Under the pieces are notes generated by a model that was not told the DNA's origin, did no database searches, and saw nothing but the letters and a program-made list of their open reading frames with translations. The position numbers and the translations under genes were made by a program. A DNA stretch of 36,548 nucleotides from Streptomyces sp. YIM 98790 (lineage in GTDB: Bacteria; Actinomycetota; Actinomycetes; Streptomycetales; Streptomycetaceae): positions 1 through 36,548 of the forward strand of contig NZ_WTLH01000032.1 in assembly GCF_011421595.1 (NCBI RefSeq), read 5' to 3'. The number at the start of each line of letters is the position of its first letter. Positions within the stretch are counted from its first letter, which is position 1. Positions 1-36,548 of this stretch are shown here, piece by piece.

Positions 1-115
1 GCCGGGCATCGGCGGGCCGGCGCCCGCGCAGCCGCACGCGCCCGGCGGGGACGGGGTGTGGAAGCGGGTCACGGCCGGCGGGGACCGCCTGGACGGCTCG
101 CTTCCCGTGCACTGA
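1..115 (+). CDS. C-terminal end of an unidentified protein (partial)
   Basis: An open frame enters from the left edge (codons start at base 2) and ends with TGA at 113-115. It gives about 37 residues, rich in Gly, Pro and Ala, ending VWKRVTAGGDRLDGSLPVH. A strong hairpin terminator follows 34 bases after the stop, which supports a real gene end here. There is too little sequence to assign a family. The reading frame is chosen from the stop and terminator position and from the high third-position GC, so it remains tentative. Confidence 0.45.
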   Translation, partial: PGIGGPAPAQPHAPGGDGVWKRVTAGGDRLDGSLPVH

Positions 116-148
116 CGCGGAGGGCTCGCGCGCCTCGCGCACATGCGG

Positions 149-178
149 AGGGCCGCGACCCGGCTGGGTCGCGGCCCT
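149..178. terminator. Hairpin terminator, 13-bp perfect stem
   Basis: AGGGCCGCGACCC at 149-161 pairs perfectly with GGGTCGCGGCCCT at 166-178 around a GGCT loop. It lies between the partial plus-strand gene ending at 115 and the minus-strand gene ending at 260, so it probably serves both converging transcripts. Confidence 0.8.
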
Positions 179-259
179 TCTCCTCGGCCCGGGGCTGCCG
201 CCCGGGATGCTGCTCTCCGCTGCGGCCGGCGGCACGGCGCGGCCGGCGGCACGGCGTGG

Positions 260-664
260 TCAGAGCCGGACGCCGTCCAGGACCGGCCCCACCGGCAGTT
301 CGGACACCGGCAGGCCGCCCAGCATGTCCAGTGCGCCGGCCTCGGTGGGCACCCCGCCGATGCTGCCGTTCTGGAGGATGTCGTTGCCCACCACCTCGGA
401 CACCGGGGTGTTCAGCGGGGTCTGCCGCAGCAGCGGGGTGCCGGCCGCCTCCTGCAGGGTGGTCTCCACCAGGCCCTGGCCGGCGGTGACCGTCCGGGCC
501 CCGTCCGGCAGGATGGCGCCGAGCTGGTCGGGCACGCTCCGCACCGTGCTGTCCACGGCATCGTTCAGGGGCCCGGTGACGGCGGCTGCGCTGCCCGCTG
601 CGGCGACGGCGAAGGCCGCACCGAGCGCGGCGGCTCCCAGGGAATTCACGGTGGCCTGCTTCAT
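260..664 (-). CDS. Small secreted protein of unknown function, 134 aa
   Basis: The start is the ATG at 664 because it opens a clear Sec signal peptide (MKQATVNSLGAAALGAA, then a hydrophobic run ending GSAAAV around residue 25). The frame is open further upstream, but that part lacks protein-like character. The mature part (about 108 residues) has no cysteine and is rich in Gly, Leu, Val and Pro, with short repeated ideas such as LLRQTPLNTPVSEVVG and DMLGGLPVSELPVG. A purine stretch (AAGGACGGAAAACG) precedes the ATG. A good promoter lies at 720-748. Similar small exported proteins are common in streptomycetes. I do not recognise a function, and an envelope role is only a guess from export. Confidence 0.8.
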   Translation of the reverse strand: MKQATVNSLGAAALGAAFAVAAAGSAAAVTGPLNDAVDSTVRSVPDQLGAILPDGARTVTAGQGLVETTLQEAAGTPLLRQTPLNTPVSEVVGNDILQNGSIGGVPTEAGALDMLGGLPVSELPVGPVLDGVRL

Positions 665-719
665 CGTTTTCCGTCCTTGCGTGGAGATCGTGTGGGGTGG
701 GGGATCGAGCAGCGCAAGG

Positions 720-748
720 ACGATAGCCGGGCACCGGCCCCCGGGCAA
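720..748 (-). promoter_or_regulatory. Promoter of the small secreted protein gene
   Basis: Read on the minus strand, TTGCCC (748-743) and TATCGT (725-720) are separated by exactly 17 bases and lie about 55 bases upstream of the ATG at 664. This fits the principal sigma factor consensus well for a streptomycete. Confidence 0.6.
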
Positions 749-788
749 CGAACCGATAAACGCAGGTGTCGTCCCGGATTTGCCGGGG

Positions 789-824
789 AAAAATCCTGCC
801 GGCGCCGGAGAATCCGGCACCGGC
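789..824 (-). terminator. Rho-independent terminator after add
   Basis: On the minus strand, GCCGGTGCCGGA pairs with TCCGGCGCCGGC (one G-T wobble) around a TTC loop at 798-824. It is followed by AGGATTTTT, a run of five T at 793-789. It sits 26 bases after the stop of the adenosine deaminase gene and separates it from the secreted-protein gene downstream. Confidence 0.85.
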
Positions 825-849
825 GGGGTATCGGCCGAGTATCGGCAGG

Positions 850-2034
850 TCAGGTCACGTTCCCCTGCGCAGCGGTGAACAGCCATTCCGAACGCAGACC
901 GGCATATCCTGGTTTGATCACATCATTGATCATGGCGAGACGTTCATCAAAAGGAATGAATGCGGATTTCATCGCATTGACGGTGAACCACTGAAGATCC
1001 TCCAGGGTGTAATGGAATGCCCGGACGAGGTGCTCGAACTCCCGGGTCATACCGGTGCCGCTCATCAGCCGGTTGTCGGTGTTGACGGTGACCCGGAAGC
1101 GGAGGCGGCTGAGCAGCCCGATGGGGTGCTCGGCATAGGAGGCGGCGGCCCCGGTCTGGAGATTGGAGGTGGGGCACATCTCCAGGGGGACGCGCTTGTC
1201 CCGCACATAGGCGGCCAGCCGGCCCAGCCGCACCCGGCCGTCGGCGTCCGTCGTGATGTCGTCGATGATCCGCACCCCGTGGCCCAGCCGGTCGGCGCCG
1301 CACCACTGGAGCGCCTGCCAGATGGACGGCAGGCCGAAGGCCTCGCCGGCATGGATGGTGAAGTGGTTGTTCTCCCGCTTCAGATACTCGAAGGCGTCCA
1401 GGTGACGGGTGGGCGGGTAACCGGCCTCGGCCCCGGCGATGTCGAAGCCGACCACGCCCTGGTCCCGGTAGGCGTTGGCCAGTTCGGCGATCTCCCGGGA
1501 GCGGGCGGCGTGCCGCATGGCGGTGAGCAGGGCACCGGCCCGGATGCGGTGTCCATCCCGGGCGGCCAGCCGCTCACCCTCCCGGAAGCCGTCGTTGACC
1601 GCCTCCACCACCTGCTCCAGGGTCAGGCCGCCCTCCAGGTGCTGCTCGGGGGCGTAGCGGACCTCGGCGTAGACCACGCCGTCCGCGGCCAGGTCCTGCA
1701 CGCACTCGGCGGCCACCCGGAACAGCGCGTCCCGGGTCTGCATGACCGCGCAGGTGTGCGCGAACGTCTCCAGATAGCGCTCCAGGGAACCGGAGTCGGC
1801 GGCCTCCCGGAACCAGGCGCCGAGCCGCTCCGGATCGGTCTCGGGCAGCCGGTCGTAGCCCTGTTCACGGGCCAGCTCGGCCACGGTGGCCGGGCGCAGT
1901 CCGCCGTCGAGGTGGTCGTGCAGCAGCACCTTGGGGGCGCGCAGGATCTGGTCCGGGGTGGGCACATGGCCCGTCCCGGTGCCCTGGCTGCCGCCCGGTC
2001 CGGTGCCGGGATTCGGGTGGTGACTGTCGTTCAT
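850..2034 (-). CDS. add: Adenosine deaminase
   Basis: Deaminates adenosine and deoxyadenosine to inosine and deoxyinosine in purine salvage and catabolism, in the cytoplasm. The 394-residue protein carries the zinc-site motif HDHLDGG (His39 and His41), [11 protein letters not shown], the catalytic [14 protein letters not shown], the SNLQTG substrate loop and [10 protein letters not shown] near the C-terminus. These are the ordered landmarks of the metal-dependent deaminase TIM barrel. The first 30 residues are a Gly/Pro-rich low-complexity extension. The ATG at 2034 has no clear Shine-Dalgarno site. A TAGAGT -10 box ends six bases before it, so the transcript may be leaderless. A palindrome shared with the nucleoside transporter genes covers the promoter, tying this gene to the 8.8-16 kb operon. 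Confidence 0.95.
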
Positions 2035-2042
2035 CCGCCGAC

Positions 2043-2061
2043 TCTACGCCTACGCGCGTAG
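2043..2061 (-). promoter_or_regulatory. add promoter -10 and palindromic operator CTACGCGCGTAG
   Basis: The perfect 12-bp palindrome CTACGCGCGTAG occupies 2050-2061. On the minus strand it is followed directly by GCG and the -10-like TAGAGT (2048-2043), then six bases to the ATG. The operator therefore lies in the -10/-35 spacer and a bound repressor would block the promoter. The same element occurs at 14822-14833 and, with two changes, at 15998-16009. Its even symmetry with a central CG resembles LacI- or GntR-type sites; the cognate regulator is not in this window. Confidence 0.7.
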
Positions 2062-2178
2062 ATGCGCATCCCGGCTGCCGCGAACACCCCTCTCCCGCGC
2101 CCTTCCCGCGCCCTTCCCGCCCCTTCCCCGCATCCTTCCGGGAACGCATCCGGGCCCGCACCCGGCAGGGGCGGGAGT

Positions 2179-3150
2179 TCAGGGGTGCGGGGGGAGAACC
2201 TTGCCGCGGCGGCCGAGCAGGAACTGCTTGAACGCGGCGACCGGTGCCGGATCGGGGCCGCCGCCCGCCATCCAGGCCACCCCGATGTCCCGGGCGGTGC
2301 GCGGCGCGGTCACCGTCAGCTCGCTCACCCCCGGCCGGGGCACCGTCGGCGGCGGCAGCAGCGCCACCCCCAGCCCGGCCGCGACCAGCCCGCGCAGCGT
2401 CTCCGCCTCCTCCCCCTCGAAGGCCACCCTGGGCTGGAACCCGGCTTCCCGGCACAGCCGTTCGGTGAGAGTGCGCAGGCCGTAGGCGGGTTCCAGCATC
2501 ACGAACGGCTCCTCGGCCGCCTCGGCCAGCCGGATACGGCGGCGGCCGGCCAGCCGGTGGCCCTCCGGCACCACCAGCCGCAGCCGCTGCTCGTCCAGCC
2601 GCCGGGTGACCAGATCGGGCGCGTCCGGTATCGGCGAGGTCAAGCAGAGGTCCAGCTCGCCGGCGCGCATCCGCTCGACCATGTCCTCGCCGTAGCTCTG
2701 CACCAGGGCGAACCGCACTCGCGGGTGACCGGCGCGGAACTCCCGGATCAGCGCGGGCACCGTCTCCGGGCCCATGGTGTGCAGAAAGCCGAAGGCGACC
2801 TTGCCGGCGGCCGGATCGGTGTCGGCCCGCACCTGCTCGGCGGCGCGCTCCACCTCGTCGAGGGCACGCCGCACCGCCCGGGCGAAGGAACGGCCGGCCG
2901 GGGTGAGCGAGACGGCACGGCCGCGCCGGGCCAGCAGCGCCACACCCAGGTCCTCCTCCAGCCGGGCCATGGAACGGCTCAGGGTCGACTGGGGCACGCC
3001 CAGGTCGCGGGCGGCCCGGGTGATGTGCTCGTGCCGGGCCACGGCCGCGAACTGGGCCAGCCGGGGAGTGAGCAGCGCCGCCCAGGATTCCGCGGGAGCG
3101 ACGGTCTCCCCTGTGACGGAAATGTCTTTTCTGTTGCCCGGTGATGACAT
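2179..3150 (-). CDS. LysR-family transcriptional regulator
   Basis: 323 residues, the usual LysR length. The N-terminal winged helix-turn-helix (about residues 20-80) reads LLTPRLAQFAAVARHEHITR, then ARDLGVPQSTLSRSMARLEE and DLGVALLARRGRAVSLTPAG, all standard LTTR features. The effector domain follows from about residue 105 to 320 (KVAFGFLHTMGPETVPALI, GELDLCLTSP, GLGVALLPPP). The start is the ATG at 3150, preceded by GAGAGGTGG; a longer open frame runs into the divergent gene and is not needed. It is transcribed divergently from an MFS transporter with only 92 bases between the starts, the classic layout in which the LysR protein controls the neighbour from the shared intergenic region. The inducer cannot be read from the sequence. 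Confidence 0.93.
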   Translation of the reverse strand: MSSPGNRKDISVTGETVAPAESWAALLTPRLAQFAAVARHEHITRAARDLGVPQSTLSRSMARLEEDLGVALLARRGRAVSLTPAGRSFARAVRRALDEVERAAEQVRADTDPAAGKVAFGFLHTMGPETVPALIREFRAGHPRVRFALVQSYGEDMVERMRAGELDLCLTSPIPDAPDLVTRRLDEQRLRLVVPEGHRLAGRRRIRLAEAAEEPFVMLEPAYGLRTLTERLCREAGFQPRVAFEGEEAETLRGLVAAGLGVALLPPPTVPRPGVSELTVTAPRTARDIGVAWMAGGGPDPAPVAAFKQFLLGRRGKVLPPHP

Positions 3151-3171
3151 GGCAGCCCGCCACCTCTCGTT

Positions 3172-3215
3172 ATGCACAACAGCATCGATTCCAGCAGATT
3201 CGTGCATTGGACGCA
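3172..3215. promoter_or_regulatory. Probable LysR operator region between lysR and MFS gene
   Basis: The 92-bp divergent spacer holds TGCATTGGACGCA at 3203-3215, a T-N11-A element with TGC/GCA symmetry, and TGC-N6-GCA at 3173-3184. The arms ATGCAC (3172-3177) and GTGCAT (3202-3207) also form an inverted repeat. T-N11-A dyads are the known LysR recognition pattern. Which one is the primary site is inference. Confidence 0.5.
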
Positions 3216-3242
3216 TCAGAAAGGGCGGCCTACCTTCGTGAC

Positions 3243-4568
3243 ATGCCCAGCGCACCGTCCGGGGCTCCCGCCACCGCGGGGGCCTCCGCTCCGCCGTTCC
3301 CGTCCACCGGCCACCCGGCCTCCGCCACCACCACGGCCGCCACCGCCACGGCCGGCACGGACCACCCGCATCCGTCGCCGTCACCGCTGCGCATCAACCT
3401 GGCCCTGTTCGGCCTCGGTGTGGCCACCTTCGCCCTGCTGTTCTCCACCCAGGCCCTGCTGCCGGAGATCACCGCCGCGTTCGCGGTCCGCCCGGACCAG
3501 GCGAGCTGGACGGTCTCGGCGACCACCCTGGCCCTGGCCGCGGCCGTGCTGCCGCTCAGCCTGCTCTCCGAGCGGGTCGGCCGGCGCGCCATGATGACCG
3601 GTTCGGTCGCTGCCGCGGTGGCGGTGGCCCTGGTGCTGCCGTTCGTCCCCGGACTGCCCGCGCTGATCGCGCTGCGTGCCGTGCAGGGCGTGGCCCTGGC
3701 CGGCATCCCGGCCTCGGCGGTGGCCTACCTCTCCGAGGAGCTGGACAAGCGGGCCATGGTGGGCGCGGTCGGCCTGTTCATCGCGGGCAACAGTGTGGGC
3801 GGCATGTCCGGCCGGATGGCCGGCGGCTGGGTGGCCCAGGGCTACGGCTGGCGCGCCGGGCTGGCCGCGGTCGCCCTGCTGGCCCTGGCCGGTGCCGTGG
3901 CCTACCGGGCGCTGCTGCCCCGGCCGCGCGGCTCCGGCGCGGCGGCCCGGCCGCGCCTGCGGGAGCTGACGGCCACCGTCGGCGGGCATCTGGCCAGCCC
4001 GCTGCTGCTGCGGCTGTTCGCCATCGGGGCGCTGCTGATGACGGTCTTCAACGCGGTGTACACGGCGATCGCCTTCCGGCTGGCCGAGGACCCGTTCGGG
4101 CTGTCGTCCGGGATCGTCGGCTCGGTGTTCGTCATCTTCCTGGTGGGCACCGGCTCCTCCTCGCTCACCGGCCCGCTGGTGGACCGGCTGGGGAGGCGCG
4201 GCGCGCTCTACGCGGCCTTCGGCGCGGTCGGCGCGGGCCTGCTGCTCAGCCTGTGGGACAGCCTGCCCGCGGTGCTGCTCGGCCTGGTGCTGGTCACGGG
4301 CGGATTCTTCTCGGGCCACGCGGTGGCCTCCGCCTCGGTGGGACGCGTGGTCGACCACGGCCGGGCCCAGGCGGCGGCGCTCTACCAGGTGGGCTACTAC
4401 GCCGGGGCCAGCGCGGGCGGCGTCCTGGGCACGCTGGCCTACCACTGGTCCGGCTGGCCGGGCACCGTGGTGCTGTCCTCTGCCGCGCTGCTGGTCAGCG
4501 CCGCCCTCACGCTCTATGCCACGCTGCGTGCGGCGTCGGCCTCCCGCGCGGTGGCCGCGCCGGGGTGA
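3243..4568 (+). CDS. Major facilitator superfamily exporter (12 TM)
   Basis: 441 residues. After a Pro/Ala/Thr/His-rich cytoplasmic tail (residues 1-48) there are about 12 hydrophobic segments. The landmark after TM2 is SERVGRRAMMTG, the MFS motif A, and the symmetric one in the second half is LVDRLGRRGALYA. VRAVQGVALAGIPASAVAYL-like text in TM4 and the proton-coupled antiporter character suggest the YnfM/AraJ-like efflux group. The ATG at 3243 follows AAAGGGCGG. A longer open frame starts upstream but would overlap the divergent lysR promoter. Paired with the LysR regulator, it is most likely an inducible exporter of a small molecule; the substrate is unknown. Confidence 0.9.
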   Translation: MPSAPSGAPATAGASAPPFPSTGHPASATTTAATATAGTDHPHPSPSPLRINLALFGLGVATFALLFSTQALLPEITAAFAVRPDQASWTVSATTLALAAAVLPLSLLSERVGRRAMMTGSVAAAVAVALVLPFVPGLPALIALRAVQGVALAGIPASAVAYLSEELDKRAMVGAVGLFIAGNSVGGMSGRMAGGWVAQGYGWRAGLAAVALLALAGAVAYRALLPRPRGSGAAARPRLRELTATVGGHLASPLLLRLFAIGALLMTVFNAVYTAIAFRLAEDPFGLSSGIVGSVFVIFLVGTGSSSLTGPLVDRLGRRGALYAAFGAVGAGLLLSLWDSLPAVLLGLVLVTGGFFSGHAVASASVGRVVDHGRAQAAALYQVGYYAGASAGGVLGTLAYHWSGWPGTVVLSSAALLVSAALTLYATLRAASASRAVAAPG

Positions 4569-4733
4569 GGGCCGCGCCGCGCGCCGGGGGCGTACGACAG
4601 GCAATTCCCTTGCCGCCGTTGCCGGTTCGGGACCGAAGCGCAACCGCGGGGGCCGGTGGAGCGTGATAGCACGGGCACACCCCGTTGCTCCGCTCCTTCC
4701 CGCGACCACCGACCACCCGACAGGGGAGCCGTC

Positions 4734-6527
4734 ATGACGCTCTACGGCCCCGGCGCGCCGGTTCCGCCCTTCCCCCCGGCCACGCCCCCGCCCTCCGCCC
4801 CGCCACCGGGCAACAGCGCGGCCCGCGGCGCGGCCGCCGCCGCGCTCAACATCACCGCGCTCGGCGCCGGTTATCTCTATCTGCGCCGCTGGCGGCGGGC
4901 CGCGGCGGCCCTGGGCATCACCCTGCTGCTGGTGCTGCTGGCAACCTGGCTGGAGGCGCCGGGCGGGCGGGTGGTCTGGGCGGCGGTGTTCCTGCTGTGG
5001 GCGGCGGCCACCGCGGTGGACGGCCGGCGGCTGGGCCTGGCCGCACCGGGCCCGGGCCCCCGCCGCCCCTGGCCGGCGCCGGTCGCCGCCGTGGCGCTGC
5101 TGGCCCTGGTGGCGAGCGGCTACCTGGGCTACCAGGCGCTGCCCGGACAGGCCCTGGAGGACGCGGAAACGGCACACGCCGCCGGGAACTGCGCACGCGC
5201 CTCGGGCCTGTACGACAAGGCGCTGTCCGCCCGCTACGCCCTGGCCTTCCACGGCCGGGACGCCGCCGCGGCCAAGGGCCGCAACGGCTGCGGCATCGTG
5301 CTGCGGGCCGAGCAGCAGGCCGAGCGGGAGTCGTGGGCCGAGGCGGTCTCGTCCTACACCTCCTACATCGGCCTCTACGGCGGCGAGCCGCCCTGGGACG
5401 GCGCGCACGCCCGGCTGGCCGGCCTGCGGCTGGCCCATGCCGACAGCCTGGTGGAGCAGGCGTCCGGCAGCGCCATCGAGGCCGCCGACAACTTCTACCT
5501 GCGGGCCTTCGACGAGTACGTCACCCTGCGCGGCGAGCAGCCCGGCTCCTCCGAGGCCGCCGAGGTCCCGGGCCGCCTCGACGCGCTGTGGGACACGGCG
5601 ACCGCTTCCCTGGCCGCCGAGGACCACTGCACGGCAGTGCGCGAGCTGCGCTTCTTCACCCGGCTTCCGGAGGAGTCCGGGGCACCGGAGGAGTGGGCGG
5701 CAAAGGACGCCGCGCGGCTGGCGGACCGGGCCGGCGGCGCGCTCCCCGCCGAGCTGCTGGCCTGCGGCAAGAGCTCGTACCGGAACGCCGACTGGGATGC
5801 CGTGGAGCGCAGCTTCGGCGATCTGCTGGCCGAGTTCCCGGACAGCGAGCAGAGCGGGAAGGTGCCCGGCACCCTGGAGTCGTTCCGCAAGGCCACGGCC
5901 GGCGACCTGTCCGGGGCCAAGGGCTGCGCGGCCTTCGAGGAGCTGGAGTTCCTGATCGGGCTGCCCGGCGGCCCGGCCGGCTTCGACGGCAAGACCTACG
6001 AGGAACTGGCCGGCCGGGCGGAGAACTCCCTGGCCGAGGCGCTCTACCAGTGCGGCAGCGCGGCCTTCGAGGACGGCGACTACGACACCGCCGAGGACCA
6101 CATGCGGACCGTGGTGGACGAGCACGACACGCACGACCGGGCGGACCACGCCGCGGACATCCTGATCGCCATCGAGATCGCCCGGATCGGTGAGGGCGTG
6201 ACCGGCGAACTGCCGCCGCCCTCCGCCGCGGGCAGCGCACCGGGCGGAACCACCACGGTGACCATCATCAACGACTCGGGCGAGGATCTGGAGATCCTGT
6301 ACACCGGGCCGGAGACCGGCACCGCGTCGGTGGCCTCGCCGGGCGGCGGTGGCGGCCAGTGCCTCTCGCCGTCCGGCAAGCCCTCGGTGACCCTGGAACT
6401 CCGGCCGGGCGACTACTCCGTGGTGGCACGCGCCACCACCGGCAACGTCACCCCCTACTACGGCTCCTGGAACCTGGCCTCCGGCACCGCCTACAGCGAC
6501 TGCTACTACATCACCTTCGGTTTCTGA
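4734..6527 (+). CDS. Large membrane-anchored repeat protein, function unknown
   Basis: 597 residues, with an ATG at 4734 after a good GGGGAG site. Layout: a Pro-rich cytoplasmic N-terminus (1-30); about four hydrophobic helices (near 32-50, 57-75, 79-95 and 115-133); then a long extracytoplasmic alpha-helical region (about 140-500) of tetratricopeptide-like units. Each unit tends to contain a cysteine followed by a Lys/Ala-rich turn (for example AAGNCARASGLYDKALSARY and YQCGSAAFEDGDYDTAEDHM). A Ser/Pro/Gly linker (510-525) leads to a beta-rich C-terminal domain of about 80 residues (TVTIINDSGEDLEILYTG to the final CYYITFGF) with two cysteines. I recognise no catalytic motif. A scaffold or envelope-sensing role is inferred only from architecture. 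It ends 24 bases before a strong terminator. Confidence 0.85.
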   Translation: MTLYGPGAPVPPFPPATPPPSAPPPGNSAARGAAAAALNITALGAGYLYLRRWRRAAAALGITLLLVLLATWLEAPGGRVVWAAVFLLWAAATAVDGRRLGLAAPGPGPRRPWPAPVAAVALLALVASGYLGYQALPGQALEDAETAHAAGNCARASGLYDKALSARYALAFHGRDAAAAKGRNGCGIVLRAEQQAERESWAEAVSSYTSYIGLYGGEPPWDGAHARLAGLRLAHADSLVEQASGSAIEAADNFYLRAFDEYVTLRGEQPGSSEAAEVPGRLDALWDTATASLAAEDHCTAVRELRFFTRLPEESGAPEEWAAKDAARLADRAGGALPAELLACGKSSYRNADWDAVERSFGDLLAEFPDSEQSGKVPGTLESFRKATAGDLSGAKGCAAFEELEFLIGLPGGPAGFDGKTYEELAGRAENSLAEALYQCGSAAFEDGDYDTAEDHMRTVVDEHDTHDRADHAADILIAIEIARIGEGVTGELPPPSAAGSAPGGTTTVTIINDSGEDLEILYTGPETGTASVASPGGGGGQCLSPSGKPSVTLELRPGDYSVVARATTGNVTPYYGSWNLASGTAYSDCYYITFGF

Positions 6528-6551
6528 CCGCCGCGGCTCCCGCCGCGCCGC

Positions 6552-6600
6552 ATCCCGGCCTCCGTGCCCCCGCCGCGGGCGGGGGCACGGAGGCCGGGAT
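6552..6600. terminator. Very long perfect hairpin, 23-bp stem
   Basis: Bases 6552-6574 are exactly complementary to 6578-6600 with a three-base GCG loop. The element lies 24 bases after the stop of the repeat protein on the plus strand and abuts the stop codon of the minus-strand gene ending at 6600. It therefore serves as a bidirectional terminator for both. Confidence 0.85.
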
Positions 6601-7061
6601 CAGTAGCGGGAGGCGCCGGCGTCCCGGGACAGGCCGGGCGCGGGGCCGGGGAGGGCGGCGGCCAGCTGCCGGTGGCCGAGGCGGACGGCCTGCACGTCGT
6701 CCATGTCCGGGTCGCCCAGGGCGTGCAGGGCGTGCAGGGCGGCGGTCACGGAGCCGGTCAGCGCCTCGCGCTCATCGGCCGGGAGGGGGTCGTGCGGGCC
6801 GCGTGACGCGGCGGCGCTCTCCACCAGTTCGCGGGTGAGGCGGCGCAGGTCTTCCTCGGTGAGGGTGCGCTTCTCGCCGCGGAAGGTGACCAGGGCGGAC
6901 AGGCGCACCGGGCGGCCGGTGAGCCCGGCGCCCGGCTCCTCCGGGTGAAAGAGTTTCCTGACCAGCGGGGTGACGGCGGTGGAGCCGAGCCGCAGTGCGA
7001 TACCCGCGAGTCCCTCTTCCTCCCCCCGGGCGGCACGGTTGCCCCTCCGAGTCTGCCGCAT
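6600..7061 (-). CDS. Isolated NACHT-type N-terminal helical domain (probable truncated NTPase remnant)
   Basis: 153 residues from the ATG at 7061. The core (about residues 20-140) reads GIALRLGSTAVTPLVRKLF, RPVRLSALVTFRGEKRTLTE, EDLRRLTRELVESA and MDDVQAVRLGHRQLA. From memory this matches the N-terminal helical domain that precedes NACHT ATPases in many streptomycetes, where the chain then continues from a GLSADA-like segment into the ATPase. Here it stops at GLSRDAGASRY, with no Walker A or B, right at a terminator hairpin. It starts 17 bases after the mgtE stop without a clear ribosome site, so it may be co-transcribed or decaying. Alternatives are a stand-alone helical adaptor or regulator of MgtE. 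The family assignment is recollection, not a search. Confidence 0.6.
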   Translation of the reverse strand: MRQTRRGNRAARGEEEGLAGIALRLGSTAVTPLVRKLFHPEEPGAGLTGRPVRLSALVTFRGEKRTLTEEDLRRLTRELVESAAASRGPHDPLPADEREALTGSVTAALHALHALGDPDMDDVQAVRLGHRQLAAALPGPAPGLSRDAGASRY

Positions 7062-7078
7062 CGGCGGGGCGGGAGGGG

Positions 7079-8404
7079 TCAGAGGCCGAGGATGATCTTG
7101 GCGGTGGTGAAGTAGATGATGAGGCCGGTGGCGTCGACCAGGGTGGTGACCATGGGGGCGGAGACCACGGCCGGGTCGATGCGGAGCCTCTTGGCCAGCA
7201 GGGGCATGGTGCCGCCCACGGTGGAGGCCCAGCCGCAGATGACGATCAGGGTGATGCCGACGATCAGCGCGATGTCGGCGCCGACGAACAGGCCGCCGAT
7301 CAGCGCGCCGACCACGGCGAGCAGGGTGCCCAGCACCAGTCCGGTGCGGCATTCCCGCCAGATGACCCGGAACAGGTCGGAGACCCGGACCTCGCCCACC
7401 GCCAGGGCGCGCACCGCCGCGGTGGCGGCCTGGGCGCCCGCGTTGCCGCCGGCGCCGATCAGCAGCGGGATGAACAGCGCCAGGGCGGTGACCTCCTCCA
7501 GGGTGGCCTCGAAGAAGCGGTTGACCGAGACGGTCAGGGTGGCGGCGACCAGCAGCAGCATCAGCCAGACCGCCCGCGCGCGGGCCAGCCGGAGCACGCC
7601 GACCGACATGTAGTGCCGTTCCAGCGGCTCGGCACCGGACTGCCGGGCGGTGTCCTCGGTGTCCGCGGCCTCGATGACCTCCACCGCGTCGTCGATGGTG
7701 AGCAGGCCGACCAGCCGGTCCTCGCTGTCCACCACCGGCAGGTCGAGCATGTTGGTCTCGCGCATCAGGCGGGCGGCCTGCTCGGCCGGGTCGGTGGCCC
7801 GGGCCCGGGGCGGTTCGGTGTCGACAAGCTGGGCGACCTGCACGTCCGGGTTGCTCAGCACCAGGTCGCGCAGTTCCACGATGCCGGTGAGGCGGCGGCC
7901 GGTGTCCACCACCGGCAGGGTGTAGATGGTCTCGGCGTGCGCGCCGCGCAGCCGCACCACGTCCAGCGCCTCGGCCACGGTCAGGTTCTGCTGGAGCGCC
8001 ACGGTCTCGGGGGTCATGTAGCGGCCGACCGAGCCCTCGGGGTAGCCGAGCAGCGCGGCGGTCATGTGCCGCTCGTGCGCGCTCAGCCCGGCCAGCACCC
8101 GGCGGGCGACCTTGGCCGGCACCTCGCCCAGCATCCGCGCCCGGTCGTCCGGGTCCATGCCCTCGACAAGATCGCGGAACGCCTGGTCACGCAGCCCTTC
8201 CAGGATCTGCTGCTGGTCGACCGGATCGAGTTCCTCGAAGACTTCGAGCGCACGGTCCTTGTCGAGCAGACGGAAGGCGACGACGGAATTCACCGCGTCC
8301 ATCCGCGCGATCTCGTCGGCGATGGAGTAGGCGGGCTGGGTCTCCAGCCACTCCATGGCCCCGGCGAGGTCGTGCTCCTCCAGCAGGACAGGCAGATGCG
8401 TCAT
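7079..8404 (-). CDS. mgtE: Magnesium channel/transporter MgtE
   Basis: 441 residues. The cytoplasmic N domain (about 1-120) includes LDPVDQQQILEGL and MDPDDRARMLGEVPAKVARR. Two CBS domains follow (about 125-245; SVGRYMTPETVALQQNLTVA and MLDLPVVDSEDRLVGLLTID). The connecting helix leads into five membrane helices with the signature LLIGAGGNAGAQAATA and the pore-lining TMPLLAKRLRIDPAV region. MgtE proteins are Mg2+-gated channels in which Mg2+ bound by the N and CBS domains closes the pore. The start has a strong AGGGGG site that could be sequestered in the leader. A 160-base leader with a Pro/Arg-rich short ORF precedes it, suggesting Mg2+-responsive control. Confidence 0.95.
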   Translation of the reverse strand: MTHLPVLLEEHDLAGAMEWLETQPAYSIADEIARMDAVNSVVAFRLLDKDRALEVFEELDPVDQQQILEGLRDQAFRDLVEGMDPDDRARMLGEVPAKVARRVLAGLSAHERHMTAALLGYPEGSVGRYMTPETVALQQNLTVAEALDVVRLRGAHAETIYTLPVVDTGRRLTGIVELRDLVLSNPDVQVAQLVDTEPPRARATDPAEQAARLMRETNMLDLPVVDSEDRLVGLLTIDDAVEVIEAADTEDTARQSGAEPLERHYMSVGVLRLARARAVWLMLLLVAATLTVSVNRFFEATLEEVTALALFIPLLIGAGGNAGAQAATAAVRALAVGEVRVSDLFRVIWRECRTGLVLGTLLAVVGALIGGLFVGADIALIVGITLIVICGWASTVGGTMPLLAKRLRIDPAVVSAPMVTTLVDATGLIIYFTTAKIILGL

Positions 8405-8407
8405 GAC

Positions 8408-8483
8408 GGGGTACCCCCTGACAACGGAATGCGGTCACTGAACCATCCGGTGTTCGCGCACACGCCTGGTGTCCCAGGGGCCG
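8408..8483 (-). promoter_or_regulatory. mgtE leader with competing hairpins around the ribosome site
   Basis: In the mgtE transcript, CCCCTG (8480-8475) can pair with CAGGGG (8420-8415), part of the mgtE ribosome site. The same bases can instead enter a local hairpin, CCTGG-GACA-CCAGG (8478-8465). A GGGG-TA-CCCC inverted repeat (8408-8417) also overlaps the ribosome site. Mutually exclusive pairings downstream of a leader ORF are typical of translation-coupled switches. This was drawn by eye and no energies were computed. Confidence 0.4.
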
Positions 8484-8507
8484 TCGCGGCGGCAGCTCGT
8501 CAGGCTG

Positions 8508-8567
8508 TCAGGCGGACCTGGGCGCGGGGGCGCGGCGCCGGGGATGACTGGGAGGCTCGCTGCGCAT
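8508..8567 (-). CDS. Putative 19-aa leader peptide upstream of mgtE
   Basis: A short reading frame with an excellent ribosome site (GGGAGGTGG, with GGAGG ten bases before the ATG) encodes MRSEPPSHPRRRAPAPRSA and ends 103 bases before mgtE on the same strand. It is packed with prolines plus an Arg triplet. Enteric MgtL, the leader peptide controlling the Mg2+ transporter gene mgtA, is also a short Glu-Pro/Pro-rich peptide followed by an Arg triplet. The likeness could be convergent: both would be sequences that destabilise or stall ribosomes at low Mg2+. Translation itself is not proven; the evidence is the strong Shine-Dalgarno site, the composition and the position. Confidence 0.6.
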   Translation of the reverse strand: MRSEPPSHPRRRAPAPRSA

Positions 8568-8770
8568 GACAGCACCACCTCCCGCAGGGACATTGACCTT
8601 CCGCCGAAACCGTTCTTCAGGCTACATCGAGCAGGAAAAGATCATGACAGAAAGTCCGGCATAAAGGACAGCGAATCGGGGAGGATTCACGGAATGTGCG
8701 CCGTCGCGCAACCGGACGCGGGGCATGCTCCGCCGCCCGCCGCCCCCGCAGGGGCCGGTGCGGACGGGGA

Positions 8771-8801
8771 CGCCGGGCGCGGGGAACGGGGATGCCCGGC
8801 G
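8771..8801 (-). terminator. Possible hairpin terminator after deoA
   Basis: CGCCGGGC (8771-8778) pairs with GCCCGGCG (8794-8801) around a 15-base loop, 14 bases after the deoA stop. It has no T run. It is modest, but it is the only candidate separating deoA from the mgtE leader transcript. Confidence 0.4.
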
Positions 8802-8815
8802 CGGTGGGCGGGGTT

Positions 8816-10108
8816 TCAGGCGATGCGGTCCAGGATCAGCGGGGTGCGGGCCGGGGCGGGGACGGTGCCGTCCGCGTCGGGGGTGACGACCACGGCACCG
8901 TCCTCCAGTGCGGCCAGCGCGGCGGGGAAACGCTCGGGAGTGTCGGTGTGCAGGGTCAGCAGCGGCTGCCCGGCACTCACCCGGTCCCCCGGCCGGGCGT
9001 GCAGCTCGATCCCGGCGCCCGCCTGCACCGGGTCCTCCTTGCGGGCCCGGCCCGCCCCCAGCCGCCAGGCGGCGACGCCCACCGCGTAGGCGTCCAGCCG
9101 GGTCAGCACCCCGCTCGCCGGGGCGGGCAGGGTGTGCCGCTCGCGCGCCACCGGCAGCGGCGCGTCCGGGTCGCCGCCCTGCGCGGCGATCATCCGGCGC
9201 CAGACGTCCATGGCGCTGCCGTCGCGCAGCGCCCGCTCCGGATCGGCGTCCGGCAGCCCGGCCGCGTCCAGCATCTCCCGGGCCAGCGCCAGGGTCAGCC
9301 GCACCACGTCGGCGGGGCCGCCGCCGGCCAGTACCTCCACCGACTCCCGCACCTCCAGGGCGTTGCCGGCGGTCAGGCCGAGCGGGACGGACATGTCGGT
9401 GAGCAGCGCCACGGTGCGCACCCCGTGGTCGGTGCCCAGGCCGACCATGGTGGCGGCCAGTTCCCGGGCGTCGGCCAGGGTCTTCATGAAGGCGCCGGAG
9501 CCGACCTTGACGTCCAGCACCAGTGCGCCGGTGCCCTCGGCGATCTTCTTGCTCATGATGGAGCTGGCGATCAGCGGGACGGACTCGACCGTGCCGGTGA
9601 CGTCCCGCAGGGCGTAGAGCTTGCGGTCGGCCGGGGCCAGGCCCTCGCCGGCCGCGCAGATCACCGCGCCGGCCGAGCCGAGCACGTCCAGCATCTCCTC
9701 GTTGCTCAGCCGGGCCCGCCAGCCGGGAATGGACTCCAGCTTGTCCAGGGTGCCGCCGGTGTGGCCCAGTCCCCGGCCGGAGAGCTGCGGCACGGCCGCG
9801 CCGCAGGCGGCGACCAGCGGCGCCAGCGGCAGGGTGATCTTGTCGCCGACGCCGCCGGTGGAGTGCTTGTCCGCGGTGGGCCGGGGCAGGCCGGAGAAGT
9901 CCATCCGCTCACCGGTGGCGATCATGGCGGCGGTCCAGCGGGCGATCTCCGCCCGGTCCATGCCGTTCAGCAGGATCGCCATGGCCAGGGCGGACATCTG
10001 CTCGTCCGCGACCTCGCCGCGGGTGTAGGCGCCGATGACCCAGTCGATCTGCTCGGGGGTGAGTGCGCGCCCGTCGCGCTTGGCCCGGATGACGGTGATG
10101 GCGTCCAT
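8816..10108 (-). CDS. deoA: Thymidine (pyrimidine-nucleoside) phosphorylase
   Basis: Cleaves thymidine or deoxyuridine with phosphate to the base and deoxyribose 1-phosphate. The 430 residues contain the phosphate-binding KHSTGGVGDK (about residues 80-89) and the family signature SGRGLGHTGGTLDKLESIPG. Further landmarks are IASSIMSKKIAEGTGALVLD, KVGSGAFMK and the C-terminal alpha/beta domain with AGAGIELHARPGDRVSAGQP. The start follows CAGGAGCC. It is the last gene of the operon permease-permease-cdd-deoA, lying 64 bases beyond cdd. That fits its use of deoxyuridine produced from deoxycytidine by cytidine deaminase. Confidence 0.96.
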   Translation of the reverse strand: MDAITVIRAKRDGRALTPEQIDWVIGAYTRGEVADEQMSALAMAILLNGMDRAEIARWTAAMIATGERMDFSGLPRPTADKHSTGGVGDKITLPLAPLVAACGAAVPQLSGRGLGHTGGTLDKLESIPGWRARLSNEEMLDVLGSAGAVICAAGEGLAPADRKLYALRDVTGTVESVPLIASSIMSKKIAEGTGALVLDVKVGSGAFMKTLADARELAATMVGLGTDHGVRTVALLTDMSVPLGLTAGNALEVRESVEVLAGGGPADVVRLTLALAREMLDAAGLPDADPERALRDGSAMDVWRRMIAAQGGDPDAPLPVARERHTLPAPASGVLTRLDAYAVGVAAWRLGAGRARKEDPVQAGAGIELHARPGDRVSAGQPLLTLHTDTPERFPAALAALEDGAVVVTPDADGTVPAPARTPLILDRIA

Positions 10109-10172
10109 GACGTGCGGCTCCTGGAAGAGGACGACGGGCCGGGCGGGACCGCGGCGAGCGGTCCGCGGCCGG

Positions 10173-10637
10173 TTAGGGATGCTGCGGGGCGGGGGGGCCG
10201 GCGGGGTGGCCGGCGGCGGGGGGGCCGGCGGGGTGGCCGGCGGCGAGGTGACCGGGGCCGAAGGACTGCGGCAGCAGGGCGGAGAGCGGCAGCTCCCCCT
10301 CGGGGGTGTCCATGCGCAGCTCCGGGCCGCCGTGCTCCAGCAGCAGCTGCCGGCACCGGCCGCACGGGGTGATGGTCCGGCCCTCGCCGTCGCAGCAGGT
10401 GAAGTGGGTCAGCCGGCCGCCGCCGGTGGCGTGCAGCGCGGAGACCAGTCCGCACTCGGCGCACAGGCCCAGCCCGTAGGAGGCGTTCTCCACATTGCAG
10501 CCGGTGAGGGTGCGGCCGTCCGCGGTGCGGGCGGCCGCGCCCACCGGGTAGCGGGAGTAGGGCGCGTAGGCCCGGGACATGGCCTCCCGGGCCGCCGCGC
10601 GCAGTTCCTCCCACAGCCCCTCGCCGGTGCCGGTCAT
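10173..10637 (-). CDS. cdd: Cytidine deaminase
   Basis: Hydrolytic deamination of cytidine and deoxycytidine. 154 residues, of which about 125 form the usual domain: AYAPYSRYPVGAA, GCNVENASYGLGLCAECG with the zinc Cys and catalytic Glu of CAE, and PCGRCRQLLLE with the other two zinc cysteines. The ATG overlaps the TGA of the preceding permease gene in ATGA, so the two are translationally coupled; AGGGGAC precedes it. The last 25 or so residues are an unusual Gly/His/Pro/Ala tail containing two copies of AAGHPAGPP, encoded by a 27-base tandem repeat. The tail lies outside the catalytic fold and probably arose by slippage. Confidence 0.95.
   Translation of the reverse strand: MTGTGEGLWEELRAAAREAMSRAYAPYSRYPVGAAARTADGRTLTGCNVENASYGLGLCAECGLVSALHATGGGRLTHFTCCDGEGRTITPCGRCRQLLLEHGGPELRMDTPEGELPLSALLPQSFGPGHLAAGHPAGPPAAGHPAGPPAPQHP
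10191..10244. repeat. Two perfect 27-bp tandem repeats in the cdd 3' end
   Basis: The units at 10191-10217 and 10218-10244 are identical and each begins with a run of seven G. They stay in frame and encode the repeated AAGHPAGPP tail of cytidine deaminase. The G runs make slippage likely, so copy number may vary between strains. Confidence 0.9.
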
Positions 10638-11929
10638 GTGGACTGTCCCCTGCGGTAGGGCTTGCCGATGGCCCGGGGCACCCGCAGCCGCTGGGAGAAC
10701 AGGGTCAGCACCACCAGGGTGGTGATGTACGGGCTGGCGGTGACCAGCTCGCCCGGCATGGTGTCGGTGACGGACCACCAGAACAGCAGCACCGCGGCCA
10801 GCGCGGCGTTGACCCCGGACGCCACCGTGACCCGCCGCGCCCGCACCGTCTGCCAGACGGCGACCGCGGCCAGCAGCACGGCGAAGAGCAGCAGGATGGC
10901 GTGCACGGTGTCGCCGCCGCCGCGGATCTGGAGCGCGTCCATGAAGCCGAACAGGCCCGCGCCGACCGCCACCCCGCCCGGCCGCCAGTTGCCGAAGATC
11001 ATCGTGGCCAGGCCCAGGAAGCCGCGCCCGCCGGTCTGCCCGTCCTGGTACATGCGGATGAACACGGCCAGGTAGGCCCCGCCCAGCCCGGCCAGCGCGC
11101 CGGAGACCATCACCGCGATGTACTTGTACAGGTAGACGTTGACGCCCAGGGACTCGGTGGCCACCGGGTTCTCGCCGCAGGAGCGCAGCCGCAGGCCGAA
11201 GGAGGTCTTCCACAGCACGACGTAGGTGGCGATGAACAGCACCACGGCGATGACGGTCAGCCAGGACACCCGGGAGACCAGGGCGCCCAGCACCCCGGCG
11301 GTGTCCGAGACCAGGAAGAGGTTCTGGTCCTTGAGGTCGGCCAGCCATCCGGAGACGCCGGGGATGTTCATCTCGCCCAGGGGATCCATGCGTGGTGACT
11401 GTTTGTCGTTGCCGCCCTGCTCTCCTGCCTCGGTGCCCTCTCCGAACCACAGGTGGGCCAGGAACTGCACCACGCCCAGGGCGAGGATGTTGACGGCCAC
11501 ACCGGAGACGATGTGGTCCACGCCGAAGGTGACGGTGGCCACCGCGTGCACCAGGGCGCCCAGCACGCCGCCGATCACGCCGGCCAGCACGGCCGGCCAC
11601 GGGCCGTACTGCCAGCCGATCCAGCCGGCGCCGAACATGCCGAGCATCATCATGCCTTCGAGGCCGATGTTGATCACGCCGGAGCGCTCGGACCACAGAC
11701 CGCCCAGACCGGCCAGGCCGATCGGCACGGCCAGGCCCAGGGCGCTGCCCCACTGCCGGGCGTCGGTCAGGCTCGGGGTGTCGGTGACCACCCGGGCCAG
11801 GGAGAGCAGCAGCAGCCCGGCGGCGATGATCAGCAGGACCACCGGATAGCTCAGCCGCCGCCGGCCGCCGCGCTCCACCTTGCCGCGGACCTGCACCGGG
11901 TCCGGCGTGGTGTGAAGTTCCGTGCTCAC
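10634..11929 (-). CDS. Nucleoside ABC transporter permease 2
   Basis: 431 residues with about 8-10 membrane helices. Motifs of the BMP-type (YufQ-like) permease family: LAVPIGLAGLGGLWSERSG, VINIGLEGMMMLGMFGAGW, SFGLRLRSCGENPVATESLG (the cytoplasmic coupling loop) and GRGFLGLATMIFGNWRPGG. The start is a GTG at 11929 that overlaps the upstream permease stop in GTGA; its own stop overlaps the cdd ATG. These overlaps define a tightly coupled operon. A hydrophilic insertion of about 35 residues (GEGTEAGEQGGNDKQSPRMD) sits in an external loop. Confidence 0.92.
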   Translation of the reverse strand: MSTELHTTPDPVQVRGKVERGGRRRLSYPVVLLIIAAGLLLLSLARVVTDTPSLTDARQWGSALGLAVPIGLAGLGGLWSERSGVINIGLEGMMMLGMFGAGWIGWQYGPWPAVLAGVIGGVLGALVHAVATVTFGVDHIVSGVAVNILALGVVQFLAHLWFGEGTEAGEQGGNDKQSPRMDPLGEMNIPGVSGWLADLKDQNLFLVSDTAGVLGALVSRVSWLTVIAVVLFIATYVVLWKTSFGLRLRSCGENPVATESLGVNVYLYKYIAVMVSGALAGLGGAYLAVFIRMYQDGQTGGRGFLGLATMIFGNWRPGGVAVGAGLFGFMDALQIRGGGDTVHAILLLFAVLLAAVAVWQTVRARRVTVASGVNAALAAVLLFWWSVTDTMPGELVTASPYITTLVVLTLFSQRLRVPRAIGKPYRRGQST

Positions 11930-13113
11930 TGGCCGACCTCCGCCGCGTCGTTCTTCCCGGGTCCGTTCTCCCCGGGCGCGTTCTTCCCGGCCCCGTTCCG
12001 GCCGGCCTGGGCGGCGGCGAGTTCGGCGCCGACCCGGCTCTGCTGGCGCCGCAGGCCCCAGCGCCGTACCAGTTCGTAGGCGATGACCACGGAGAGCACG
12101 ATGGTGCCCTGCATCACGCCCACGATCTCCTTGCTGTAGCCCTCGAAGTCGAGGTGGTTGCCGGTGCGTTCCAGGAAGCCCCACAGCAGGGCGGCGAACG
12201 CCATGCCCACGGCATGGTTGCGGCCCAGCAGCGCGATGGCGATTCCGGTGAAGCCCATGCCGGTGGGGAAGTTGTTGCCGAAGTTGCCGGAGTCGTTGAG
12301 CAGGATCGGCATGCCCACCAGGCCGGCCGCGGCACCGGAGAGCAGCATGGCGCTGATCACCATGGTCTTCACATTGGCGCCGCTGGCCAGGGCCGCGGAG
12401 TCGGAGTGGCCCACCGCCCGCAGGTCGTAGCCGAAACGGGTGCGGCCGATCAGGAACCAGTAGCCGACGCCGGCCAGCACGGCGATCACCACGGTGCCCC
12501 ACACCTTGCCGTTGCCGGTGTCGATGGTGAAGAACATGCTGGAGTCCGGCAGGTCCGGGGTGTGCACGATGTTCCCGGACAGCTCCGCCAGCCGGCCGTC
12601 CTTGAGCAGGTAGCCGACGAGCGAGCCGGTGGCGATGGCGTTCAGCATGATGGTGCTGATCACCTCGCTCACCCCGCGGGTGGCCTTGAGGTAGCCGGCG
12701 ATTCCCGCCCACAGGCCGGAGACCAGCACCGCGGTGAGGATGATCAGCGGGATGTTGATGATCCCGGTCAGCGCCAGGGTTCCGCCCAGCCAGGCGGCGA
12801 TCAGCGCGCCGACCTGGTACTGCCCGTCCACACCGATGTTGAACAGGTTCATCCGGAAGCCGATGGCCACGGCCACCGCGGACAGGTAGTAGGGGATCGC
12901 CTTGTTGATGATCCAGACCTGGCTGTCCGCCTTGGTCCCGTAGTCGAACATCAACCCGAAGGCGCGGAACGGGTTCTGGTCCGTGACCGCCATCACCAGG
13001 GCGATCAGCACAAAGGCCGTGAGCAGGGCCAGCGCCGGGGCGGCGGTGCCCAGCAGCAGCCGCTCCCGCCGGTGCGGGTCACGCACCAGACGGGTCAGGG
13101 GGGCAGCCAGCAT
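11926..13113 (-). CDS. Nucleoside ABC transporter permease 1
   Basis: About 395 residues. Family motifs: IPYYLSAVAVAIGFRMNLFN, IGVDGQYQVGALIAAW, TRGVSEVISTIMLNAIATG, GYDLRAVGHSDSAALASGAN (coupling loop) and GFTGIAIALLGRNHAVGM. This is the partner of permease 2 in a BMP-type purine/pyrimidine nucleoside importer. The ATG at 13119 overlaps the ATPase stop (TAATG), but GAGGAG lies only two bases before it. The second in-frame ATG at 13113 has an eight-base spacing and is preferred, a difference of two residues. The C-terminus is a 45-residue Ala/Gly/Asn/Lys-rich tail with repeats such as GAGKNAPGENGPGKNDA. Confidence 0.92.
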   Translation of the reverse strand: MLAAPLTRLVRDPHRRERLLLGTAAPALALLTAFVLIALVMAVTDQNPFRAFGLMFDYGTKADSQVWIINKAIPYYLSAVAVAIGFRMNLFNIGVDGQYQVGALIAAWLGGTLALTGIINIPLIILTAVLVSGLWAGIAGYLKATRGVSEVISTIMLNAIATGSLVGYLLKDGRLAELSGNIVHTPDLPDSSMFFTIDTGNGKVWGTVVIAVLAGVGYWFLIGRTRFGYDLRAVGHSDSAALASGANVKTMVISAMLLSGAAAGLVGMPILLNDSGNFGNNFPTGMGFTGIAIALLGRNHAVGMAFAALLWGFLERTGNHLDFEGYSKEIVGVMQGTIVLSVVIAYELVRRWGLRRQQSRVGAELAAAQAGRNGAGKNAPGENGPGKNDAAEVGQ

Positions 13114-13118
13114 GGCCA

Positions 13119-14753
13119 TTACTCCTCACTTCCCCGGGCGCCGGACTCGCCGGCCGCACCGTCGTCACCGGTGCCGCGCCCGCCCTGGTGCAGCTCTCCG
13201 CCGGCGGCACCGGTCATGGCGGTGCCCAGCTCCTCCGGGGTGATGGCGGCCGGGTCGGCGCTGGCCACCAGCCGGCCCCGGTACATCACCCGCAGGGTGT
13301 CGGAGAGCCCGATCAGCTCGTCGAGGTCGGCGGAGATCAGCAGCACGGCCATGCCCTCGCGCCGGGCCTCGCGGATCTGGTCCCAGATCTGGGCCTGGGC
13401 GCCGACGTCCACGCCCCGGGTGGGGTGGGCGGCGACCAGCACCCGCGGCCGGTGGCTCATCTCCCGCCCGACGATCAGCTTCTGCTGGTTGCCGCCGGAC
13501 AGGCTGGCCGCGGTGACGTCCACCCCCGGGGTGCGCACGTCGTACTCCTCCACGATCCGCTCGGTGTCCTTGCGGGCGTCGGCGCCGGTCAGCCAGGGAC
13601 CGTTGCTGTTGGGGCGCTGGGTGACATGGCCGAGCATGCGGTTCTCCCACAGCGGGGCGCCCAGCAGCAGGCCGTGCCGGTGCCGGTCCTCGGGAATGTA
13701 GCCGACCCCGGCCTCGCGGCGCTTGCGGGTGGACGCCTGGGAGACGTCGTCGCCCTCCAGCCGGATCACGCCGCCGTCCGGCCTCCGCATGCCCATCACG
13801 GCCTCGACCAGCTCGGACTGGCCGTTGCCCTCCACGCCGGCGATGCCCAGCACCTCGCCGCGGTGGATGGTGAAGGTGATGTCGGACAGCACCTCGCGGA
13901 CCACGCCCTCCGCGTCGGTGCCGGACAGGTGCAGCCCGGAGACCTCCAGCACCGGGGTGTCGGTCACGGTGGACTCGCGGGTCTCCGGCACCGGCAGCTC
14001 GGTGCCCACCATCAGCTCGGCGAGCTGCTTGGGGGTGGTCGCGGCCGGCTCCACCGAGGCGACCGTGGTGCCGCGCCGGATCACGGTGATCTCGTCGGCG
14101 ACGGCCAGCACCTCGCCCAGCTTGTGGGAGATGAAGATGACGGTCAGACCCTCGGCCTTGAGCTCGCGCAGGTTGGCGAAGAGGGCGTCCACCTCCTGCG
14201 GCACCAGGACGGCGGTGGGCTCGTCCAGGATCAGGGTGCGGGCACCGCGGTAGAGGACCTTGAGGATCTCCACCCGCTGGCGGTCGGCCACGCCGATCTC
14301 CTCCACCAGCACGTCCGGGCGCACCCCGAGGCCGTAGGCGTCGGAGATCTCCTGGATGCGGCGGCGGGCGGCGGCACCGATGCCGTGCAGCTTCTCCGCG
14401 CCGAGAACGATGTTCTCCTGCACGGTGAGGTTGTCGGCGAGCATGAAGTGCTGGTGCACCATGCCGATGCCGCGCGCGATGGCGTCGGCGGGCGAGTGCA
14501 GGGTGACGGGTTCGCCGTCGAGGGAGATGGTGCCCTCGTCCGGCTTCTGCATGCCGTAGAGGATCTTCATCAGGGTGGACTTCCCGGCACCGTTCTCACC
14601 GATCAGGGCGTGCACGGTGCCGCGCCGGACGGTGATGTCGATGTCGCGGTTGGCCACCACGCCGGGGAAACGTTTCGTGATGCCGCGCAGCTCGACAGCC
14701 GGCGAGCCGTTGCCTGTCCCGGCGGAGGAGGCGGCTGGTGATGAGGCAGAGAT
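13119..14753 (-). CDS. Nucleoside ABC transporter double-ATPase subunit
   Basis: Tandem ATPase of the RbsA/YufO type. First domain: Walker A GENGAGKST, then DRQRVEILKVLYRGARTLIL and DEPTAVLVPQE. Second domain: GIAGVEGNGQSELVEAVMG (degenerate Walker A), signature LSGGNQQK, and VLVAAHPTRGVDVG in place of a normal Walker B Glu, as usual in this family. The only ATG/GTG/TTG in frame at the 5' end is a GTG at 14660, which would delete the first beta strand and the A-loop aromatic (VELRGITKRFPGVV). An ATC at 14753 sits eight bases after AGGAG and restores a normal N-terminus (544 aa). An in-frame TAG further upstream bounds the search. I therefore infer an ATC start; a sequence error is the alternative. 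Confidence 0.88.
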   Translation of the reverse strand: MSASSPAASSAGTGNGSPAVELRGITKRFPGVVANRDIDITVRRGTVHALIGENGAGKSTLMKILYGMQKPDEGTISLDGEPVTLHSPADAIARGIGMVHQHFMLADNLTVQENIVLGAEKLHGIGAAARRRIQEISDAYGLGVRPDVLVEEIGVADRQRVEILKVLYRGARTLILDEPTAVLVPQEVDALFANLRELKAEGLTVIFISHKLGEVLAVADEITVIRRGTTVASVEPAATTPKQLAELMVGTELPVPETRESTVTDTPVLEVSGLHLSGTDAEGVVREVLSDITFTIHRGEVLGIAGVEGNGQSELVEAVMGMRRPDGGVIRLEGDDVSQASTRKRREAGVGYIPEDRHRHGLLLGAPLWENRMLGHVTQRPNSNGPWLTGADARKDTERIVEEYDVRTPGVDVTAASLSGGNQQKLIVGREMSHRPRVLVAAHPTRGVDVGAQAQIWDQIREARREGMAVLLISADLDELIGLSDTLRVMYRGRLVASADPAAITPEELGTAMTGAAGGELHQGGRGTGDDGAAGESGARGSEE

Positions 14754-14766
14754 GACGCACTCTCCT
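14751..14766 (-). promoter_or_regulatory. Ribosome site and inferred ATC start of the ABC ATPase
   Basis: On the minus strand AGGAGA (14766-14761) is followed by GTGCGTC and then ATC (14753-14751). The GTG inside the spacer is in another frame and too close to the ribosome site. The coding frame for the conserved N-terminus has no ATG, GTG or TTG between an upstream TAG and base 14660. Confidence 0.5.
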
Positions 14767-14821
14767 GGGGCGAAGGAGCAGGGCCTGGTCGGACGCCGAC
14801 GCTATCGCGTCCCGGCCGATG

Positions 14822-14833
14822 CTACGCGCGTAG
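14822..14833. promoter_or_regulatory. Palindromic operator CTACGCGCGTAG upstream of the ABC operon
   Basis: An exact copy of the 12-bp palindrome in the add promoter, 69 bases upstream of the inferred ATPase start. On the minus strand its last three bases begin a -10-like TAGCAT, and another TANNNT (TAGCGT) lies about 25 bases on. A bound regulator would overlap the promoter. Confidence 0.7.
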
Positions 14834-14846
14834 TCTTCCGAAGAGC

Positions 14847-14880
14847 GGCCCGGCGGGGAGGCTCGCCTCCGCGCCGGGCC
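14847..14880 (-). terminator. Hairpin between lipoprotein gene and ABC operon
   Basis: A 15-pair stem with one G-G mismatch (GGCCCGGCG...GGAGGC against GCCTCC...CGCCGGGCC) and a two-base apex, 33 bases after the lipoprotein stop. It should end most lipoprotein transcripts. Partial read-through would give the usual excess of binding protein over ATPase and permeases. Confidence 0.75.
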
Positions 14881-14912
14881 CGGGTGCCGTTCCCGTTCCT
14901 GACCGCGGCGGG

Positions 14913-15944
14913 TCAGGGGGTCTGGCTGACCTCGATCTCGCCGCTGATGATGGCTTCCCTGGCGGTGTCGATCTCGCCCTTGATGTCGTCGATGAAGCCG
15001 CCGGAGGTGGCCAGGTAGACGCCGTCCTCGGCCAGGCCGTACTCGCCCACGCCGGTCAGCGGGTCACCCTCCTCCACGCTCTTGATCAGGTCGTAGACCG
15101 CGACATCCACCGCCTTGACCGCGGAGGTCAGGATGTGGTCCTGCCACTCCGCCAGGCCCTCCTGCTGGTACTGGTCGGAGTCGACGCCGATGGCCCAGAC
15201 GCCCTCGTGCTTGGCGACCTCCTCGATGGAGCCGTTGCCGGAGGCGCCCGCCGCGGTGTAGATCACGTCGGCGTCGCGGACGATCATGCCGTCCGCCTTC
15301 TCCTTGGCCTTGGCCGGGTCGGCGAAGCCCGCACCGGTGCCGCTGTTCTCGTAGAGGTACTCGACCAGCACCTCGGCGTCCGGGTTGGTGTCGGTCACGC
15401 CCTGCGCGAAGCCGGCCTCGAACTTCTGGATCAGCGGGTTGTTCTCACCGCCGATGAAGCCGACCACATTGGACTGGGTCTTCAGCGCCGCGGCCACACC
15501 GGCCAGGTAGGACGCCTCGTGCTCGGCGAAGACCATGCTGTAGACGTTGTCCGCCTCCACCACGGAGTCCACGATGCCGAAGGTGGTGTCCGGGTACTGC
15601 TCGGCGGCCCGCTCCACGGCGGTGCCGTAGAGGAAGCCGACGCCGATCACCGGGTCGTAGCCGGCCGCGGCCATCTCGGTGAGGCGCTGCTCCCGGTCGG
15701 CGTCGGTCTCGCCCTCGCGGGCGGTCTGGTAGAAGACCTCGACGCCCAGCTCCTCCTCGGCCTTGTCACCGCCGCGGGCGGCCGACTCGTTGAAGGACTG
15801 GTCGTCGCGGCCGCCCACGTCGAAGGCGATGGCGGGACCCTTCTCCCCCTCCGACTCCGTCGAGCTCTCGCCGCACGCGGCGGCGGACAGCGCGAGCGCG
15901 ACGGTGGCGGCCACCGATGCTGCAAGCTTGGATACGCGGCGCAA
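14913..15944 (-). CDS. BMP-family nucleoside-binding lipoprotein
   Basis: 343 residues from a TTG at 15944 (ribosome site GAAGGGA, seven-base spacer), chosen because it starts a canonical lipoprotein signal: RRVSKLAAS, a hydrophobic stretch and the lipobox LSAAAC at about residues 17-22. The mature part is a PnrA/BMP-type periplasmic-binding fold: IAFDVGGRDDQSFNESAARG, MVFAEHEASYLAGVAAAL, VGFIGGENNPLIQKFEAGFA, DVIYTAAGASGNG and AIGVDSDQYQ. Aromatic and Asp residues in these segments bind the nucleoside in characterised members. The longer open frame upstream gives an Arg-rich nonsense extension. Its promoter has a variant of the shared palindrome. It delivers nucleosides to the permeases encoded downstream. 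Confidence 0.94.
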   Translation of the reverse strand: MRRVSKLAASVAATVALALSAAACGESSTESEGEKGPAIAFDVGGRDDQSFNESAARGGDKAEEELGVEVFYQTAREGETDADREQRLTEMAAAGYDPVIGVGFLYGTAVERAAEQYPDTTFGIVDSVVEADNVYSMVFAEHEASYLAGVAAALKTQSNVVGFIGGENNPLIQKFEAGFAQGVTDTNPDAEVLVEYLYENSGTGAGFADPAKAKEKADGMIVRDADVIYTAAGASGNGSIEEVAKHEGVWAIGVDSDQYQQEGLAEWQDHILTSAVKAVDVAVYDLIKSVEEGDPLTGVGEYGLAEDGVYLATSGGFIDDIKGEIDTAREAIISGEIEVSQTP

Positions 15945-15993
15945 GAGACGTTCCCTTCGCTCGAAGCGCCTCGTTCGGCGCTGCTTTCGCGGA

Positions 15994-16009
15994 ATAGTAA
16001 CGCGCGTAG
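15994..16009 (-). promoter_or_regulatory. Lipoprotein promoter -10 and imperfect shared operator
   Basis: On the minus strand the operator variant CTACGCGCGTTA (16009-15998; 10 of 12 bases match the add palindrome) overlaps TACTAT (15999-15994), a good -10 box. The TTG start lies about 50 bases further on. The location relative to the -10 is the same type as at add. Confidence 0.6.
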
Positions 16010-16102
16010 ATCCCGCGATGCGGGAGGGAAGGCACCCGTTATCAATTCGTCGTGATCGCAATGCGCACGCAACACGACGGTGCCCCGGACGGTGACCGGC
16101 GC

Positions 16103-16118
16103 AGGGCCGGCCGGCCCT
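16103..16118 (-). terminator. Possible terminator after the M20 amidohydrolase gene
   Basis: AGGGCCGGCCGGCCCT is a perfect 16-bp palindrome 22 bases after the stop at 16140. It has no T run. It separates the amidohydrolase from the lipoprotein promoter. Confidence 0.45.
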
Positions 16119-16139
16119 TGCGGACGCCGTACGGCCCGG

Positions 16140-17468
16140 TCAGCGGGCTGCGGCGTCCCGCAGGGCGGCGGCGGCCAGGAACTCCGCGCCGACCGCGACG
16201 GCACGCTCGTCCACGTCGAAATCCCCCTGGTGGATGTCCAGGTCCCGGCCGGTGCGGCCGGGGGTGCGCACCCCGAGACGGGCCATGGCACCGGGCACCC
16301 GCTCCAGATACCAGGAGAAGTCCTCGCCGCCCAGGCTCTGCTCGGTGCCGGTCACGGCCTGCTCCCCGAACCGCTCGGTCATGGCGGAGCGCAGCAGCTC
16401 CACCGCGCCGGCGTCGTTCACCACCGGCGGGACACCGCGCACGTAACGGAGCTCGGACTTGGCCCGGTACACGGCGGCCACCTCGTCCACCGCGGTGTGC
16501 ACCAGATCGGGTGCCGCGCGCCACCCGGCCAGCTCCAGGCACCGGATCGTGCCGGCCAGCTCCGCGCTCTGCGGGATGACGTTGGCGGCGTGGCCGGTCT
16601 GCAGCCGGCCCCAGGTGAGGTTGACCCCCCAGCGGGTGTCGGCCCGGCGCTGCACCAGCGCGGGCACGTCCACCGCGAGCCGGGCGGCGGCGGTGACCAG
16701 GTCGGTGGTCAGATGCGGGCGGGCGGTGTGGCCGCCGGGCCCGGACAGCACGACGGTGATCATGTCGGCGGCGGAGGTGATCGCGCCGGTGCGCAGCCCG
16801 ATCCGGCCGGCGTCCAGCCGGGGGTCGCAGTGCACCGCGACGATCCGCTCCACGCCCTCCAGGGCACCGCTGTCGATGGCCGAGTGCGCGCCGCCGGGCA
16901 TGACCTCCTCGGCGGGCTGGAAGATCAGCCGCACCGGGTGCGGCAGCAGGCCGCCGCGGGCCAGCCGGGCCAGCGCCAGGCCGGCCCCGAGCACCACGGC
17001 GGTGTGCACGTCGTGCCCGCAGGCGTGGGCGCGGCCGGGCACCGTGGAGCGGTAGGGGACGGTCTTGGTGTCGGGGACGGGCAGCGCGTCCATGTCGCCG
17101 CGCAGGGCCAGCATGGGGCGGCCGCCGGCCCACTCGCCGGGGCGGCCGGAGGGCAGGATGTCGCAGATCAGCCCGGTGCCGCTGGCCAGCACCCGGGGCG
17201 CCAGGCCGGCCTTCTCCAGCCGCGCCTTGACCGCGGCGGTGGCCCGGACCTCCTGGTTGGCCAGCTCCGGGTGCATGTGCATGTCGCGCCGGAAGGCGAT
17301 GAGCTCGGCGGCGAGCGCGTCGTCGATCAGGGCGGCCGGGCGGTGGCCGCTCCCGGGAAGGGGGTCCTCGGGCGCGGAGTCGGTGATCAGACCGGCCGCT
17401 CCGTCGTGGGGCACCGCGGTGGACCGCCCCCCGGTGGGCGGTACGGCTACGGCATCCCGCGACAGCAT
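16140..17468 (-). CDS. M20-family amidohydrolase (metallopeptidase)
   Basis: 442 residues from the ATG at 17468 (ribosome site CAGGTGAG); an in-frame ATG at 17522 is possible but has no such site. The catalytic domain carries RRDMHMHPELANQEVRAT, LRGDMDALPVPD, ACGHDVHTAVVLGAG (metal ligands HACGHD), FQPAEEVMPGGAHSAID with the catalytic Glu pair, the lid domain GPGGHTARPHLTTDLV, and the C-terminal LGGEDFSWYLERVPGAMARL. These are the landmarks of the aminoacylase/hippurate hydrolase/IAA-amino acid hydrolase group, which cleave N-acyl or amide bonds with two metals. The substrate cannot be told. It lies between the nucleoside transporter and nonulosonic-acid genes on the same strand but with its own spacer, so it is not clearly part of either system. 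Confidence 0.92.
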   Translation of the reverse strand: MLSRDAVAVPPTGGRSTAVPHDGAAGLITDSAPEDPLPGSGHRPAALIDDALAAELIAFRRDMHMHPELANQEVRATAAVKARLEKAGLAPRVLASGTGLICDILPSGRPGEWAGGRPMLALRGDMDALPVPDTKTVPYRSTVPGRAHACGHDVHTAVVLGAGLALARLARGGLLPHPVRLIFQPAEEVMPGGAHSAIDSGALEGVERIVAVHCDPRLDAGRIGLRTGAITSAADMITVVLSGPGGHTARPHLTTDLVTAAARLAVDVPALVQRRADTRWGVNLTWGRLQTGHAANVIPQSAELAGTIRCLELAGWRAAPDLVHTAVDEVAAVYRAKSELRYVRGVPPVVNDAGAVELLRSAMTERFGEQAVTGTEQSLGGEDFSWYLERVPGAMARLGVRTPGRTGRDLDIHQGDFDVDERAVAVGAEFLAAAALRDAAAR

Positions 17469-17568
17469 GTGGCTCACCTGACCGAGCGTAACCTCGGAGG
17501 GCCCCAAGTTCCCCGCGATCATGAGAACTTCACCCGCGAGGACGACATGTTGTTGATAGCTCCGCGCA

Positions 17569-17583
17569 TACTCCGTCAGAGTA
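17569..17583. promoter_or_regulatory. Small inverted repeat upstream of the amidohydrolase gene
   Basis: TACTC-CGTCA-GAGTA, 100 bases before the amidohydrolase start at 17468. A second loose dyad, GGACT...AGTCC, lies near 17592-17613. These could be operator half-sites. No convincing -35/-10 pair was found beside them. Confidence 0.25.
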
Positions 17584-17697
17584 CGGGGTAAGGACTAGGA
17601 CTTCCCTTGAGTCCACAGAATGAGACGCAGGCCACTCCTGTCACACTCATTGATACGGGCAGCCAACTTCCCCGATCCCGGGCGCGGTTGCCGCGGC

Positions 17698-18849
17698 TCA
17701 GGGCGCGCCGGGCAGGGTGGCCAGACCGTGCACACCGCTTGCGGTGCGGGTGACGGAGGCCAGGAAACCGCCGGCGCGCGGCGAGGCGCGCTCGGTCAGC
17801 CAGGCCTCGTCCACCTCACAGACAGTAACCTTCACCGGCGTGTCGGCCAGCACCAGCGGCAGCGTGTGCACCACGGTGGAGGGGAAGCTGAGCACATGGG
17901 CGGCGACCGGGCCGCGCCGGGCCACCAGCTCCAGCGGCAGCTCGGGCCGGACGATCTCCAGTCCGGCCTCCGCCGCCACCCGCCGCAGCTTGTCCGCGCC
18001 CTCCCGGCGGTGCGCGAAGTAGCGGGTGACGCCGTAGCGCCCGGCCAGGGCACGGACCGCGGCCAGGTAGTCGTCCTCCCGGACCACACCCGTCTCCACC
18101 AGTGAGGTGCCGACCAGGTCGGCCCCGGGAGCGAGGGCCGGCGGGCCGAAGCGCTCCCGCGTCCAGCGGAAGTCGTTGGCCATGACGCTCATGCCGTCCG
18201 GGACCTCGACCGGCATGGCGCTGAACAGCTCCACGGAGCGGCGGCCGGGGCGCGGCCGCAGCCGGGTGACGGCGCGCCGGGCCACGGGGGCGAACAGCGC
18301 GGCGCGCGGCCCGCGCGACGGCTTGCGGTGCCAGCGCACCAGCCGTTCACCGCGGGCCAGTTGCGCGGCGAACTCCATGGTGGCGGTGCCGTCGTCGACA
18401 ACCACCACCTCCCGCGGCCGGGACAGCGCGAGCAGCGTCTGTATCCAGCGGGAGAAGGGGTCGCCGACCAGCAGCACCCGCGCCCGGCGCAGCCGGGCGG
18501 CCAGACCCGGCAGGGTGCGGACGCCCGCGCCGGGCGTGCGGACCTCCCGCCAGAGCACCCGGTGACCGGCCTCCCGGGCCAGCCCCGCCATCCGGCGCAG
18601 CTGGTCCCGGGCACCGGCGTCGCGCGGCGGCAGCACCACCACGCGCAGCCCGGCCTCCCCGCGTCCCCGGGCCCACTCCAGCACATTGAGCAACTGCACC
18701 GGGCTCTCCACCAGCGCCAGCCGGCCGCCCTCACCGGACCGCCGCTCCCCCGGCCCGGGGGACGCCGCGCCGGCTCCCCCGGCGGGCGTGCCGGCCGCCG
18801 GGCCTTCCGGGCCGCCGCCGGGGCCGGGGACGGGATCGGGTCGGGTCAT
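17698..18849 (-). CDS. Polysialyltransferase-like glycosyltransferase
   Basis: 383 residues. After a 45-residue Gly/Pro/Ala-rich start, the domain begins GRLALVESPVQLLNVLEWAR, the typical opening of the bacterial alpha-2,8-polysialyltransferase-like family. It continues with RARVLLVGDPFSRWIQTLLA, VVVVDDGTATMEFAAQL, ADLVGTSLVETGVV, RYFAHRREGADKLRRVAAEA and HVLSFPSTVVHTLPLVL. The DDGTAT and SFPSTV segments correspond to the family's conserved acceptor and donor regions. The ATG at 18849 follows GGGGGACC. It is 26 bases after the nonulosonic-acid synthase gene and is last in that operon. It most likely transfers CMP-activated nonulosonic acid onto a growing wall polymer; the exact linkage is unknown. 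Confidence 0.82.
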   Translation of the reverse strand: MTRPDPVPGPGGGPEGPAAGTPAGGAGAASPGPGERRSGEGGRLALVESPVQLLNVLEWARGRGEAGLRVVVLPPRDAGARDQLRRMAGLAREAGHRVLWREVRTPGAGVRTLPGLAARLRRARVLLVGDPFSRWIQTLLALSRPREVVVVDDGTATMEFAAQLARGERLVRWHRKPSRGPRAALFAPVARRAVTRLRPRPGRRSVELFSAMPVEVPDGMSVMANDFRWTRERFGPPALAPGADLVGTSLVETGVVREDDYLAAVRALAGRYGVTRYFAHRREGADKLRRVAAEAGLEIVRPELPLELVARRGPVAAHVLSFPSTVVHTLPLVLADTPVKVTVCEVDEAWLTERASPRAGGFLASVTRTASGVHGLATLPGAP

Positions 18850-18875
18850 GTGGGGTCCCCCGGGGTCACGGTGCG

Positions 18876-19816
<941 letters not shown>

Positions 19817-19820
<4 letters not shown>

Positions 19821-21049
19821 GATGCGATGAGTTCCTTTCCGAGAATCCACGAGGCGATCTCGCGGATCGCGCCGGCCCCACCCGGGGCGGCGGTGACGGC
19901 GCGCGCCGCGGCGCGGACGACGTCATGGGCGCCGGCCACCGCAACGGGCCAGCCGACCAGGTGAAAACAGGGCAGGTCGTTGACGTCGTTTCCGGCGTAG
20001 AGCACGCGCTCCGGGGCTATGGCCCGCTCCTCGCACCACTGCTTGAGGGCGAGGTCCTTGCGGTCGATGCCGTGCAGTACCGGGATGCGCAGCTTGCGCG
20101 CCCGGGCGGCGACGACCGGGTTCTCCTCGGTGGACAGGATGAGCAGCGGCAGCCCGGCCCGGCGCAGCGCCGCGATGCCCAGGCCGTCGCCGCGGTGCAC
20201 GGCGACCAGCTCCCGTCCCTCGGAGTCGATCAGCACCCGGTCGTCGGTCTGGGTGCCGTCGAAGTCGAGCACCACCGCGTCGATGTCCTCGCGGGTCGGG
20301 CGGATGCCCGAGCCCGGCGGCGGTGCGGCGCCGGCCTCTGCCGCCGCGTGGGCGTCGTCGCCGTCGAACAGCGGGGCCAGGGCGCGGGCCCGGGCCAGGT
20401 CGTGCGGGTCGTCGATCTCCAGCACCCGGGCCGGGTCGGTGGGCACCAGCTCGGTGCGGCCGAAGAACCGGTGGCGCCGGTCGCGGAAGCCGGGGGCCCG
20501 CATGGCGTACGCGGCGCCGGTCTCCAGCAGGTCGCGGGGACGGTCCTGGCGGCGCGGGCGGTGGCTCTTGTCGTGGTTGACGCCACCGGCGTCGCCGTCC
20601 GGGCCGGTGTTCTCCCGCCAGACGAAGCCGTGGAACGGGGCCACGGTGAGCGCGGTGTCGGCGCCGTCCCGGACCGCGCGGGCCACCCCGTCGATCTCCT
20701 CGGCGGTGAGGAACGGGCTGGTGCACTGCACCAGCAGCACCACGTCGGCGGCGGTGCCGTGCCGCTGCTCCCAGCCGTCCATGGCGTGCAGCACCGCGGC
20801 CTCGCTGGTGGCGGTGTCGCCGGCGATGTCCGCCGGGCGCTCGACCACCTCGGCGCCGGCCGCGCGGGCGGCGTCCGCGATGCCGGGATCGTCGGTGGAG
20901 ACGACCACGGCGGTCACCAGCCGGGCCGCCCGGCAGGCCCGGACCGCACGGGCGACCAGCGGCACGCCCCCGACCGTGGCGAGGTTCTTGCCCGGCACGC
21001 CCTTGGACCCCCCGCGGGCGGGGATCACGGCCAGCACCTGTGTGGTCAT
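19817..21049 (-). CDS. CMP-nonulosonate cytidylyltransferase fused to HAD phosphatase
   Basis: 410 residues with two domains. Residues 1 to about 225 form the CMP-sialate/Kdn cytidylyltransferase: VLAVIPARGGSKGVPGKNL, TDDPGIADAARAAGAEVVER, LLVQCTSPFLTAEEIDGVAR, FRDRRHRFFG and EIDDPHDLARARAL. Residues about 250-410 form a KdsC/NeuA-tail type HAD phosphatase: VVLDFDGTQTDD with the nucleophilic and acid Asp, LSTEENP, RKDLALKQ and GNDVNDLPCF. The phosphatase would remove phosphate from an ulosonate 9-phosphate and the transferase would then activate it with CTP. ATG at 21049 (GAGGACGAG upstream); an open extension upstream has no ribosome site. Its stop overlaps the neuB start. Animal CMP-sialate synthetases and some bacterial ones have a similar fusion. 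Confidence 0.9.
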
Positions 21050-21110
21050 CGTCTCGTCCTCGGTTCCATGCGGCGTACGGGTATGCGGCGGGGGTGCGGG
21101 GCCACGGGGT

Positions 21111-22553
21111 TCACATCCGGCCCCAGCGGCGGACGGCCGGGGCGACGCGCTGCACCCCGGCGCGGTAGGCGCCGCGCGCGGCACGGTGCACCAGGCGGCG
21201 GGTGGCGGCCCGCATGCCGCGCCCCGCGGCCGTCTCCGGGTCGCGGTAGCCGGGCAGCGGCTCGCCCTTGGGGTCCAGGCCGTGCCGGGCCAGCAGGCCG
21301 GGCAGATAGCCGGGGGCGGTGCGCGCGGTGTAGTAGGGGGCGAGCGGCGGCAGCCCGTCGTGCCGGGCGCGTACGGTCAGCGCCTCCAGCCGGGCCCGGG
21401 CCACCGCGAACGCGCGGTCGACGGCGTCCTCGGCGTCCTCGGGGTTCCCGGGGTTCCCGGGGTTCTCGCCCTGCCGCCCGCCCTCGGGGTCCGGGGAGAC
21501 GCCCTGGTCGGTCAGCCAGCGGGGGTCGGGCACCGGCAGACGGCCGTCGTCGAGCTCGTCCCAGGAGGCGTAGCAGCCGGAGCCGGCGTAGTAGTGATTG
21601 CCCAGCGGTTCCCGGATGCCCAGGTCGGTGAGGACGGCGGTGGGGATGCCGCGGCACAGCGCCTCCAGCGCGGCCGTGGAGCTGACCGTGACCAGCAGGT
21701 CGGTGGTGTCCAGCACCTCGTCCATGCGGCCGTAGACGAGGCGGAAGTTGCCCGGCAGGCTCTCCTTGGGCAGCCGGCCGGCCAGCCGCTGGTAGGGCAC
21801 CTCGTCGATGTGGGTGGTGTGCTCGCCGGGCTTGCTGCGCAGCTTGAGCAGCACTTCCCGGTCGGGGTGGCGCCGCGCGTGGGCCACCGCCCGGTCCAGC
21901 AGATAGGCGCGCTCCCGGCGGGTGTCCGGCACCGAGGGCTGCACGGCGAAGACCACCCGGTACGGGCGCTCGCCGCGCCGGACGGCCCCGGGGTCGTGGC
22001 GCGGGCCGCCGAGGAACGGCAGGGCGCAGGGCGTGACCGTGCCGGTCTCGGCGCCCACCCCGCTGTACACCTCGCGGAAACGCGCGGCGTCGAAGGGGCT
22101 GTTGGCGAGGACCAGGTCGGCGCCGTGGCGCAGCAGCAGGCCCTGGACCAGCTTTTCGTAGACCACACCCACATAGCCGGTGGCCACCACCGGCCGGTGC
22201 GCGGCGGACGGCCAGCGGCGCGCCAGGGCGTGCAGGGCGGCCTGCACGGTGTGGCCCACGCAGGCCAGCAGCAGCAGGTCGGTGCCCCGCCCGGGCTCGT
22301 CCTCCCGGGCCAGCTCCTCCACCAGGCCGGCCAGGCTGGTCTCGCGCAGCGCGGCGGCGCTCACCCCGGTCTCGGCGAGCTGGCGGGGGGAGGGCGTGGC
22401 TCGGCCGCGGAGCAGATAGCCGTGGAGTTCCGCTCCGGGAGCGAGGCGGCGCGCGGTGAGCGCCCCCCACTTCCACCGGGTGTCGGAATCCGCCAGCACG
22501 GCCACGCGCCGCGGAGCGGGAGAGGTTACGGACACATCAGCGAAACTAGGCAT
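21111..22553 (-). CDS. Putative glycosyltransferase of the nonulosonic-acid operon
   Basis: 480 residues, first gene of the operon, 61 bases before the cytidylyltransferase. It opens RRVAVLADSDTRWKWGALTA and contains DLLLLACVGHTVQAALHALA, VATGYVGVVYEKLVQGLLL, VVFAVQPSVPDTRRERAYLL, VLLKLRSKPGEHTTH and DLLVTVSSTAALEALCRGIP. The last segment resembles the donor-binding half of GT-B or polysialyltransferase-like enzymes. I recall such proteins next to NeuB in streptomycetes as a putative glycosyltransferase family of unknown function. A Glu/Asn/Pro insert (GENPGNPGNPEDAEDAVD) comes from a 9-base triplication. The start is uncertain: ATG 22553 has no ribosome site. GTG 22535 lies seven bases after a TAGTTT -10-like box and could be a leaderless start nearer the conserved region. 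Confidence 0.8.
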   Translation of the reverse strand: MPSFADVSVTSPAPRRVAVLADSDTRWKWGALTARRLAPGAELHGYLLRGRATPSPRQLAETGVSAAALRETSLAGLVEELAREDEPGRGTDLLLLACVGHTVQAALHALARRWPSAAHRPVVATGYVGVVYEKLVQGLLLRHGADLVLANSPFDAARFREVYSGVGAETGTVTPCALPFLGGPRHDPGAVRRGERPYRVVFAVQPSVPDTRRERAYLLDRAVAHARRHPDREVLLKLRSKPGEHTTHIDEVPYQRLAGRLPKESLPGNFRLVYGRMDEVLDTTDLLVTVSSTAALEALCRGIPTAVLTDLGIREPLGNHYYAGSGCYASWDELDDGRLPVPDPRWLTDQGVSPDPEGGRQGENPGNPGNPEDAEDAVDRAFAVARARLEALTVRARHDGLPPLAPYYTARTAPGYLPGLLARHGLDPKGEPLPGYRDPETAAGRGMRAATRRLVHRAARGAYRAGVQRVAPAVRRWGRM

Positions 22554-22742
22554 TCCCGGGGCGCGCCGGGTCAACTTCCCCGCAAATGCACGTGAACAGC
22601 AGGCAAAGAGCCGCCCAACCGGCCATGTGGGAGCGGGTGTCCCACCAGGTGCACGCCTCGGTTTATGCTCCCGTCATGTTTAGGCGGGGAAAAGAATGAA
22701 CGGAGTTCACCTGCCGTCATTCACGGCACTCCGGCACCGGTC

Positions 22743-22790
22743 GTTGCGTTCCTTCCCGCCGGCACCGGTGCCGGCGGGAAGGAACGCAAC
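22743..22790. terminator. Perfect 48-bp palindrome terminator after the mutase gene
   Basis: Bases 22743-22766 are exactly complementary to 22767-22790, giving a 24-bp arm with no designed loop (the apex must open at CCGG). It lies 25 bases after the mutase stop and separates it from the nonulosonic-acid operon promoter region (22554-22742). Confidence 0.85.
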
Positions 22791-22814
22791 GGGAACGGCC
22801 GGCGGACCGGCGGC

Positions 22815-24398
<1,584 letters not shown>

Positions 24399-24438
24399 GG
24401 TTCATACCCTCCCGCCGTGGATGGACCCTCAGCGACGG

Positions 24439-24444
24439 ACTGTA
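24439..24444 (-). promoter_or_regulatory. Candidate -10 box of the mutase gene
   Basis: TACAGT on the minus strand fits TANNNT and would give a leader of roughly 35 bases ending in the strong ribosome site. No good -35 element is seen at 17-18 bases. Confidence 0.4.
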
Positions 24445-24609
24445 GCGAGGGGTCTGCGGCGGGTGCGAGAGGCTCCCGCTGGGAATTCCATCACATGAAC
24501 AACTCACAGGTGCAAAGCGCCATGGAACGGCCCATCCCGCCGCGGTCACCCGCCCGTCGGAAAACTCCCGGAACACCCGGAACGACTCCATCGGGGCAAC
24601 GCCCCCGGA

Positions 24610-24654
24610 AAAACAGGGCGCGGGCGGGACAAGGGGGAAATGCCCCGCCCGCGC
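24610..24654 (-). terminator. Rho-independent terminator with T run after the sigma gene
   Basis: On the minus strand GCGCGGGCGGG (24654-24644) pairs with CCCGCCCGCGC (24628-24618) around a 15-base loop, and CCTGTTTTT follows at 24617-24609. It lies 236 bases after the sigma-factor stop and upstream of the mutase promoter. Confidence 0.75.
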
Positions 24655-24889
24655 ATGGGCGCCCCGCGGGCACGGGGGGAACCCCGGGGGACCCGAACGG
24701 CCGATGACCAGTCGGCCTGTTATCTACAGCGTTCCCCGCTCCGAAACCGTTACCACCGGCGAATCGCCCGGCACACCGCCGTGCGGGACGGCGGAGCACC
24801 CCGCGAGTGCCCCGCGAGTGCCGTGCAAGCCGGCCTGCGAGGACGGACGGGCCCGGCCGCCCCGCGCGGGCGCCCGGCAGACGGGCCGG

Positions 24890-25507
24890 TCAGCGGTGGC
24901 GGGAGGACATCTGCGGGACCCGGGCCCCCGGCAGGGCCGGCCCGGAGGTGGCCTCCGGCGTCTCCGCCAGCACCTTGGCCAGCCGCCGCAGCCCGCGGTG
25001 CGCGGCGGTGCGCACCGCGCCCGGGCGGCAGCCCAGCAGCACGCCCGCCTGCTTGGCGTCCAGCCCCATCATGGTGCGCAGCATCACCGCACCGGCCTGC
25101 TCCCGGGGCAGGGTGCCGACCAGCGCCACCGCGCGGTCGGTGGCCACCGCGGCCAGTGCCTCCTCGGCGGTGTCCGCGGCGGCCGGCAGCTCCGCGAAGG
25201 CCGTGTCGTCCGCCAGTTCCACCGGTCTGCGGCCGTGCGCGCGCAGATGGTCCAGGGCCCGGTTGCGGGCGATCCTGGTGGTCCAGCCGCGGAACCGGTC
25301 GGCGTCGCCGTGGAAGCGCCCCAGATCCCGCGATATGTGCAGCCATGCCTCGGCCGTGACGTCCTCGGCGTCCGGTCCGGCGACTATGGTCCGGACGTAG
25401 CCCAGCAGCCGTGGATGGAGAGCCCGGAAGACCCGGCCGAAGGCCGTCTCGTCGCCCCGCTGCGCCGCGAGTACGGCGTCGCTGAGCTCGCTGTCTGCCC
25501 CCTGCAC
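24890..25507 (-). CDS. ECF-type RNA polymerase sigma factor
   Basis: 205 residues from a GTG at 25507 (AGAGGGGCGGG upstream), the normal size for an ECF sigma factor. Region 2 (about residues 10-85): AAQRGDETAFGRVFRALHPR, GPDAEDVTAEAWLHISRDLG and DRFRGWTTRIARNRALDHLR. Region 4 (about 130-190): TLPREQAGAVMLRTMMGLDA and QAGVLLGCRPGAVRTAAHRG. It lacks a region 3, as expected. No anti-sigma gene lies immediately downstream, which is unusual for the class; control may be by a distant partner or by transcription. A frame extending to 25843 is open only by GC bias. The target promoters are unknown. Confidence 0.92.
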   Translation of the reverse strand: MQGADSELSDAVLAAQRGDETAFGRVFRALHPRLLGYVRTIVAGPDAEDVTAEAWLHISRDLGRFHGDADRFRGWTTRIARNRALDHLRAHGRRPVELADDTAFAELPAAADTAEEALAAVATDRAVALVGTLPREQAGAVMLRTMMGLDAKQAGVLLGCRPGAVRTAAHRGLRRLAKVLAETPEATSGPALPGARVPQMSSRHR

Positions 25508-25528
25508 TCGAACCCGCCCCTCTTCACG

Positions 25529-25551
25529 GTGTGACCGCAAGTGTGACCGCA
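25529..25551. repeat. Direct repeat GTGTGACCGCA x2 in the sigma-gene leader
   Basis: GTGTGACCGCA occurs at 25529-25539 and again at 25541-25551, a 12-base period of little more than one helical turn. It lies 22-44 bases upstream of the sigma start and downstream of the candidate promoter, so it could be a tandem regulator-binding site or a transcribed control element. Confidence 0.6.
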
Positions 25552-25592
25552 TACTGTCGCAGAGCTGGTAACCGTGTGTCTCTGTGAGTTGT

Positions 25593-25621
25593 ACGCTACG
25601 CGACGAATGCCTGCACGTCCA
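25593..25621 (-). promoter_or_regulatory. Candidate promoter of the sigma-factor gene
   Basis: On the minus strand TGGACG (25621-25616) and TAGCGT (25598-25593) are spaced by 17 bases, giving a leader of about 80 bases that contains the 12-base direct repeat. It matches the housekeeping pattern and has no ECF-type GGAAC element. Confidence 0.4.
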
Positions 25622-26097
25622 TGCCTCCCTCAAGGACCGTCGGTGCCCGGCCATCCGGGGCCGGCCGGGCCGGTGCGCGCACCAGTAACACAATGGCCCC
25701 GTGTGGCGCTGAAGCCAACGTGGACGCGAGCGCCGCGGGGCTCGCGCGCCCGTGGCAGCCGGGGTCTCTCCTGTGGGGGGTGGCGGCCCCGGCTGCCCCG
25801 TCCGCCCGTTCCCTCCGTCCGCCGGGTCCCTCCGCCGGTTCACGGCCGCGAGCGCCGGGCGGGGTCCGCGCCGGGCCGGCCCTCTGTGCGCCAGGAGCCC
25901 GGATACGGCCGTCCGGCAGTCCCGAACTCAGCCATCCGTGCCTGATTGATCACACTTCCGGGGGCGGAGCAACCGACTCCGGGTGGCGTCGATAGCATGT
26001 CGGCGGCCGGTGGACCGTACCCGGCCGGGCCCGGCGGACGTCCCCTCGTCAAGGAACTGGCCGGCCGGCCCTACATCCGCTCCCGGAGGGTTTTTCC

Positions 26098-26478
26098 GTG
26101 CCGGCAGGAACGCTGTACCGCGGCCGGGAAGGCATGTGGTCATGGGTGGCTCACCGAGTCACCGGTGTCCTCGTCTTTTTCTTCCTGTTCGTTCATGTGC
26201 TCGATACCTCGCTCGTCCGCGTGTCGCCGGAGGCCTACGACGACACCATCGCCGTCTACAAGACGCCGATCGTCGCCTTCATGGAGTACGGCCTCGTCGC
26301 CGCCGTCCTCTTCCACGCCCTGAACGGCCTGCGCGTCGTCGCCGTGGACTTCTGGAACAAGGGCCCGCGCTACCAGAAGCAGATGCTCTGGGCCGTGATG
26401 GGGCTGTGGGCCCTGCTGATGGCCGGAGCCGCGTACCCGGTCCTCGGGCACGCCTTCCGCGAGCTGTTCGGGAGCTGA
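26098..26478 (+). CDS. sdhC: Succinate dehydrogenase cytochrome b subunit SdhC
   Basis: 126 residues from a GTG at 26098 behind an ideal GGAGGG site (seven-base spacer). Three membrane helices: WVAHRVTGVLVFFFLFVHVL, IVAFMEYGLVAAVLFHALNG and MGLWALLMAGAAYPVL. HRVTG is the quinone-site signature and the His of LFHALNGLRV is the likely heme ligand. It anchors the SdhAB dimer and passes electrons to menaquinone. It is the first gene of sdhCDAB, with sdhD six bases downstream. Confidence 0.95.
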   Translation: MPAGTLYRGREGMWSWVAHRVTGVLVFFFLFVHVLDTSLVRVSPEAYDDTIAVYKTPIVAFMEYGLVAAVLFHALNGLRVVAVDFWNKGPRYQKQMLWAVMGLWALLMAGAAYPVLGHAFRELFGS

Positions 26479-26484
26479 TGACTC

Positions 26485-26943
26485 ATGTCCGCCATCACCA
26501 CCGAGAACGCGCAGGGCTTCGGCCCCGACAACCCCGCGCCGCGCATCGACCCGCCGCGCGCCCGCACCCGCCGCACCCCGCGCAGCACCCGCACCAACTT
26601 CGAGCTCTACGCCTGGGTCTTCATGCGGCTCTCCGGCATCCTGCTCGTCGTGCTCGTGCTGGGCCATCTGCTGATCCAGCTGGTGCTGGAGGGCGGCGTG
26701 ACCAAGGTCAGCTTCGCCTTCGTGGCCGGCCGCTGGGCCGACCCGGTCTGGCAGGTATGGGACCTGCTGATGCTGTGGCTCGCCATGCTGCACGGCACCA
26801 CCGGTCTGCGCACCATCATCAACGACTACGCGCAGCGGGACGGCACCCGCTTCTGGCTGAAGATGCTGCTCTACACGGCGGCCGTGTTCACCATCGTGCT
26901 GGGCACCCTGGTGATCTTCACCTTCGACCCGAACATCCGCTGA
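26485..26943 (+). CDS. sdhD: Succinate dehydrogenase membrane subunit SdhD
   Basis: 152 residues. A hydrophilic N-terminus of about 40 residues (Pro/Arg/Thr-rich) precedes three membrane helices: FMRLSGILLVVLVLGHLLIQ, WDLLMLWLAMLHGTTGLRTI and MLLYTAAVFTIVLGTLVIF. RLSG, GHL and LHGTTGLR are the family landmarks; the His residues are candidate heme ligands. Translation begins six bases after the sdhC stop. Confidence 0.95.
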   Translation: MSAITTENAQGFGPDNPAPRIDPPRARTRRTPRSTRTNFELYAWVFMRLSGILLVVLVLGHLLIQLVLEGGVTKVSFAFVAGRWADPVWQVWDLLMLWLAMLHGTTGLRTIINDYAQRDGTRFWLKMLLYTAAVFTIVLGTLVIFTFDPNIR

Positions 26944-26965
26944 CGCACCGGGGCTGACGAGACTC

Positions 26966-28726
26966 ATGCAGATCCACAAGTACGACACCGTCATCGTCGG
27001 AGCCGGCGGCGCCGGGATGCGCGCCGCGATCGAGGCCACCAAGCGCAGCCGGACCGCCGTTCTGACCAAGCTCTACCCCACCCGCTCCCACACCGGCGCG
27101 GCCCAGGGCGGCATGGCCGCCGCCCTGGCCAACGTCGAGGAGGACAACTGGGAGTGGCACACCTTCGACACCGTCAAGGGCGGTGACTACCTGGTCGACC
27201 AGGACGCCGCGGAGATCCTGGCCAAGGAGGCCATCGACTCGGTCCTGGACCTGGAGAAGATGGGCCTGCCGTTCAACCGGACCCCGGACGGCACCATCGA
27301 CCAGCGGCGGTTCGGCGGCCACACCCGCAACCACGGCGAGGCCGCGGTGCGCCGCTCCTGCTACGCCGCGGACCGCACCGGCCACATGATCCTCCAGACG
27401 CTCTACCAGAACTGCGTCAAGGAAGGTGTGGAGTTCTACAACGAGTTCTACGTGCTCGACCTGCTGCTGACCGGGACCCAGGCCGGCCGCAAGCGGACCG
27501 CGGGCGTGGTGGCCTACGAGCTGGCCACCGGTGAGCTGCACATCTTCCAGGCCAAGGCGGTGATCTTCGCCTCCGGCGGCAACGGCAAGTTCTACAAGGT
27601 GACCTCCAACGCCCACACCCTGACCGGTGACGGCCAGGCGGCGGCGTGGCGGCGCGGGCTGCCGCTGGAGGACATGGAGTTCTTCCAGTTCCACCCGACC
27701 GGCATCTGGAAGATGGGCATCCTGCTCACCGAGGGCGCCCGCGGCGAGGGCGGCATCCTGCGCAACAAGGACGGCGAGCGCTTCATGGAGCGGTACGCGC
27801 CGACCATCAAGGACCTCGCGCCGCGCGACATGGTCTCCCGCTCCATCTACACCGAGATCCGCGAGGGGCGCGGCTGCGGCCCGGACGCCGACCACGTCTA
27901 CCTGGACCTCACCCACCTGCCGCCGGAGCAGCTCGACGCCAAGCTGCCGGACATCACCGAGTTCGCCCGCACCTACCTGGGCATCGAGCCGTACACCGAC
28001 CCGATCCCGATCCAGCCCACCGCGCACTACGCCATGGGCGGCATTCCCACCACGGTGCGCGGCGAGGTGCTGGCCAACAACACCGACGTGGTGGAGGGCC
28101 TGTACGCGGCCGGCGAGGTGGCCTGCGTCTCGGTGCACGGCGCCAACCGCCTGGGCACCAACTCGCTGCTGGACATCAATGTCTTCGGGCGGCGGGCCGG
28201 GATCGCGGCGGCCGAGTACGCCTCCACGGTGGACGGCCATGCCGAGCTGCCGGAGGCGCCCGAGACCTTCGTGGCCGAGACCCTGACCCGGCTGCGCGAC
28301 TCCGAGGGCGGCGAGCGGGTGGCCGACATCCGCCGCGAGCTGCAGGAGACCATGGACAAGAACGCCATGGTGTTCCGCACCGAGCAGACCCTGAAGGAGG
28401 CGCTGGAGGACATCGGCGCGCTGCGGCGGCGGTACCGGAACGTCTCCGTGCAGGACAAGGGCAAGCGGTTCAACACCGACCTGCTGGAGGCGTTCGAGCT
28501 GGGCAACCTGCTGGAGCTGGCCGAGGTGCTGGTGGTGTCCGCGCTGGCCCGCAAGGAGTCCCGCGGCGGGCACTACCGCGAGGACTACCCCAACCGTGAC
28601 GACGTCAACTTCATGCGCCACACCATGGCGTACCGCGAGGTGGACGCGGACGGCAACGAGTCGATCCGGCTGGACTACAAGCCGGTCACCCAGACCCGCT
28701 ACCAGCCGATGGAGCGTAAGTACTGA
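26966..28726 (+). CDS. sdhA: Succinate dehydrogenase flavoprotein SdhA
   Basis: 586 residues, oxidising succinate to fumarate with covalently bound FAD. The dinucleotide-binding VIVGAGGAGMRAAIEA is at the N-terminus. RSHTGAAQGG follows, with His42 the expected FAD-linked residue. Then come RRFGGHTRNHGEAAVRRSCY, IFASGGNGKFY, EFFQFHPTGIW, LLTEGARGEGGILRNKDGER, the active-site ARG-containing PTAHYAMGGIPT and the closing HGANRLGTNSLLDINVFGRR. The C-terminal helical domain ends RYQPMERKY. The stop TGA shares its last base with the sdhB ATG, so the two are translationally coupled. Confidence 0.97.
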   Translation: MQIHKYDTVIVGAGGAGMRAAIEATKRSRTAVLTKLYPTRSHTGAAQGGMAAALANVEEDNWEWHTFDTVKGGDYLVDQDAAEILAKEAIDSVLDLEKMGLPFNRTPDGTIDQRRFGGHTRNHGEAAVRRSCYAADRTGHMILQTLYQNCVKEGVEFYNEFYVLDLLLTGTQAGRKRTAGVVAYELATGELHIFQAKAVIFASGGNGKFYKVTSNAHTLTGDGQAAAWRRGLPLEDMEFFQFHPTGIWKMGILLTEGARGEGGILRNKDGERFMERYAPTIKDLAPRDMVSRSIYTEIREGRGCGPDADHVYLDLTHLPPEQLDAKLPDITEFARTYLGIEPYTDPIPIQPTAHYAMGGIPTTVRGEVLANNTDVVEGLYAAGEVACVSVHGANRLGTNSLLDINVFGRRAGIAAAEYASTVDGHAELPEAPETFVAETLTRLRDSEGGERVADIRRELQETMDKNAMVFRTEQTLKEALEDIGALRRRYRNVSVQDKGKRFNTDLLEAFELGNLLELAEVLVVSALARKESRGGHYREDYPNRDDVNFMRHTMAYREVDADGNESIRLDYKPVTQTRYQPMERKY

Positions 28727-29493
28727 TGAGCACCGCGACCGCAGCACGTCCGGAGAGCGCCGCCGGCGGCGCCCCGGCAGCCCACAAGATCACCGCCACC
28801 TTCCGGATCCGCCGCTTCGACCCGGAGGTCTCCGACAAGGCCGTGTGGCAGGACTTCACGATCGAGATCGATCCCAAGGAGCGGGTGCTCGACGCCCTGC
28901 ACCAGATCAAGTGGGACGTGGACGGCACGCTGACCTTCCGCCGCTCCTGCGCGCACGGCATCTGCGGCTCGGACGCCATGCGCATCAACGGCCGGAACCG
29001 GCTGGCATGCAAGACGCTGATCAAGGACCTGAGCCCGCAGAAGCCGATCACCATCGAGCCCATCAAGGGCATGACGGTGCTCAAGGACCTGATCGTCGAC
29101 ATGGAGCCGTTCTTCCAGGCGTACCGCGATGTGATGCCCTTCCTCATCACGACCGGGAACGAGCCGACCCGGGAGCGCCGGCAGTCGGCGGAGGACCGGG
29201 CCCGCTTCGACGACACCACCAAGTGCATTCTCTGCGCGGCCTGCACGTCCTCCTGCCCCGTCTTCTGGAACGACGGCCAGTACTTCGGCCCGGCGGCGAT
29301 CGTCAACGCGCACCGCTTCATCTTCGACTCGCGGGACGAGGGAGGTGAGCAGCGGCTGGAGATCCTCAACGACAAGGACGGCGTCTGGCGCTGCCGCACC
29401 ACCTTCAACTGCACCGATGCCTGCCCGCGCGGGATCGAGGTGACCAAGGCCATCCAGGAGGTCAAGAGGGCGCTGATCACGCGCCGCTTCTGA
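28726..29493 (+). CDS. sdhB: Succinate dehydrogenase iron-sulfur subunit SdhB
   Basis: 255 residues. The ferredoxin domain has SCAHGICGSDAM...LAC for the [2Fe-2S] cluster, with Asp in the third ligand position as in other SdhB proteins. The C-terminal domain has CILCAACTSSCP and CRTTFNCTDACPRG for the [4Fe-4S] and [3Fe-4S] clusters. An Ala/Gly-rich N-terminal tail of about 20 residues precedes the core. It carries electrons from SdhA FAD to the quinone in SdhCD. A strong terminator follows 33 bases after the stop and closes the operon. Confidence 0.97.
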   Translation: MSTATAARPESAAGGAPAAHKITATFRIRRFDPEVSDKAVWQDFTIEIDPKERVLDALHQIKWDVDGTLTFRRSCAHGICGSDAMRINGRNRLACKTLIKDLSPQKPITIEPIKGMTVLKDLIVDMEPFFQAYRDVMPFLITTGNEPTRERRQSAEDRARFDDTTKCILCAACTSSCPVFWNDGQYFGPAAIVNAHRFIFDSRDEGGEQRLEILNDKDGVWRCRTTFNCTDACPRGIEVTKAIQEVKRALITRRF

Positions 29494-29525
29494 GCGCTCG
29501 CGCGCACGGCCGGACGCGTCGCCGT

Positions 29526-29562
29526 CGCGGGGCCGGTACCCGGTCCGGGTACCGGCCCCGCG
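29526..29562 (+). terminator. Terminator of the sdhCDAB operon
   Basis: CGCGGGGCCGGTACCC (29526-29541) pairs perfectly with GGGTACCGGCCCCGCG (29547-29562); two further pairs narrow the loop to a single T. It lies 33 bases after sdhB and ahead of the converging VOC gene. Confidence 0.85.
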
Positions 29563-29620
29563 CGTGCGTCCGCCCGGCGCGGCACGGCCGGGTCACCGGG
29601 CCTCCGGGTCCGCGCGCCGG

Positions 29621-29986
29621 TCAGGCGTCGTGGGGTTCCCAGTAGGTCTCCACCTGGTGGCCGTCCGGGTCGGCGCACTTGAACGCGACATAGGCCGGTT
29701 CGTCGTAGTCCTCGGTGATGCGCAGACCGTCCCCGCGCATCCGGGCGAGCAGGGCCCGCACCTCGCCGGGCGCGGCGAGCCGGAAGCCGAAGTGCAGGAA
29801 GGGCGGCGGCGGGCCGACCTCCTGGACGCCGTGCAGCGCGAGGTCGAAACCGTCGGCGTTGCGGATGATGACGGTGCCGTCGTCGTACTGCCGCGCGGTG
29901 CCGGGACCGAAGCCGAAGTACGTCTCGTAGAACCGCTTGCTGCGCGCCACGTCCCGCACGGGAAGGCCGAGATGGTTCAGGTGCAT
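29621..29986 (-). CDS. VOC-superfamily (glyoxalase/bleomycin resistance-like) protein
   Basis: 121 residues with the paired beta-alpha-beta-beta-beta pattern: MHLNHLGLPVRDVARSKRFY, DLALHGVQ, FLHFGFRLAAPGEVRALLAR, YVAFKCADPDGHQVETYWEP. His3/His5, the His of LHFGF and the Glu of VETYWEP are plausible metal ligands. Members are dioxygenases, glyoxalases, epimerases or binding proteins; nothing here distinguishes them. The ATG at 29986 is preferred because the fold starts there, though no ribosome site is visible. A GTG at 30043 would add 19 residues. Confidence 0.85.
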   Translation of the reverse strand: MHLNHLGLPVRDVARSKRFYETYFGFGPGTARQYDDGTVIIRNADGFDLALHGVQEVGPPPPFLHFGFRLAAPGEVRALLARMRGDGLRITEDYDEPAYVAFKCADPDGHQVETYWEPHDA

Positions 29987-30160
29987 GAACCGCAGCGTGG
30001 AGCCTGAGCGCGGCGGACGCAAGCGGAATTCCGCGCCGCGCACCGGGCGGCGGGGGTGCAGGGGCCCGGCCCCGCCGCCGGTGGGCCGTTCGCCTCATGC
30101 CCGCGGGCCGGCGGTGACGTGGGGGTTCTCCCGGCGGGTGGCCGGTGCGACCGTGGGGGG

Positions 30161-31528
30161 ATGGAGCATCTTGTCGCACGGCTGCGGGAGGGCCTGCCCG
30201 CCGAGGCCGTGCTCACCGATCAGGACGTCATGGCGTCGTACGCGCACGACATGGCCGGCTTCTGTCCGGCCGGCCGCCCGGCGGTGGTGGTGCTGCCCCG
30301 TACGGTGGAGCAGGTGCAGCACGCCCTGCGGACCGCGAGCGCGCTGCGGGTGCCGGTCGTGCCGCAGGGGGCGCGGACAGGGCTGTCCGGGGCGGCGAAC
30401 GCCGTGGACGGCGGCATGGTGCTGTCCCTCCTGCGGATGGACCGGATTCTGGAGATCGACCCGGTGAACCGGATCGCCGTGGTGGAGCCGGGCGTGGTCA
30501 ACGCCGACCTGACCAAGGCGGTGCAGGCGCAGGGCATGACCTACCCGCCCGACCCGTCGAGCTGGGAGCAGTGCACCATCGGCGGCAACATCGGCACCGC
30601 GTCCGGCGGCCTGTGCTGCGTCAAGTACGGGGTGACGGCGGAGTATGTGCTGGGGCTGGACGTGGTACTGGCCGACGGCAGACTGCTGCGCACCGGCCGG
30701 CGGACCGCGAAGGGGGTCGCCGGGTACGACCTGACCCGCCTGTTCGTGGGGTCGGAGGGGACGCTGGGGGTGGTGGTGCGGGCGGTGCTGGCGCTGAAGC
30801 CGGCTCCTCCGCCGCAGCTCGTGCTGGCCGCGGAGTTCCCCTCCGCGCAGGCGGCCGGCGAGGCGGTGTGCGCGGTCATGGCGGCCGGGCACACGCCGTC
30901 GCTGCTGGAGCTGATGGACGCCACCACACTGGCCGCCGTCAACCGGCTGACCCGGATGGGTCTGCCGGAGAGCACCGAGGCGCTGCTGCTGTGCGCCTTC
31001 GACACCGCCGAACCGGCCGCCGATCTGGCGGCGGTCGGTGCGCTGTGCCGGGAAGCCGGGGCCACCGAGGTGGTCCCGGCCGAGGACGCGGCCGAGTCGG
31101 AGATGCTGCTGGCGGCCCGCCGCTCCGCGCTGGTGGCGCTGGAGGCGGTGACCGGCACCACCATGATCGACGACGTGTGCGTGCCGCGCAGCAGGCTGGC
31201 GGAGCTGCTGGGCGGGGTGGCCGCGATCGGCCGCCGGCACCGGCTGACCATCGGGGTGGTGGCCCACGCGGGCGACGGCAATACGCATCCCACGGTGTGC
31301 TTCGACCCGCGCGACGAGGACGAGTCCCGGCGGGCCCGGGAGTCGTTCGACGAGATCATGGCGCTCGGCCTGGAACTGGGCGGCACCATCACCGGCGAGC
31401 ACGGGGTGGGCGTGCTGAAGAAGGAGTGGCTGGCCCGGGAACTCGGCCCGGTGGGGCTGGAGATGCAGCGCGCGGTCAAGCGGGCGTTCGATCCGCTCGG
31501 GATTCTCAATCCGGGCAAGGTGTTCTGA
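30161..31528 (+). CDS. FAD-linked oxidase/dehydrogenase, GlcD-like
   Basis: 455 residues of the vanillyl-alcohol oxidase/glycolate oxidase GlcD family. The FAD domain has VVPQGARTGLSGAANAVDGG, DPSSWEQCTIGGNIGTASGG, CCVKYGVTAEYVLGLDVVLA and LFVGSEGTLGVVV. The C-terminal half has VVAHAGDGNTHPTVCFDP and TITGEHGVGVLKKEWL, ending DPLGILNPGKVF. Such enzymes oxidise 2-hydroxy acids (glycolate, D-lactate). No GlcE or GlcF partner is adjacent, so it is either a single-subunit type or works with proteins encoded elsewhere. The ATG at 30161 directly follows GGGGGG, too close for normal ribosome binding; the upstream frame lacks other starts with a better site. A terminator follows. Confidence 0.92.
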   Translation: MEHLVARLREGLPAEAVLTDQDVMASYAHDMAGFCPAGRPAVVVLPRTVEQVQHALRTASALRVPVVPQGARTGLSGAANAVDGGMVLSLLRMDRILEIDPVNRIAVVEPGVVNADLTKAVQAQGMTYPPDPSSWEQCTIGGNIGTASGGLCCVKYGVTAEYVLGLDVVLADGRLLRTGRRTAKGVAGYDLTRLFVGSEGTLGVVVRAVLALKPAPPPQLVLAAEFPSAQAAGEAVCAVMAAGHTPSLLELMDATTLAAVNRLTRMGLPESTEALLLCAFDTAEPAADLAAVGALCREAGATEVVPAEDAAESEMLLAARRSALVALEAVTGTTMIDDVCVPRSRLAELLGGVAAIGRRHRLTIGVVAHAGDGNTHPTVCFDPRDEDESRRARESFDEIMALGLELGGTITGEHGVGVLKKEWLARELGPVGLEMQRAVKRAFDPLGILNPGKVF

Positions 31529-31540
31529 GCCGGGCGGCCG

Positions 31541-31581
31541 CGGAAGGCGCCCCGTCCCTGGAAGGGGCGGGGCGCCTTCCG
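31541..31581. terminator. Terminator after the GlcD-like gene
   Basis: CGGAAGGCGCCCCG (31541-31554) pairs perfectly with CGGGGCGCCTTCCG (31568-31581). The 13-base loop starts 26 bases after the stop codon. Confidence 0.85.
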
Positions 31582-31608
31582 TTGTGACGGGGGCCACCGG
31601 CCCCGGTG

Positions 31609-31666
31609 TTGAACATGTTCAAAAGCGGGGGTACGGTCGAGGAGCCGAGATTTTGAACATGTTCAA
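31609..31666 (+). promoter_or_regulatory. Promoter with two perfect TTGAACATGTTCAA operators
   Basis: The 14-bp palindrome TTGAACATGTTCAA occurs at 31609-31622 and 31653-31666, 44 bp apart. The left copy begins with TTGAAC, a -35-like hexamer, and 17 bases later is TACGGT (31632-31637), a -10 box. The right copy lies just past the expected start of transcription. A dimer on each site would occlude the promoter and block elongation. The TetR-family gene at the end of this transcript is the obvious candidate regulator, giving negative autoregulation. Confidence 0.8.
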
Positions 31667-31687
31667 GAAGGAAGTGAGGGGCCGGGA

Positions 31688-32101
31688 ATGGACCTCAGCG
31701 TGGTGGCATATGTGATCTATCTGGTGGTCAGCATCGGTCTGACCGTCTGGGTGGCGCGCACGCTCAGCCGGAACGGACGGGTGTTCCTGGTGGACGTGAT
31801 GCGCGGCAACGAGTCGCTGGCCGAGTCCGTCAACCACCTGCTGGTGGTGGGCTTCTACCTGGTCAACCTCGGGTTCGTGGCGCTCCACCTGCGCAACGGG
31901 GCCGTCATGGAGGACTGGCGGGTGGTCATCGAGGAACTGTCCGTGAAGCTGGGCGTGGTGCTGCTGGTGCTGGGCGCCCTGCACCTGGTCAACGTGTTCG
32001 TCTTCCACCGGATCAGGCGCCGCGGCATCCAGGAGCGCGAGCAGCACCCGCCGGTGCCGCCGCAGGGCTGGACCACGGCCGTGCCCACACCGGGAGCCTG
32101 A
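31688..32101 (+). CDS. Small integral membrane protein, first gene of the TetR operon
   Basis: 137 residues with three hydrophobic helices: residues 2-22 (MDLSVVAYVIYLVVSIGLTV), 46-66 (ESVNHLLVVGFYLVNLGFVA) and 83-104 (VKLGVVLLVLGALHLVNVFV). Between TM1 and TM2 is LSRNGRVFLVDVMRGNESLA. The C-terminal tail (RRRGIQEREQHPPVPPQGWT) is charged and Pro-rich and probably cytoplasmic. AAGGAAGTGAGGGG precedes the ATG. I know similar uncharacterised membrane proteins from streptomycetes but no function. Its gene lies directly behind two TetR operators, which suggests inducible expression in response to the TetR ligand. Confidence 0.85.
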   Translation: MDLSVVAYVIYLVVSIGLTVWVARTLSRNGRVFLVDVMRGNESLAESVNHLLVVGFYLVNLGFVALHLRNGAVMEDWRVVIEELSVKLGVVLLVLGALHLVNVFVFHRIRRRGIQEREQHPPVPPQGWTTAVPTPGA

Positions 32102-32104
32102 GCC

Positions 32105-32575
32105 GTGGGCGGGAAGCAGGCCGCGTTCCCGGTACGGCGGCTGACCGTGCTGTACGACCCGGACTGCCCGCTGTGCGCCTTCGTCCGCACCTGGCTGGAA
32201 CGGCAGCGGCAGCGCGTGCCGCTGGACCCGGTGCCGGTGGCGTCGGAGGAGGCCCGGCGCCGGTTCCCGCACCTGGACCACGGCGCCACGCTCCGGGAGA
32301 TCACCGTGATCGGCGACTCCGGCCAGGTGTACCGGGGCACGGCGGCCTGGATCGCGGTGCTGTGGGCGCTGGACGGGTACCGCGGCCTGGCGCACCGGCT
32401 GTCCACGCCCGCCGGGCGGCCGTTCGCCCGCGCCGCGGTGCTGGCCGCCGCCCGTTACCGGGAGACGCACGGCTCCGCGCTCACCGGGCCGGCGCGGCCG
32501 TCCGGGCAGGCGGAGGGGGCCTGCCCGGACGGCTGCGCGGTGCCGGACACCCGGCCCGGCCCGGCGCCGGGCTAA
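32105..32575 (+). CDS. DCC-family (DUF393) thiol-disulfide oxidoreductase-like protein
   Basis: 156 residues from a GTG at 32105, three bases after the upstream stop. It starts with a thioredoxin-like strand and the motif LYDPDCPLCAFVRTWLERQR, where DxxCxxC gives the DCC family its name. Then come LREITVIGDSGQVYRGTAAW, IAVLWALDGYRGLAHRLSTP and GRPFARAAVLAAARYRE. The final 40 residues are a Gly/Ala/Pro-rich tail with two further cysteines (ACPDGCAVPD). Family members are thought to be redox proteins; no substrate is known. It is co-transcribed with the membrane protein and TetR gene, so the three may form one response unit. Confidence 0.87.
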   Translation: MGGKQAAFPVRRLTVLYDPDCPLCAFVRTWLERQRQRVPLDPVPVASEEARRRFPHLDHGATLREITVIGDSGQVYRGTAAWIAVLWALDGYRGLAHRLSTPAGRPFARAAVLAAARYRETHGSALTGPARPSGQAEGACPDGCAVPDTRPGPAPG

Positions 32576-32585
32576 CCTCGGGCAG

Positions 32586-33521
32586 GTGAGCGATGGTGTG
32601 GACGGACGGGCGGCGGCCGGGGCAGGCGGCACGGGCACCGGCCGCCGGCCGGTGAAGAGCGGCCGGACCGAGAAGAGCGAGCAGACCCGGACCCGCATCC
32701 TGCAGAGCGCCATGCGCCTCTTCGAGGAGCGCGGCTACGACAAGACCACCATGCGGGCCATCGCGCAGGAGGCCGGGGTCTCGGTGGGCAACGCCTACTA
32801 CTACTTCGCCTCCAAGGAGCACCTCATCCAGGGCTTCTACGACCGGATCGCCGCCGAGCACCGGGCGGCGGTCCGGGACGTGCTCGCCCGGGAGACCGAC
32901 CTGGCCGCACGGCTGCGCGGCGTCATGCTGGTCTGGCTGGACATCGCGGAGCCCTACCACCGGTTCGCGGCACAGTTCTTCAAGAACGCCGCCGACCCGG
33001 ACAGCCCGCTCAGCCCCTTCTCCCCCGAGTCCAGCGGCCCGCGCGAGGCGGCCATCGACGTCTACCGCGAGGTGCTCTCCGGGGCCAGGGTGAAGGCCGA
33101 TCCGGAACTGGCCGAAATGCTTCCGCAGTTGCTCTGGCTCCAGCAGATGGGCCTGGTGCTCTACTGGGCGCACGACCGCTCGCCCGGCTGTGCCCGCAGC
33201 CGCCGCCTGGTGGAGCGGGCCGCGCCGCTGGCCGCCACCGCGGTGTCGCTCTCCCGGTACCGGGTGCTGCGCCCGGTGGTACGGGAAATCCGGGACATCC
33301 TGCACGACTTCCTGCTCCCCAGCGACCAGGCGGAGGAGGCGCGGGAGCGGGGCGGAGGCAGATCCGCGGGGCCCGGCGGGGAACGCACCGGAGGGGAAGG
33401 CACCGGAGGGGAACGCACCGGAGGGGAACGCACCGGAGGGGAAGGCACCGGAGGGGAACGCACCGGAGGGAAGGACGACCGGAAGGACAGCGGGGGGCCG
33501 CAGGGCGGCGCGGGGCGGTGA
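32586..33521 (+). CDS. TetR-family transcriptional regulator
   Basis: 311 residues from a GTG at 32586, longer than most TetR proteins because of a C-terminal low-complexity tail. The DNA-binding domain (about 31-88) reads SEQTRTRILQSAMRLFEERG, YDKTTMRAIAQEAGVSVGNA and YYYFASKEHLIQGFYDRI. The ligand-binding domain continues to about residue 250 (LRGVMLVWLDIAEPYHRFAA, LPQLLWLQQMGLVLYWAHDR, VLRPVVREIRDILHDFLLP). The last 60 residues are mainly GERTGG/GEGTGG repeats encoded by six 15-bp units. The two TTGAACATGTTCAA sites ahead of this operon are its probable targets. The effector is unknown; the membrane and redox neighbours hint at a lipid, redox or small hydrophobic signal, which is a guess. 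Confidence 0.93.
   Translation: MSDGVDGRAAAGAGGTGTGRRPVKSGRTEKSEQTRTRILQSAMRLFEERGYDKTTMRAIAQEAGVSVGNAYYYFASKEHLIQGFYDRIAAEHRAAVRDVLARETDLAARLRGVMLVWLDIAEPYHRFAAQFFKNAADPDSPLSPFSPESSGPREAAIDVYREVLSGARVKADPELAEMLPQLLWLQQMGLVLYWAHDRSPGCARSRRLVERAAPLAATAVSLSRYRVLRPVVREIRDILHDFLLPSDQAEEARERGGGRSAGPGGERTGGEGTGGERTGGERTGGEGTGGERTGGKDDRKDSGGPQGGAGR
33381..33470. repeat. Six 15-bp tandem repeats in the tetR 3' end
   Basis: Six contiguous units of GAACGCACCGGAGGG or GAAGGCACCGGAGGG in the order A-B-A-A-B-A (C/G change at the fourth base). They are in frame and encode ERTGG/EGTGG repeats. The A-B-A pattern appears twice, so a 45-base block has been duplicated. It is probably length-variable between strains. 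Confidence 0.95.
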
Positions 33522-33528
33522 GACGGGT

Positions 33529-33564
33529 CCGGCCCCCGTGCCCGGTGGCGGGCGCGGGGGCCGG
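33529..33564 (+). terminator. Terminator of the TetR operon
   Basis: A 15-pair stem with one G-T wobble (CCGGCCCCCGTGCCC with GGGCGCGGGGGCCGG) and a six-base loop, starting eight bases after the tetR stop and followed by TTCG. Confidence 0.8.
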
Positions 33565-33580
33565 TTCGTCCCTCGTCGCT

Positions 33581-33627
33581 GCGCTGCGTTGCGCGGTGGC
33601 CGCGCGGGCCGCCGCGCAACGCGGCGC
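33581..33627 (-). terminator. Terminator of the solute-binding protein gene
   Basis: GCGCTGCGTTGCGCGG (33581-33596) pairs with CCGCGCAACGCGGCGC (33612-33627), 16 pairs with one wobble. It lies 43 bases after the minus-strand stop at 33670. Together with the adjacent hairpin it separates two converging genes. Confidence 0.75.
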
Positions 33628-33669
33628 AGTCGGCCCGCGGAACCGGCAGAGGCGCCGGCACAGGCGCCG

Positions 33670-35307
33670 TCAGAGGCGGTCGAGCTCCCAGAGGCGGAAG
33701 ATGCCTCCGGCGTCGCGCAGGTTCTGCAGTCCGGTGATCTCGCGGACCGCCACGGTGATCTGCCAGTCCTGCCAGATCGGGATCACCACCGCGTCCTCGG
33801 CGGCGAGCGCCTGGATCTCCCGGAACAGGTCGGTGGTGCTGCCGCGCTGCGGCTGCCCCTTGGTCTCGGCGACGAGCTGCGCGAGCCGGGCGTTGGCGTA
33901 CCCGTGGGAGAGGACCGAGTCCTCCAGCAGCAGCGGGGCGGTGTAGGTGTCGGGGTCGGAGAAGTCCGGCCGCCAGCCCACGAAGTAGGAGTCGATGTCC
34001 CCGGCCTGGAGAGCGCCGAAGATCTCGCCGAAGCTCTGGAACTCCTGCACGGTGATCTCGAAGATGCCGTCCGCCTCCAGCATCGCGTCGACGAACGCGG
34101 CCTCCTCGGCGTGCACCTGGCCCGCGTAGCCCAAGTTCAGCGCGATGGGCAGGTCGTAGCCCGCGTCCTCCAGGCTGCCGCGGACGTCCTCCGGGCCGGT
34201 CTCGGCGTACAGGTCGTAGTAGGGCGTGCCGTGCCCGGCGACGCCGACCGGGATCAGCGAGTAGGCCGGCTCCACGGTGTCCAGCCGGACCTGGGAGGAG
34301 ATGGCGTCCCGGTCCAGCAGCGCGGCCAGGGCCCGGCGCACCGCCTTGTCACCGGTGGGGCCGGGGCCGTTCACGCCGTTGATCAGCATCCGGACCGAGA
34401 ACCCGGTGGTCTCCTCGTACCGGATGGTGGCGTCGTTGCGGTCCACGGCCACGATGTCCTCGGCCGCCATCTGCCCCGCGTTGACGTCGATCTCCCGCTT
34501 CTCCCAGGCCTCCTTCAGCTCCTCCGGGCCCGCGTAGTAGCGGATGGTGGCGGGCAGCCTGGGCCCCTTCACGGCGCCCTTGTAGTCGGGATTGGGCACC
34601 AGCTCGGCAAAGCCGGGAGTGCCGGTCTCCTCGTCGACCTCGGCGTAGTCCTTGAGCACATAGGGTCCGGAGCCGGTTGCCTCGCCGTCCTCCCGGGGCG
34701 CGTCCAGCGGGTACTCCTCGCGGTCCACGATGGAACCCGCGCCGCCCGCCAGCACATACGGGAAGGTGACGTCCGGCTCGGCCAGCTCGAAGATCACGTC
34801 CTGCCCGTCGGTGCGCACCGCCTCGACGCCCTGCAGCAGGCTGATCGGGCCGCTGTAGGCGAACCGGTCGGCCTCCGGGATGGACTCGTCCTCGGCCTCC
34901 TCCTCGGCCCGCTGCGCCATGGCCTGGATGCGCTCGATGGAGAACTTCACGTCCTCGGCGGTGACGGCCCGGCCGGAGGAGAAGCGCAGGCCCTCGCGGA
35001 GCGTGCAGCGGTAGACCTGGTAGGCCTTGTCGGTGAACTCGCACGACTTGGCGGCGTCCGGGACCGGGGTGTCCGAACCCGAGCTGAGGGTGAGCAGCCC
35101 CTGGAAGAGGTTGCTGTACAGATCCCATGAGCCGGCGCTGTAGCTCGCCCCCGGGTCGAGGGATTCGGCCCGGTCCGTCACGCCGACCACGATCGGCTTC
35201 TCGTTCCCGGCGTCGGAACGCAGAACCAGCCAGCCTCCGACTGCGCCCACTACCAGGACGCCGGCCAGCAGTATGCCTATGCCCCCTTTGGCGCTGATCG
35301 CTCGCAC
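33670..35307 (-). CDS. Extracellular solute-binding protein, family 5 (peptide/nickel type), membrane-anchored
   Basis: 545 residues from a GTG at 35307 (AAGGGG nine bases upstream). The N-terminus is MRAISAKGGIGILLAGVLVV: one hydrophobic helix (about 8-29) with no lipobox Cys, so a signal anchor. The family 5 fold follows: PIVVGVTDRAESLDPGASYS, DLYSNLFQGLLTLSSGSDTP, LREGLRFSSGRAVTAEDVKF, ATGSGPYVLKDYAEV, NGVNGPGPTGDKAVRRALAA, DIDSYFVGWRPDFSDPDTYT and PIWQDWQITVAVREITGLQN. Such proteins capture oligopeptides or similar solutes for Opp/Dpp-type importers. No permease or ATPase is adjacent, so it works with a distant transporter or acts as an extracytoplasmic receptor. Confidence 0.92.
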   Translation of the reverse strand: MRAISAKGGIGILLAGVLVVGAVGGWLVLRSDAGNEKPIVVGVTDRAESLDPGASYSAGSWDLYSNLFQGLLTLSSGSDTPVPDAAKSCEFTDKAYQVYRCTLREGLRFSSGRAVTAEDVKFSIERIQAMAQRAEEEAEDESIPEADRFAYSGPISLLQGVEAVRTDGQDVIFELAEPDVTFPYVLAGGAGSIVDREEYPLDAPREDGEATGSGPYVLKDYAEVDEETGTPGFAELVPNPDYKGAVKGPRLPATIRYYAGPEELKEAWEKREIDVNAGQMAAEDIVAVDRNDATIRYEETTGFSVRMLINGVNGPGPTGDKAVRRALAALLDRDAISSQVRLDTVEPAYSLIPVGVAGHGTPYYDLYAETGPEDVRGSLEDAGYDLPIALNLGYAGQVHAEEAAFVDAMLEADGIFEITVQEFQSFGEIFGALQAGDIDSYFVGWRPDFSDPDTYTAPLLLEDSVLSHGYANARLAQLVAETKGQPQRGSTTDLFREIQALAAEDAVVIPIWQDWQITVAVREITGLQNLRDAGGIFRLWELDRL

Positions 35308-35492
35308 CCCGACGTGCCCCTTCTTGGTCAAGACCTGTTGCGAGCTCAGCCAACCACAGCGCGACCCCCCATGCACCAGCCGTATCACAACGGACCGGCC
35401 ACAACTCAGGGTGTGATCGCACGGCTACTTGGGCACCCGGCTCACCGGATGACGCCCACGGGGACGGCTGTCGCGGCCCCCGTGGGCGGCGC

Positions 35493-36047
35493 TCACTCCA
35501 GTACCGTACCGGGTACCTCGATCCGGAACTCCACCTGCACCGGACTGCCGCTCATGGTGACGGTGACGCGCTGCTCGCCGAGCTGCGGCGCGTAGACGGC
35601 CAGCAGATAGTCGCCGAGCTCCGGGGCCTGCAGCCGGAAGGCGCCGTCCGGGGCGCTGCGGGTCTTGGCGATCTGCCGGCCGCCGCGGTTGCGGGCCAGT
35701 GTGACCACGGCGCGGGGCAGGGCCACCCCGAAGGCGTCGCAGACGGTGCCGTGGATGAGCAGGTCCTCCTCGGAGACGGCGGTGCCCACGGTGGCCCCGG
35801 CCGCTCCCTCCGGGCCGGCGGCACCGGTGGTGCCGGGCGAACCGGTGGTGCCGCTGTCGATGAAGTCGATGCCGTCGATGCCGTCGATGGTGTCCATGGC
35901 GCCGTGTCCCCCCGTGCCGATGCCGTTGCTGCCGTTACTGCCGCCGCTGCCGTCTCTGCCGCTGTCGCTGTCGCCGCCCGTCCCGGGGCCGCCGCCCCGC
36001 TGCGCGGCGGCGCCCTCGTCGCCGCCGCGCGAGAGGGAGTCCGACAT
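35493..36047 (-). CDS. Carboxypeptidase-regulatory-like (Ig-like beta) domain protein
   Basis: 184 residues from the ATG at 36047 (GAGGAG eight bases upstream). The first 90 residues are disordered: Gly/Ser/Asn-rich, with SGGSNGSNGIGTGG and MDTIDGIDGIDFIDS from hexanucleotide repeats. From about residue 95 is a single beta domain: EEDLLIHGTVCDAFGVALPR, AVVTLARNRGGRQIAKTRSA, PDGAFRLQAPELGDYLLAVY and QRVTVTMSGSPVQVEFRIEV. This is the carboxypeptidase regulatory-like fold seen in surface and modular proteins. There is no signal peptide or membrane helix, so it appears cytoplasmic. Function unknown; it may be a protein-interaction module. Confidence 0.85.
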   Translation of the reverse strand: MSDSLSRGGDEGAAAQRGGGPGTGGDSDSGRDGSGGSNGSNGIGTGGHGAMDTIDGIDGIDFIDSGTTGSPGTTGAAGPEGAAGATVGTAVSEEDLLIHGTVCDAFGVALPRAVVTLARNRGGRQIAKTRSAPDGAFRLQAPELGDYLLAVYAPQLGEQRVTVTMSGSPVQVEFRIEVPGTVLE

Positions 36048-36320
36048 TCCCCACACTCCTCATCTCGTCCGCTGTCCGGTCACCCTGTCCGCGCCCGTGC
36101 TGCCGTCATGGTCATTGCTGCCGTTGTCCGTCCGGTCGTCCCACCGGTGTCCGCTCCGCCGCCGGGAAGCCCTCCGCTCCGGCTGCCGGCGGGCCCGCGG
36201 CCCCACGCCGCGGTACCGGTGCCCAGATGTTGCCGTCTCGTTATCCAAGGACACCAGCGTGGCCCGAATAGTTGACTGACAGAAGAGCGAAAGAAGAACA
36301 GCTTTCCACTCGGACGGGGG

Positions 36321-36548
36321 TCAGGCCCGGGTGGAGGCCAAGGTGACGACCGTGATGTCCGGATCTGCCCCGACTCGTACCGGTGGGCCCCAGGCTCCGG
36401 CCCCGCGGGTGACATAGAGCTGGGTGTCGCCGTAACGCTCCAGTCCGGCGACCGTGGGATTGGCCAGCGCGGCCAGATACGGGCCCGGCCAGAGCTGGCC
36501 GCCGTGGGTGTGCCCGGAGAGCTGGAGATCCACGCCGTAGTCCACGGC
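36321..36548 (-). CDS. Metallophosphoesterase, C-terminal part (runs off the window)
   Basis: Minus-strand frame entering from the right edge and stopping at 36321 (about 76 residues). It has DYGVDLQLSGHTHGGQLWPG, the GHTHGGQ metal-binding motif of calcineurin-like phosphoesterases near their C-terminus, then NPTVAGLERYGDTQLYVTRG and GAGAWGPPVRVGADPDITVV. This resembles the YkuE/UDP-diacylglucosamine-hydrolase-like membrane phosphoesterases. The remainder lies outside the window, so subfamily and membrane segments cannot be judged. Confidence 0.9.
   Translation of the reverse strand, partial: AVDYGVDLQLSGHTHGGQLWPGPYLAALANPTVAGLERYGDTQLYVTRGAGAWGPPVRVGADPDITVVTLASTRA

What the first reader, a model, noticed from the sequence alone, without database searches (positions are those of the whole stretch)
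8508..8567. MgtL-like Pro/Arg leader peptide ahead of mgtE
Seen: a 19-codon ORF, MRSEPPSHPRRRAPAPRSA, with a near-ideal ribosome site, 103 bases upstream of mgtE and followed by mutually exclusive pairings that can mask the mgtE ribosome site. Known: in enteric bacteria, low Mg2+ destabilises ribosomes translating the short acidic/Pro-rich MgtL peptide and so turns on the Mg2+ transporter mgtA. The peptide here shares the Glu-Pro, Pro-rich and Arg-triplet make-up, but mgtE is an unrelated transporter in an unrelated phylum. Inference: an independently evolved Mg2+-sensing leader controlling MgtE.
Basis: partly seen in the sequence, partly recalled or inferred. Interest (0 to 1): 0.72.

Follow-up and report, generated by a model that had tools for sequence, protein, structure and literature searches.

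The report
Shared leader of magnesium transporter genes
A tiny conserved reading frame, which seems to sit in an RNA hairpin, lies just ahead of a magnesium-transporter gene, and the same leader precedes two unrelated kinds of magnesium transporter (and once a third metal transporter) in actinobacteria, which suggests a movable control of magnesium uptake.

Summary
The 19-codon frame is real and strongly conserved: all 80 mgtE loci fetched by MgtE protein similarity carry an SD, an ATG or GTG start and the core [E/D]-P-P-S. A covariance model that ignores gene context hit 72 distinct genomes at E<=1e-4: 23 before mgtE, 46 before corA, one before corA displaced by an insertion element, one before an MgtE_N-CBS/Nramp operon, one at a contig end. 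Of these, 39 are not identical to a training sequence (25 corA, 11 mgtE, the three others). So it is a leader tied to Mg2+ transport, not to one transporter family. It is not plainly MgtL-like: the acidic residue is Gln or Arg in one group, the Arg triplet is not conserved, and the codons are also constrained as RNA (rare CCT and AGT); CCTCC can pair with the frame's own SD, leaving the AUG in a hairpin loop. Best reading: a uORF in an SD-masking hairpin, read by ribosome pausing at Pro-Pro-Ser, that sets transporter expression. The association is shown; the hairpin is supported, not proven; translation, Mg2+ response and direction are inferred. No Rfam family matches; our paper searches listed no description.

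The parts
8508..8567 (-). uORF, 19 codons, MRSEPPSHPRRRAPAPRSA*
   Evidence: translated; a frame with the same core upstream of mgtE in 80 of 80 loci
8575..8583 (-). Shine-Dalgarno of the uORF, GGGAGGTGG
   Evidence: sequence; GG[AG]GG within 18 bases of the start in 80 of 80 mgtE loci
8550..8583 (-). predicted hairpin: SD (8583-8577) with uORF codons (8556-8550), upper stem 8574-8569 with 8563-8558, AUG in the loop
   Evidence: fold (-21.7 kcal/mol, z -2.6); similar folds in most relatives; 88.8% of cells paired but no covariation beyond shuffles; half-swap test
8547..8558 (-). conserved core codons GAG CCT CCC AGT (Glu-Pro-Pro-Ser); CCTCCC is complementary to the SD
8619..8624 (-). -10-like TAGCCT 57 bases before the uORF start; would put the leader's 5' end some 40-50 bases before the uORF (inferred)
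   Evidence: TANNNT near -51 in the close Streptomyces relatives; the strict sigma-70 scan found nothing
8414..8419 (-). Shine-Dalgarno of mgtE, AGGGGG, followed by TACCCC
   Evidence: sequence; anti-SD-like spacer in 58 of 108 leaders with the uORF, 3 of 26 without (starts guessed by script, rows not independent, local fold energies no different)
7079..8404 (-). mgtE, 441 aa, the presumed controlled gene
   Evidence: Pfam MgtE_N, CBS, MgtE

Best explanation
It is a cis-acting leader of Mg2+ transporter genes: a short uORF whose SD pairs with its own codons 4-6, with the start codon in the hairpin loop. A ribosome that starts on it meets Pro-Pro-Ser (CCY CCN AGU) within the first few codons. 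Whether it passes quickly or pauses or drops off there decides whether the hairpin re-forms and how the rest of the leader folds or is terminated, and so whether the transporter is made. By analogy with mgtL, corL and mgtQ, low Mg2+ would weaken ribosomes at this spot and switch the transporter on. Shown: conservation, frame, SD, association with Mg2+ transporter genes, one reported copy per genome. Supported but not proven: the hairpin. Inferred: translation, pausing at PPS, the Mg2+ signal and its direction.
For: 80 of 80 mgtE loci found by protein similarity have SD + start + codons + GAR/GAC-CCY-CCN-AGY, 55 distinct; starts are ATG 48 and GTG 7, although any NTG was allowed; frames close after 11-23 codons. 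Model R1, run without regard to genes, hits 72 genomes at E<=1e-4: 70 directly before mgtE, corA or the Nramp operon, one before a displaced corA, one at a contig end; 39 of the 72 are not identical to a training row. The corA link first came from a pattern scan made without any gene. In G215 a Mg2+-sensing M-box stands before the same corA orthologue. Native halves of the hairpin pair better than swapped ones (-17.3 versus -15.6, 0 of 200).
Against: Pair counts give no covariation beyond column shuffles (88.8% versus 88.3% of cells, 64 of 500; score reached by 31 of 500). Within groups the half-swap test is clear in two of five (3, 93, 21, 0 and 94 of 300), and against synonymous versions the native hairpin is only mildly better (median 19% at least as stable; 27 of 109 at 5% or less). 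Folding shows no clear switch at the main SD. Many orthologues lack the leader: in one sample 14 of 27 corA loci and 3 of 19 MgtE loci have it. No expression, ribosome or Mg2+ data.
Confidence: 0.5

Rival explanations
1. RNA-only sensor: the hairpin (or a larger fold including it) senses Mg2+ directly or acts as a stability switch, and the peptide is irrelevant; PPS is what the anti-SD CCUCC and an RNA need at AGU happen to encode.
For: CCT is 37 of 55 at codon 5 (CCG 0) against 19 of 1469 Pro codons in the same mgtE genes; AGT is 54 of 55 at codon 7 against 55 of 1153 Ser codons; GAA is 39 of 53 Glu against 549 of 2262, and its A can pair with the SD's U. Half-swap test 0 of 200.
Against: Starts are ATG/GTG only and frames close early; start and PP stay in phase, with extra or missing whole codons, in the model hits (the earlier patterns imposed the phase). 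CCT-CCY stays where the SD is GGCAGG and the pairing has a C-C mismatch (L194, L203, L245). Codon 5 is CCC in 18 of 55, which breaks the A-U pair.
Confidence: 0.22
2. Strict MgtL-type intrinsic ribosome destabilisation driven by the acidic residue next to prolines.
For: Glu or Asp precedes PP in 97 of 113 entries and in all 55 distinct mgtE leaders; EPDP of MgtL and Asp/Glu of MgtQ act this way (PMC11282234, PMC8092293, passages read).
Against: Gln in 14 and Arg in 2 of 113 entries, all before corA; changing Glu2/Asp4 to Gln/Asn removes the effect in MgtL (PMC11282234, passage). There is one acidic residue, not a repeat.
Confidence: 0.12
3. A sensor of proline translation (EF-P, charged tRNA-Pro or m1G37 of tRNA-Pro) rather than of Mg2+ itself, feeding into Mg2+ uptake.
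For: PP is kept in 80 of 80 mgtE loci, and codon 5 is only CCT/CCC, codons read mainly by one tRNA-Pro isoacceptor (recalled); EF-P acts on mgtL and mgtP (PMC6460261, passages).
Against: The same codon limits are explained by pairing with the SD; no data on EF-P or tRNA here. It overlaps with the best explanation.
Confidence: 0.12
4. A small functional protein encoded ahead of the transporter.
For: Conserved N-terminus.
Against: What follows codon 7-12 varies in sequence and length (8 to 30 codons); codon choice is constrained as RNA.
Confidence: 0.03

Closest known systems
mgtL leader of mgtA (Salmonella, E. coli)
   Same: Short uORF with early acidic/Pro residues ahead of a Mg2+ transporter, lying in leader secondary structure (PMC11552253, PMC6460261, PMC11282234, passages).
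   Different: MgtA is an ATPase; prolines alternate (codons 3, 5, 7, 9) instead of a Pro-Pro pair; acidic residues are essential there but replaceable here; enteric bacteria versus Actinobacteria; no homology tested.
corL leader of corA (E. coli, Salmonella)
   Same: uORF inside a stem-loop ahead of corA; a mutant that favours access to the corL SD lowers corA expression (PMC11552253, passages).
   Different: corL has a single Pro in its conserved N-terminus and a UUG start; gamma-proteobacteria; Rho involvement shown there, untested here.
mgtQ ahead of mgtB (Salmonella)
   Same: 8-codon uORF with an AGGAGG SD whose codons take part in a stem; some members here also have 8 codons (MSQPPSTN; PMC8092293, passages).
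   Different: Intergenic in an operon; depends on Asp2/Glu5, while its Pro codon acts through pairing.
M-box (Magnesium, RF00380)
   Same: Mg2+-transporter leader; in G215 it stands before the corA orthologue that carries the uORF elsewhere.
   Different: 169-position aptamer; no match in the window; found in 5 of 70 genomes tested, 1 of 37 with the uORF and 4 of 33 without (sorted).
M. tuberculosis pe20 Mbox with uORF2
   Same: Actinobacterial Mg2+ leader controlling a small uORF with a conserved Pro (PMC12810186, abstract and passages).
   Different: Depends on an M-box aptamer; that peptide is said to be specific to mycobacteria.

Membership tests
MgtL-type Mg2+ leader peptide | short uORF in the leader of a Mg2+ transporter | tested here: met
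   translation itself not shown
MgtL-type Mg2+ leader peptide | required early acidic residues (EPDP) | tested here: not met
   Gln/Arg instead of Glu/Asp in 16 of 113 entries
MgtL-type Mg2+ leader peptide | early prolines | tested here: met
   PP in 80 of 80 mgtE loci and in the 76 model hits at E<=1e-3 other than the two chance ones, as printed
MgtL-type Mg2+ leader peptide | alternative leader structures and Rho-dependent control | tested here: inconclusive
   folding shows no clear switch; Rho not testable
MgtL-type Mg2+ leader peptide | response to Mg2+ through uORF translation | not testable with these tools
   needs reporter or ribosome data
M-box riboswitch RF00380 | match to the covariance model | tested here: not met
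   no match in the window or the own genome
any Rfam 15 family | match above the gathering score | tested here: not met
   0 matches in the window; best sub-threshold match over the uORF 13.4 bits versus 48 needed

The most novel reading that the evidence does not exclude
A self-contained, movable control cassette, a uORF start locked in its own SD:anti-SD hairpin with Pro-Pro-Ser(AGU) as the reading head, has been put in front of two unrelated Mg2+ transporter types (MgtE and CorA), and once an Nramp-type operon, in at least ten actinobacterial families, normally one per genome. It senses Mg2+ through ribosome behaviour at PPS without needing acidic residues, a mode distinct from MgtL.
Probability: 0.35. 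Interest if true: 0.85.

Novelty: new variant of a known kind. Interest (0 to 1): 0.74.

Why it matters
If true, it extends translation-based control of Mg2+ uptake from enteric bacteria to a second phylum, gives a direct handle on how antibiotic-producing actinobacteria sense Mg2+, and marks which transporter each species regulates. It also offers a natural test of whether early Pro-Pro alone, without a required acidic residue, can make a ribosome Mg2+-sensitive.

Tried and rejected
Rfam at gathering and permissive thresholds: only chance-level matches. A weak Ms_AS-8 match over the uORF (13.4 bits, E 5 and 1.4) was rejected; the nine relatives searched did not show it. Model hits without a transporter, taken as chance: G219/L202 (E 4.8e-4), G666/L219 (3.3e-4), and above 1e-3 G384/L205 and G274/L206. 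G257 and the second, partial G314 match (both about 0.009) were not examined. One of the 9 hits (L089) and G242/L104 look like chance.

Covariation by pair counts gave nothing beyond column shuffles, though sliding the partner drops pairing to 36-53%. Pairing of the uORF anti-SD with the main SD as a switch: small effect in a simple model. Intrinsic terminator between uORF and mgtE: none (the one site, 8690-8671, lies before the leader). A partner for the invariant AGU: none seen by eye, not tested systematically. Literature: the listings showed no description of this leader; only open-licence PMC papers are held.

Full report
What is there. Window 8508-8567 on the minus strand encodes MRSEPPSHPRRRAPAPRSA*, with GGGAGGTGG as SD and 103 bases to the mgtE start at 8404. 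The gene is MgtE by Pfam.

Conservation. A MgtE protein search of named genomes returned its best 80 of 162 confirmed loci, from Streptomyces and Nocardia. All 80 have, upstream of mgtE, a GG[AG]GG SD, a start codon, two to six codons, then a codon followed by CCN CCN AGY; 55 are distinct. The frame reads MRSEPPSH... in the 21 closest Streptomyces (D for E in three, G for S in one) and MRSEPPSRRPRG... in most Nocardia. Among the 55, starts are ATG 48 and GTG 7; the codon before PP is GAA 39, GAG 14, GAC 2; codon 5 CCT 37, CCC 18; codon 6 CCC 44, CCT 7, CCG 4; codon 7 AGT 54, AGC 1; lengths 11 to 23 codons. First-order resampled regions gave a comparable frame in 1 of 16000.

Beyond mgtE. A pattern scan of 296 class genomes without gene context hit 18, of which 12 belong to one unnamed genus (f19/g37; probably Micromonospora, a guess from recall); in these the frame lies about 130 bases before a gene that Pfam, run on one of them, calls CorA. 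A covariance model of the hairpin region (78 sequences) was run over 394 class, 200 family, 246 genus, 120 family and 296 phylum genomes, overlapping sets. Recounted, distinct genomes at E<=1e-4 are 72: 23 before mgtE, 46 before corA, one (G069) where corA lies behind an insertion that reads like an IS110 element (by eye), one (G643, 67% complete) before an MgtE_N-CBS protein plus an Nramp-family transporter, one (G757) at a contig end. Of the 72, 33 are identical to a row the model was built from (some of which had been picked at mgtE or corA); the other 39 split 25 corA, 11 mgtE and the three special cases. At E<=1e-3 there are 78: four more corA and two chance hits. Genes were assigned by tblastn with one MgtE and one CorA query; Pfam was run on seven proteins. 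Hits at E<=1e-4 fall in ten family labels (f1, f4, f9, f17, f18, f19, f26, f45, f48, f60), the last in another class (G895, VSSSQPPSPR before corA). One match per genome was reported, but for a weak partial second in G314 (E 0.009); these large searches use stricter filters and can lose weak copies.

Variation. In 113 distinct entries, codon 4 is Glu/Asp in 97, Gln in 14, Arg in 2 (the set was selected for E, D, Q or R and PP[SG], and includes three alternate starts and L205, which has no transporter). One family has 8-10 codon forms such as MSQPPSTN. L198 has PPG. A degenerate copy keeps PP but has lost the stop and has GGT for AGT (L130). What follows codon 7-12 varies freely.

RNA or peptide? 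Both seem constrained. In the mgtE genes of the same loci CCT is 19 of 1469 Pro codons and AGT 55 of 1153 Ser codons, so CCT at 37 of 55 and AGT at 54 of 55 reflect selection on nucleotides. CCTCC is complementary to the SD; in the window this gives a -21.7 kcal/mol hairpin with the AUG in the loop. Native halves pair better than swapped ones overall (0 of 200), but clearly within only two of five groups; pair counts show no covariation beyond shuffles; and native hairpins beat synonymous versions at 5% in 27 of 109 and spacer-shuffled ones in 31 of 109. On the peptide side, starts are ATG or GTG only and frames close early, start and PP stay in phase in the model hits, and PP stays where the SD has changed to GGCAGG. 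The hairpin does not explain AGT.

Link to Mg2+. M-boxes are rare here: 5 of 70 genomes, 1 of 37 with the uORF and 4 of 33 without. One (G215) stands upstream of the corA orthologue that elsewhere carries the uORF. The leader is not universal: of 27 corA loci (L110-L136) 14 have it, one is degenerate, one has the M-box, 11 show none by our patterns; of 19 MgtE loci (L140-L158) three have it and 16 show none. In 246 genomes of the window's genus 27 have a hit.

Mechanism. Enteric mgtL, corL and mgtQ show that early Pro or acidic codons in a uORF inside leader structure can link ribosome behaviour to Mg2+ transporter expression (PMC11552253, PMC6460261, PMC8092293, PMC11282234; passages read). 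By analogy I propose ribosome pausing or drop-off at Pro-Pro-Ser in the hairpin-embedded uORF. Translation, pausing, the signal and its direction are inferred.

Novelty. No Rfam family. The published Thioalkalivibrio mgtE motif and gamma-proteobacterial corA motif are in other bacteria (PMC11109978, PMC6429828, passages). Paper listings showed no description of it.

Noticed in passing
L137, L138, L139 (upstream of a more distant corA homologue in G107, G013, G056): Other genomes of the same genus have a second kind of SD-led short frame before corA, MDRSHPCSTT... or MDPSRPCSTD..., also with AGTC near the start; perhaps a sister leader.
   Followed up: no
window 8547-8549 and relatives: The Ser codon after Pro-Pro is AGT in 54 of 55 distinct mgtE leaders though AGT is a rare codon; the hairpin does not explain it.
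   Followed up: partly
window 8405-8419 and relatives: The main gene's SD is often followed by a complementary stretch (GGGGGTTCCCC, GGGAGCTCCC): 58 of 108 leaders with the uORF, 3 of 26 without; local fold energy is no lower (-6.8 versus -7.5; starts guessed by script, rows not independent).
   Followed up: partly
L257 (G215): An M-box stands upstream of the corA orthologue that carries the uORF in other families.
   Followed up: yes
L252 (G069): An element that reads like IS110 (by eye, not tested) lies between the leader and corA.
   Followed up: partly
L251 (G643): The leader precedes an MgtE_N-CBS protein overlapping an Nramp-family gene, whose protein reads NDAAG where Mn/Fe Nramps have DPGN (recalled), as in Mg2+-type Nramp relatives.
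   Followed up: partly
window 8619-8624: TAGCCT, a -10-like box, at -57 from the uORF, with similar boxes near -51 in close relatives.
   Followed up: partly
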